Source: Bacteroidales bacterium (lineage in GTDB: Bacteria; Bacteroidota; Bacteroidia; Bacteroidales; UBA932). From it: a stretch of DNA of 41,168 nt. Shown here piece by piece: positions 1 to 41,168 of the stretch (positions are counted from its first letter, which is position 1; each line of letters opens with the position of its first letter). The stretch covers positions 1-41,168 of the forward strand of contig JAFRRF010000004.1 in NCBI GenBank assembly GCA_017428245.1, given 5' to 3'. The notes under the pieces are model-generated. The model had not been told where the DNA came from and did not search any database. It saw only the letters and a program-made list of their open reading frames with translations. A program made the position numbers and the translations under genes.

Positions 1-705
1 GAACTGTCCGCTCATCCGAAATGGCTCGTAGGATTCAGCGACATCACGACCCTTCACGGCCTGCTGACCCGTGCCGGCGTGATGAGCATACAAGGTACGA
101 TGAGTTCTTTCCTGGCCAAAGGCGGCCAGGATTCGACCAGCACGCTGATGCGCGATCTGCTTTTGGGCAATGTGCCGCTCTACGAAGTCCCGGCGCATCC
201 CCAGAATATCGAGGGATGGGCACGCGGCGTCCTGGTGGGCGGCAATCTCTGCACCTTTACCCCCAATCTGGGGACGAATGCTGACGCAACGGCCGGCAGC
301 GACTTGATTCTCTTCATCGAAGAGGTCGAAGAGTCGATGCACAACATCGACCGGCAGTTTACGATCCTTATGATGAACGGAGTCCTGGACCGTTGCAAGG
401 GCGTCATTCTCGGCGAGTTCACCGATTGCGGCAAGGAGTTTTCCGACGAAAGCGTGGAAGCTATGCTGCATAAATACCTGGAGGCCTATCATATCCCCGT
501 CCTCTGCGGCTTTCCCGCCGGACACGGCGACGTGAACCTGCCGCTCGTGATGGGCGCACCTGTCACTATGGAAGTTCGCAGTGACGGCGCCTCGCTGCGC
601 TTCGACATCGACGGGGCACAGCACACTGTACCTGCCGTAAGCATCGCAGCTTCCGCCTCCCCGCTCTCCGAGCGCCTTCTCCTGTCCGGCAAACGAGCTC
701 TGTAA
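1..705 (+). CDS. LD-carboxypeptidase (S66 family), 3' part
   Basis: Open at the left edge; 234 codons remain in frame 1. S66 LD-carboxypeptidases cleave the L-Lys/DAP-D-Ala bond of cytoplasmic muropeptides during murein recycling. The fragment opens inside the nucleophile elbow: GFSD at fragment residues 11-14 puts the catalytic Ser at 13. The Glu of the triad lies in the IEEVEE segment (residues 106-111) after a GGNL strand, and the His in PAGHGD (His175). All three catalytic parts are visible, so the enzyme is probably active; only the N-terminal domain before the Ser is missing. No signal peptide can be judged. It ends with TAA just before a promoter for the next gene, so it is probably the last gene of its unit. 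Confidence 0.85.
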   Translation, partial: ELSAHPKWLVGFSDITTLHGLLTRAGVMSIQGTMSSFLAKGGQDSTSTLMRDLLLGNVPLYEVPAHPQNIEGWARGVLVGGNLCTFTPNLGTNADATAGSDLILFIEEVEESMHNIDRQFTILMMNGVLDRCKGVILGEFTDCGKEFSDESVEAMLHKYLEAYHIPVLCGFPAGHGDVNLPLVMGAPVTMEVRSDGASLRFDIDGAQHTVPAVSIAASASPLSERLLLSGKRAL

Positions 706-709
706 TCTG

Positions 710-739
710 TTGGACGGGACTGTTTTTTTCGTATCTTTG
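710..739 (+). promoter_or_regulatory. Bacteroidota promoter for the 767-1039 gene
   Basis: A -7 element TATCTTTG (732-739) follows a -33 TTG (710-712) with a 19-nt spacer. This fits the known Bacteroidota primary-sigma consensus TTG/N17-23/TAnnTTTG. The start codon is 27 nt downstream. It begins 4 nt after the preceding stop. Confidence 0.7.
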
Positions 740-766
740 CACCCGAATCATCAAAACATCACACGT

Positions 767-1039
767 ATGAATCTCCGTGACATCAAGAAGGATATCGAAT
801 TCCTGGTCGGCGACTTCGTGGAAGATTGCCTGCTGTTCGCCATGTTGCACCCTGAAAAAGATATCAATCAGGTGGAAGGCCTGATCAACGAGGCGAGCGA
901 CCTCGCCGACACCCTGTTCGACAAGGTCAACCACCCGGCTCCCGACGTGAAGCCTCGTACGTATTACAACCGTATCGGCGCCGAACTCCTGACCAGCCTC
1001 GACGGTCTTTGCGAGAAACTGAGCGCACTTGCAAAATAA
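767..1039 (+). CDS. Small conserved hypothetical protein, 90 aa
   Basis: I chose ATG 767 because the promoter element (732-739) lies inside the longer reading frame that begins at 710. The product begins MNLRDIKKDIEF and is predicted mostly helical and acidic, with no membrane segment, signal peptide or cysteine motif beyond scattered Cys. It resembles small uncharacterised cytosolic proteins I associate with Bacteroidota; I do not know a function. It sits between a murein-recycling enzyme and rpsO, each with its own promoter, so it is probably monocistronic. No clear hairpin terminator follows; the gap to rpsO holds the rpsO promoter. Confidence 0.7.
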   Translation: MNLRDIKKDIEFLVGDFVEDCLLFAMLHPEKDINQVEGLINEASDLADTLFDKVNHPAPDVKPRTYYNRIGAELLTSLDGLCEKLSALAK

Positions 1040-1054
1040 TTGCAAAAGAAAAAG

Positions 1055-1084
1055 TTGCAGAGTAAAAAAATATCCTTACCTTTG
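1055..1084 (+). promoter_or_regulatory. rpsO promoter
   Basis: TTG at 1055-1057, a 19-nt spacer and TACCTTTG at 1077-1084 fit the Bacteroidota TTG/N17-23/TAnnTTTG consensus. The leader to the rpsO ATG is about 20 nt, AT-rich and without a Shine-Dalgarno sequence. Confidence 0.75.
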
Positions 1085-1109
1085 CAGCCCTTAATCAATT
1101 TTTTGCAAT

Positions 1110-1385
1110 ATGTCAGAGTATTTGAACGCAGACAAGAAGCAAGAGATTTTCGGCAAATACGGGAAGTCTAATGTTGACACCGGCTCGCCTGAGAGTCAGG
1201 TTGCTTTGTTTTCCTACCGTATCGCTCATCTGACCGAGCACCTCAAGGCCAACAAGAAGGACCACAACACCCAGCGTGCCCTTCTCCGCCTCGTGGGTAA
1301 GCGCCGTCAGCTCCTCGACTACCTGAAAGAGAAGGATATTGAGAGATACCGTGAGATCGTGAAGGCCCTCGGCCTCCGTAAATAA
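1110..1385 (+). CDS. rpsO: 30S ribosomal protein S15
   Basis: A 91-aa protein of near-typical S15 length. It carries the S15 signature around the [10 protein letters not shown] stretch (residues 23-32) and the helix with HNTQR and the [10 protein letters not shown] segment that contacts the 16S rRNA three-way junction. S15 binds 16S rRNA early in assembly of the 30S platform. It is followed by a hairpin terminator and then pnp, the same rpsO-pnp order as in Escherichia coli. The start is fixed by the promoter at 1055-1084 and the conserved length. Confidence 0.97.
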
Positions 1386-1402
1386 TCTCCTGGGAACGAA
1401 TC

Positions 1403-1429
1403 AAGGCCGCCGTTTCAGCGGCCTTTTTT
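1403..1429 (+). terminator. Rho-independent terminator between rpsO and pnp
   Basis: Stem GGCCGC (1405-1410) / GCGGCC (1418-1423), 7-nt loop, then six T (1424-1429); flanking A residues can extend the stem. It lies 17 nt after the rpsO stop and 26 nt before the pnp start. No TAnnTTTG element separates it from pnp, so partial read-through probably feeds pnp. Confidence 0.8.
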
Positions 1430-1455
1430 GTATGAAGACACACTAAGGTTAAAAT

Positions 1456-3738
1456 ATGAACGTTATCAAGAAAATCATCGAATTGTCCGACGGTCGGACA
1501 ATTGAAATCGAGACCGGCAAGCTTGCCAAGCAGGCCGACGGCTCGGCGGTCGTGAAAATGGGGGGCACGATGCTCCTGGCGACCGTAACTGCTGCCAAAG
1601 AAGTCAAGGAAGGAACGGATTTCCTTCCGCTCCAGGTTGATTACCGGGAGAAATACTACGCCGCGGGCCGCTTCCCCGGCGGATTCCTCAAGAGAGAGAG
1701 CCGTCCCGACGACTACGAGATCCTGATCTCCCGTCTGGTTGACCGCCCCATCCGTCCGCTCTGGCCCGAGGATTTCCATCTGGAAGTTTTCGTCAATGTC
1801 ATGCTGATCTCAGCGGAAAAAGATATCCAGCCCGACGCCCTGGCCGGCCTCGCCGCATCGGCCGCCCTGGCTACGACCGACCTGCCCTTCCAGGGCCCGA
1901 TCTCCGAAGTGCGCGTCTGCCGCATCGACGGCCAGTTCGTCATCAACCCGACCTTCAAGGAAATGGAACGCGCCGACCTCGAACTGATGGTCGCCGCCAC
2001 CGAAGAGAACATTATGATGGTCGAGGGTGAGATGAAGGAAGTCACCGAGCACGATATGCTCGAGGCCATCAAGTTCGCCCACGAAGAAATCAAGAAGCAC
2101 TGCCGCGTGCAGAAGGAACTGATGCACGAACTCGGCACCGACGTGAACAAGCGCGACTATCCGCACGACGTCGAGGACGAAGACCTGCGCAAGGCCGTCC
2201 GCGAAGCCTGCTACGCCCGCTGCTACGAGACCGCCAAGTCCGCCCTGCCCAAACAGGAGCGTGCCGATGCGTTCGACGCCATCAAGAACGACTTCCTGGC
2301 CACGATCCCCGAAGAGGAACTCGAGGAGAAGACCCCGATCGTGGAACGCTACTACCACGACGTGGAGAAGGAAGCCATGCGTAACCTCATCCTCGACGAG
2401 GGCCGCCGCCTCGACGGCCGCGCCACCGACGAGGTGCGCCCCATCTGGTGCGAAGTGGACTACCTCCCCTGCGCCCACGGCTCCGCCATCTTCACCCGCG
2501 GCGAAACCCAGTCGCTCGCGAGCGTGACCCTCGGTACCAAACTCGATATGAAAGAGCAGGACGAAGTCCTCATCCAGGACGACCAGCAGTTCGTGCTCCA
2601 CTATAACTTCCCGCCGTTCGCTACCGGTGAGGCCAAACCGCAGCGCGCCACGGGCCGCCGCGAAATCGGCCACGGCAACCTGGCCATGCGCGCCCTCAAG
2701 GCCGTCATGCCGTTTGCTCCCGAAAACCCGTACGCAGTCCGCGTGGTCTCCGACATCCTCGAATCGAACGGTTCGTCGTCGATGGCCTCGGTCTGCGGCG
2801 GCTGCCTCGCCCTGATGGACGCCGGCGTGAAGATCAAGAAGCCGGTGGCCGGTGTGGCCATGGGCCTGATCACCGACGCCGAGCGCCCGAACGACCGCTA
2901 CGCCATCCTGACCGACATCCTCGGTGACGAGGACCACCTCGGAGATATGGACTTCAAGGTCACCGGCACCGCCGACGGCATCACCGCCACCCAGATGGAC
3001 ATCAAGGTCGACGGCCTGAGCTACGACGTGCTGGAGAAAGCCCTCGAACAGGCCCGCCGCGGCCGTATGCACATCATGGGCGAAATGCTCAAGGTGATCC
3101 CCGAACCGCGTGCCGACTACAAGCCGTTCGTGCCGCGCATCGTCCAGCTCCGCATCGCTGCCGAATTCATCGGCGCCGTCATCGGCAAGGGCGGTGAGAC
3201 CATCCAGAAGATCCAGAAGGAAACCGGTACCGTCATCAACATCGATGAAGAGCCCATCCCGGGCACCAACCTCACCGAAGGTGTGGTGGACATCGCTTCC
3301 GACAACGCCGACAATATGCAGAAAGCCCTCGACTGGATCAAGGGTATCTGCGCGGTCCCCGAGGTCGGCAAGGTGTACCACGGCAAAGTCGTCTCGATCC
3401 TCGAGTTCGGCGCTTTCATCGAGATCATGCCGGGCAAGGAAGGCCTGCTGCACGTCTCCGAGATTGCCTGGACCAAGACCGAGAAGGTCGAGGACGTCCT
3501 GGCCGTCGGCGACGAGGTGGATGTCAAACTCCTCGAATACGACCCGAAGGCCGGCAAGATGCGCCTCTCGATGCGTGCCCTGACCGAGAAGCCGGAAGGC
3601 TATGTGGAGCCCAAGCCCCGCACGGGCGGCCCGCGCCGCGAAGGCGGCAACGGTCCTCGCCGCGACGGCAAGGACGGTGGTAACCGTGGACCCCGCCGCG
3701 ACGGCGGCCGTGGCCCGCGCCGTGAAGGCAACAAATAA
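1456..3738 (+). CDS. pnp: Polyribonucleotide nucleotidyltransferase (PNPase)
   Basis: A 760-aa PNPase. It degrades RNA 3'-to-5' with phosphate and can polymerise NDPs. Domain order: RNase PH-like domain 1 (about 1-145), helical linker, catalytic RNase PH domain 2 (about 315-550), KH domain with GKGG at 577-580, and S1 domain from about 638. The acidic catalytic segment [14 protein letters not shown] at 487-500 carries the conserved Asp pair that binds the metal. After the S1 domain comes an Arg/Gly-rich tail (722-760) with repeated GPRR(D/E)G units, unusual next to E. coli PNPase and likely RNA-binding. The gene follows rpsO and a leaky-looking terminator, with no promoter of its own visible. 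The downstream lipoprotein gene starts 3 nt after its stop. Confidence 0.97.
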
Positions 3739-3741
3739 AAG

Positions 3742-4611
3742 ATGCCGCACGTGATCCGTCTCCTGCTCGCAATGTCCCTGTTTTCTTTTCTGGGATGCGG
3801 TCGTCCTGCGCCCGCATCCCTGCAGTCCATCTACTTCAGCGCTACGCACGGCTACCACGCCCATAGCAACATCGGCTACCGGGCCGAAAGGCTGGAGAAC
3901 GGCAACACCCTCGTCACCGTGTTGGTGGGCAATGACCGCGACCGCATATTTGAAGCGGAAGGGTCGGTCATGGATTCCCTCGAAGCGGTGGTCCGCAAAT
4001 ACCGGATGGATCGTTTCACGGGACACTACGAACCGAAGTTTGAGATCCTGGACGGGGATTCCTGGTCGATGGAAATCTGCTACACGGACGGATCTTCGAA
4101 CTCCTGCGGCGGTTACATGGCCTACCCTCCCAAAGGCGCTGAGGGAATCTTCAAAACCGAAGGCATCCTCTCCCGCTGGCTCTATCAGGAGCCGGCGGAA
4201 GAGGTCGCCCTCGTTTCTTTCCGCTACGAATACTGCGACGCCGAAGGCTCCGAAGCCTATGCCTTTCAACTGAAAGACACCGTCTGCACTGCGTTTATGC
4301 AGCCTTACGGTCAGGCGAAAGGGCAGACCTTCGAAGGGATCGACCCGGAGCTTGCCAAAAGAATCGCCAACGATATCCGCTGGAACCATATGGGTTCCTA
4401 TATCGGTGAAAACCGGGCGGAAGAAGACAAGACCCGTCCCCGCTGGATCCTGACGGCCGAATACGAAAACGGTCAGAAGATCGAAGCGATGGATTATCTC
4501 GACCGTGAATCGAAAGACTCTTGGCGGCACGACGTTCCGTCGATTTCGGAAATAGGCTTCCGCTCTTCGGTTCAGCAGTCTTTCAGCGTAATGATCCCGA
4601 GTCTCCCGTGA
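3742..4611 (+). CDS. Putative lipoprotein, paralog 1
   Basis: 289 aa. The start MPHVIRLLL leads a short hydrophobic signal that ends in lipobox FLGC, giving lipid-modified Cys19, so it is predicted to be an envelope lipoprotein. The mature part is soluble, rich in aromatic and acidic residues, without a family I recognise. It is clearly related to the next gene; shared blocks include SATHGY, GYRAERL, SVMDSLEA, YRMDR, ALVSFRYE, RPRWI and MDYLDR. The gene starts 3 nt after the pnp stop, so it is probably translated from the pnp transcript. Its own stop overlaps the next start (GTGA). Function unknown; no catalytic motif is evident. Confidence 0.8.
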   Translation: MPHVIRLLLAMSLFSFLGCGRPAPASLQSIYFSATHGYHAHSNIGYRAERLENGNTLVTVLVGNDRDRIFEAEGSVMDSLEAVVRKYRMDRFTGHYEPKFEILDGDSWSMEICYTDGSSNSCGGYMAYPPKGAEGIFKTEGILSRWLYQEPAEEVALVSFRYEYCDAEGSEAYAFQLKDTVCTAFMQPYGQAKGQTFEGIDPELAKRIANDIRWNHMGSYIGENRAEEDKTRPRWILTAEYENGQKIEAMDYLDRESKDSWRHDVPSISEIGFRSSVQQSFSVMIPSLP

Positions 4612-5594
4612 AAAAACTTTTTGTCCTGATGTCCCTGCTTTCCCTGCTCGGGTGCCGGCCCAGTCCGTCGACACTCGATTCTTTTTATTATTCCGCCACG
4701 CACGGTTTCCGGGGGTTCACCAACCGGGGCTACCGCGCCGAACGTCTCGACGATGGCAAGACGCGCATCACCGTGGAACTGGGCGACGACCGCGACCGCG
4801 TGTTCCTTGCCGAAGCTTCCGTGATGGATTCACTCGAAGCGCTCGTCCAGACCTACCGGATGGACCGGTACAAAGAACGCTACAAGCCGATGTTCGACAT
4901 CAAAGACGGCGACACCTGGGACCTCTCGCTGAAGTATTCCGACGGAAAGAGCGTCCGAAGCGGTGGCTATGAAGCCCTGCCCGCCAACGGCCGGGAGGCT
5001 TTCCAGCAGATCGAAGCATTCTTTTCCCCCTGGCTCAACCACGCACCGGCCGAAGATGCTGCCCTCGTTTCATTCCGTTACGAACTGCACAACGAGGAAG
5101 GTACCGAAATATTCAGTTTCCGGGAAGAAAGAAACGCCGTCTATTTCCGCAACCTTGGCAGTCAGGAAGGTTACAATTACTATTGCGGCGACCCGGAAGT
5201 GCTGACAAAGCTCGACAAGGATCTGCGTGAGATCCACGCCTGCTCCTATTGCGGCGAAAAGCTTTCGGAAGAAGACAAGTCCCGCCCGCGCTGGATTGCA
5301 ATCCTCACCTATTCCGACGGCCGGATGTACGAACTGATGGACTACCTCGACCGCGACAGCGACGACTACAGGCATCGTCCTCCGACCAACACCGAGCGGG
5401 GAATCCGCCAGTCGGCCGAACGTCATTTCGCCGCGGAAATCGAACGCATCGGCACTCTCCCGCCCGAACAGCTCGGCGAATACAGCCGTACCACCTACAA
5501 GGCCGACGGCTCGCCCAGCCGCACGATCCGCTACGCCGGCGACGGCACCGTCCTCGGCGGCCGCGACTACGACAATCCGACCGTGGATTTCTAA
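4608..5594 (+). CDS. Putative lipoprotein, paralog 2
   Basis: 328 aa from GTG 4608, which overlaps the upstream TGA by 4 nt. I chose it over the longer frame from 4521 because it gives a proper signal (MKKLFVLMSLLSLL) and lipobox LLGC with Cys16. The in-frame ATG at 4629 would leave too short a signal. It is a tandem paralog of the preceding lipoprotein along nearly its whole length. It carries about 40 extra C-terminal residues with two short strands of the YxxDGS/YxGDGT type, reminiscent of short toxin/antitoxin-like or cell-surface beta repeats. No known function. It ends before a strong bidirectional terminator. Confidence 0.8.
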   Translation: MKKLFVLMSLLSLLGCRPSPSTLDSFYYSATHGFRGFTNRGYRAERLDDGKTRITVELGDDRDRVFLAEASVMDSLEALVQTYRMDRYKERYKPMFDIKDGDTWDLSLKYSDGKSVRSGGYEALPANGREAFQQIEAFFSPWLNHAPAEDAALVSFRYELHNEEGTEIFSFREERNAVYFRNLGSQEGYNYYCGDPEVLTKLDKDLREIHACSYCGEKLSEEDKSRPRWIAILTYSDGRMYELMDYLDRDSDDYRHRPPTNTERGIRQSAERHFAAEIERIGTLPPEQLGEYSRTTYKADGSPSRTIRYAGDGTVLGGRDYDNPTVDF

Positions 5595-5604
5595 ATGGCC
5601 GATG

Positions 5605-5641
5605 AAAAAACAGCCTCCCGTCCATGCGGGAGGCTGTTTTT
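5605..5641. terminator. Bidirectional terminator between lipoprotein 2 and glyA
   Basis: Perfect 10-bp stem CAGCCTCCCG (5611-5620) / CGGGAGGCTG (5627-5636), 6-nt loop, six A before and five T after. It can serve the pnp-lipoprotein unit on + and glyA on -. Confidence 0.9.
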
Positions 5642-5667
5642 ATGGATGGCCGAACCGGAGATACCGT

Positions 5668-6948
5668 TTACCAGCGGTTGAGCGGCATGCCGTTCATCAT
5701 CATCTTCACCTGGCGGCGGGTTTCCTCGATCACCTGCTCGTTCTCGACGTCGCAGAGCACCTTGTCGATCAGATCGACGATGACCGGCATATCCTTCTCC
5801 ACGAGACCGCGGGAAGTGACGGCCGGCGTACCGACGCGCAGACCGGAGGTCTGGAAAGCGCTGCGGCTGTCGAACGGCACCATATTCTTGTTGACGGTGA
5901 TGCCGGCACGGACGAGGGCCTTCTCGGCCACCTTACCGGTGAGGTCGGGGAACTTGGTGCGGAGGTCGATCAGCATCAGGTGGTTGTCGGTGCCGCCGGA
6001 GACGATGTAGTAGCCCTTCTTGACGAAGGCTTCGGCGAGCGCCTTGGCGTTCTTCTGGACCTGGATCTGGTAGTCGCGGAACTCAGGCTGCAGGGCCTCG
6101 TAGAAGGCCACGGCCTTGGCGGCGATGCAGTGCTCCAGCGGACCGCCCTGGATGCCCGGGAAGACGGCGGAGTTGATCATGGCGCTCATCTTCTTGATTT
6201 CGCCCTTCGGGGTGGTGATGCCCCACGGGTTGTCGAAGTCCTTGCCGATGAGGATGACGCCGCCGCGCGGACCACGGAGGGTCTTGTGCGTGGTGGAGGT
6301 CACGATGTGCGCGTATTTCACCGGGTTCTTGAGCAGACCGGCGGCGATCAGGCCTGCCGGGTGAGCCATGTCCACCATAAAGATGGCGCCCACTTCATCG
6401 GCGATGGCACGCATCCGTTCCCAGTCCCATTCACGGGAATAGGCGGAAGCGCCGCCGATGATGAGCTTCGGCTTGTACTCGCGCGCCTTGCGCTCCATGT
6501 CGTCGTAGTCCACCAGGCCCGTCTCTTTGTTGAGCTGGTAGCCGATGGCGTGGTACATCTTGCCCGACATGTTGACCGGGGAGCCGTGCGTCAGGTGACC
6601 GCCGTGCGCCAGGTCGAGTCCCATGAAGGTGTCGCCCGGCTGGAGGCAGGTGAAGAACACCGCCATATTGGCCTGGGCGCCCGAGTGAGGCTGGACGTTG
6701 GCATACTCGGCGTCGAAGAGTTTGCACAGGCGGTCGATGGCCAGTTGTTCGATCTGGTCGACCACCTCGCAGCCGCCGTAGTAGCGTGCCCGGGGATAAC
6801 CCTCTGCGTATTTATTGGTGCACACGCTGCCGAGTGCCTCGAGTACCTGCTTGCTCACAAAGTTTTCGGATGCGATCAGTTCGAGCCCTTCGCTCTGCCG
6901 CTCTTCCTCCTTGCGGATCAGGTCGGAAATTTGTACGTCTTGTTTCAT
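5668..6948 (-). CDS. glyA: Serine hydroxymethyltransferase
   Basis: 426 aa, within the usual range. GlyA interconverts serine plus tetrahydrofolate with glycine plus 5,10-methylene-THF, the main cytosolic one-carbon source. Seen: N-terminal ELIASENF motif, the [13 protein letters not shown] substrate loop, the SGAQAN cofactor-phosphate segment, the HGGHLTHG loop, and the PLP-binding Lys in [12 protein letters not shown] (Lys222). ATG 6948 is the natural N-terminus. The gene is divergent from the methyltransferase at 7044 and ends against the bidirectional terminator at 5605-5641, so it is probably monocistronic. The same one-carbon pool supplies 10-formyl-THF to the Fmt domain encoded at 22293-24722. 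Confidence 0.97.
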
Positions 6949-6994
6949 ATGGTTGGTATCTTGTTACAATTATTCCCAATAAGGAAAGTATCTA

Positions 6995-7002
6995 CAAAGA
7001 TA
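6995..7002 (-). promoter_or_regulatory. glyA -7 element
   Basis: TATCTTTG on the minus strand, 46 nt upstream of the glyA ATG, matches TAnnTTTG. The best TTG upstream is 25 nt away, slightly beyond the usual spacing, so the -33 half is weak. Confidence 0.5.
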
Positions 7003-7013
7003 AAACAAATTCC

Positions 7014-7021
7014 TATATTTG
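7014..7021 (+). promoter_or_regulatory. -7 element for the rRNA/tRNA methyltransferase gene
   Basis: TATATTTG ends 22 nt before ATG 7044. It lies back to back with the glyA element, so the two start sites are closely divergent. No clear TTG was found at -33. Confidence 0.5.
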
Positions 7022-7043
7022 CCGCTGCAATCTTGACAAAAAA

Positions 7044-7574
7044 ATGTTCCGAAAACTAAAAAACGACGAACTCGGACGGATTTCCGTGGAACAGTACAAA
7101 GAGGCCGGGAAGACGCCGTTCGCTCTGGTGCTCGACAATGTGCGCAGCCAGCACAACATCGGTTCGGCCTTCCGTACCTGCGACGCCTTCCGGATCGGGA
7201 AGATCTGCCTGTGCGGCATCTCGGCCACACCGCCCACCCCGGAGATCCACAAAGCGGCCCTGGGCGCAGAGTTCAGTGTCGATTGGGAGCATTTCGATAC
7301 GGCGCTGGAAGCCGTGTCGGCGCTGCGGGAAGAGGGATACACGATCGTGAGCGTGGAGCAGGCGGAAGGTGCGACACAACTGCAGGACTTCCACCCGGAT
7401 CCGGACAAGCGCTACGCCCTGGTATTCGGCAATGAGGTACGCGGCGTGACGCAGGAAGTCGTCGATGCTTCCGACAACTGCCTGGAGATTCCGCAATTCG
7501 GCACGAAACACTCCCTCAACGTGTCGGTTTCCATCGGAATCGTGCTTTGGCAGATTATTTTGAACAGATTATAA
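7044..7574 (+). CDS. SpoU/TrmH-family RNA 2'-O-methyltransferase
   Basis: 176 aa from ATG 7044. The longer frame from 6786 would run through the glyA promoter and is rejected. SPOUT-fold enzymes of this family use SAM to methylate ribose 2'-OH in tRNA or rRNA. Visible motifs: the N-terminal NVRSQHNIGSAFRTCDAF block (motif 1), LVFGNEVRGV around 127-136 (motif 2, Asn-Glu) and SLNVSVSIGI near the C-terminus (motif 3, the knotted SAM loop). It has no N-terminal substrate-binding domain, which fits the short TrmH/TrmL-like type; the exact RNA target cannot be read from sequence. The tRNA-Pro gene lies just downstream, and its promoter overlaps the end of this gene. Confidence 0.85.
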   Translation: MFRKLKNDELGRISVEQYKEAGKTPFALVLDNVRSQHNIGSAFRTCDAFRIGKICLCGISATPPTPEIHKAALGAEFSVDWEHFDTALEAVSALREEGYTIVSVEQAEGATQLQDFHPDPDKRYALVFGNEVRGVTQEVVDASDNCLEIPQFGTKHSLNVSVSIGIVLWQIILNRL

Positions 7575-7591
7575 AAAAATTACTATATTTG
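7560..7591 (+). promoter_or_regulatory. tRNA-Pro promoter
   Basis: TTG 7560-7562, 21-nt spacer, TATATTTG 7584-7591. It overlaps the last codons of the methyltransferase and lies 19 nt upstream of the mature tRNA. Confidence 0.6.
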
Positions 7592-7610
7592 CAGTCCCAA
7601 TTCGGGACCT

Positions 7611-7684
7611 CGGGAAGTGGCGCAGTTGGCTAGCGCGCTGCGTTCGGGACGCAGAGGTCGGGTGTTCGAGTCACCTCTTCCCGA
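7611..7684 (+). tRNA. tRNA-Pro (anticodon CGG)
   Basis: A full 74-nt cloverleaf. Acceptor 7611-7617 pairs with 7677-7683 and A7684 is the discriminator. D stem is 7620-7623/7633-7636. The anticodon stem 7638-7642/7650-7654 encloses a 7-nt loop with CGG at 7645-7647, reading CCG. The T arm 7660-7676 has loop TTCGAGT. CCA is not encoded, as is common in Bacteroidota, so it must be added by a nucleotidyltransferase. A terminator follows at once. Confidence 0.95.
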
Positions 7685-7685
7685 C

Positions 7686-7721
7686 AAAAAAGCTCTTCAG
7701 CAATGCTGGAGAGCTTTTTTT
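7686..7721. terminator. Terminator between tRNA-Pro and the Rnf/TPR operon
   Basis: 11-bp stem (7691-7701 with 7705-7715, one G-T pair), 3-nt loop, A tract before and seven T after. It can end the tRNA transcript on + and the long operon on -, whose last stop is at 7723. Confidence 0.9.
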
Positions 7722-7722
7722 C

Positions 7723-8007
7723 TTACGGGTTCATCAGATCTTTGTTGACGAATCGGATGATGTTGTAGATCGATTCGATGGCGGCGTCGGCGGGGCCGTC
7801 GGGATCGAGGAGCTTGGCTTTGTTGAGATGATTGATGGCTTCGCCCCAGAGCTGCTGGCGCCGGTACAGATTGCCCAGCATATACCAGCCTTGGGGATTG
7901 TCAGGCTCGCGCTTGACGAAGTCACGCAGAGACTGATGCGCTTCTTCGAGCTCACCCGCCCGAAGAAGCGCCTCAATGTCTGACAGGTTCTGTGGCCTGC
8001 GGTTCAT
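7723..8007 (-). CDS. Small tetratricopeptide-repeat protein
   Basis: 94 aa from ATG 8007. The frame could start further upstream, but this ATG lies one base after the rnfA stop, as expected for coupled translation. About two TPR-like helical hairpins are visible: IEALLRAGELEEAHQSL, then PQGWYMLGNLYRRQQLWGEAINHLNKAKLLDP with the typical W/LG/Y-A-P spacing. No signal peptide or membrane segment, so a cytosolic protein-interaction module. As the last gene of the Rnf-containing run it may assist complex assembly, but that is inference from position only. Confidence 0.75.
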   Translation of the reverse strand: MNRRPQNLSDIEALLRAGELEEAHQSLRDFVKREPDNPQGWYMLGNLYRRQQLWGEAINHLNKAKLLDPDGPADAAIESIYNIIRFVNKDLMNP

Positions 8008-8008
8008 C

Positions 8009-8614
8009 TTATACCAAACCCGAGAAGCCCATGAAAGCAAGGGCCATGATACCGGCGGTCAGCAGGGCGATGGGAACGCCCTTGAAGCCCTTGGGCACAT
8101 TGCTCAGCTCGAGCTGTTCGCGGATACCGGCGAAAAGGATCAGGGCCAGGCCGTAGCCGATGGCCGTGGCGATGGCGAAGAGCAGGGATTCGCCCAGGCC
8201 CAGCATGCGGGCGCCTTCGGCGAAACCGAAATTGTATTCGTTGGTCACCACCTGGATGGCGACGCCCAGCACCACGCAGTTGGTGGTGATCAGCGGCAGG
8301 AAGATACCCAGCGCCTGGTAGAGCGAGGGGCTGATCTTCTTGATGATGATCTCGACCATCTGCACAAGCGAGGCAATCACCAAGATGAAACTCACGGTCT
8401 GCAGGAACACGAGGTTGAAAGGAACCAGAACGTATTTCTGCAGCAGGAAGGTCACCAGCGTGGCAATGGCCATCACGAAGGTCACGGCGGCGGTCATGCC
8501 GACGGCCGTATTCACCTTCTTCGAAACGCCCAGGAACGGACATACGCCCAGGAACTGGCTCAGGACGACATTGTTGACAAATATCGCAGAGATGAAAATA
8601 AGGAGAATCTTCAT
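8009..8614 (-). CDS. rnfA: Rnf complex subunit A
   Basis: 201 aa, six predicted membrane helices. RnfA (RsxA, homologous to NqrE) is one of the two inverted-topology membrane subunits of the ferredoxin:NAD+ oxidoreductase that pumps Na+ or H+. It has the family hallmarks: the N-terminal [19 protein letters not shown] segment with its conserved Cys, which binds an iron-sulfur centre between RnfA and RnfE, and the second TTNCVVLG half-helix Cys in the middle. It lies 5 nt after the rnfE stop. Its order after rnfE matches rnfBCDGEA clusters. Confidence 0.93.
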
Positions 8615-8619
8615 AGTGG

Positions 8620-9213
8620 TTATGCCTTATTGGTGATCTTTCTGAAAACGACCATGAGATAAGCCAGGACGATGAACGCGCCCGGCGCCAGGACGAAGGC
8701 CAGCATACCGTCGCCCGAGAGGAATTTCCATCCGAAAGCCGAACCGCTGCCCAGGATCTCGCGCACAAGACCGATGGCGGTCAGCGCGATGGTGAAGCCC
8801 AGGCCGATGCCCACGCCGTCGAGGGCGGAATCGCCCACGCCGTTCTTGTTGGCGAAGGCCTCGGCGCGGCCGAGGATGATACAGTTGACCACGATCAGCG
8901 GCAGGAAGATGCCCAGTGCATCGTAGAGCACCGGCACATAGGCCTGCAGCAGGAGCTGCACGATGGTCACGAACGAAGCGATCACCACGATGTAGCACGG
9001 GATGCGTACCTTGTCGGGGATGAAGCGGGCGACGGCCGAAATCGTGATGTTGGAAAGGATCAGCACGATCATCGTGGCCAGGCCCATGCCCATACCGTTG
9101 ATGGCCGAAGTGGTGGTGCCCAGCGTAGGGCACATACCCAGGACGAGCACGAACGTCGGGTTGTTCTTGACGATACCGTCAACGATCAGTTGCCATTTGT
9201 TATTCTTGCCCAT
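8620..9213 (-). CDS. rnfE: Rnf complex subunit E
   Basis: 197 aa from ATG 9213, which overlaps the end of rnfG by 14 nt. A start at 9240 would add nine residues with no family match. It is a membrane protein with six predicted helices, homologous to NqrD. The segments [16 protein letters not shown] and [14 protein letters not shown] carry the conserved cysteines shared with RnfA. It works as the RnfA partner in the membrane electron path. Confidence 0.93.
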
Positions 9214-9799
9214 TGTCTTCGGTATTTGCAGGTTCAACAACAGTCATACAGTTGGTGCGGAACACTTCGTAAGCCTGTCCGACGGCCTTGAGGAAGGCCC
9301 GGGAGGTGATGGTCGAAGCCGTGATGGCGTCGATCTCGCCACCGTCTTTGCTGACGGTCAGGTTGTTGCGTTCCGGATGTTTGCCCTTGACCTGTTCGCG
9401 GGGAGCGACGGACTCGTCCACGAGCTTGGCGCCCAGGCCCGGCGTCTCGGAGTGCGAGACCACCGACGTGTTATAGATCGTGCCGTCGGGCGTGAAGCCC
9501 ACCATCACGGTCAGCGGGCCGCCGAAGCCGCCGGCACTTACCTTGATGGCGTAGCCCACCGTTTCACCGCCCTGCGTGGCGGTGTAGATCTCACCGCCCT
9601 CGACGGGGCGCACGTTCTCGGAAGGGACATTGTCGAAAGCAGGGGTCACCGCGGCGATGGCCTCGTTGACCTTTTGCAGCTGGGAAGCCTCGATCGGGGC
9701 TTTCGTCACCGCGTAGACGGTCCCGAGCAGCGCCGAGCACACCAGGCAGATGATGCTCAGTGCCAGGACCATATTGCCGAATGTAGATTTAGCAGCCAT
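9200..9799 (-). CDS. rnfG: Rnf complex subunit G (FMN-binding)
   Basis: 199 aa from ATG 9799, whose A overlaps the rnfD stop. One N-terminal membrane helix (about 9-30) precedes a periplasmic FMN_bind domain. RnfG carries covalent FMN attached by ApbE to a Thr in a DxxSGAT-like motif. Here the aligned block is DAITASTITS with the acceptor Thr at 163: the Thr and flanking residues fit, but the usual SGA preceding it reads TAS. GLGAKLVDES and HSETPGLG match the family. The variant may be normal in this lineage. No apbE lies in the window. Confidence 0.92.
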   Translation of the reverse strand: MAAKSTFGNMVLALSIICLVCSALLGTVYAVTKAPIEASQLQKVNEAIAAVTPAFDNVPSENVRPVEGGEIYTATQGGETVGYAIKVSAGGFGGPLTVMVGFTPDGTIYNTSVVSHSETPGLGAKLVDESVAPREQVKGKHPERNNLTVSKDGGEIDAITASTITSRAFLKAVGQAYEVFRTNCMTVVEPANTEDNGQE

Positions 9800-10788
9800 T
9801 ATTTCTTGACCTCCCCAAACCGGCGCGGTTTGCAATATTTGTTAAGCAAAGGAACGGCACAGTTCATAATCAGGATGGCGAACGATACGCCTTCCGGGTA
9901 CGAACCGAAGTAGCGGACGAACACCGTGATCAGACCGATGCCGATACCGAAGATGATCTGACCCTTGGTCGTCATCGGCGAGGTCACGTAGTCGGTAGCC
10001 ATAAAGATGGAACCCAGCAGCAGACCGCCCGTGAAGATGTTGAACACCGGGTTGGTGAACTTCTCGGGATTGGCGAGCCAGAAGATGCCTGACACGACGA
10101 GCACCGTGCACAGGATCGTCACCGGGATGGTGGCCTTGATCACCCGGCGGCAGAGCAGGTAGATGAAGCCCAAAATCAGCGCGACGGCCGAAAGCTCACC
10201 TGCAGAACCGCCCGCGTTGAAGAAGAACTGCTGGCTGAACGTCAGGTTGTCGGCCGTGATCTGCGAAAGCGTCATTCCGTTCTTGAGACCTTCCTTGACG
10301 GCACCCAGCGGCGTTGCGCCGGAGAAGGCGTCCACGACACCGAACATCGAGCCGGCGTCATCCCAGGATGTCATGATCACCGGGAAGGAAACCAGCAGGA
10401 AAACGCGGCCCACCAGGGCAGGGTTGAAAATGTTCTGGCCGAGACCGCCGAAAGACATCTTCGCGATACCGATGGCGACCACCGCACCGATGACGGCGAT
10501 CCACCACGGGGCGTTCGGCGGAAGGTTGAGCGCCAGCAGACAGCCCGTGACGGCGGCGGAAAGGTCGCAGACCGTAACGGGAACCTTGAGCAGATATTTC
10601 TGGATCAGGAATTCCAGCAGGACACAAGCCACGACGCTGACGCAGATCAGTGCGAGCACCGACCAGCCGCTTGCCAGGATCGACACCAGCATCGCCGGAG
10701 TCAGGGCGATGAGCACGTCGCGCATGATCGACTGCGTGCTCTCCGGGCTGTGCGTGTGGGGAGAAGGAGATACGATAAGTTTATTCAT
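9799..10788 (-). CDS. rnfD: Rnf complex subunit D
   Basis: 329 aa, multi-pass membrane protein homologous to NqrB. The motif SGATPLG holds the covalent FMN-acceptor Thr (Thr159), fully canonical. The N-terminal SPSPHTHSPESTQSIMRDV stretch and the many glycine-rich helices are typical. RnfD binds FMN and riboflavin in the membrane and is thought to couple electron flow to ion movement. Start ATG 10788 lies 7 nt after the rnfC stop; its end overlaps the rnfG start by one base. Confidence 0.95.
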   Translation of the reverse strand: MNKLIVSPSPHTHSPESTQSIMRDVLIALTPAMLVSILASGWSVLALICVSVVACVLLEFLIQKYLLKVPVTVCDLSAAVTGCLLALNLPPNAPWWIAVIGAVVAIGIAKMSFGGLGQNIFNPALVGRVFLLVSFPVIMTSWDDAGSMFGVVDAFSGATPLGAVKEGLKNGMTLSQITADNLTFSQQFFFNAGGSAGELSAVALILGFIYLLCRRVIKATIPVTILCTVLVVSGIFWLANPEKFTNPVFNIFTGGLLLGSIFMATDYVTSPMTTKGQIIFGIGIGLITVFVRYFGSYPEGVSFAILIMNCAVPLLNKYCKPRRFGEVKK

Positions 10789-10795
10789 CAGTCGT

Positions 10796-12133
10796 CTATT
10801 TTTTAGGTCTGCTACGCAGTATCTTCATAACTTCCGCCTTGCTGATGCGGATCATATCGAGCAGCGGAATGCCGGCCGGGCAGGTGAAGCTGCAGCAGCC
10901 GCATTCGATGCAGTCGAAGACACGCTCTTTTTCAAGCTCGTCGTACATTCCGCCAGCCCGGCTGAGCTTGTTGAGCAGCCAGGGCTCCAGGCCCATCGGG
11001 CAGGCCGATGCGCACTTGGAACAGCGGATACAGTTGGATTCCGGCCGGCGGCGGGTTTCCTCGTCGGTCAGCAGCAGGATGGCGCCGTTGGCCTTGACCG
11101 TAGCGGCATCCAGGTTGGCGATGGCACGTCCCATCATCGGACCGCCGCTGATGATCTTGGCGGCCTTCTCGGGAACGCCGCCGGCCACTTCCAGGATCTT
11201 CGACATCGGCGTACCGATGCGGACCTTGTAGTTGTGCTGCACGGGCAGGCATTTTCCGGTGACGGTGATGACATTGTCGATCAGCGGTTTGTTCTTCTGG
11301 ACGGCTTCATAGACGGCCAGCGCGGTACCTACGTTCTGGACCACGGCACCGGTATCGATCGGCAGGGCGCCGGACGGGACCTGGCGGCGGATGACCGCAT
11401 CGATGAGCTGTTTCTCACCGCCCTGCGGATAGCGTTTCTTCAGGGTCACGATCTCGAACTGCGGGAAAGCCTTGGCCGCTTCGGTCATCGAAGCGATGGC
11501 TGCCGGCTTGTTCTCTTCGATGCCCACATAGCCGCGGGTCACGCCGAGCGCCTTCATCATAATGGCGCCGCCGATAAGGATCTCCTGCGGGCGTTCGCGC
11601 ATGATGCGGTCGTCGGAAGTCAGGAAAGGCTCGCATTCCGTTCCGTTGAGGATTACGCATTCCGCTTTCTTGTCTTTCGGCGGAGCGAGTTTCACGTGCG
11701 TGGGGAAGGAAGCGCCGCCCAGGCCGACCACGCCGGCCTTCTTGACCTTGTCGAGGATTTCCTCGGGGGTATAGGGAATCTCCTTGACGATCGTGTCGCT
11801 GGTATCGATGTCTTCCAGCCACTCGTCGCCTTCGACGGTGATTTCCACGTGCGGAACCAGGTTGCCTGCGATGTCTGCGCGCGGGCCGACCGACTTGACC
11901 GTTCCCGAAACCGGGGAGTGGACGTAACCGGAGATGAATCCCGACGGCTCGGCAATCACCTGTCCCACCTTCACCTTGTCGCCGACCGCCACCACGGGGG
12001 TAGCCGGAGCGCCGAGGTGCTGCGCCATGGAGACGAACGCGGTCTCGACAGCGGGGAAGATCTCGATCGCGGCTTCCGCGGAGATCTTATTGTCGTGCGG
12101 ATGGACGCCGCCGATTCTAAACGTTTTCTTCAT
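10796..12133 (-). CDS. rnfC: Rnf complex subunit C
   Basis: 445 aa from ATG 12133 ([16 protein letters not shown]), the usual N-terminus; it overlaps the end of rnfB by 17 nt. Domain order: barrel-sandwich/biotinyl-like N-terminus with [11 protein letters not shown], then the NqrF/Nuo51-like NADH- and FMN-binding fold with [13 protein letters not shown] and the [11 protein letters not shown] segment, a SLBB domain, and two 4Fe-4S ferredoxin motifs near the C-terminus ([12 protein letters not shown] and [12 protein letters not shown]). RnfC is the peripheral NADH-oxidising/reducing subunit. Length is the compact form, without the long C-terminal repeats of enterobacterial RsxC. Confidence 0.95.
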
Positions 12134-12977
12134 GGGGCTTTTCTTCAATTTTGGGTTTCGGAGGGAAATTCACTTCGTGGATGGCGCCGGTCGGGCAGAC
12201 CTCGACGCACTTGCGGCACATCTTGCACTTGGTGAAATCGATGTAGGCCACGTTGTTCTCGACCGTGATGGCGTCGAACGGACAGGTCTTCGCGCATTTG
12301 CCGCAGCCGATGCAGCCCGCGCCGCAGGCCTTGCGGGTAACGGCGCCTTTGTCTTTATTGATGCAGGAGACGAAGACACGGCGGTTCTTGAAACCTTTGT
12401 TGCGGAGCTCGATAATGCCTTTCGGACAAGCCTTGACACAGGCGCCGCAAGCCGTACAGTTGTCTTCGTTCACGACCGCGATGCCTTTCACGGGATCGAC
12501 GTGGATGGCATCGAATCGGCAGGCGGCCTCGCAGTCCCCCTTGCCAAGGCAGCCATACTTGCAGCCGGTGTCACCGGCATACAGGGTGGCCATCACCTTG
12601 CAGGAAGCGTAGCCGTCATACTCATTGGTCCGGGCACGGCTGGCCAGGGTGCCGCCGCAGCGTACCACCGCCACCATCGGGGCTTTCTCTTCCACCGCAC
12701 GACCCAGCGCCTCGGCGATCTTGGTCATCACGGGGTTGCCGCCCACGGGGCAAAAGAACCCTTCCATACTCGGAGCCTTCACGACGTTTTCCGCGAACGC
12801 GTGGCAGCCGGCTTGTCCGCAGCCGCCGCAATTCGCTCCCGGCAGAATCGACTCCACGGTTCCGATCCGCGGATCTTCCTCCACCTTGAACTTCTGCGCT
12901 ACGAAGTAGAGCACGACCGCGAAAAGCAGGCCGAGCGCCACCAGGCAGGCAACTGTAATAAGAATAGTTCCAGTCAT
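12117..12977 (-). CDS. rnfB: Rnf complex subunit B (multi-cluster ferredoxin)
   Basis: 286 aa; longer than the roughly 190-aa E. coli RsxB because of extra ferredoxin domains. One N-terminal membrane helix (about 5-27) is followed by the Fe-S domain with Cys50, Cys53, Cys58 and Cys76. Several 4Fe-4S motifs follow: Cys139/143/149/153, [12 protein letters not shown] (174-184), [12 protein letters not shown] (222-232) and [12 protein letters not shown] (251-261). RnfB takes electrons from soluble ferredoxin. The ATG overlaps the rseC stop as ATGA. The Cys-rich middle resembles RnfB of anaerobes such as clostridia, which fits an anaerobic host. Confidence 0.95.
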
Positions 12978-13408
12978 TTAGGTTGTTTTTCGATTGAAAA
13001 AATGAATATTTTGGAAATTTTGTTCCGGAACAGATAAAGGCCCAGGTAATACAAGGCCACCACGCCCAGCGAGCCGAGCCCCATCAGGAGTTCGCCCGCA
13101 CCGCAGAGCGAAAAAACGAGGATCGAAGCCATCAGGACGATGAGCGGCACCACATAGCTGAGCCAGATGGCCTGCGAACCCATCGCGGAGCTCATCACGA
13201 CGTTGACCGTTTCGCCCACCTGGTAATCCTCCGTCAGCGTGGTGATATCCTGAGCGACTTCCACCACCTTGACAGCCTGGTCGGAGGCACCGCACACACC
13301 TTTGGCGTGACAGGCGGCGCAGGCCGACTTGTTTACGATCTCCACCGAAATGTAATCCTTGTCGACGGCGATCACTTTTCCTTCGTGCTCAATGCGTTCC
13401 TTGGCCAT
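12974..13408 (-). CDS. rseC: RseC/SoxR-reducing-system family protein
   Basis: 144 aa. The N-terminal cytoplasmic part carries Cys30, Cys33 and Cys39 in [10 protein letters not shown]; two membrane helices follow (about 82-105 and 108-128). RseC-family proteins occur beside rnf/rsx genes; in E. coli RseC contributes to SoxR reduction and sigmaE control. In Bacteroidota its role is unproven and probably concerns assembly or cluster supply for Rnf. Position directly before rnfB, with an ATGA overlap, supports a role with this complex. Symbol assigned by family and context. Confidence 0.85.
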
Positions 13409-13412
13409 TGCG

Positions 13413-14249
13413 TCAGTCGGTCTTGCTGGTAAAAGGATATTTGTTGCCGCTGACTTCGGCCAGACGGCCCTGAATGGAGCCTACCCGCAGGTTGGCAGAG
13501 AAAAAGACCGGAAGCCGGTTCCCGTCGTCGGTCAGCCAGAACCAGAGTTTCTCGCCGCCGGTGAAATCGTCGTCCGTATCACCAAGGGTAACGGGGGTAT
13601 TTCCCTCCCCTCTCTCTCCGCTGCGGACCTTGAGGGAGATTCCCATCTTGACCGTATTCCAGGTCTTTCCGTTCACCTTCTTCTTCTCCCGGCCCGCATA
13701 GCGCACCGTGACGTGATAGACGGTACGGTCCATCGCCACGATTTCCTGGATCTTCGCCCCTTTCTCGAGACGGTTGAAATCGGCGGCCCGGCAGAAATAA
13801 ATCATATTGAAAATATCGCGGATCGTTCCGTCCTCGCGCAATACCGTGTCACGATGCGGACGGTTGTGCTTGTCGATGACGGCGTGAACCGACGAAAGGT
13901 CGCTTCCCCAGGTGTAGTTGCACTTCGCCCAGTAGTTCCCTTCTTTTACGTCACGCATTGCCGTGCGGGGCTTCAGTCCCGGCGCCAGCTCAAAGGTCGC
14001 TTCGTAACGGTCGCGCATCTTGTAGAACGAATCCCACAGGCGGAAGGTCTTGATGAAGGCCGTCACGTGCAGGTCAGTTTTCTCCTGCACGCTCGTAATC
14101 TTCAGGGAGGCCAGGTCGGCGTTGATGCCGTATTTATAATGGATGGTATAGCTGACTTCCTCTCCGCCGGCGAACGGAAGTTCCTGGGCCCGGACCGGAA
14201 TCAGGGTGAAAGCCAGGAAGGCCGACAGGATCAGACAAATCTTTCTCAT
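13413..14249 (-). CDS. DUF3108 exported protein
   Basis: 278 aa with a signal peptide of about 21 residues (MRKICLILSAFLAF..., likely cleaved after VRA). The mature protein is predicted beta-rich, with GGEEVSYTIHYKYG near the start and GEKLWFWLTDDGNRLPVFFSA near the end, both matching what I know of the DUF3108 family. Such proteins are periplasmic and of unknown function; a lipocalin-like role is sometimes proposed. Its start overlaps the dnaB stop (ATGA), and rseC follows after 4 nt, so it belongs to the long operon. No catalytic residues are apparent. Confidence 0.8.
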   Translation of the reverse strand: MRKICLILSAFLAFTLIPVRAQELPFAGGEEVSYTIHYKYGINADLASLKITSVQEKTDLHVTAFIKTFRLWDSFYKMRDRYEATFELAPGLKPRTAMRDVKEGNYWAKCNYTWGSDLSSVHAVIDKHNRPHRDTVLREDGTIRDIFNMIYFCRAADFNRLEKGAKIQEIVAMDRTVYHVTVRYAGREKKKVNGKTWNTVKMGISLKVRSGERGEGNTPVTLGDTDDDFTGGEKLWFWLTDDGNRLPVFFSANLRVGSIQGRLAEVSGNKYPFTSKTD

Positions 14250-15742
14250 ATATCTAAATCGAATTCCGTGCTCGGCGTATGCGTGTAATCGGGACCGAGT
14301 TTGGACTGGACGTGTTTATAGACGGCGCCGTCGTCATACCCGGTGCCGTATGAACGGTCGTTGTAGTCCACGAATTTGACTTCCGACGAAAGGAAGCGCA
14401 TCTTCACGTCGCAGACTTCGCCGTTACGGTGCTTGGCGATGATCAGGTCGGTTTCGCCGGGAGCCCCCCCCTCTTCCTGCGTACCCACGAACTCGGGACG
14501 ATGGATGAACATCACGATGTCGGCATCCTGCTCGATGGCGCCCGACTCACGAAGGTCGCTCAGCTGCGGCCGCTTGTTGCCGCCGCGCGTCTCGACCGAG
14601 CGGTTCAGCTGGGAAAGGGCGATGATCGGCACGCCGAGTTCCTTGGCGATGGCCTTGAGCGAGCGTGAAATCGCCGCGACTTCCTGCTCTCGCATACCCT
14701 TGAGCTCGGGCGGACCCGTCATCAGCTGCAGGTAGTCGATGATGATGAGTTTCACGTGCTGTTTGTTGACCAGACGGCGGGCCTTGGAACGGAACTCGTA
14801 GATCGACAGCGACGGCGTGTCGTCGATCCACAGAGGAGAACGCGACAGGTTGTTCAGGCCGCTCTCGAGCTGTCTCCATTCGTCCTGCGTCATTTTCTTC
14901 GCACCGCGGAGTTTCTCGGAAGGAAGGCCTGTCTCGCTGATCATAATACGGGTCACCAGTTGGGTGTCGGGCATCTCGAGTGAGAAGAACGCCACGGGGA
15001 TGTGGTGGTCAACTACCATATTGCGGGCCATCGTCAGCACGAAGGCAGTCTTACCCACGGACGGACGGGCAGCCAGGATGATCAGGTCGCCGGTCTGCCA
15101 GCCGAAGGTCACCCGGTCGATGCCGGTGTAGCCCGACGGGACACCGCTCAGGCCGTCCTCACGCTGCTGGTTGGTCTGGATCTGTTCCATCGCGCGGTTG
15201 ATGACCGACTGGATGGGCTTGGTCTCGCTGTGCACGTTGCGCTGGGCGAGGGTGAAGACTTTTTCTTCGGCGGTGTCGATCAGGTCGTCGACCGGAAGGG
15301 AGTCGTCGAAGGCCGCTTTCTGCACTTCGTAGGAAATGGAGATGAGTTCCCGCTGGAGGAACTTCTGCAGCAGCACCTTGGTGTGATATTCCACGTGGGC
15401 GGCTGCGCCGATCTTGGTGGAAAGCTGGCTCAGGTAGGCCACTCCGCCCACATTCTCGAGTTCGCCCCGCTTGGACAGTTCGTCCGAGACCGAGAAGATG
15501 TCGACCGGGTCGTTGCGCTGAGAGAGGGTGGTGATCGCCTCGAAAATCTTTTTGTGGACGTCTTTATAGAAACACTCCGCCTCCAGCTGGTCGAGTACGT
15601 CGGGAACGACGTCCGGCTCCAGCAGCAGGGCACCGAGGACCGCCTCCTCGATATCGATGGCCTGAGGGGGTTTGCGACCGCCGAAATCCTCGGCGATCGC
15701 ATTCAGATTCACGCGCGGCTGACGCTTTTCGTTCTTGGCCAT
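14246..15742 (-). CDS. dnaB: Replicative DNA helicase DnaB
   Basis: 498 aa hexameric 5'-to-3' helicase of the replication fork. The N-terminal DnaB-N domain (about 20-125) begins with the PPQAIDIEEAVLGALLLEPD block. The RecA-like C-terminal domain has Walker A ARPSVGKTAF (Lys231), Walker B/H2 IIIDYLQLM, and the ALSQLNRSVETR and SGAIEQDADIVMFIHR motifs. No intein insertion is present. It is unusual to find it between a zinc-ribbon protein and DUF3108/rnf genes, all within 12 nt of each other; expression is probably from a distant promoter upstream of the M23 genes. Confidence 0.97.
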   Translation of the reverse strand: MAKNEKRQPRVNLNAIAEDFGGRKPPQAIDIEEAVLGALLLEPDVVPDVLDQLEAECFYKDVHKKIFEAITTLSQRNDPVDIFSVSDELSKRGELENVGGVAYLSQLSTKIGAAAHVEYHTKVLLQKFLQRELISISYEVQKAAFDDSLPVDDLIDTAEEKVFTLAQRNVHSETKPIQSVINRAMEQIQTNQQREDGLSGVPSGYTGIDRVTFGWQTGDLIILAARPSVGKTAFVLTMARNMVVDHHIPVAFFSLEMPDTQLVTRIMISETGLPSEKLRGAKKMTQDEWRQLESGLNNLSRSPLWIDDTPSLSIYEFRSKARRLVNKQHVKLIIIDYLQLMTGPPELKGMREQEVAAISRSLKAIAKELGVPIIALSQLNRSVETRGGNKRPQLSDLRESGAIEQDADIVMFIHRPEFVGTQEEGGAPGETDLIIAKHRNGEVCDVKMRFLSSEVKFVDYNDRSYGTGYDDGAVYKHVQSKLGPDYTHTPSTEFDLDI

Positions 15743-15754
15743 CGCCCGGGAAGC

Positions 15755-16579
15755 TTAGTCCTCCTTCTCGAATGCAGAACTGACCAGGATACGGCCGCAA
15801 TACTCGCAGACGATGATCTTCTTGCTCTCTTCGATATCCAGACGGCGCTGGGGCGGGATCTTGTTGAAGCAGCCGCCACAGGCATCGCGGTTGACCGTCA
15901 CCACAGCCAGTTTGTTGTGGGCGTTGGCGCGTACCTTGGTATAGGCCACCATCATACGTTCATCGATCTGGGAGACGAGTTCCTCGCGGTCCTTGAGCAG
16001 GGCTTCCTCTTCCTTGGCCGTCTCTTCGACGATGGTGTCAAGTTCCTTCTTCTTCTCGACAAGGTCGGACTCCCGGTGCGCGAGCGTCTGCTGTGCCTCT
16101 TCGATGACCTGCTTCTTCTCGGAGATCAGGGCTTCGTTCTCACGGATCTTCTTGGCGGCGACCTGCTGCTCCAGATCCTGATACTCGATCTCCTTGCTGA
16201 TGGACTCGTATTCGCGGTTGTTCTTCACGTTGTCGCGCTGGGCGTCATACTTGGCGACCAGATGCTTGCTCTCTTCGATGACGTGCTTGTGCTCGGCATT
16301 GACCTTCTCAATGTCCTTGATCTCCGCCTTCGCATTGCCGATGCGGGTCTGGAGACCGGCAATCTCGTCTTCCAGATCCTGCACCTCGAGCGGCAGTTCG
16401 CCGCGGAGGAGGTAGATCTTGTCGATCTTGGTATCGGTCTGCTGGATGCGATACAACGTGTGGAGTTTCTGCTCCATCGCGATCGAATCGGTGTCGGCCA
16501 TATTCTTCTGCAGGGAGACGAAGGTCTCCCGCTGGTCGATCGGAGTGACGATCTTGTTTACCTTCTTTTTCGTAGCCAT
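15755..16579 (-). CDS. Coiled-coil protein with C4 zinc ribbon
   Basis: 274 aa. A long helical coiled coil (about 30-225, heptads rich in E, K and L) is followed by a zinc ribbon with Cys234, Cys237, Cys258 and Cys261. This is the architecture of the CT398-like/zf-RING_7 family, proposed to act with the cell envelope or transcription/secretion machinery; function is not settled. In many bacteria it is next to the Nif3-like gene, as here (its ATG lies 7 nt after the Nif3 stop). That conserved pairing supports the assignment. Confidence 0.88.
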   Translation of the reverse strand: MATKKKVNKIVTPIDQRETFVSLQKNMADTDSIAMEQKLHTLYRIQQTDTKIDKIYLLRGELPLEVQDLEDEIAGLQTRIGNAKAEIKDIEKVNAEHKHVIEESKHLVAKYDAQRDNVKNNREYESISKEIEYQDLEQQVAAKKIRENEALISEKKQVIEEAQQTLAHRESDLVEKKKELDTIVEETAKEEEALLKDREELVSQIDERMMVAYTKVRANAHNKLAVVTVNRDACGGCFNKIPPQRRLDIEESKKIIVCEYCGRILVSSAFEKED

Positions 16580-16585
16580 AAATGC

Positions 16586-17347
16586 TTAGATATAGTATAT
16601 CGGGTTATTGTTTTTTTGCTTTGCCGTGTAAACCGCAAATGTAGGCAATTTTTTTTGAAGAACCGAAACGAACTTCTCCACAATCTCCACCTCGCTTTCG
16701 TAGTGGCCGATATCGACGATCATCCGGCCCTCCGGCACGAAGAAACGGTGGTACGACACGTCGCCCGTGACGAATGCGTCGGCTCCTGCACGGAAAGCCG
16801 CTTCCGCGAAGGATGCGCCTGAGCCGCAGCTCGTGGCCACGCGGAAAACTTCTGCGACGGGTGCGGAACAACGGAGCGTACGAAGGCCGAAACGTTCCTT
16901 GACATACGTGCAGAACGCCCGTCCCGTCATCGGTTCGGGCAGCAGTCCGATCTGCGAGAGACCGCTCTCGTCGAGCGGTTCGGGTTCGACCAGCCCCAGC
17001 CGTCCGGCCATCAGGGCGTTGACGCCGCCCTCCGCCTTGTCGGCGTTCGTATGGGCTGCATAGACCGCGATACCGTGACGGACCGCGGCGCAGACCGCCG
17101 CCCCGACTGGATCGTCCGGGTCGATGCGCTTCAGGCCTCCGAAGATCAGCGGATGGTGCGTCACGATCATGTCGGCACCCCGTTCCACGGCCTCGGCAAC
17201 GAGCCCGGCCGTGCAGTCGAATCCCACCAGGACTGCGTGCACTTCCGCTTCCGGCGAACCGATGCACAGGCCGGCATTGTCCCAGGGTTCCTGTGTCCCG
17301 AGCGGCGCAAACTCTTCGATGGCGGCCGCGATATCCTTCGCCTTCAT
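16586..17347 (-). CDS. Nif3-like dinuclear metal-centre protein
   Basis: 253 aa, the short form like E. coli YbgI; it lacks the PII-like middle insertion seen in longer homologs of about 370 aa. Metal ligands are visible: VTHHPLIF (two adjacent His near 63-64), AAHTNAD in the middle and the C-terminal DIGHYESE with His and Glu. The NAGLCIG start motif is typical. Family members form hexameric toroids with a dimetal site; some have GTP cyclohydrolase-like activity in vitro, but the cellular role is unclear. Its start lies 1 nt after the MerR stop. Confidence 0.9.
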   Translation of the reverse strand: MKAKDIAAAIEEFAPLGTQEPWDNAGLCIGSPEAEVHAVLVGFDCTAGLVAEAVERGADMIVTHHPLIFGGLKRIDPDDPVGAAVCAAVRHGIAVYAAHTNADKAEGGVNALMAGRLGLVEPEPLDESGLSQIGLLPEPMTGRAFCTYVKERFGLRTLRCSAPVAEVFRVATSCGSGASFAEAAFRAGADAFVTGDVSYHRFFVPEGRMIVDIGHYESEVEIVEKFVSVLQKKLPTFAVYTAKQKNNNPIYYI

Positions 17348-17348
17348 C

Positions 17349-17669
17349 TCAGATGCTCTCGTAGATTTCCGCCAGAGACGAACGGATGTTGTACAATTTC
17401 TCGACGATCTGGCGCTTGTGGTCCAGGCCGTCGCGGTTTTCTTCCAGTTTGCGGGCTACGCCGTCGAGCGTCAGGCCCTCGGTCCGGGCTAGATAATGGA
17501 TCAACCGGATGTTCTCCAGGTCTTCGGGGTGAAACAGGCGGTTCCCTTTGGCGTTCCGTTCGGGCTTGATGTAGCGGGGAAAGGTATCCGACCAGAAACG
17601 GATCGTGGATACCTCCTCGCCCAGCATCCGGGCCACTTCGCCGATTTTGTAATATAATTTTTCTGCCAT
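17349..17669 (-). CDS. MerR-family transcriptional regulator (short)
   Basis: 106 aa. N-terminal winged HTH: YYKIGEVARMLGEEVSTIRFWSDTFP with a Trp in the recognition helix instead of the usual Tyr, then KGNRLFHPEDLENIRLIHYL. The remaining residues form one helix (about 70-104) for dimerisation; there is no effector domain or Cys cluster. This short Bacteroidota type usually sits beside M23 peptidase genes, as here. Target genes are unknown; control of its own operon is the simplest idea. It is packed between M23 (3-nt gap) and the Nif3-like gene (1-nt gap). Confidence 0.9.
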   Translation of the reverse strand: MAEKLYYKIGEVARMLGEEVSTIRFWSDTFPRYIKPERNAKGNRLFHPEDLENIRLIHYLARTEGLTLDGVARKLEENRDGLDHKRQIVEKLYNIRSSLAEIYESI

Positions 17670-17672
17670 AAT

Positions 17673-18635
17673 TCAATCCAGGGACTGTCCCGTCGTCAGG
17701 GCGACGATCATCATGTCGCGGTAGGTCGCGGGATCCAGTTCCGCAAAAAAGTAATTGACCGGATCCTGCGGACGGCCGTCGCGCAGGACCTCATAATGCA
17801 GGCAAGGGGCGAAGCACGAGCCGCTCTGGCCCACGCGCCCCAGCCGGGCGCCCTGCCGGACGGTCTGCCCTACGCCGACGTCGATCCGGTCGAGGTGCGA
17901 ATAGACCGTCTGGTACCCGCCCTTGTGCTCGACGACAACCTCGTTGCCGCGTCCTTTCTCACTGCGTTCCACCCGGGCCACCCGGCCGTCGGCGCTGCAG
18001 CGCACCGGCGTCCCGATGGGGGCTACGATATCCAGGCCGGTGTGTTCCCGCACGGTCTTGTAGAACGGGTTGACCTTCCGGCCCACCGATGCGCCGGTCT
18101 GCAAGGGCGAGAAACCGGCGACCGGGACGAGCGAGGGAATGCCCGTCGGCACGATCTCGCCGCGCTGCAGCACCGTATCGACTTCCGCCAGCCAGGCGGT
18201 CACCTGCCGGGCGACGGATTCGGCACGCTTGGTGACGGCATAGGTATCCCAGACCAGGTCTTCCTCCAGCATCGATTCCAGGTCGCCCGCCCCGGAGAGC
18301 AACGTGTCGCGTTCTTCGGTGATATAGTTGGGCGGATCGGCGCTGAACAGGTCGCGGTAGATCTCGCGGTCGCGGACCTGCAGATTGCCTACCACGTCGT
18401 CGAGGTGGTCGAGGCGGTCGGACAGTCCGGTATATTCTTCCGCCAGCATACGGTTTTCCCGTTCGAGGTCCTTCTCACGGTCGGTACTGAAGGCCAGGGC
18501 GAACACGCCATAGAAAAGCAAGGCCACCAGCAGACTGGCCACGCCATATTTCAAGGAGGCCAGCAGGATGTCGCGCAGGCCGGGCCGCTTCGGTACGAAG
18601 GATTCCGTCTTTTTATCGTAAACGTATTTAACCAT
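17673..18635 (-). CDS. M23-family peptidase-like protein with altered active site
   Basis: 320 aa from ATG 18635, overlapping the upstream M23 stop by 8 nt; the longer frame is out-of-gene. Order: cytoplasmic N-terminus (KYVYDKKTESF), one membrane helix (about 27-47), periplasmic coiled coil, then an M23/LytM domain. His198 and Asp202 (HTGLD), His247 (YSHLD) and His280 are present. The residue that should be the first His of the HxH motif is Cys278 (PCLHYEV). By the LytM model the zinc ligands remain (His198, Asp202, His280) but a catalytic His is replaced, so it may be inactive, changed in activity, or a regulator of amidases like EnvC/NlpD. It is a paralog of the next gene. Confidence 0.88.
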   Translation of the reverse strand: MVKYVYDKKTESFVPKRPGLRDILLASLKYGVASLLVALLFYGVFALAFSTDREKDLERENRMLAEEYTGLSDRLDHLDDVVGNLQVRDREIYRDLFSADPPNYITEERDTLLSGAGDLESMLEEDLVWDTYAVTKRAESVARQVTAWLAEVDTVLQRGEIVPTGIPSLVPVAGFSPLQTGASVGRKVNPFYKTVREHTGLDIVAPIGTPVRCSADGRVARVERSEKGRGNEVVVEHKGGYQTVYSHLDRIDVGVGQTVRQGARLGRVGQSGSCFAPCLHYEVLRDGRPQDPVNYFFAELDPATYRDMMIVALTTGQSLD

Positions 18636-19581
18636 TGCGCACCGTCTTAGCGTATTCTTCGGGAGAAATGTCCGGATTGAGGAAGTTCCAGGGATTGACC
18701 TGGACGCCGCGGTAGAGCACCTCGTAATGCAGGTGCGGGCCTGTCGACAGACCGCTGCTGCCGAGCTTGCCGATCTTGTCACCGCGAATGACGATCTGCC
18801 CCGCGATCACCTTGATTTCCTGAAGATGGGCATATCGCGTCTTGTAGCCGAAACCGTGGTCGATCACGATCACGTTGCCGTAGCCCGAAAAGTTGACCTC
18901 CGTGCTCTCCACCACCCCGTCGCCCGTGGCATAGACGTCCTGGCCCGCAGGTCCGGCCAGGTCGACGCCCTCGTGAAAGACAATCTCCTGGCGGATGGGG
19001 TGGAAACGTGCGCCGAAGGGACTGGTAAGCTGCACCGTCTTGGGATTGACAGGATAGATCGACGGGATGCAGGAGGCCATGTCTCCGGCCCGTGCGGAAT
19101 AGATCTTCACATCGTCGAACGAACGCGACTGGACGTAGGCCATCCGGGTAAGCTGGTCCACCCGTCGGGCGGCAAGCGTCATCAGGAACTGATGGTCGAG
19201 GCCAAGATACGTCTCGTACCGGTCTTCTCCGCCGAGCGGGGCTTCGCGCACATCGTTCCCAAGCTCTTCCATACCGAACACAGGGCGGTAGATCAGGTTG
19301 TCGCGACGGGAAAGGTCAAGCAAGGCCGCATACTGGTCTTCCGTCCGGTTCGAGAGCAGCATAAGCTGCTCGGTCAGCACGCGGTTGCGGCGCGTCATCC
19401 ATCTTTCCTTCGGCGTGGCAAGGTGCCAGACCCGGGAGGAAAGAAAGAAAAAGAGCAGGAAGCAGGCCAGCCCGGCAAGCAAAACCGCGCCCGTTCTGTA
19501 GAGCGCCGCCCGGGTGGATCTGCGGTCTATCTCGTAAGATTTCGTCTGTTCGTTGAAGATATATTTTTTCTCGCCAACCAT
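18628..19581 (-). CDS. M23-family peptidoglycan endopeptidase, membrane-anchored
   Basis: 317 aa from ATG 19581. The upstream TTG at 19611 lies inside the promoter and is rejected. Cytoplasmic start (EKKYIFNEQTKSYE), one membrane helix (about 33-52), a coiled-coil stalk, and a C-terminal LytM domain with all motifs intact: SPFGARFHPI, HEGVD (His203, Asp207), YAHL and PHLHYEV (His283, His285). It probably cuts peptide cross-links in peptidoglycan, or activates other hydrolases, at the periplasmic face of the inner membrane. First gene of the 15-gene run down to 7723. Confidence 0.92.
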   Translation of the reverse strand: MVGEKKYIFNEQTKSYEIDRRSTRAALYRTGAVLLAGLACFLLFFFLSSRVWHLATPKERWMTRRNRVLTEQLMLLSNRTEDQYAALLDLSRRDNLIYRPVFGMEELGNDVREAPLGGEDRYETYLGLDHQFLMTLAARRVDQLTRMAYVQSRSFDDVKIYSARAGDMASCIPSIYPVNPKTVQLTSPFGARFHPIRQEIVFHEGVDLAGPAGQDVYATGDGVVESTEVNFSGYGNVIVIDHGFGYKTRYAHLQEIKVIAGQIVIRGDKIGKLGSSGLSTGPHLHYEVLYRGVQVNPWNFLNPDISPEEYAKTVRNG

Positions 19582-19608
19582 CAGCGTGGATCCGGACACA
19601 TATCTTTG

Positions 19609-19616
19609 CAAAATTA
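19609..19616 (-). promoter_or_regulatory. Candidate -7 element of the M23-dnaB-rnf operon
   Basis: TAATTTTG on the minus strand fits TAnnTTTG, 27 nt upstream of ATG 19581. No TTG stands at the expected -33 distance, so support is moderate. It is the only such element seen ahead of the 15-gene run. Confidence 0.45.
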
Positions 19617-19639
19617 CGGAAAAATACCCGGAAAAACAC

Positions 19640-19647
19640 TATTTTTG
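19640..19647 (+). promoter_or_regulatory. Candidate alaS -7 element
   Basis: TATTTTTG ends 26 nt before the alaS ATG. A second match, TATCTTTG at 19601-19608, lies further upstream; which is used is undecided because neither has a clean -33 TTG. Confidence 0.45.
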
Positions 19648-19673
19648 TGCCAAATTACTAGAATTACGCATCT

Positions 19674-22289
19674 ATGACAGTCAAGGAAATCAGGAAGACC
19701 TTTACGGATTTCTTCGCTTCAAAAGGGCACGTGATCGTGCCTTCCGCCCCGATGGTGGTCAAGAACGACCCCACGCTGATGTTCACCAACGCCGGAATGA
19801 ACCAGTTCAAGGACATTTTCCTGGGCAACGCCCCGGCAAAGGCGACACGGGTGGCAGACAGTCAGAAATGCCTGCGTGTCAGCGGAAAGCACAACGACCT
19901 GGAAGAGGTCGGCCACGATACATACCACCACACGATGTTCGAGATGCTCGGCAACTGGAGCTTCGGCGATTATTTCAAGAAAGAGGCGATCGCCTGGGCC
20001 TGGGAACTGCTGACCGAAGTGTACAAGCTTCCAAAGGACCGGCTCTACGCCACGGTCTTCGAAGGCTACGCCCCCGACGGCCTGTCGGCCGACACCGAAG
20101 CCCGTGACTACTGGCTCCAATATCTCCCGGCCGACCGCGTGCTGGAGGGCAACAAGCACGACAATTTCTGGGAAATGGGCGACACCGGTCCCTGCGGCCC
20201 TTGCAGCGAGATCCACATCGACCTGCGCGACGACGCCGAACGGGCCGCCGTTCCCGGCGCGCAGATGGTCAACCAGGGCCATCACCTGGTCATCGAGATC
20301 TGGAACCTGGTGTTCATGCAGTTCAACCGCAAGGCCAACGGCTCGCTGGAACCGCTGCCGGCCAGGCACGTCGACACCGGAATGGGGCTCGAGCGCCTGT
20401 GCATGGCCATCCAGGGCAAGAAAAGCAACTACGACACCGATGTCTTCACCGGTATGATCGACGCCATCTCGCGTCTGAGCGGCGTGGCCTACGACCCGGA
20501 CGGCCAGGTGGGCGTGGCGATGCGCGTGATCGCCGACCACATCCGCGCCATCAGCTTCTCCATCACCGACGGACAGCTGCCCAGCAACGTGAAGGCCGGT
20601 TATGTCATCCGCCGCATCCTGCGCCGGGCCGTGCGTTATGGTTATACCTTCCTCGGCCTGAAGGAACCTTTCCTGTGCCGGCTCGTGCCGCAGCTGATCG
20701 CCGACATGGGCGAGGCTTACCCCGAACTCGTGGCGCAGGAGCAGCTCGTCACACGGGTCATCCGCGAAGAGGAGGAAGCTTTCCTCCGCACGCTCGACAA
20801 AGGCATCCGCCTGATGGACAACATTATGGAGAAGAGTCGCGAAAGCAAGGTCATCGCCGGCGTCGATGCCTTCACGCTCTATGACACCTACGGATTCCCG
20901 ATCGACCTGACCGAACTGATCGCCGCCGAGAACGGATTCACCGTCGATATGGAAGGCTTCGGCGTGGAACTGGGCAAGCAGAAGGAACGCGCCCGCAACG
21001 CCACGGCCGTGGAAAACGGGGACTGGGTGGAGCTGCAGCCGTTCACCGAGTGTGAATTCCTGGGCTACGACGTCCTGGAAGCGGAAGCACGGCTGATGAA
21101 ATACCGTACCGTCAAGGCCAAGAACAAGGAATTCATCCAGCTGGTATTCGACCGCACCCCGTTCTACGGGGAGATGGGCGGCGAAATCGGTGACACCGGC
21201 AGCATCACCACGCCCGACGGCGGGACGGTCCGCATCCTCAACACCATCAAAGAGAACAACCTGACGATCCACCTGGCAGAGCGCATCCCCGAGCAGACCG
21301 ACGGCATCTTCCTGCTCACGGTCGACTCCGCACGCCGGCAGAAGATCGCCAACAACCACACCTGCACCCACCTGCTGCACCAGGCGCTCCGCGAGATCCT
21401 GGGCCCGCACGTGGAACAGAAAGGCTCGTTCGTCGGCGACCAGTACTTCCGCTTCGACTTTTCGCATTTCGAGAAGCTGGGCGACGACAACATCGACCGC
21501 GTGGAACGCCGCGTCAACGCTCTGATCCGCAAGAACTATCCGCTTTGTGAAAAACGCGACGCCACGATGGAAGAGGCCCGCGCCGAGGGTGCGATGGCCC
21601 TCTTCGGCGAAAAATACGGCGACCGCGTCCGCGTAGTCCGCTTCGGCGACAGCGTGGAACTGTGCGGCGGCTGCCACACCAGCGCCACCGGCACTATCGG
21701 CTTCTTCAAGATCACGTCCGAATCGGCCGTGGCGGCCGGCATCCGGCGCATTGAAGCCGTCACGGGCCTTGAAGCCGAGATGGCGGTCGATGTGATGGAG
21801 AACGCCCTTCGCGCCGCAAAGGCCTTCTTCAACAACGTCCCCGACCTGACCGGCGCCATCCACAAAATGATTGAGGAGAACGCGGACTACAAGAAGAAGA
21901 TGGAGGAAATCGTCCGTGAACGCACCGTCCTGCTCAAGCGCGACCTGTTGAGCCGCGCCCGCGAGACCGGCGGACGGCGTCTGGTGGTCATCGACAACAG
22001 CGTCGATCCGCAGATGCTCCGCAACGCGGCGTTCATGCTCCAGAACGAAACGCAGAACCTGGTCATCGCCGCCGCTTACGAGGCCGGCGGCAAGCCGCAG
22101 CTGCTGCTGATGTACTCCGCCGATCTGGTGCAAGCCGGCAAGAACGCCCAGGCCGACATCAAGGAGGCCGCCAAGTGTATTCAGGGCGGCGGCGGCGGAC
22201 AGCCGGGCCTGGCCACGGCCGGTGGCAAGAATCTTGCGGGACTCAAAGACGCTCTCGAGAAGCTGATCGCCTCCGCGACCACCCTGTAA
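19674..22289 (+). CDS. alaS: Alanyl-tRNA synthetase
   Basis: 871 aa, full length. It charges tRNA-Ala and edits misacylated Ser or Gly. Class II catalytic domain (1-about 440) with motif 1 near [14 protein letters not shown] and motif 2 region [17 protein letters not shown]; the DTGMGLERL motif 3 is clear. The editing domain has zinc ligands His562 and His566 (HTCTH) and Cys664/His668 (CGGCH). A C-Ala domain ends with the glycine-rich [15 protein letters not shown] block. The LptF-Fmt fusion gene begins 3 nt after the stop, so the two are probably co-transcribed. Confidence 0.98.
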
Positions 22290-22292
22290 CGG

Positions 22293-24722
22293 ATGAAGAA
22301 ACTCGACCTTTACCTGATCAAGAAATTCGTAGGCCCCTTCATTGTGGTCTTCGTCATCGTGGTGTTTGCCCTGTCCCTGCAGTTCATCTGGCAATACATC
22401 AACGAACTGGTCGGCAAGGGCCTGAGCTTCGGCGTAATCATGGAGTTTATGGGATGGGCGGCCTGTACGCTCTTCCCCAACGAGATTCCACTGGCCACCC
22501 TGCTCGCTTCGATCATGACGCTCGGCGGGCTGGGCGAACGCAACGAACTGCTGGCGATGAAAGCGGCCGGCGTTTCGCTGATGCGGATCCTCACTCCGCT
22601 GATGATCATCTCCGTAGGCATCACCATCGCGGCTTTCTTCACGGCCGACCGCCTGGTACCCTACGCCTACAACAAAGTCTATACGCTCCGGGCCGACATT
22701 TTGCGCACGCGCGATGAGATCAAGATTCCGACCGGCATCTTTTACGACGGCATCGAAGGCTACATCCTCCGCGTGGACGAGCGCAACGAGGAGACGGATA
22801 TGATGTACGGCCTGATCATCTACGACCATACCGCCAACAACGGCAACAACAATATGACCGTGGCCGACAGCGGCCGGATCGAAATCACGCCCGACAAACG
22901 GAACCTCATCTTCAACCTTTACAACGGCTGCTCGTACAACGAGAGCAATTCGATGACCTTCCGCGACACGACGCTCGAACTCAGCCGGCTCCGCTTCGAC
23001 GAACAGCAACTTATCATCGCGCTCGACAACTACCAGTTCCAGCGCTCCGAGAGCGACAACTTCAGCGACGAACTCAAAGCGCTCGGCATCAAACGCCTGC
23101 GCAACGACCGCGATTCCATCGGCCATCAGCTCGACTCCCTGGCCCAGCGTCAGTTGCCGCGGTTTATGAGTACGATGGGGCTCAATTACCTCTACCAGCT
23201 CGACACGATCCGCAAGAGCAGCGATTTCATCGGGGATTTCCCGACCGACAGTCTGCGCAACACCTTCACGCCCGAACAGGAAAAGCGGGCACGGCGCGCT
23301 GCCATGAGCAAAGTGGAAATGGGACGGGAGCAACTCAACAACTTCAGCCGGGAAACCATCCACGACGCCACGATGATCCGGCGCATCGACATCGAGTCGT
23401 TCATCAAGTTCACCCTATCGCTCTCCTGCCTGCTGTTCTTCTTCGTGGGAGCGCCGCTGGGCGCCATCATCCGCAAGGGCGGCCTCGGTACGCCGGTCAT
23501 CATCTCGATCTTCTTCTATCTGATCTATTATATCATCGACATCATCGGGCGCAACCTGTCCAAGAGCGGTGCGCTGGCCCCCTGGCAGGGCACGCTGATC
23601 TCCACGGCAGTCCTGCTGCCCATCAGCATCCTGCTCACCCGCAAGTCCACACAGGACTCCTCGCTGTTCAATCCGGAAACTTACAAGGAATTCTTCCGGC
23701 GCATCGGCAAATGGATTTCCAAACGGTTCCACCGCTTCTTCAATCTCTTCCGCAAGGGCGGCGGACGCATCCGCATCGTCTATATGGGTACGCCCGATTT
23801 CGCCGTGGCGCCGCTTGAGAAGATTCTGCAGGCCGGCTACGAAGTGGCCGCCGTGGTCACCGCCGTCGACAAGCCGTCCGGGCGCGGCCTGACGATGAAC
23901 GAAAGTGCCGTCAAAAAGTATGCGGTTGCACACGACATCCCCGTCCTGCAGCCGGAAAAGCTCAAGGACCCCGCATTCCTCGAACAGCTCGCCGCCCTGA
24001 AGGCCAACCTGTTCGTAGTGGTGGCCTTCCGTATGCTGCCCAAGGAGGTCTGGCAGATGCCTTCCCTGGGCACGTTCAACCTCCACGCCTCGTTGCTGCC
24101 GCAGTACCGCGGCGCGGCTCCGATCAACTGGGCCATCATCGGCGGCGAGAAATTCACGGGCGTGACCACCTTCTTCCTCGACGAACAGATCGACACAGGC
24201 AAGATCATCTTCCAGGAGTCCTGCCCCATCGAAGAATACGAAGACGCCGGCGACCTCCACGACAAACTGATGGTCCTGGGTGCCGACCTGGTGCTCAAGA
24301 CCGTCGACGCCATCGAAAACCACCGCGTCAAGCCTTACGAACAGACCCAGGACTTCCGCCGGGCCCTTCGTCTCGCCCCGAAACTCACCCGCGACAACTG
24401 CCACATCGACTGGACCCGCAGCGCCCGCGACATCAGCCTGCTCATCCGCGGTCTGAGCCCCTACCCGTCCGCCTGGACCACCCTGGTCAAGGAAGACGGC
24501 ACGTCCCTGGGCGTCAAGCTCTACGAAAGCTATGTCGTACGGACCGAAGATGACGGAACGCCCGCCGGCACCATCACCACCGACCATAAGACCTGGCTGG
24601 AGGTCCGATGCGGCAAGGATGCCCTGCGCATCCAGAACCTCCAGTTGTCCGGCAAGAAGCGGATGGATATCGCCCCGTTCCTCCTGGGCTTCCGCGAACC
24701 GGAAAAGTATCGGTTCGAATAA
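22293..24722 (+). CDS. fmt: Fusion: LptF/LptG-family permease + methionyl-tRNA formyltransferase
   Basis: One uninterrupted 809-codon frame. Residues 1-450 are an LptF/LptG permease: helices about 10-35, 55-80 and 95-120, a periplasmic beta-jellyroll (about 125-365), then helices about 371-395, 400-420 and 430-448. This half would move LPS from the inner membrane with LptB and LptC. A basic linker (450-492) leads into a complete Fmt from about 493: MGTPDFAV, catalytic Asn596 and His598 in NLHASLLPQYRG, Asp634 in QIDTG, and the C-terminal OB domain. Fmt formylates Met-tRNA for initiation. The Fmt half has no start codon of its own ahead of its first beta strand; the only nearby Met (498) lies inside that strand. 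Both LptF termini are cytosolic, so Fmt would sit at the membrane. An assembly error is possible but not suggested. Confidence 0.9.
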   Translation: MKKLDLYLIKKFVGPFIVVFVIVVFALSLQFIWQYINELVGKGLSFGVIMEFMGWAACTLFPNEIPLATLLASIMTLGGLGERNELLAMKAAGVSLMRILTPLMIISVGITIAAFFTADRLVPYAYNKVYTLRADILRTRDEIKIPTGIFYDGIEGYILRVDERNEETDMMYGLIIYDHTANNGNNNMTVADSGRIEITPDKRNLIFNLYNGCSYNESNSMTFRDTTLELSRLRFDEQQLIIALDNYQFQRSESDNFSDELKALGIKRLRNDRDSIGHQLDSLAQRQLPRFMSTMGLNYLYQLDTIRKSSDFIGDFPTDSLRNTFTPEQEKRARRAAMSKVEMGREQLNNFSRETIHDATMIRRIDIESFIKFTLSLSCLLFFFVGAPLGAIIRKGGLGTPVIISIFFYLIYYIIDIIGRNLSKSGALAPWQGTLISTAVLLPISILLTRKSTQDSSLFNPETYKEFFRRIGKWISKRFHRFFNLFRKGGGRIRIVYMGTPDFAVAPLEKILQAGYEVAAVVTAVDKPSGRGLTMNESAVKKYAVAHDIPVLQPEKLKDPAFLEQLAALKANLFVVVAFRMLPKEVWQMPSLGTFNLHASLLPQYRGAAPINWAIIGGEKFTGVTTFFLDEQIDTGKIIFQESCPIEEYEDAGDLHDKLMVLGADLVLKTVDAIENHRVKPYEQTQDFRRALRLAPKLTRDNCHIDWTRSARDISLLIRGLSPYPSAWTTLVKEDGTSLGVKLYESYVVRTEDDGTPAGTITTDHKTWLEVRCGKDALRIQNLQLSGKKRMDIAPFLLGFREPEKYRFE

Positions 24723-24809
24723 GCAGCCTACGGATTATTCTGTTGATCCTGCGCCCCCTTTCAACGAGCAACCCGTGGCGGATAGATCTCTGGCAATCAG
24801 CTGACTACC

Positions 24810-24845
24810 AAAAATCGGTTGCGCATTTTGACGCAACCGATTTTT
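24810..24845. terminator. Bidirectional terminator between lptF-fmt and queG
   Basis: 13-bp perfect stem (24811-24823 with 24832-24844), 8-nt loop, flanked by A and T tracts. It can end alaS-lptF/fmt on + and queG on -. The 87 nt between the fmt stop and this hairpin show no gene. Confidence 0.9.
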
Positions 24846-24870
24846 ATTAACCCGCTAATACTCAGCGATT

Positions 24871-25761
24871 TTAGTGCCACCTCAAATTCTCCAGACCGGC
24901 CCGGCGCAGGCCGGAGTCGGCAAAACGTTTTTCGAATTCCTGCTCCGGCATCGACGACCAGTCGGTGTCGGACATTTTTTCCAGTTCGGCGCGATGCGTC
25001 TCGAACTCCGGAAGGGGCGTGAGAGGTTTGTCCCAGGGGCAGACGCGCATGCATTCTTCGCAGCCGAAGCGCCAGCCGCGGCGGCTTTCCAAGGTGGAGA
25101 AGGTTTCGGGGAGCGGGTCTTTCGATTCGATGGTGAGGTACGACAGGCATTTGGCGGCGTCGATTTCGAAAGGGGCGCGGAGCGCGCCCGACGGGCAGGC
25201 GCGGAGGCAGGCGCCGCAGGCGCCGCACTCCGTGGCGGCCAGCGGGGCGTGCGGAGCGAAACGGTCGGCGGGAATGTTGCAGACGATCACGCCGATAATC
25301 GTCCGCAGGCCGTATTCCGGAGAGATGAAGAAGTTGTTCTGCCCGATGAAGCCCAGACCTGCTTCCACAGCCCAATAGCGTTCCAGCACCGGAGCGCTGT
25401 CCACGAACGGCCGTCCCTCGAAAGCCGGAAACTGCGCTTTCAGATCCCGCATCACGGCAAACAACCGGTCTTTGACAATCTTATGATAGTCCACACCTTG
25501 TGCGAAACCAGCGATGCCGCCGCCGGCCGGACCGTAAGGCGCCAGGAAACAAAGGACGCTTTCCGCTCCCGGAACCAGCAGCGCCGGATCGAATCGTTTG
25601 TCCAGGTTCCGGGCAAGATACTCCATTCCGGCGTTTCTGCCTTCTTCGAGATAGCGGCCGAAAACCTCCCGGCGGGCTTCATCGACTTTTTCCACTTTCG
25701 CTGCTCCGAAATCGAGGAAACCGTATGCGCGTATGTCGATTTTTATTAAATTTGTGGACAA
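24871..25761 (-). CDS. queG: Epoxyqueuosine reductase
   Basis: 296 aa; reduces epoxyqueuosine to queuosine in tRNA using cobalamin and two 4Fe-4S clusters. Seen: catalytic-type Asp121 in VDSAPVLER, the EAGLGFIGQN cobalamin-side motif, cluster cysteines 179, 182, 185 and 189 (CGACGACLRACP), Cys205, and Cys234, 237 and 241 (CEECMRVCPW). It lacks the C-terminal HEAT repeats of longer homologs. The start is uncertain: the only codon giving a family-like N-terminus (NLIKIDIRAYGF) is TTG 25761; the next Met is at residue 46, too late. The gene is divergent from threonine dehydrogenase with 26 nt between. It acts after Tgt, which is encoded at 32623-33753. Confidence 0.93.
   Translation of the reverse strand: MSTNLIKIDIRAYGFLDFGAAKVEKVDEARREVFGRYLEEGRNAGMEYLARNLDKRFDPALLVPGAESVLCFLAPYGPAGGGIAGFAQGVDYHKIVKDRLFAVMRDLKAQFPAFEGRPFVDSAPVLERYWAVEAGLGFIGQNNFFISPEYGLRTIIGVIVCNIPADRFAPHAPLAATECGACGACLRACPSGALRAPFEIDAAKCLSYLTIESKDPLPETFSTLESRRGWRFGCEECMRVCPWDKPLTPLPEFETHRAELEKMSDTDWSSMPEQEFEKRFADSGLRRAGLENLRWH
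25747..25754 (+). promoter_or_regulatory. Candidate -7 element for threonine dehydrogenase
   Basis: TAAATTTG fits TAnnTTTG and ends 33 nt before ATG 25788. It overlaps the first codons of queG on the other strand. No clear -33 TTG. Confidence 0.45.
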
Positions 25762-25787
25762 ATCGAAAGTAAAACGTATAAAATAGT

Positions 25788-26747
25788 ATGAAAAGGATTC
25801 TTGTTGTCGGAGCTGGCGGACAAATCGGTACGGAACTCGTTCCCTATCTCCAGCATATCTATGGCGAAGATAATGTAATTGCCGCAGATTTGAAAGACGA
25901 ACTCGTCGAAAAGTTGGGCCAGAACGCCATTGCCGAGAAACTCGACGCCCTCGATGCCAAGGGCTTCAACGAGATTGTCGAGAAATACAAGGTCGACGCG
26001 ATCTACAATCTGGTGGCCCTGCTCAGCGCCAAGGGTGAACATATGCCCGGCGTGGCCTGGCATCTGAACATCACGGCCCTGATCAACGCCCTGAACATCG
26101 CCCAGGCGCACCACTGCTCCATCTTCACCCCGAGCTCCATCGGCGCCTTCGGCCCCAACACGCCGCACGACAACACCCCGCAGGATACCATCATGCGTCC
26201 GAATACCATCTACGGTATCTGCAAGGTCACGGGTGAGCTGTTGGGCGACTACCACTGGCAGCGCTTCGGCGTGGATGCCCGCAGCGTCCGCTTCCCGGGC
26301 ATCATCTCCAACGGCGCCCTCCCCGGCGGCGGCACCACCGACTATGCCGTGGAAGTCTTCTACGAGATCCTCAAACCGGGTCACCACTACACCTGCGAAG
26401 TGCCCGAAGACAGCTATATGGATATGATGTACATGCCCGACGCCCTGCGCGCCGCCGTGGAAGTCATGGAGGCCGATCCGGCCAAACTCGTGCACCGCAA
26501 CAGTTTCAACATCGCCGCGATGAGTTTCTGCCCGCGCGAACTGTTCGAAGTCATCAAGAAACGCATCCCCGACGCCACCTTCGACTACAACGTCGATCCG
26601 GTGAAGGCCGCCATCGCCGACTCCTGGCCCAACAAGATGGACGACACCTGCGCCCGCGAAGAGTGGGGCTGGAAACCCGAATGGGACATCGACGCGATGG
26701 TCGACGATATGCTAAAGGTGATCGGCGAAAAACAGAAGAACGCCTGA
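25788..26747 (+). CDS. L-threonine 3-dehydrogenase, SDR type
   Basis: 319 aa extended short-chain dehydrogenase/reductase. Rossmann motif GAGGQIG (8-14), catalytic Tyr142 and Lys146 (YGICK), Ser/Thr in SSIGAFGP (116-123). The NTPHDNTPQDT and RFPGIISNGALPGGGTTDYA segments match the metal-independent threonine dehydrogenases known from Flavobacterium and Cupriavidus, which oxidise threonine to 2-amino-3-ketobutyrate with NAD+. Usually a partner ligase (Kbl) gives glycine and acetyl-CoA; no kbl is in the window. The product would feed the same glycine pool as glyA. The last 36 nt overlap the 3' end of the thiamine pyrophosphokinase gene on the other strand. Confidence 0.9.
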   Translation: MKRILVVGAGGQIGTELVPYLQHIYGEDNVIAADLKDELVEKLGQNAIAEKLDALDAKGFNEIVEKYKVDAIYNLVALLSAKGEHMPGVAWHLNITALINALNIAQAHHCSIFTPSSIGAFGPNTPHDNTPQDTIMRPNTIYGICKVTGELLGDYHWQRFGVDARSVRFPGIISNGALPGGGTTDYAVEVFYEILKPGHHYTCEVPEDSYMDMMYMPDALRAAVEVMEADPAKLVHRNSFNIAAMSFCPRELFEVIKKRIPDATFDYNVDPVKAAIADSWPNKMDDTCAREEWGWKPEWDIDAMVDDMLKVIGEKQKNA

Positions 26748-27347
26748 AGGGTGTGAGAGCGTCAGCGTGAAGGAAGATGACAGTGCCTCGTTGAGCGTCG
26801 CCTTCCAGAGCGTGTCGAAACGGACTTGATCGGTCGGGTATTTCAACCCGGCCGATTTTATTGTGAGCGTATTGTCGAAGGCGAAGATTGAAATCTGCTG
26901 CCCGGGAACGGACGGCAGCGTGGCCGTGTCGAAGATGGTCTCGAAACGGCCGTAATCGGTAAGCATCGTCACGGGGCACGACGCCTCGCGGGCATAGTCG
27001 AGCAGCAAAGAGATGTTGCCCAGCGTATGGTCTTCCCGCTTGCCCGTCGCTCCCAGAATCGTAATGCGCGACGGCGACAGCGTCAGCGCCAGGTGGAAAG
27101 CTTTGGTCAGGTCGTTGTCGTCCTGTTCGCTGATCTGTGTAATCCGGTCGGCGAAACGCTCCCGGAAAGCAGGCGACAGCGAATCGAGATCGCCGACGAT
27201 CCGGTCGGGCGCAAGCCCGTGGGCCACCAGCGCCTCCGCCGCCGAATCGCAGCAAATGCGCAAGTCGGCCCCGCGAAGCGCCGCCATCGGCGCCTCCGCC
27301 CGCGGGAAGTCGCCCGCCGCAAGGATTACGATACGCTTGTTTTTCAT
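26712..27347 (-). CDS. Thiamine pyrophosphokinase
   Basis: 211 aa from ATG 27347 (a TTG codon directly before it is ignored). It transfers pyrophosphate from ATP to thiamine. Catalytic-domain motifs: AAGDFPRAE, CCDSAAEAL, GDLDSLS and QDDNDLTKAF acidic clusters, GATGKREDHTLGN; the C-terminal thiamine-binding domain follows (GLKYPTD, SHPSGVLLFF). Convergent with threonine dehydrogenase and overlapping it by 36 nt, leaving no room for an intrinsic terminator. The promoter -7 element ends 5 nt before the ATG, so the mRNA may be leaderless. Confidence 0.9.
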   Translation of the reverse strand: MKNKRIVILAAGDFPRAEAPMAALRGADLRICCDSAAEALVAHGLAPDRIVGDLDSLSPAFRERFADRITQISEQDDNDLTKAFHLALTLSPSRITILGATGKREDHTLGNISLLLDYAREASCPVTMLTDYGRFETIFDTATLPSVPGQQISIFAFDNTLTIKSAGLKYPTDQVRFDTLWKATLNEALSSSFTLTLSHPSGVLLFFADHL

Positions 27348-27352
27348 CAAAT

Positions 27353-27360
27353 CAAAGATA
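27353..27360 (-). promoter_or_regulatory. Thiamine pyrophosphokinase -7 element
   Basis: TATCTTTG on the minus strand, 5 nt from ATG 27347. Transcription would begin at or near the start codon, giving a leaderless or very short-leader mRNA. Confidence 0.55.
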
Positions 27361-27383
27361 CAGCTTCCCGGTGAAAAAAAAAA

Positions 27384-27692
27384 CTATTTGAACTGGAAGA
27401 ACGCTGTAGGTATAGAAGGAATCAAGTCGGATGGGATTATGGATATCGTGATGGCTGAAAGGATAGCGACGACCACGATGACGCAGACGGCCAGGCGGAC
27501 AGTCCGCAAGTCCCTGCGGGATACTTCGAGTACGAGGCGGATGCAGTCCTCTTTCTGCCGCTCCGGATTCATAGCTGCCGGGATAGGCATCGCATTAATC
27601 TGGCGAACGACATCTTTCATGAAGGGTCCGCTATTCTTGACCTCCGGTCTGTGCCGTAGCATGAACTGCTTTATGTCTTTATCTCTCGCCAT
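27384..27692 (-). CDS. Small single-pass membrane protein downstream of ECF sigma factor
   Basis: 102 aa from ATG 27692, overlapping the sigma gene end by 14 nt. The N-terminal 60 residues are soluble and charged (ARDKDIKQFMLRHRP, then FMKDVVRQINAMP), followed by one membrane helix (about 70-90) and a short tail. The arrangement, cytosolic N-terminus plus one helix directly after an ECF sigma gene, is what an anti-sigma factor looks like, but I see no ZAS or other known anti-sigma motif. Its base composition is AT-richer than the flanking genes. Treat anti-sigma as inference from position. Confidence 0.75.
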   Translation of the reverse strand: MARDKDIKQFMLRHRPEVKNSGPFMKDVVRQINAMPIPAAMNPERQKEDCIRLVLEVSRRDLRTVRLAVCVIVVVAILSAITISIIPSDLIPSIPTAFFQFK

Positions 27693-28167
27693 TTTGTTCA
27701 AGTATTTTCTTCAGGTGTCTTCGGGCTCTGTGCAAATGTGAACGAACGGTCACCGACGCCATTCCAAGTATCTCGGCGATCTCTTTCGTGGAATAGTCTT
27801 CGATGTAGAATAGAAGGACCGTTGCCTTCTCAGAAGATGTCAATCCATTGATCGCATGATATAGTTCATCATAGTCTTTCCCGGAATCATCATCTGCCGG
27901 AATGCGGTTCTCCCTCTCGGTTATGGATTCGGTATCAAGGATTCTTTTGCCGATATGGTCGCAGAAGCATCCATATCCGATACGGAACAGCCATGTGCTG
28001 AAAGATGAGCGCCCTTGGAATGTATCATAATGGAGGTAGGCTTTCAGAAGTGTTTCCTGGGCGATGTCGTCGGCGTTGAAAACGTCTCCATGACACATAC
28101 CGAGCAGGAACCTTCTTAAAGGCTCCTGCAGGGTGTAGATCTCGGCTATGAACTGATCTCTGGTCAT
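27679..28167 (-). CDS. ECF-type RNA polymerase sigma factor
   Basis: 162 aa with the two conserved sigma regions. Region 2 (about 10-75) includes DADDIAQET-like NADDIAQETLLKAYLHY and FSTWLFRIGYGCFCDH; region 4 (about 105-155) includes LTSSEKATVLLFYIEDYSTKEIAEIL and the HTH recognition helix SVTVRSHLHRARRHLKK. No C-terminal extension. It lies between two membrane-protein genes on one strand: 6 nt after the upstream stop, and overlapping the next gene. A sigmaE-like promoter in front of the operon fits autoregulation. The inducing signal is unknown. Confidence 0.93.
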   Translation of the reverse strand: MTRDQFIAEIYTLQEPLRRFLLGMCHGDVFNADDIAQETLLKAYLHYDTFQGRSSFSTWLFRIGYGCFCDHIGKRILDTESITERENRIPADDDSGKDYDELYHAINGLTSSEKATVLLFYIEDYSTKEIAEILGMASVTVRSHLHRARRHLKKILEQNGER

Positions 28168-28173
28168 CGGCGG

Positions 28174-28635
28174 TTACGCCGTCTTGTCCATCTTCTTCTT
28201 TTGATTGAAATAGGATACCAGGTAAGCAATCCCGACACCGAGCAAGATGGCTGCCACAACCAGTACAAGGGTCACTATCAGCGTAATAGGCACCATGTCG
28301 TCCATATTGAAAGTCGACCCATTGGCATGCGTGGCATAGACACCTCGCAGATACGAGTAGAAAACAAAGGTGGCGACGGTGATGACCACTCCGGCAAAAC
28401 TGAAGATGATTCCGCAACGGAAACTGTTCTGAAGACGCTGCTCCTCTGTGATCGGATTCGTCAGGGACTTGGCGAGCATCTCGGGATCGACGATATTACC
28501 ATTCTCAATCTCCTTGAGGAGGATCTCCTTTTTTGTTTTGAGAAGGTTGCGCTTGTGAAGGTAGTAGAACATGATGGGCAGCAGGATGACTGCCGCAGGA
28601 ATCAGTTTGGAAAGAAACTGGAATAAATCGTGCAT
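28174..28635 (-). CDS. Membrane protein, DUF6249-like, first gene of ECF operon
   Basis: 153 aa. N-terminal helix (about 8-26), a charged cytosolic loop with repeated K/E (KTKKEILLKEIENGN), then helices about 75-95 and 118-140, ending in a basic tail. The order helix-charged loop-two helices resembles the DUF6249 proteins that Bacteroidota encode next to ECF sigma factors; I am not certain of the family. It may sense envelope state or bind the sigma factor, which is inference. Its ATG lies 30 nt from the sigmaE-like -10 box, and it shares the AT-richer composition of the operon. Confidence 0.7.
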   Translation of the reverse strand: MHDLFQFLSKLIPAAVILLPIMFYYLHKRNLLKTKKEILLKEIENGNIVDPEMLAKSLTNPITEEQRLQNSFRCGIIFSFAGVVITVATFVFYSYLRGVYATHANGSTFNMDDMVPITLIVTLVLVVAAILLGVGIAYLVSYFNQKKKMDKTA

Positions 28636-28665
28636 GGGTAATTGACTTTAAATGTTTCAACACCT

Positions 28666-28696
28666 GTTAGACCGGATGCGAAGCAAAAAAGTTGCA
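28666..28696 (-). promoter_or_regulatory. SigmaE-like (ECF) promoter of the sigma operon
   Basis: On the minus strand GCAACTT (28689-28695) is followed, after exactly 16 nt, by GTCTAAC (28666-28672). This is close to the E. coli sigmaE pattern GGAACTT/N16-17/TCTRA and to AAC/GTCTAA promoters of ECF factors generally. The start site would be roughly 25 nt from the ATG at 28635. A TATTTTTG element at 28704-28711 (-) could give a second, housekeeping promoter. Confidence 0.6.
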
Positions 28697-28747
28697 CCCT
28701 TGTCAAAAATAATAAAAAACCTTCACAGAAGCTTTATAAGGGATTTC

Positions 28748-28910
28748 GCTTTCCGCCAAACAGGCGCAAAGGCCCCTGCCCGGGAAAGGTGTTGGAGGCC
28801 GATTTTTGCAGAAATCCTTGCGCCTGGGGCCGTAATCGGGCTGTGGCGCAAGAAGAATGGCCCCACAGCGCGTGTGAGGCCGATTTCTTTGCGCCTGTTT
28901 GGCAGAAAGC
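28748..28910. repeat. 163-nt nested inverted repeat in the 28636-28949 gap
   Basis: Arms 28748-28771 and 28887-28910 are complementary at 23 of 24 positions (single mismatch 28754/28904) around a 115-nt interior. Inside, CTTGCGCC (28817-28824) pairs perfectly with GGCGCAAG (28845-28852) over a 20-nt loop. The core GGCGCAA or its complement occurs four times, and a GAGGCCGATTT stretch occurs twice (from about 28795 and 28876). No target-site duplication flanks the arms. The element fills most of the only gene-free stretch longer than 300 nt; the rest holds the ECF promoter. Possible roles: structured RNA, bidirectional terminator, or remnant of a small mobile repeat. Confidence 0.75.
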
Positions 28911-28949
28911 CGGGCAGCGGCATAGAAGGCGCCAGAATAAAAGGGGCGG

Positions 28950-30224
28950 CTACGGCAGGTTTACGAAGTAATCCCGCAGATCCTTCCAGCGGTAGTAGGG
29001 ACCCTTGTAAGGCTTGAGCGCCGGGATGGTGGTCTCCCGCTCGTTGCGGAGGATTTTGACCAGGACATCGCCTTTCTTGTCGCGGTAGAAGATCATCTGG
29101 AGATTGGAGCCCATCGGCATCTGCTCGAAGCTGTACCAGCCGCTTTCCGCGGCCTGCGTCATGGAAACCGTCTTTTCGTAGCCTTTCAGCCGAAGATAAC
29201 TCAGCAGCGGCAGCAGGCCGGAATCGTGACCGAAGCGCAGGTCGGCGGCCACGTCGTTGCCGGCAACGGCGGCATCGGCCTTCTTCACGAAGTCGGCGAG
29301 AATCTTGCGGCCGGTCTCGTTGAAACGGCATTTGTTCTCCAGCGTATTGGCCATCGAGTCGAAATGCGAGAGGTTCTCGCAATACCACAGGTTGTACAGC
29401 TCTTCTTCCGTGAAGAACCGATGGATGGACGGCAGGTCATAGTCGTCGGCCAGGCACTGGTTGATGCCGCCGGCATAGAAGACATAATAGATGAACTGGC
29501 GCACACTGTACTTGCCCAGATGCTGGGCCGCTTCCCACGGATCCGTAAACCAGGCGTTCATCGCCCGGGTCGGATCGAAACGGGCGTTGAGCACCGAGTC
29601 GAAAATGGCGCTGTGCGAACGGTTGCGCGGCGCCGAAGTGCCCGGCGAGATATGTTTCATGAATCGTTCGCCGGCATACACGTCGAAGCGCAGCTGCGGC
29701 GCATCGGCCTTGAGCACCATCGTGAAATTGGCCAGACTCTGGATGCAGCGCTGCACATAACTGGATTCGGCAATCACGCGGTCGCGGTCGGGCTGGCTGA
29801 AAACGGCCGGAACGCGCTCGTACAAACGTTGCGCAATGGCCTGATGTTCGCGGCCGCCCCGCAGCGTCAGATAACCGGCCTGGTCCTCGTGGCTTTGCTC
29901 CAGCGCCTTGAGGGCCTCGTGCAGGGCGACTCCTTCGGCGGAAAGGACACCCAGCGAATCCAGGCCGTCGAACAGGTGCGATACCCGGGTCACCGAGTTC
30001 ATAGACGTGAGATACCGGCTGCCGTGGCGGCCGTAATGGCTCACGTAAAAGGGCTCATACCCTTTCGGGGCCGGCGTATCCACAAGCTCCGACGGAGCCT
30101 CATAGCTATGATGGACTCCGCCGTAGCGTTCCGGATTTTCCTGCAGCCGCACACGGGCATCCTGCCCCCAGACGGGAGAGAAAGAGAGGGCGACAGCCGC
30201 AAGAAGGAGAATCAGTTTCTTCAT
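28950..30224 (-). CDS. Exported histidine-type phosphatase (phytase/MINPP-like)
   Basis: 424 aa with a signal peptide of about 20 residues (MKKLILLLAAVALSF, cleaved near VWG). Histidine acid phosphatase motif RHGSR at 66-70 supplies the phosphohistidine His67; the proton donor is in GHDSG with His333-Asp334. The large alpha domain in between is typical of clade-2 phosphatases. Bacteroides has secreted MINPP enzymes of this fold that cleave inositol phosphates; substrate here could be phytate, sugar phosphates or nucleotides. The gene starts 2 nt after the nucleoside symporter stop, which makes a periplasmic nucleotidase-plus-uptake pair attractive, as inference. Confidence 0.88.
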   Translation of the reverse strand: MKKLILLLAAVALSFSPVWGQDARVRLQENPERYGGVHHSYEAPSELVDTPAPKGYEPFYVSHYGRHGSRYLTSMNSVTRVSHLFDGLDSLGVLSAEGVALHEALKALEQSHEDQAGYLTLRGGREHQAIAQRLYERVPAVFSQPDRDRVIAESSYVQRCIQSLANFTMVLKADAPQLRFDVYAGERFMKHISPGTSAPRNRSHSAIFDSVLNARFDPTRAMNAWFTDPWEAAQHLGKYSVRQFIYYVFYAGGINQCLADDYDLPSIHRFFTEEELYNLWYCENLSHFDSMANTLENKCRFNETGRKILADFVKKADAAVAGNDVAADLRFGHDSGLLPLLSYLRLKGYEKTVSMTQAAESGWYSFEQMPMGSNLQMIFYRDKKGDVLVKILRNERETTIPALKPYKGPYYRWKDLRDYFVNLP

Positions 30225-30226
30225 CC

Positions 30227-31501
30227 CTATTTCGCGGGGTTGTGCTTATACTTGAACAACGCGGCGAAGAGGAAGGCCAGGACCAGGGCGAAGCCTGCGA
30301 AGACATACCAGGCGGATGTCCAGCCGCTCATCAGTTCGGTGCCGGCCTTGCCCGTCGTATAGTGGTTGACCACCGCCTGGGCACAGAGCGAACCGATCGT
30401 GGCGCCGAGGCCGTTGGTCATCATCATAAAGACGCCCTGCGCGCTGGAACGGATGCTCTCATCGGTATTCTGGTCGACGAAAAGCGAGCCGCTGATGTTG
30501 AAGAAGTCGAAAGCCACGCCATAGACGACCATCGAGAGGATGAAGAGCACCAGGCCCCATCCGGTGGGATTGCCGGCGCCCAGGAACGCGAAGCGCAGGA
30601 ACCAGGCGAAGAAAGAGATAAGCATCACCTTCTTGATGCCGAAGCGTTTCAGGCAGAACGGAATCAGCAGGATGCAAAGCGTCTCGGAAACCTGGGAGAT
30701 CGACGAGAGGAACACATTGTTCTTCACGGCGAAAGCATCGGCGTATTCGGGCAGCTGGCCGAAGGCGTCGAGATACGGTGTCGCAAAGCCATTGGTCACC
30801 TGGAGGCACATGCCCAGCAGGAACGAGAAGATGAAAAATACGCACATCTTGGCGTCCTTGAACAGCGTGAAGGCGCGCAGACCGAAAGCGTCGACCAGCG
30901 ACGAGGATTTCTTCTCACGGTTGACCGGGCAATTGGGCAGGGTGAATGCATAGACGGCCAGGATGATGCCCCAGGCGGCGGAAACGAACAGTTGGTTGTG
31001 GTCGTTCTTGAAGCCCGTGAAATTGACGATCCACATCGAAAGGATGAAACCGATGGTACCGAACACGCGGATCGGCGGGAAATCCTTCACCGTATCCATA
31101 CCGGCCTTGGTCAAAGCATTGTAGGAGACCGAGTTGCCCAAGGCGATGGTCGGCATGAAGAATGCGACGGCCAGGGCGTACCAGGGGAAAATCTGTCCGA
31201 AGGTGACGGCGTTTCCGTATTTCAGACCCATCCAGCCGGCGACCGCCATAAAGACGGCGGAGAGAAAATGGCAGATGCCCAACAGTTTCTGAGCCGGAAT
31301 CCAACGGTCGGCCACGATACCCATCAGGGTCGGCATAAACAGGGAGATGACACCCTGGATGGCGAAGAACTGGCCGATCTTGGCTCCCATTCCCACGCGG
31401 CCGAGGTAGATGCCCAATGAACAAAGGTAGGCACCCCAGACCGCGAAGATCAGGAAGTTCATCACGATCAGTCTGAATTTGAGATTCGATTTGGGATTCA
31501 T
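30227..31501 (-). CDS. Nucleoside:H+ symporter (NupG-like MFS)
   Basis: 424 aa, twelve predicted membrane helices. It begins NLKFRLIVMNFLIFAVWGAY and has the Nuc_H_symport features of the NHS family: GIYLGRVGMGAKIGQFFA, MPTLMGIVADRW, and YGVAFDFFNISGSLFVDQ in the C-terminal half. Family members NupG and XapB take up nucleosides with protons. No signal peptide; inner membrane. The gene sits 21 nt after lptG and 2 nt before the phosphatase. Substrate specificity cannot be read from sequence. Confidence 0.9.
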   Translation of the reverse strand: MNPKSNLKFRLIVMNFLIFAVWGAYLCSLGIYLGRVGMGAKIGQFFAIQGVISLFMPTLMGIVADRWIPAQKLLGICHFLSAVFMAVAGWMGLKYGNAVTFGQIFPWYALAVAFFMPTIALGNSVSYNALTKAGMDTVKDFPPIRVFGTIGFILSMWIVNFTGFKNDHNQLFVSAAWGIILAVYAFTLPNCPVNREKKSSSLVDAFGLRAFTLFKDAKMCVFFIFSFLLGMCLQVTNGFATPYLDAFGQLPEYADAFAVKNNVFLSSISQVSETLCILLIPFCLKRFGIKKVMLISFFAWFLRFAFLGAGNPTGWGLVLFILSMVVYGVAFDFFNISGSLFVDQNTDESIRSSAQGVFMMMTNGLGATIGSLCAQAVVNHYTTGKAGTELMSGWTSAWYVFAGFALVLAFLFAALFKYKHNPAK

Positions 31502-31522
31502 AGGGTAAGGTAAGATTGAATA

Positions 31523-32620
31523 TTATTTCGGAGCAAGTTTGTAAAGGACAGCCGCCACAATCGCAAAAACGATGTTGGGCACCCACATCGCCAAGGCCGG
31601 CGACATCATTCCGGTCTGGACGAACATCTGGCTGAAGCGCATGAACAGGATATAGGAGAAACTCAGGGCCAGTCCGATGCCGATGTTCAAGCCCAGTCCC
31701 CCGCGCTTCTTGCGCGAGGAGAGCGATACGGCGATGACCGTCAGCACGAAGGCGGAGAAGGGCATTGCGATACGGCTGTTCTTCTCAATGAGCGAGCGCT
31801 GGACCAGTGCGTCGCCGCGCAGTTTCTGGACCTTGATCAATTCGTTCAGGTCCCTGTCGGAGAGCGATTCCACGATGTTCTTGCGCCGGTAGAAGTCTTC
31901 GATGGTCAGGTTGATCACCGTGTCGATCTGCTTGCCGGTGCGCACGACTTCCGATTCGCCGTAGAAGTCGCGGATATAGTAGTTCTTGAGCCGCCAGCCG
32001 TTGAAGGTGGAATCCCAGGCCGCCGATTCGGCCGAAAGCTTCGACTGGATTTTCCCGTCCTCGATGCGTTCGAGGGTGAAGCGGTAGGCGGTGTTGGCCC
32101 AGCGGCTGAACTGCTCCACATACACGAATTCACCCTGCGAGAGCTGGTAGTGGATGTTGCGCATATTGTCGGCTGCGATCTGCTGGGTCTTGATATATTT
32201 GTTCTCAAAGGCGAGCCGGTGCTCGTTGGCAGGCGGAATCACATAGAGGCCCAGGACCAGCGACAGGATGGCGATCACGCCGGCCGAGAACATATAGGGG
32301 GCCATCAGCCGGCGAAAACTGACGCCGCCCGAGAGGATGGCCACGATCTCACTGTTCTGGGCCAGCTTCGAAGTGAAGAAAATGGCCGAGATGAACACGA
32401 ACAGCGGGCTGAAACTGTTGACGATCCAGGGGATGAAACCGGCATAATACTCGAACACGATTTCCTTGAGCGGAACATCCTTGTCCACGAACTTGGAGAT
32501 CTTCTCGCTTAGGTCGAAGACCACCACGATCAGCACGGCGATCAGGATCGTGAACAGGAAGGTTCCCAGGAACTTCCTGACGATATAACGGTCGAGTATC
32601 TTGACGTGCGGTTTCTTCAT
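31523..32620 (-). CDS. lptG: LptF/LptG-family LPS export permease
   Basis: 365 aa from ATG 32620, which lies 2 nt after the tgt stop. A much longer frame runs antisense-free into tgt and is not real. Topology: helices about 15-37, 58-80 and 100-125, a periplasmic beta-jellyroll (about 130-270), then three helices (about 285-305, 315-335, 340-362). LptF and LptG form the membrane channel of the LptB2FG exporter that lifts LPS toward LptC. The second family member is the N-terminal half of the Fmt fusion at 22293. Which is F and which G is a guess; the tgt-lptG pairing is common in Bacteroidota. Confidence 0.9.
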   Translation of the reverse strand: MKKPHVKILDRYIVRKFLGTFLFTILIAVLIVVVFDLSEKISKFVDKDVPLKEIVFEYYAGFIPWIVNSFSPLFVFISAIFFTSKLAQNSEIVAILSGGVSFRRLMAPYMFSAGVIAILSLVLGLYVIPPANEHRLAFENKYIKTQQIAADNMRNIHYQLSQGEFVYVEQFSRWANTAYRFTLERIEDGKIQSKLSAESAAWDSTFNGWRLKNYYIRDFYGESEVVRTGKQIDTVINLTIEDFYRRKNIVESLSDRDLNELIKVQKLRGDALVQRSLIEKNSRIAMPFSAFVLTVIAVSLSSRKKRGGLGLNIGIGLALSFSYILFMRFSQMFVQTGMMSPALAMWVPNIVFAIVAAVLYKLAPK

Positions 32621-32622
32621 CT

Positions 32623-33753
32623 TCAGAGTTTGGTATCGAGCTTGGCCGTCATCGCCGCTTTCCAGATCCCGAAGTCTCCGGCGGCGATGTGTTCGCGCGC
32701 CTGGGCGACCAGGTTGAGGTAGAAGGCCAGGTTGTGCTGGCTGGCAATCTGGGCAGCAAGCATTTCGCCGGCTACGAACAAGTGCCGCAGATAGGCTTTG
32801 GTGTAGCGGTGGTCCACAAAAGATGTTCCATTCGGGTCGAGCGGAGAGAAGTCGTCGGCCCATTTCCGGTTGCGGATGTGGATGACGCCTTCGCTGGTGA
32901 AGAGCATCGCATTGCGGCCGTTGCGGGTGGGCATCACGCAGTCGAACATATCGACGCCGCGCGCAATGCCTTCCAACAGGTTGGACGGCGTGCCCACGCC
33001 CATCAGGTAGCGGGGTTTGTCCTGGGGCAGTGCGGGATGCAGGAGTTCGAGCATCTCGTACATCTTTTCGGTGGGCTCTCCCACGGCCAGTCCGCCGATG
33101 GCGTAGCCTTCGCGGTCGAGCGCGACGGCGTGTTCGGCCGCTTTCAGGCGGAGGTCCGGATAGACACAGCCCTGGACAATGGGGAAAAAGGCCTGCCGGT
33201 AGCCGTAGAGGGGCTCGGTCTCGTCGAAATGGCGGACACAGCGGTCCAGCCAACGCTGGGTGAGACCCAGTGACTTGGCCGCGTATTTATAGTCGGCGTC
33301 ACCCGGGCAGCATTCGTCGAGGGCCATCACGATATCGGCCCCGATGATGCGCTGGGTGTCCACATTGTTTTCGGGAGTGAAGATGTGGCGCGAACCGTCG
33401 ATATGCGACTGGAAGATGCAGCCTTCTTCGGTCAGCTTGCGGCTCTGGGCGAGCGAGAACACCTGGAAGCCGCCGCTGTCGGTCAGTATGGGACGGTCCC
33501 AGGAGGTGAACTTGTGCAGGCCGCCGGCCTGGCGGAGAATGTCGAGACCGGGACGCAGATACAAGTGATAGGTATTGCCCAGGATGATCTGGGCTTGAAT
33601 GTCATCGACCAGGTCCCGGTGATAAACGCCCTTCACGCTGCCGACCGTTCCCACCGGCATGAAGATGGGCGTCTCGATGATGCCGTGGTCGGTCTCGATC
33701 CGGCCGCAGCGGGCGCAGGTGGCAGTATCTTTCTGGAGGACCTCGAATTTCAT
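32623..33753 (-). CDS. tgt: tRNA-guanine transglycosylase
   Basis: 376 aa from ATG 33753 (MKFEVLQKD); the longer frame from 33783 runs into the promoter. It swaps guanine 34 for preQ1 in GUN-anticodon tRNAs. Seen: TPIFMPVGTVGSVKG, GNTYHLYLRPG, DSGGFQVFSL, GGLAVGEP, and DMFDCVMPTRNGRN with the nucleophile Asp. The C-terminal region that normally holds the zinc site (CxCxxC...H) reads PNGTSFVDHRY, without cysteines; the later His of QHNL remains. From memory other Bacteroidota Tgts share this. QueG, encoded at 24871, completes the pathway. No queuosine synthesis genes are in the window. Confidence 0.95.
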   Translation of the reverse strand: MKFEVLQKDTATCARCGRIETDHGIIETPIFMPVGTVGSVKGVYHRDLVDDIQAQIILGNTYHLYLRPGLDILRQAGGLHKFTSWDRPILTDSGGFQVFSLAQSRKLTEEGCIFQSHIDGSRHIFTPENNVDTQRIIGADIVMALDECCPGDADYKYAAKSLGLTQRWLDRCVRHFDETEPLYGYRQAFFPIVQGCVYPDLRLKAAEHAVALDREGYAIGGLAVGEPTEKMYEMLELLHPALPQDKPRYLMGVGTPSNLLEGIARGVDMFDCVMPTRNGRNAMLFTSEGVIHIRNRKWADDFSPLDPNGTSFVDHRYTKAYLRHLFVAGEMLAAQIASQHNLAFYLNLVAQAREHIAAGDFGIWKAAMTAKLDTKL

Positions 33754-33770
33754 TTCCGTACTAAAACAAG

Positions 33771-33778
33771 CAAAGATA
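33771..33778 (-). promoter_or_regulatory. tgt -7 element
   Basis: TATCTTTG on the minus strand, 17 nt upstream of the tgt ATG; probably drives tgt-lptG-nucleoside symporter-phosphatase. The divergent A2M gene starts 53 nt away on the other strand, and no clean TAnnTTTG was seen for it. Confidence 0.55.
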
Positions 33779-33830
33779 GGCAAAATTGGTATATTTTTCG
33801 TTAACTTTAACTGGCAAAACCGAGTTTACG

Positions 33831-36800
33831 ATGAAACGATTGCTTTGGACGGTCGCGTTGCTGACCGCTTTTGTCTTTACTATGGATGCACAGAACAATT
33901 ATTCCCGGCTCTGGTCGAAAGTCCAGAAGGCGGAAAAGGAGGGCAAGCCGCAGACCGCGGCCGGGTATCTCCGCGAACTGGAGGCGCAGACTATCAAGGC
34001 CGGCGACGAACTCGAACAACTTGTCGTATCGGAAAACCTCTATGAGGACCTGCGCAAATACAACTGGAAAGAAGCCAACGCGTACTATCCGACCTACTCG
34101 GCCCTGTCCCGGCGCGTGCTGACCGACAGTCTGGACAGGTATCTGGTCAAGTACAAGGACCATCCGCGCGTGATGATGCTTCTCTACAAGCAACTGCGCA
34201 ACCACAAGGATGCCGCCGACCGCAAATGGAAGCCCGCCGCCACGGGTGCCGATTACCTGGCTGTCCGCAAGGAGGCGCAGGAGCTGCTGAAACACAAATA
34301 CGTGGGAACTTACAAAAGCGGAATCCAGAGCCTGATCGACGGAATGGACGCCGCGTCGTTCTCCTCGGAAAGCAAGGGGACGATGGCGCCCTGCGACAGC
34401 GTGACCTACAGACTCTCCGCGCGCAACGTCAGCCGGGCGGAGGTCAAAGTGTTCCGCATGCTCGACAACAAGCTGTTCGGCGAAGGATACGGCGATTCTT
34501 CCGAAGCGACGCTGCGCAAAAATGCCACGCTGGTCTCCACGCAGACCATCGACGGTTTCAACTGTGAATACAATATTTCCGAAGAACAAAAGGTGGTTGT
34601 CGCCTTCCCGCAGCCGGGCGTCTATGTCGTGCGCTTCGCCGCCGTGGAGGGCCGGGAAGGCCGTCCTGTCAAAGACGAAGTAAGCTACGACCAGGTTTTC
34701 GTGAGCAACGTGGCCGGCGCTTGGCGGCAGCGAAACGGCAAAGTCGAGGTCTATGCCGCCGACCTGACGACCGGCAAGCCTTACGAGAAGGGCGAAATCA
34801 GCGTCTTCAAGAATCTCTATAAGAACGTCACCTCCGCAATCCTGCTGCTGAAGCGCCACGTATCCGACAACTTCAAGGGCCCCGGTTTCCAGACCGTGAA
34901 CGTGGGCAAGGCGCTGACCGACCGGGAAAACGACTACCTGCTGCGCGTGGAAGCCGACCGCGACATCTACGCTCCGCTGATGGGCGGCCTGTATGACATG
35001 CCCTATTACCGGCGCGATTCCAAGGAGTTCAGCTACGAGCAGTCGCGGATCTTCACCGACCGCGCACTCTACAAGCCGACGGATACCATCCATTTCAAAC
35101 TGCTTTGCTACAAGGCCGGTGAAACTACGGGTACGGTCATTCCCGACAAGACGGTCAAGCTGACACTCCGTCACCAGTCCGACAGCAAACCTGTCGATTC
35201 CGTCCGGGTCGTGACGAACGAATTCGGTTCGGCAGCCGGCGCGTTCACGCTCCCCGAGGGAAGCAAGAACGGCATTTACTACATCGAGGCGGAATACCTG
35301 AGCACGGCGCGCATCCGCGTGGAAGAATACAAGCGGCCCAATTTCACCGTGTCGCTGCAACCCATCGAAGAGGCGCTCTGCTATGGCGACGTAATCCGCC
35401 AGGGCGGACAATTGCGCAGTTACGCGGGCTTCCCGGTGGCAGGCGGCGAAGTCTGGTACCGCGTTTCGCGCACTTCGCACTGCCGTACGCACGGGAACTA
35501 TCTGGGCCAGAGCGTCGTACTCGAGGGTACCGTGCTGGCCGACGGCGACGGTCACTTCGACATCACCTTCCCGGCGGAACGTCCCGACAACAAGGATCAC
35601 GGAGAAGACCTGCTGCATTCCGACTACCAGATCTCCGTCCGTGCTACTGATCCGCAGGGTGAAACGCACGAAACTTCGATCCGCGTGCCCGTGGCCGACA
35701 TTCCCGTCGACCTGAACATCGTGCTTCCCGACAACGAAAACTTCGAGGGAAGGCTCATCGTGGACAAGGACAATGTCAAATCCGTGACGATATCGGGTTC
35801 CACGCTGAACGGAACCCCCTACGCCATCGAAACGGAGTGGACCGTGACCGGCGCGGACGGCAGTATCGTCGCACAAGGCAAGGGAAAGACCAACGAGCCC
35901 GTCGCCTTCGACTTCGGGAAACTGCCTTCGGGCGACTATACGGTGAAAGCACGTGCGGAATTCCGCGGCCGGGAGATCAAGACCGAGCGCAAGGTCGTGG
36001 TGCTGAGCACCGACGACAAGACGCTGCCCTTCAAGTCCACCTACTTCTATTATCCGGTCAAGACCGAAGGCGCCATCGAATTCGTGCTCGGCACCTCGGA
36101 AGACGACCTCTGGCTGGAGATGGAACTCTTCGACAACGATACGCAGCTCTACTGCGAGCACGTTCACCTGCAGAAGGAAATGCGCAAGTTCAGGCTTCCC
36201 TACAAGGATTCGTACCGCAGCGCGGTCAAGCTATCGGTCTTCGGCTTCCGGAACGGCCGGGAACTCGACTATACCTACCAGTTCACCCGTCCGGGCGACG
36301 TGCGGCTCGACGTTGCGATCGAAACCTTCCGCGACAAGACCACGCCCGGCAGCGGGGAAACGATGACGGTCCGTGCGCCGGCCGGCAGCGAACTGCTGGT
36401 ATCGATCTACGATGTGACCACCGACCGCTACGGCCCCAACTCCTTCTCGTTCTATCCGCTACAGGAATACGCCTACGTCACCCGGCCGGACATCTCCAGT
36501 TCGATCAACCCGCACCGGGTGTATGCCATGAACCGGATGATGGCCAAGGGCGCCGTGATGGACGAAATGGTGTTGATGGAGGATGAGTCCCCGGCGATGA
36601 TGCGGGCCGGCGCGGCGGAAACCGCGGATATGGATGCGGGCGAGAAGGAGGCGGAAGAGACGCCCGAGTTCGAAGGCCGCACCAACTTCAGCGAACTGAT
36701 CGCCTTCTATCCGCAGCTTCAGGCCGACCCGTCGGGACGGACGGAAATCCGCTACACGGCCGGTGACCTGCTGTCCACCTTCAAGATCCTGGTGATGGCC

Positions 36801-38612
36801 CACGACAAACGCCTGTTCGCAGGCGATGCCGCTGCGGAATTCGTAGTGCAGAAAGAACTGATGGTCATTCCCAACGTACCGCTCTTCGTCACGGAAGGCG
36901 ACCGCCTGGTCCTCAAAGCCAAACTGGTGAACATGAGCAGCCGGGAACTCAAGGGAACGGCCTACATCGAACTCTCCGACGCGAACGGGAAGAAACTCAA
37001 GATGAAAGGACTCGAGAGCCAGAAACGGGCCCTTCTCGCCGGTGCACAGGACGAGGTGTCCTGGACGGTCACGGCACCCGGCGGCACGGACAAACTCACG
37101 GCCAGGATCTGGTTCGTCACGCCGACTTCCACGGACGGTGAGCAGCACGAAATCTCGGTGGTGCCGGGAGAGATCACCCTGACCGAGGCGGCGTCCTTCA
37201 TCCTCGGAGGCAAGCACGACCACAAGTACTATGAGAAGCAGCTCCGCAAACAGTTCGGAGCCGCCAATCCGAAGATCGAATATGCCGAATACTCCACGCT
37301 CGACGCCGTGAAGGAATCGTTGCCCAAGGCGCAGAAACCGGCCAGCGACAACGCCATCGCCTGGATGAACCAGCTCTACATCAACCAGATGCGGAATCTG
37401 GTCCTGCAAGACGATCCGGCCGACTACGAGGCCTTCCGGCAGCAGGCCGTTTCAAAGCTGAAGACCTTCCAGTCCGGCGACGGCGGCATCCAGTGGTTCC
37501 AGGGGATGCAGTCCAACACCTTGCTGACCCTGTATGTCCTCGAGAAACTGGGGCAGCTGCGCAGCGTGGGCGCCCTGGCACCCGACAACGGGGAAATGGA
37601 CTTCATCCGCAAGGCGCTCGCTTATGTCGATACGCGCATCACCGTCCAGGGCAGTTACAAGGTCTTCCGTCCATTCAGCCTGATCCGTGACTTCGCGATC
37701 CGCAGCCTCTGGTTCGACGTTCCGATGAGCCAGTCGGCCCAGGCCGTTTACAAGCGTTTCATCGACGGAACCGGTGACGGCTGGCAGGACATTTCGATCC
37801 TCGAGAAGTCGCAGCTGTGCAATATGATGCTGCGCGCCGGCAAGACCGCCTACGACGACAAACGTTTTGCAAGCCGGATCAAACTCCTGCGCGAAAGCCT
37901 CAAGGACTATGCGGTGGAGAATCCGACCGTGGGCTGCTACTTCCCCAACGCCGTGATGCCGTTCCGCGGGATGATGAACAACGAAATCTACGCCCACGCC
38001 CAGCTGATCGAGACCTTCGGCGCCCTGGGCGAGAAGAAAGTGGTCGACGGCATCGCCCAGTGGCTGCTGCTTCAGAAACACAATCAGGCCTGGGAGAACA
38101 CCGTGGCGACGACCGATGCGGTCCACGCCCTGATTTCCAGCAAGGCCAAAGACCTGAAACTGGGGGCCGTGTATTACACTTACACCACGAAACTCGACCG
38201 CGTGAAGGCCTCGGCCAATGAAATCACCGTCACGCGGACCTTCGTAAGGGCCGATACCGGCGCACCTCTTTCCGACGGCGAGGCGATCCACGTCGGCGAC
38301 GAAATCATCGCCACCTATGCCATCCACAATACCGAAAACCGCAGTTTCGTGCAGATGCGCGCGATGCGGCCGGCCTGCTTCTATCCGGAGGACGAACGTT
38401 CGTACTTCTCCTGGTACGGTTTCTACCGCGAAGTAAAACCTTCCGAGACGAACTTCTACTGGGAACTGCTTCCCGAAGAACACACCACGGTCCAGGAGCG
38501 TTTCTACGTACAGCAGGAAGGCACGTTCAACAGCGGCCTGGTCGAGATCGAATGTCTCTATGCCAAGGAATACCGCGGGCACACGGATGCGGTGACACTC
38601 ACTTCGAAATAA
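33831..38612 (+). CDS. Alpha-2-macroglobulin-family protein, thioester-less
   Basis: 1593 aa from ATG 33831. A type I signal peptide (about 1-21, MKRLLWTVALLTAF...DAQ) and no lipobox Cys, so it is predicted periplasmic or outer-membrane associated, not a lipoprotein. An MG2-type domain with FTDRALYKPTDTIHF lies near 410. A Met/Asp/Glu-rich, probably disordered stretch (about 900-948) sits before the A2M domain (about 950-1060, RTEIRYTAGDLLSTFKI). A thiol-ester-domain-like helical toroid follows (about 1170-1440, GDGGIQWFQGM), then a C-terminal receptor-like domain. No CxEQ thioester is present, as in E. coli YfaS-type colonization factors. Such proteins may trap proteases; that is family knowledge. 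Confidence 0.88.
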   Translation: MKRLLWTVALLTAFVFTMDAQNNYSRLWSKVQKAEKEGKPQTAAGYLRELEAQTIKAGDELEQLVVSENLYEDLRKYNWKEANAYYPTYSALSRRVLTDSLDRYLVKYKDHPRVMMLLYKQLRNHKDAADRKWKPAATGADYLAVRKEAQELLKHKYVGTYKSGIQSLIDGMDAASFSSESKGTMAPCDSVTYRLSARNVSRAEVKVFRMLDNKLFGEGYGDSSEATLRKNATLVSTQTIDGFNCEYNISEEQKVVVAFPQPGVYVVRFAAVEGREGRPVKDEVSYDQVFVSNVAGAWRQRNGKVEVYAADLTTGKPYEKGEISVFKNLYKNVTSAILLLKRHVSDNFKGPGFQTVNVGKALTDRENDYLLRVEADRDIYAPLMGGLYDMPYYRRDSKEFSYEQSRIFTDRALYKPTDTIHFKLLCYKAGETTGTVIPDKTVKLTLRHQSDSKPVDSVRVVTNEFGSAAGAFTLPEGSKNGIYYIEAEYLSTARIRVEEYKRPNFTVSLQPIEEALCYGDVIRQGGQLRSYAGFPVAGGEVWYRVSRTSHCRTHGNYLGQSVVLEGTVLADGDGHFDITFPAERPDNKDHGEDLLHSDYQISVRATDPQGETHETSIRVPVADIPVDLNIVLPDNENFEGRLIVDKDNVKSVTISGSTLNGTPYAIETEWTVTGADGSIVAQGKGKTNEPVAFDFGKLPSGDYTVKARAEFRGREIKTERKVVVLSTDDKTLPFKSTYFYYPVKTEGAIEFVLGTSEDDLWLEMELFDNDTQLYCEHVHLQKEMRKFRLPYKDSYRSAVKLSVFGFRNGRELDYTYQFTRPGDVRLDVAIETFRDKTTPGSGETMTVRAPAGSELLVSIYDVTTDRYGPNSFSFYPLQEYAYVTRPDISSSINPHRVYAMNRMMAKGAVMDEMVLMEDESPAMMRAGAAETADMDAGEKEAEETPEFEGRTNFSELIAFYPQLQADPSGRTEIRYTAGDLLSTFKILVMAHDKRLFAGDAAAEFVVQKELMVIPNVPLFVTEGDRLVLKAKLVNMSSRELKGTAYIELSDANGKKLKMKGLESQKRALLAGAQDEVSWTVTAPGGTDKLTARIWFVTPTSTDGEQHEISVVPGEITLTEAASFILGGKHDHKYYEKQLRKQFGAANPKIEYAEYSTLDAVKESLPKAQKPASDNAIAWMNQLYINQMRNLVLQDDPADYEAFRQQAVSKLKTFQSGDGGIQWFQGMQSNTLLTLYVLEKLGQLRSVGALAPDNGEMDFIRKALAYVDTRITVQGSYKVFRPFSLIRDFAIRSLWFDVPMSQSAQAVYKRFIDGTGDGWQDISILEKSQLCNMMLRAGKTAYDDKRFASRIKLLRESLKDYAVENPTVGCYFPNAVMPFRGMMNNEIYAHAQLIETFGALGEKKVVDGIAQWLLLQKHNQAWENTVATTDAVHALISSKAKDLKLGAVYYTYTTKLDRVKASANEITVTRTFVRADTGAPLSDGEAIHVGDEIIATYAIHNTENRSFVQMRAMRPACFYPEDERSYFSWYGFYREVKPSETNFYWELLPEEHTTVQERFYVQQEGTFNSGLVEIECLYAKEYRGHTDAVTLTSK

Positions 38613-38646
38613 AAAAACGGTGGTCGATCTGACCACCGTTTTTTTT
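38611..38646. terminator. Bidirectional terminator between A2M and rplQ
   Basis: 9-bp stem (38617-38625 with 38631-38639), 5-nt loop, seven A before and eight T after. It overlaps the A2M stop codon and lies 21 nt from the rplQ stop, so it can end both genes. Confidence 0.9.
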
Positions 38647-38666
38647 GAATCTGCTTTCCGCTTGTC

Positions 38667-39212
38667 TTAGTTGTTCCCGGATTTGCGGGGGGCAACCACT
38701 TTACGCGGAGCGGGAGCGGTTTTCGTGACGTTCTCGTTCGCAGACTTCGGGCTGTTCGCCTTGCGGGACTTGCCGTCCTCGGGCGTACCGGATTTCTTGC
38801 CGCTGCGACGGGTCGACGTCTTCTTGACTTCCTTCTCGGGAGCCGCGACAGCGTCGGTGAAGTCTACCAGCTGGATGATAGCCATATCGGCGGCGTCACC
38901 CACACGGAAGCCCGTACGGACGATGCGGGTATATCCACCCGGACGGTCCGCGATCTTCGGAGCGACCACGCGGAAGAGCTCGCTGACGGCCTCTTTCTGC
39001 TTGAGGTAGCTGAAAACGACACGACGTGAATGTGTAGTATCTTCTTTCGATTTGGTGATGAGCGGTTCAACATACATCCGCAGCGCCTTGGCCTTGGCCA
39101 CGGTGGTCTCGATCTGCTTGCTCAGAATCAGCGAAGAGGCCATATTGGCCAGCATCGCCTTGCGATGACCGCTCTGACGTCCCAAATGATTAATTGCCCT
39201 GTTGTGCCTCAT
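38667..39212 (-). CDS. rplQ: 50S ribosomal protein L17
   Basis: 181 aa. The first 120 residues are a standard L17 ([20 protein letters not shown], then [11 protein letters not shown] and the [15 protein letters not shown] end). A 55-residue basic, low-complexity tail rich in Lys, Ser, Pro and Ala follows; Bacteroidota L17 are often extended, but the tail is probably disordered. L17 lies near the exit tunnel of the 50S subunit. The start overlaps the end of rpoA by 23 nt. Last gene of the alpha operon. Confidence 0.97.
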
Positions 39213-40278
39213 AATCTTCTATTTGTGTTTCGGTTTCTGTTTGGTTTTCGGTTTCGCCGGCGGCCTCGTCTTCTTTGATCTTCTTCGGCTTGGGTTCAAT
39301 ACCGTATTTGGTGATGTCCATGCCGAAGCCCAGCTTCACCTTTTCGATCAGCGTTTCGATTTCATTCATCGACTTCTTGCCGAAGTTGCGGAATTTCATC
39401 AGTTCGCCGCGCTGGTGGCACACGAGGTCTGCGAACGTATCGATATCGGCCGCTTTCAGGCAGTTGAGTGCCCGGACGGAGAGTTCCATATCGGAAAGCT
39501 TGGTCAGCAGCAGATGACGCATGCGCAGGGCCTCTTCATCGAGTTCCTTGCTGTCGACTTCCACCGGCGTCTCCGGCGTGATCTTCTCGTCGGAGAAGAG
39601 CATGAAGTGATAGATCAGGATCTTGGCTGCTTCCTTGAGCGCTTCCTTCGGATGGATGGAACCGTCCGTGGTGATCTCGAGGTTCAGCTTCTCGTAGTCG
39701 GTCTTCTGTTCGACACGCCAGGGTTCGACCGTGTACTTCACGTTCTTGATCGGCGTGAAGATCGAGTCGATGGCGATGGTGTCGACGGGCGCGAGTTCCA
39801 CCTTGTTTTCGTCGGCAGGGACGTAACCGCGTCCCTTGCCGATCCGCAGATCCATGACCAGCTTCACGTTCGGCTCCATCGAGCAGATGTGAAGATCCGG
39901 ATTGAGGACCTTGAAGGAGGAGAGGTTCTTGGAGATGTCTTCAGCGGTGAATTCCGTCTTGCCGCTCACCGTGATGGTCGCCGACTCACTTTCTTCTTCC
40001 TCGATCATGCGCTTGAAGCGGACCTGCTTCAGGTTGAGCACGATGTCGATGACGCTTTCGATGACGCCGGGGATGGTGTCGAACTCGTGGGCGACACCGT
40101 CGATGCGGATCGAAGTGATGGCGAAGCCCTCCAGCGACGAGAGCAGAATGCGGCGCAGCGCGTTGCCGATGGTGATTCCGTATCCCGGCTCAAGCGGCCG
40201 GAATTCGAAACGACCAAAGGTGTCGGTTGCGTCGAGCATGATCACCTTGTCCGGTTTCTGGAATGCTAAAATGGCCAT
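39190..40278 (-). CDS. rpoA: RNA polymerase alpha subunit
   Basis: 362 aa. The N-terminal domain (about 1-235) for assembly has the [22 protein letters not shown] block; the C-terminal domain (about 255-325) has the helix-hairpin pair with [15 protein letters not shown] and [14 protein letters not shown]. An acidic tail (about 330-362) ends EAQQGN. The stop codon lies inside rplQ, giving a 23-nt overlap, so the two are probably translationally coupled. It follows rpsD by 13 nt. Confidence 0.97.
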
Positions 40279-40291
40279 TTCTGTGGATTTT

Positions 40292-40897
40292 TTACTTGGA
40301 GTACAACTCGACGATCAACTGTTCGTTGATGGTTTCAGGAATCTCACTCCGCTCAGGCAGACTGGCGAACTTGCCGGCGCATTTGGCTGCATCCCACTCG
40401 AGCCAGGGGTACTTGCCTGCAGAGGCGTTGAGGCTGTCCTGGATCACTTCCAGGCTCTTGGAACGCTCGCGGACACCCACGATGCTGCCGGTCTTGACGA
40501 GGGTCGACGGAATGTTGCAGACCGCGCCATCGACGACGATGTGGCAGTGGGTGACCAGCTGGCGGGCGGCGGCGCGGGAAGGCGCGATGCCCATACGGTA
40601 GACCAGGTTGTCCAGACGGGACTCGAGCAGCATCAGCAGGTTCTCACCCGTGCGGCCCTTCATGCGGTTGGCCTTCTCGTAGGTCTTGCGGAACTGACGT
40701 TCCAGCACGCCGTAGGTGTATTTCACCTTCTGCTTCTCGGCGAGCTGCACACCGTACTCGGAAGTCTTCTTGCGCTTCTTGGCCAGGCCGTGCTGTCCCG
40801 GAGGATAGTTCTTCTTCTCGAAATATTTGTCAGGGCCGTAGATCGGTTCACCGAACTTACGGGCTATCTTGGTTTTCGGACCAGTGTATCTTGCCAT
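40292..40897 (-). CDS. rpsD: 30S ribosomal protein S4
   Basis: 201 aa. N-terminal [18 protein letters not shown] without the zinc cysteines of some S4 proteins, then the [22 protein letters not shown] and S4 RNA-binding domain ([30 protein letters not shown]). S4 nucleates 30S assembly and in E. coli represses this operon; the regulatory mRNA site is not visible here. Start ATG 40897 lies 19 nt after rpsK. Confidence 0.97.
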
Positions 40898-40916
40898 AAT
40901 CTCAATGCTTTAAAAG

Positions 40917-41168
40917 TTAGACTCTACGGCGGCCCTTCGGGCGGCAACCATTGTGCGGAAGCGGCGTGACGTCGATGATCTCGGTGACCTCGATGCCGGC
41001 TCCGTGCAGTGTACGGATGGCGGACTCACGACCGGCACCCGGGCCCTTGACATACGCTTTGATTTTGCGCAGACCAAGGTCGTAGGCGACCTTCGCGCAA
41101 TCCTGGGCAGCGACCTGGGCGGCATACGGCGTGTTCTTCTTGGAACCGCGGAAGCCCATCTTACCGGC
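40917..41168 (-). CDS. rpsK: 30S ribosomal protein S11, 3' part
   Basis: Open at the right edge; 83 codons plus stop are present, about two thirds of the usual 129-aa protein. The fragment starts [18 protein letters not shown] and runs to [15 protein letters not shown], the normal C-terminus. S11 forms part of the 30S platform near the Shine-Dalgarno helix. The residual start Met at 41159 is internal, not the gene start. Confidence 0.97.

Follow-up and report, generated by a model that had tools for sequence, protein, structure and literature searches.

A conserved fusion of an LptF/LptG-family permease with methionyl-tRNA formyltransferase in a family of gut Bacteroidales

Introduction

Methionyl-tRNA formyltransferase (Fmt) is normally a free, soluble enzyme translated from its own start codon. 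At the locus described here it is encoded as the C-terminal end of a transporter subunit in the membrane, an unexpected place for a cytosolic enzyme of translation. The locus raises two questions: is the joint protein genuine, and, if so, does it couple initiator-tRNA formylation to lipopolysaccharide (LPS) export or is it what remains when two neighboring genes run together? We find that the fusion is real and conserved. We discuss its two halves, the linker between them, its distribution, and the routes by which it may have arisen.

The window is the whole stretch of DNA that was analyzed: 41,168 nucleotides of contig JAFRRF010000004.1 (assembly GCA_017428245.1). Its genus is Candidatus Cacconaster; a 600-base stretch of window-genus loci is identical in named records, including Candidatus Cacconaster caballi (L069, L022) and Bact_11 (L059, L009). 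An excerpt of PMC8957277 assigns the name Cacconaster to GTDB genus Bact-11 (family UBA932, order Bacteroidales).

Architecture of the fusion protein

Positions 22293-24722 of the forward strand hold a single ATG-initiated open reading frame (ORF) of 809 codons without an internal stop. Pfam matches on the 809-residue protein are LptF_LptG at 7-450, Formyl_trans_N at 494-664, and Formyl_trans_C at 697-800. The frame and the matches on both halves confirm an earlier note, made from the sequence, which had proposed one 809-codon frame of permease plus Fmt. That note knew of no described LptF-Fmt protein; our search of open-licence PMC literature, represented partly by excerpts, likewise found no description. 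The features are collected in Table 1.

Table 1. Features of the fused gene and its neighborhood, in window coordinates
Feature	Position	Strand	Basis
LptF/LptG-family permease part, residues 1-460	22293..23672	+	Pfam PF03739 at 7-450; model helices
Predicted coupling helix TM2/TM3, residues 77-93, with E85 and G93 of the LptFG consensus	22521..22571	+	translation compared by eye with the consensus in an excerpt of PMC5082905
Linker (residues 461-490), an amphipathic basic helix followed by a short flexible segment	23673..23762	+	model, hydrophobic moment, pN/pS
Methionyl-tRNA formyltransferase part, residues 492-809, both domains	23766..24719	+	Pfam, NCBIfam, model, structure alignment
Span of catalytic residues N596, H598, D634	24078..24194	+	invariant in 39-row alignment
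alaS, directly upstream of the fusion, 3 nt gap	19674..22289	+	ORF list, annotation
Second LptF/LptG-family permease, candidate partner	31523..about 32590	-	profile match

The permease half matches PF03739 with 233.1 bits against a cut-off of 27.9. It lies under the cut-offs of both the LptF equivalog (TIGR04407; 140 bits versus 230) and the LptG equivalog (118 bits versus 240), so "LptF" serves here as a family-level name. The earlier note had paired an LptF with a separate lptG at 31523; a second permease of the family does lie there, but the individual names hold at family level only. The fusion resembles LptF and LptG, the permeases of LptB2FG, in Pfam family and in the coupling-helix consensus; the model, at low confidence, also suggests their helix pattern and periplasmic beta strands. 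It differs from them in its C-terminal enzyme and in its equivalog scores, and its sequence matches to solved relatives are weak (best E 2.9e-10). A Glu and a Gly belong to the LptFG coupling-helix consensus in the excerpted text of PMC5082905, and the TM2-TM3 loop agrees with that consensus by eye, reading L80-GERN-E85-L86-x-A88-M89-xxx-G93. As for the six helices of the earlier note, the AlphaFold model has six long ones in this half, where its confidence is low (residues 2-40, 61-82, 96-138, 327-392, 399-424, and 430-454), whereas the hydropathy profile has four strong, separate peaks. In the LptF/LptG family, the C-terminus is cytosolic. For Brucella and Agrobacterium, an excerpt of PMC9938171 describes a fluorescent protein attached to LptF at its cytoplasmic N-terminus.

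The formyltransferase half passes the NCBIfam fmt equivalog TIGR00460 (residues 494-803; 241.1 bits, cut-off 201.5). The model contains the two-domain fold of Fmt, and its best structure matches are Fmt; in this whole-model comparison, the matches listed all fall on the Fmt half and none on the LptF half. Model residues 490-809 align onto residues 1-314 of E. coli Fmt (2fmt_A), that is, from its very first residue, and the first strand of the half covers 494-499. Met498 thus lies inside the first beta strand, where the earlier note had placed it. The catalytic Asn, His, and Asp, which we take to be N596, H598, and D634, are invariant across 39 aligned proteins; they are intact, as had been read from the sequence. 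A second Fmt was sought in the window's genome and was not found.

Upstream, alaS and the fusion likely belong to the same operon. A 316-aa ORF at 18727-19677 (+), without a Pfam match, overlaps the alaS start by 4 nt and is possibly part of that operon.

Probable loss of the fmt start codon

The Fmt half differs from E. coli Fmt (1fmt/2fmt) in having no start codon, and the fmt genes of unfused relatives do have one. Over the 30 codons that precede Met498, the window's gene has no in-frame ATG, GTG, or TTG; the earlier claim of no usable Fmt start is thus borne out, and its count of eight start-free codons was an understatement. Across the genus, a start-like codon 4-15 codons before Met498 is present in 8 of 28 fused genes (ATG in 2, both at position 15). 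Fused genes of other genera, together with unassigned loci, keep one in 22 of 35 cases (13 ATG). Among unfused relatives, the figure is 19 of 20 (18 ATG), and the remaining gene has an ATG at position 19.

Genus g22 is instructive. A further 40 of its fused genes (L246-L285) include 33 with a start-like codon at 4-15 and 7 without. The codon is an in-frame ATG in 29 of the 40, at position 11 in 22 of them; it sits near the expected ancestral fmt start. The g22 genes that keep this ATG may each yield free Fmt alongside the fusion protein. Taken together, the genes look like three stages: separate genes, fused genes with a relic or still-used start, and fused genes whose start is gone.

The linker

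The linker evolves as coding sequence, under purifying selection of the kind that acts on translated DNA. In a near clade of 16 genomes, pN/pS is 0.26 over a 33-codon linker (0.14-0.42 in a column bootstrap of the first 8 rows), compared with 0.23-0.46 for parts of the permease and 0.14-0.36 for parts of Fmt; in 11 more distant members, linker pN/pS is 0.38. Linker length is identical in 26 of these 27 rows. The model is helical at residues 461-487, with pLDDT under 50 at 481-490, and the 18-mers starting at 468-470 surpass all others in the protein in hydrophobic moment. The mutual placement of the two halves is not reliable from the model because its mean pLDDT is 69.0 and its pTM 0.43.

The linker helix was probably inherited from the LptF tail since unfused relatives carry a tail of the same kind: hydrophobic moments are 0.32-0.73 in unfused proteins (15 of 32 rows) versus 0.37-0.75 in fused ones. 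We considered a linker specially made for the fusion; against it, unfused LptF tails are likewise basic and amphipathic. Linker sequence and junction peptides differ between fused genera.

Distribution of the fusion

The junction recurs in related genomes, where the earlier note had suggested looking for it. A stop-free match spans it in at least 147 of 299 sampled genomes of the family, including at least 37 of 40 in the window's genus (g1), at least 61 of 62 in g22, at least 24 of 26 in g15, and at least 18 of 19 in g6. Smaller genera add 3/3 in g16, 1/1 in g3, 1/1 in g5, and at least 1/3 each in g2 and g23. The total of 147 is a lower bound: counts cover the matches listed, read by hand, a match being counted if it reached residue 560 or beyond, and G175 and G227 are left out with stop-free matches that end at residues 559 and 518. 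Three uncounted members of the genus, 51-93% complete, are without a strong match: G231 has a weak Fmt-half match (E 3.5e-7), G274 has none, and G262 has none among the matches listed. The fused form is the norm in several genera of this family, whose members are bacteria of animal guts.

Beyond the family, no complete stop-free match turns up at the thresholds given here. An Fmt query against 393 Bacteroidales genomes finds frames longer than 500 aa, among the matches listed, in the window's family only. The full query (E <= 1e-135) matches 7 of these genomes. Four of the matches are full-length without a stop, and all four belong to the family; in one genome of a different family, the genes are adjacent with two stops; the remaining two genomes match through the permease half only. 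In the phylum sample, the full query (E <= 1e-115) matches 1 of 395 genomes, the window's own, and no fusion elsewhere; a very distant fusion could fall below either threshold. Both samples contain a few family members.

Unfused relatives and the history of the fusion

In many unfused relatives, lptF and fmt adjoin, and fmt has a start codon. Where such pairs were examined, the stop codon of lptF either overlaps the start of fmt or sits no more than about 40 nt from codon 493. LptF adjoins 12 of 17 unfused Fmt loci; the other 5 (g7, g8, g9, g19, g24) have no LptF in the fetched flank. The earlier note would have taken separate genes in close relatives, with an ATG ahead of the Fmt part, as a refutation; this arrangement does exist in other genera of the family, but it does not refute the fusion itself and is likely the unfused starting state. 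Two further cases are of note. In G020 of g20 (L107/L214), an unfused LptF bears an extra C-terminal extension of ~100 residues before fmt, and in G310 (L151), which belongs to a different family of Bacteroidales, the two genes are unfused neighbors.

Two genera are mixed: in g23, G059 is fused and G023 and G042 are unfused; in g2, G001 is fused and G026 and G044 are unfused. The LptF+Fmt tree, with 59 or with 66 rows, requires 4 state changes, and well supported branches force 3 of these. On this tree, the approximately unbiased (AU) test rejects a single clade of fused genes (p 3e-39, 40 fused rows), as it does when g23 is removed (p 6e-4, 39 rows). The AlaRS tree (55 rows), an outside marker yet a neighbor of the lptF and fmt genes, requires 3 changes and nests g12 and g18, both unfused, within a clade of 35 rows that is mostly fused; a single main fusion would be compatible with it, given one split in g12/g18 and an independent fusion in g23. 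Change counts do not distinguish gains from losses, tree rows are a selection (e.g., 9 loci of the genus) from which G044, with LptF in two frames, and partial loci are excluded, and the g23 fusion is that of one draft genome (G059), which alone could be an error. The simplest histories would combine two fusions with a single split, or invoke at least three fusions; an early single fusion followed by more splits would be costlier, though compatible with the trees. The fusion apparently arose more than once.

Origin and possible roles

We consider it probable that this fixed fusion arose through loss of the lptF stop and is mainly a tolerated result of operon packing rather than a device that couples formylation to LPS export. 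A compact alaS-lptF-fmt operon would have lost the lptF stop and become one frame, either repeatedly or with splits afterwards; the native basic amphipathic tail of LptF would have become the linker; and the fmt start would then have decayed in the window's genus. The sole Fmt found in the window's genome would then be produced as the C-terminal, cytosolic part of a permease in the inner membrane. We infer that the protein would stay uncut, with tethered Fmt working at a ratio of roughly one copy to each LptF, and that undoing the fusion would be hard once the start is gone.

Other explanations deserve weight. That an assembly or sequencing error joined two genes has next to no chance of being true, and we reject it: most examined genomes are split into many contigs, but the junction is common to the genomes counted above in genus and family, the frame is maintained through indels, the window has no fmt start, and the linker is under purifying selection. 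The sequencing-frameshift worry of the earlier note is thereby removed. It is unlikely that Fmt is instead released, by internal initiation or by proteolysis before residue 490, and that tethering has no function. The in-frame ATG of many g22 genes and the low model confidence at 481-490 would suit release; the window, however, has no start-like codon across 30 codons, positions 4-15 likewise lack one in 20 of the 28 fused genes examined in its genus, and junction peptides differ between genera with no shared cleavage site evident by eye. A functional link of the fusion to LPS export is possible. On that reading, the fusion would be retained for placing Fmt, and with it the supply of formyl-Met-tRNA, at the inner membrane beside the LPS exporter or the translocon, tying initiation at the membrane to growth of the envelope; this we regard as quite unlikely. 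A fused state gained or lost more than once, a near-constant linker length with a conserved basic-aromatic helix within the genus, and the 7 of 40 g22 genes without an internal start speak for it, and repeated appearance within one family could reflect selection instead of tolerance. On the other side, 33 of 40 g22 genes keep a start-like codon, the amphipathic tail occurs in unfused relatives too, linker sequence varies between fused genera, and the AlaRS tree allows a split inside the fused clade; moreover, repeated fusion would be easy because lptF and fmt are already neighbors in many unfused relatives.

ArnA offers a comparison of another kind. It is a bifunctional enzyme of lipid A modification, its N-terminal formyltransferase domain lies beside a dehydrogenase-like domain, and it acts on a sugar nucleotide. 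Like LptF-Fmt, it holds a formyltransferase domain inside an LPS-connected fusion protein; unlike LptF-Fmt, it is not a permease. That the formyltransferase half is of this kind, so that both halves serve LPS, is highly improbable: its score for the ArnA equivalog NF005998 is 162.4 bits against 777, with only the formyltransferase part matching (profile 9-281 of 649), the Fmt cut-off is passed, the best structures are Fmt, and the genome yielded no further Fmt.

Separate genes, fused genes with an internal start, and fused genes without one form a natural record of how operon neighbors become one protein, and this three-stage series makes the value of tethering Fmt testable. It is conceivable, if very doubtful, that a whole branch of gut Bacteroidales formylates its initiator tRNA only at the inner membrane, on the LPS exporter itself, so that initiation and outer-membrane growth would have one protein in common and could be regulated together.

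Contigs C28 and C26 of the window's own genome (L244, L245) carry two peptide deformylase matches, one of them inside a 345-codon open frame.
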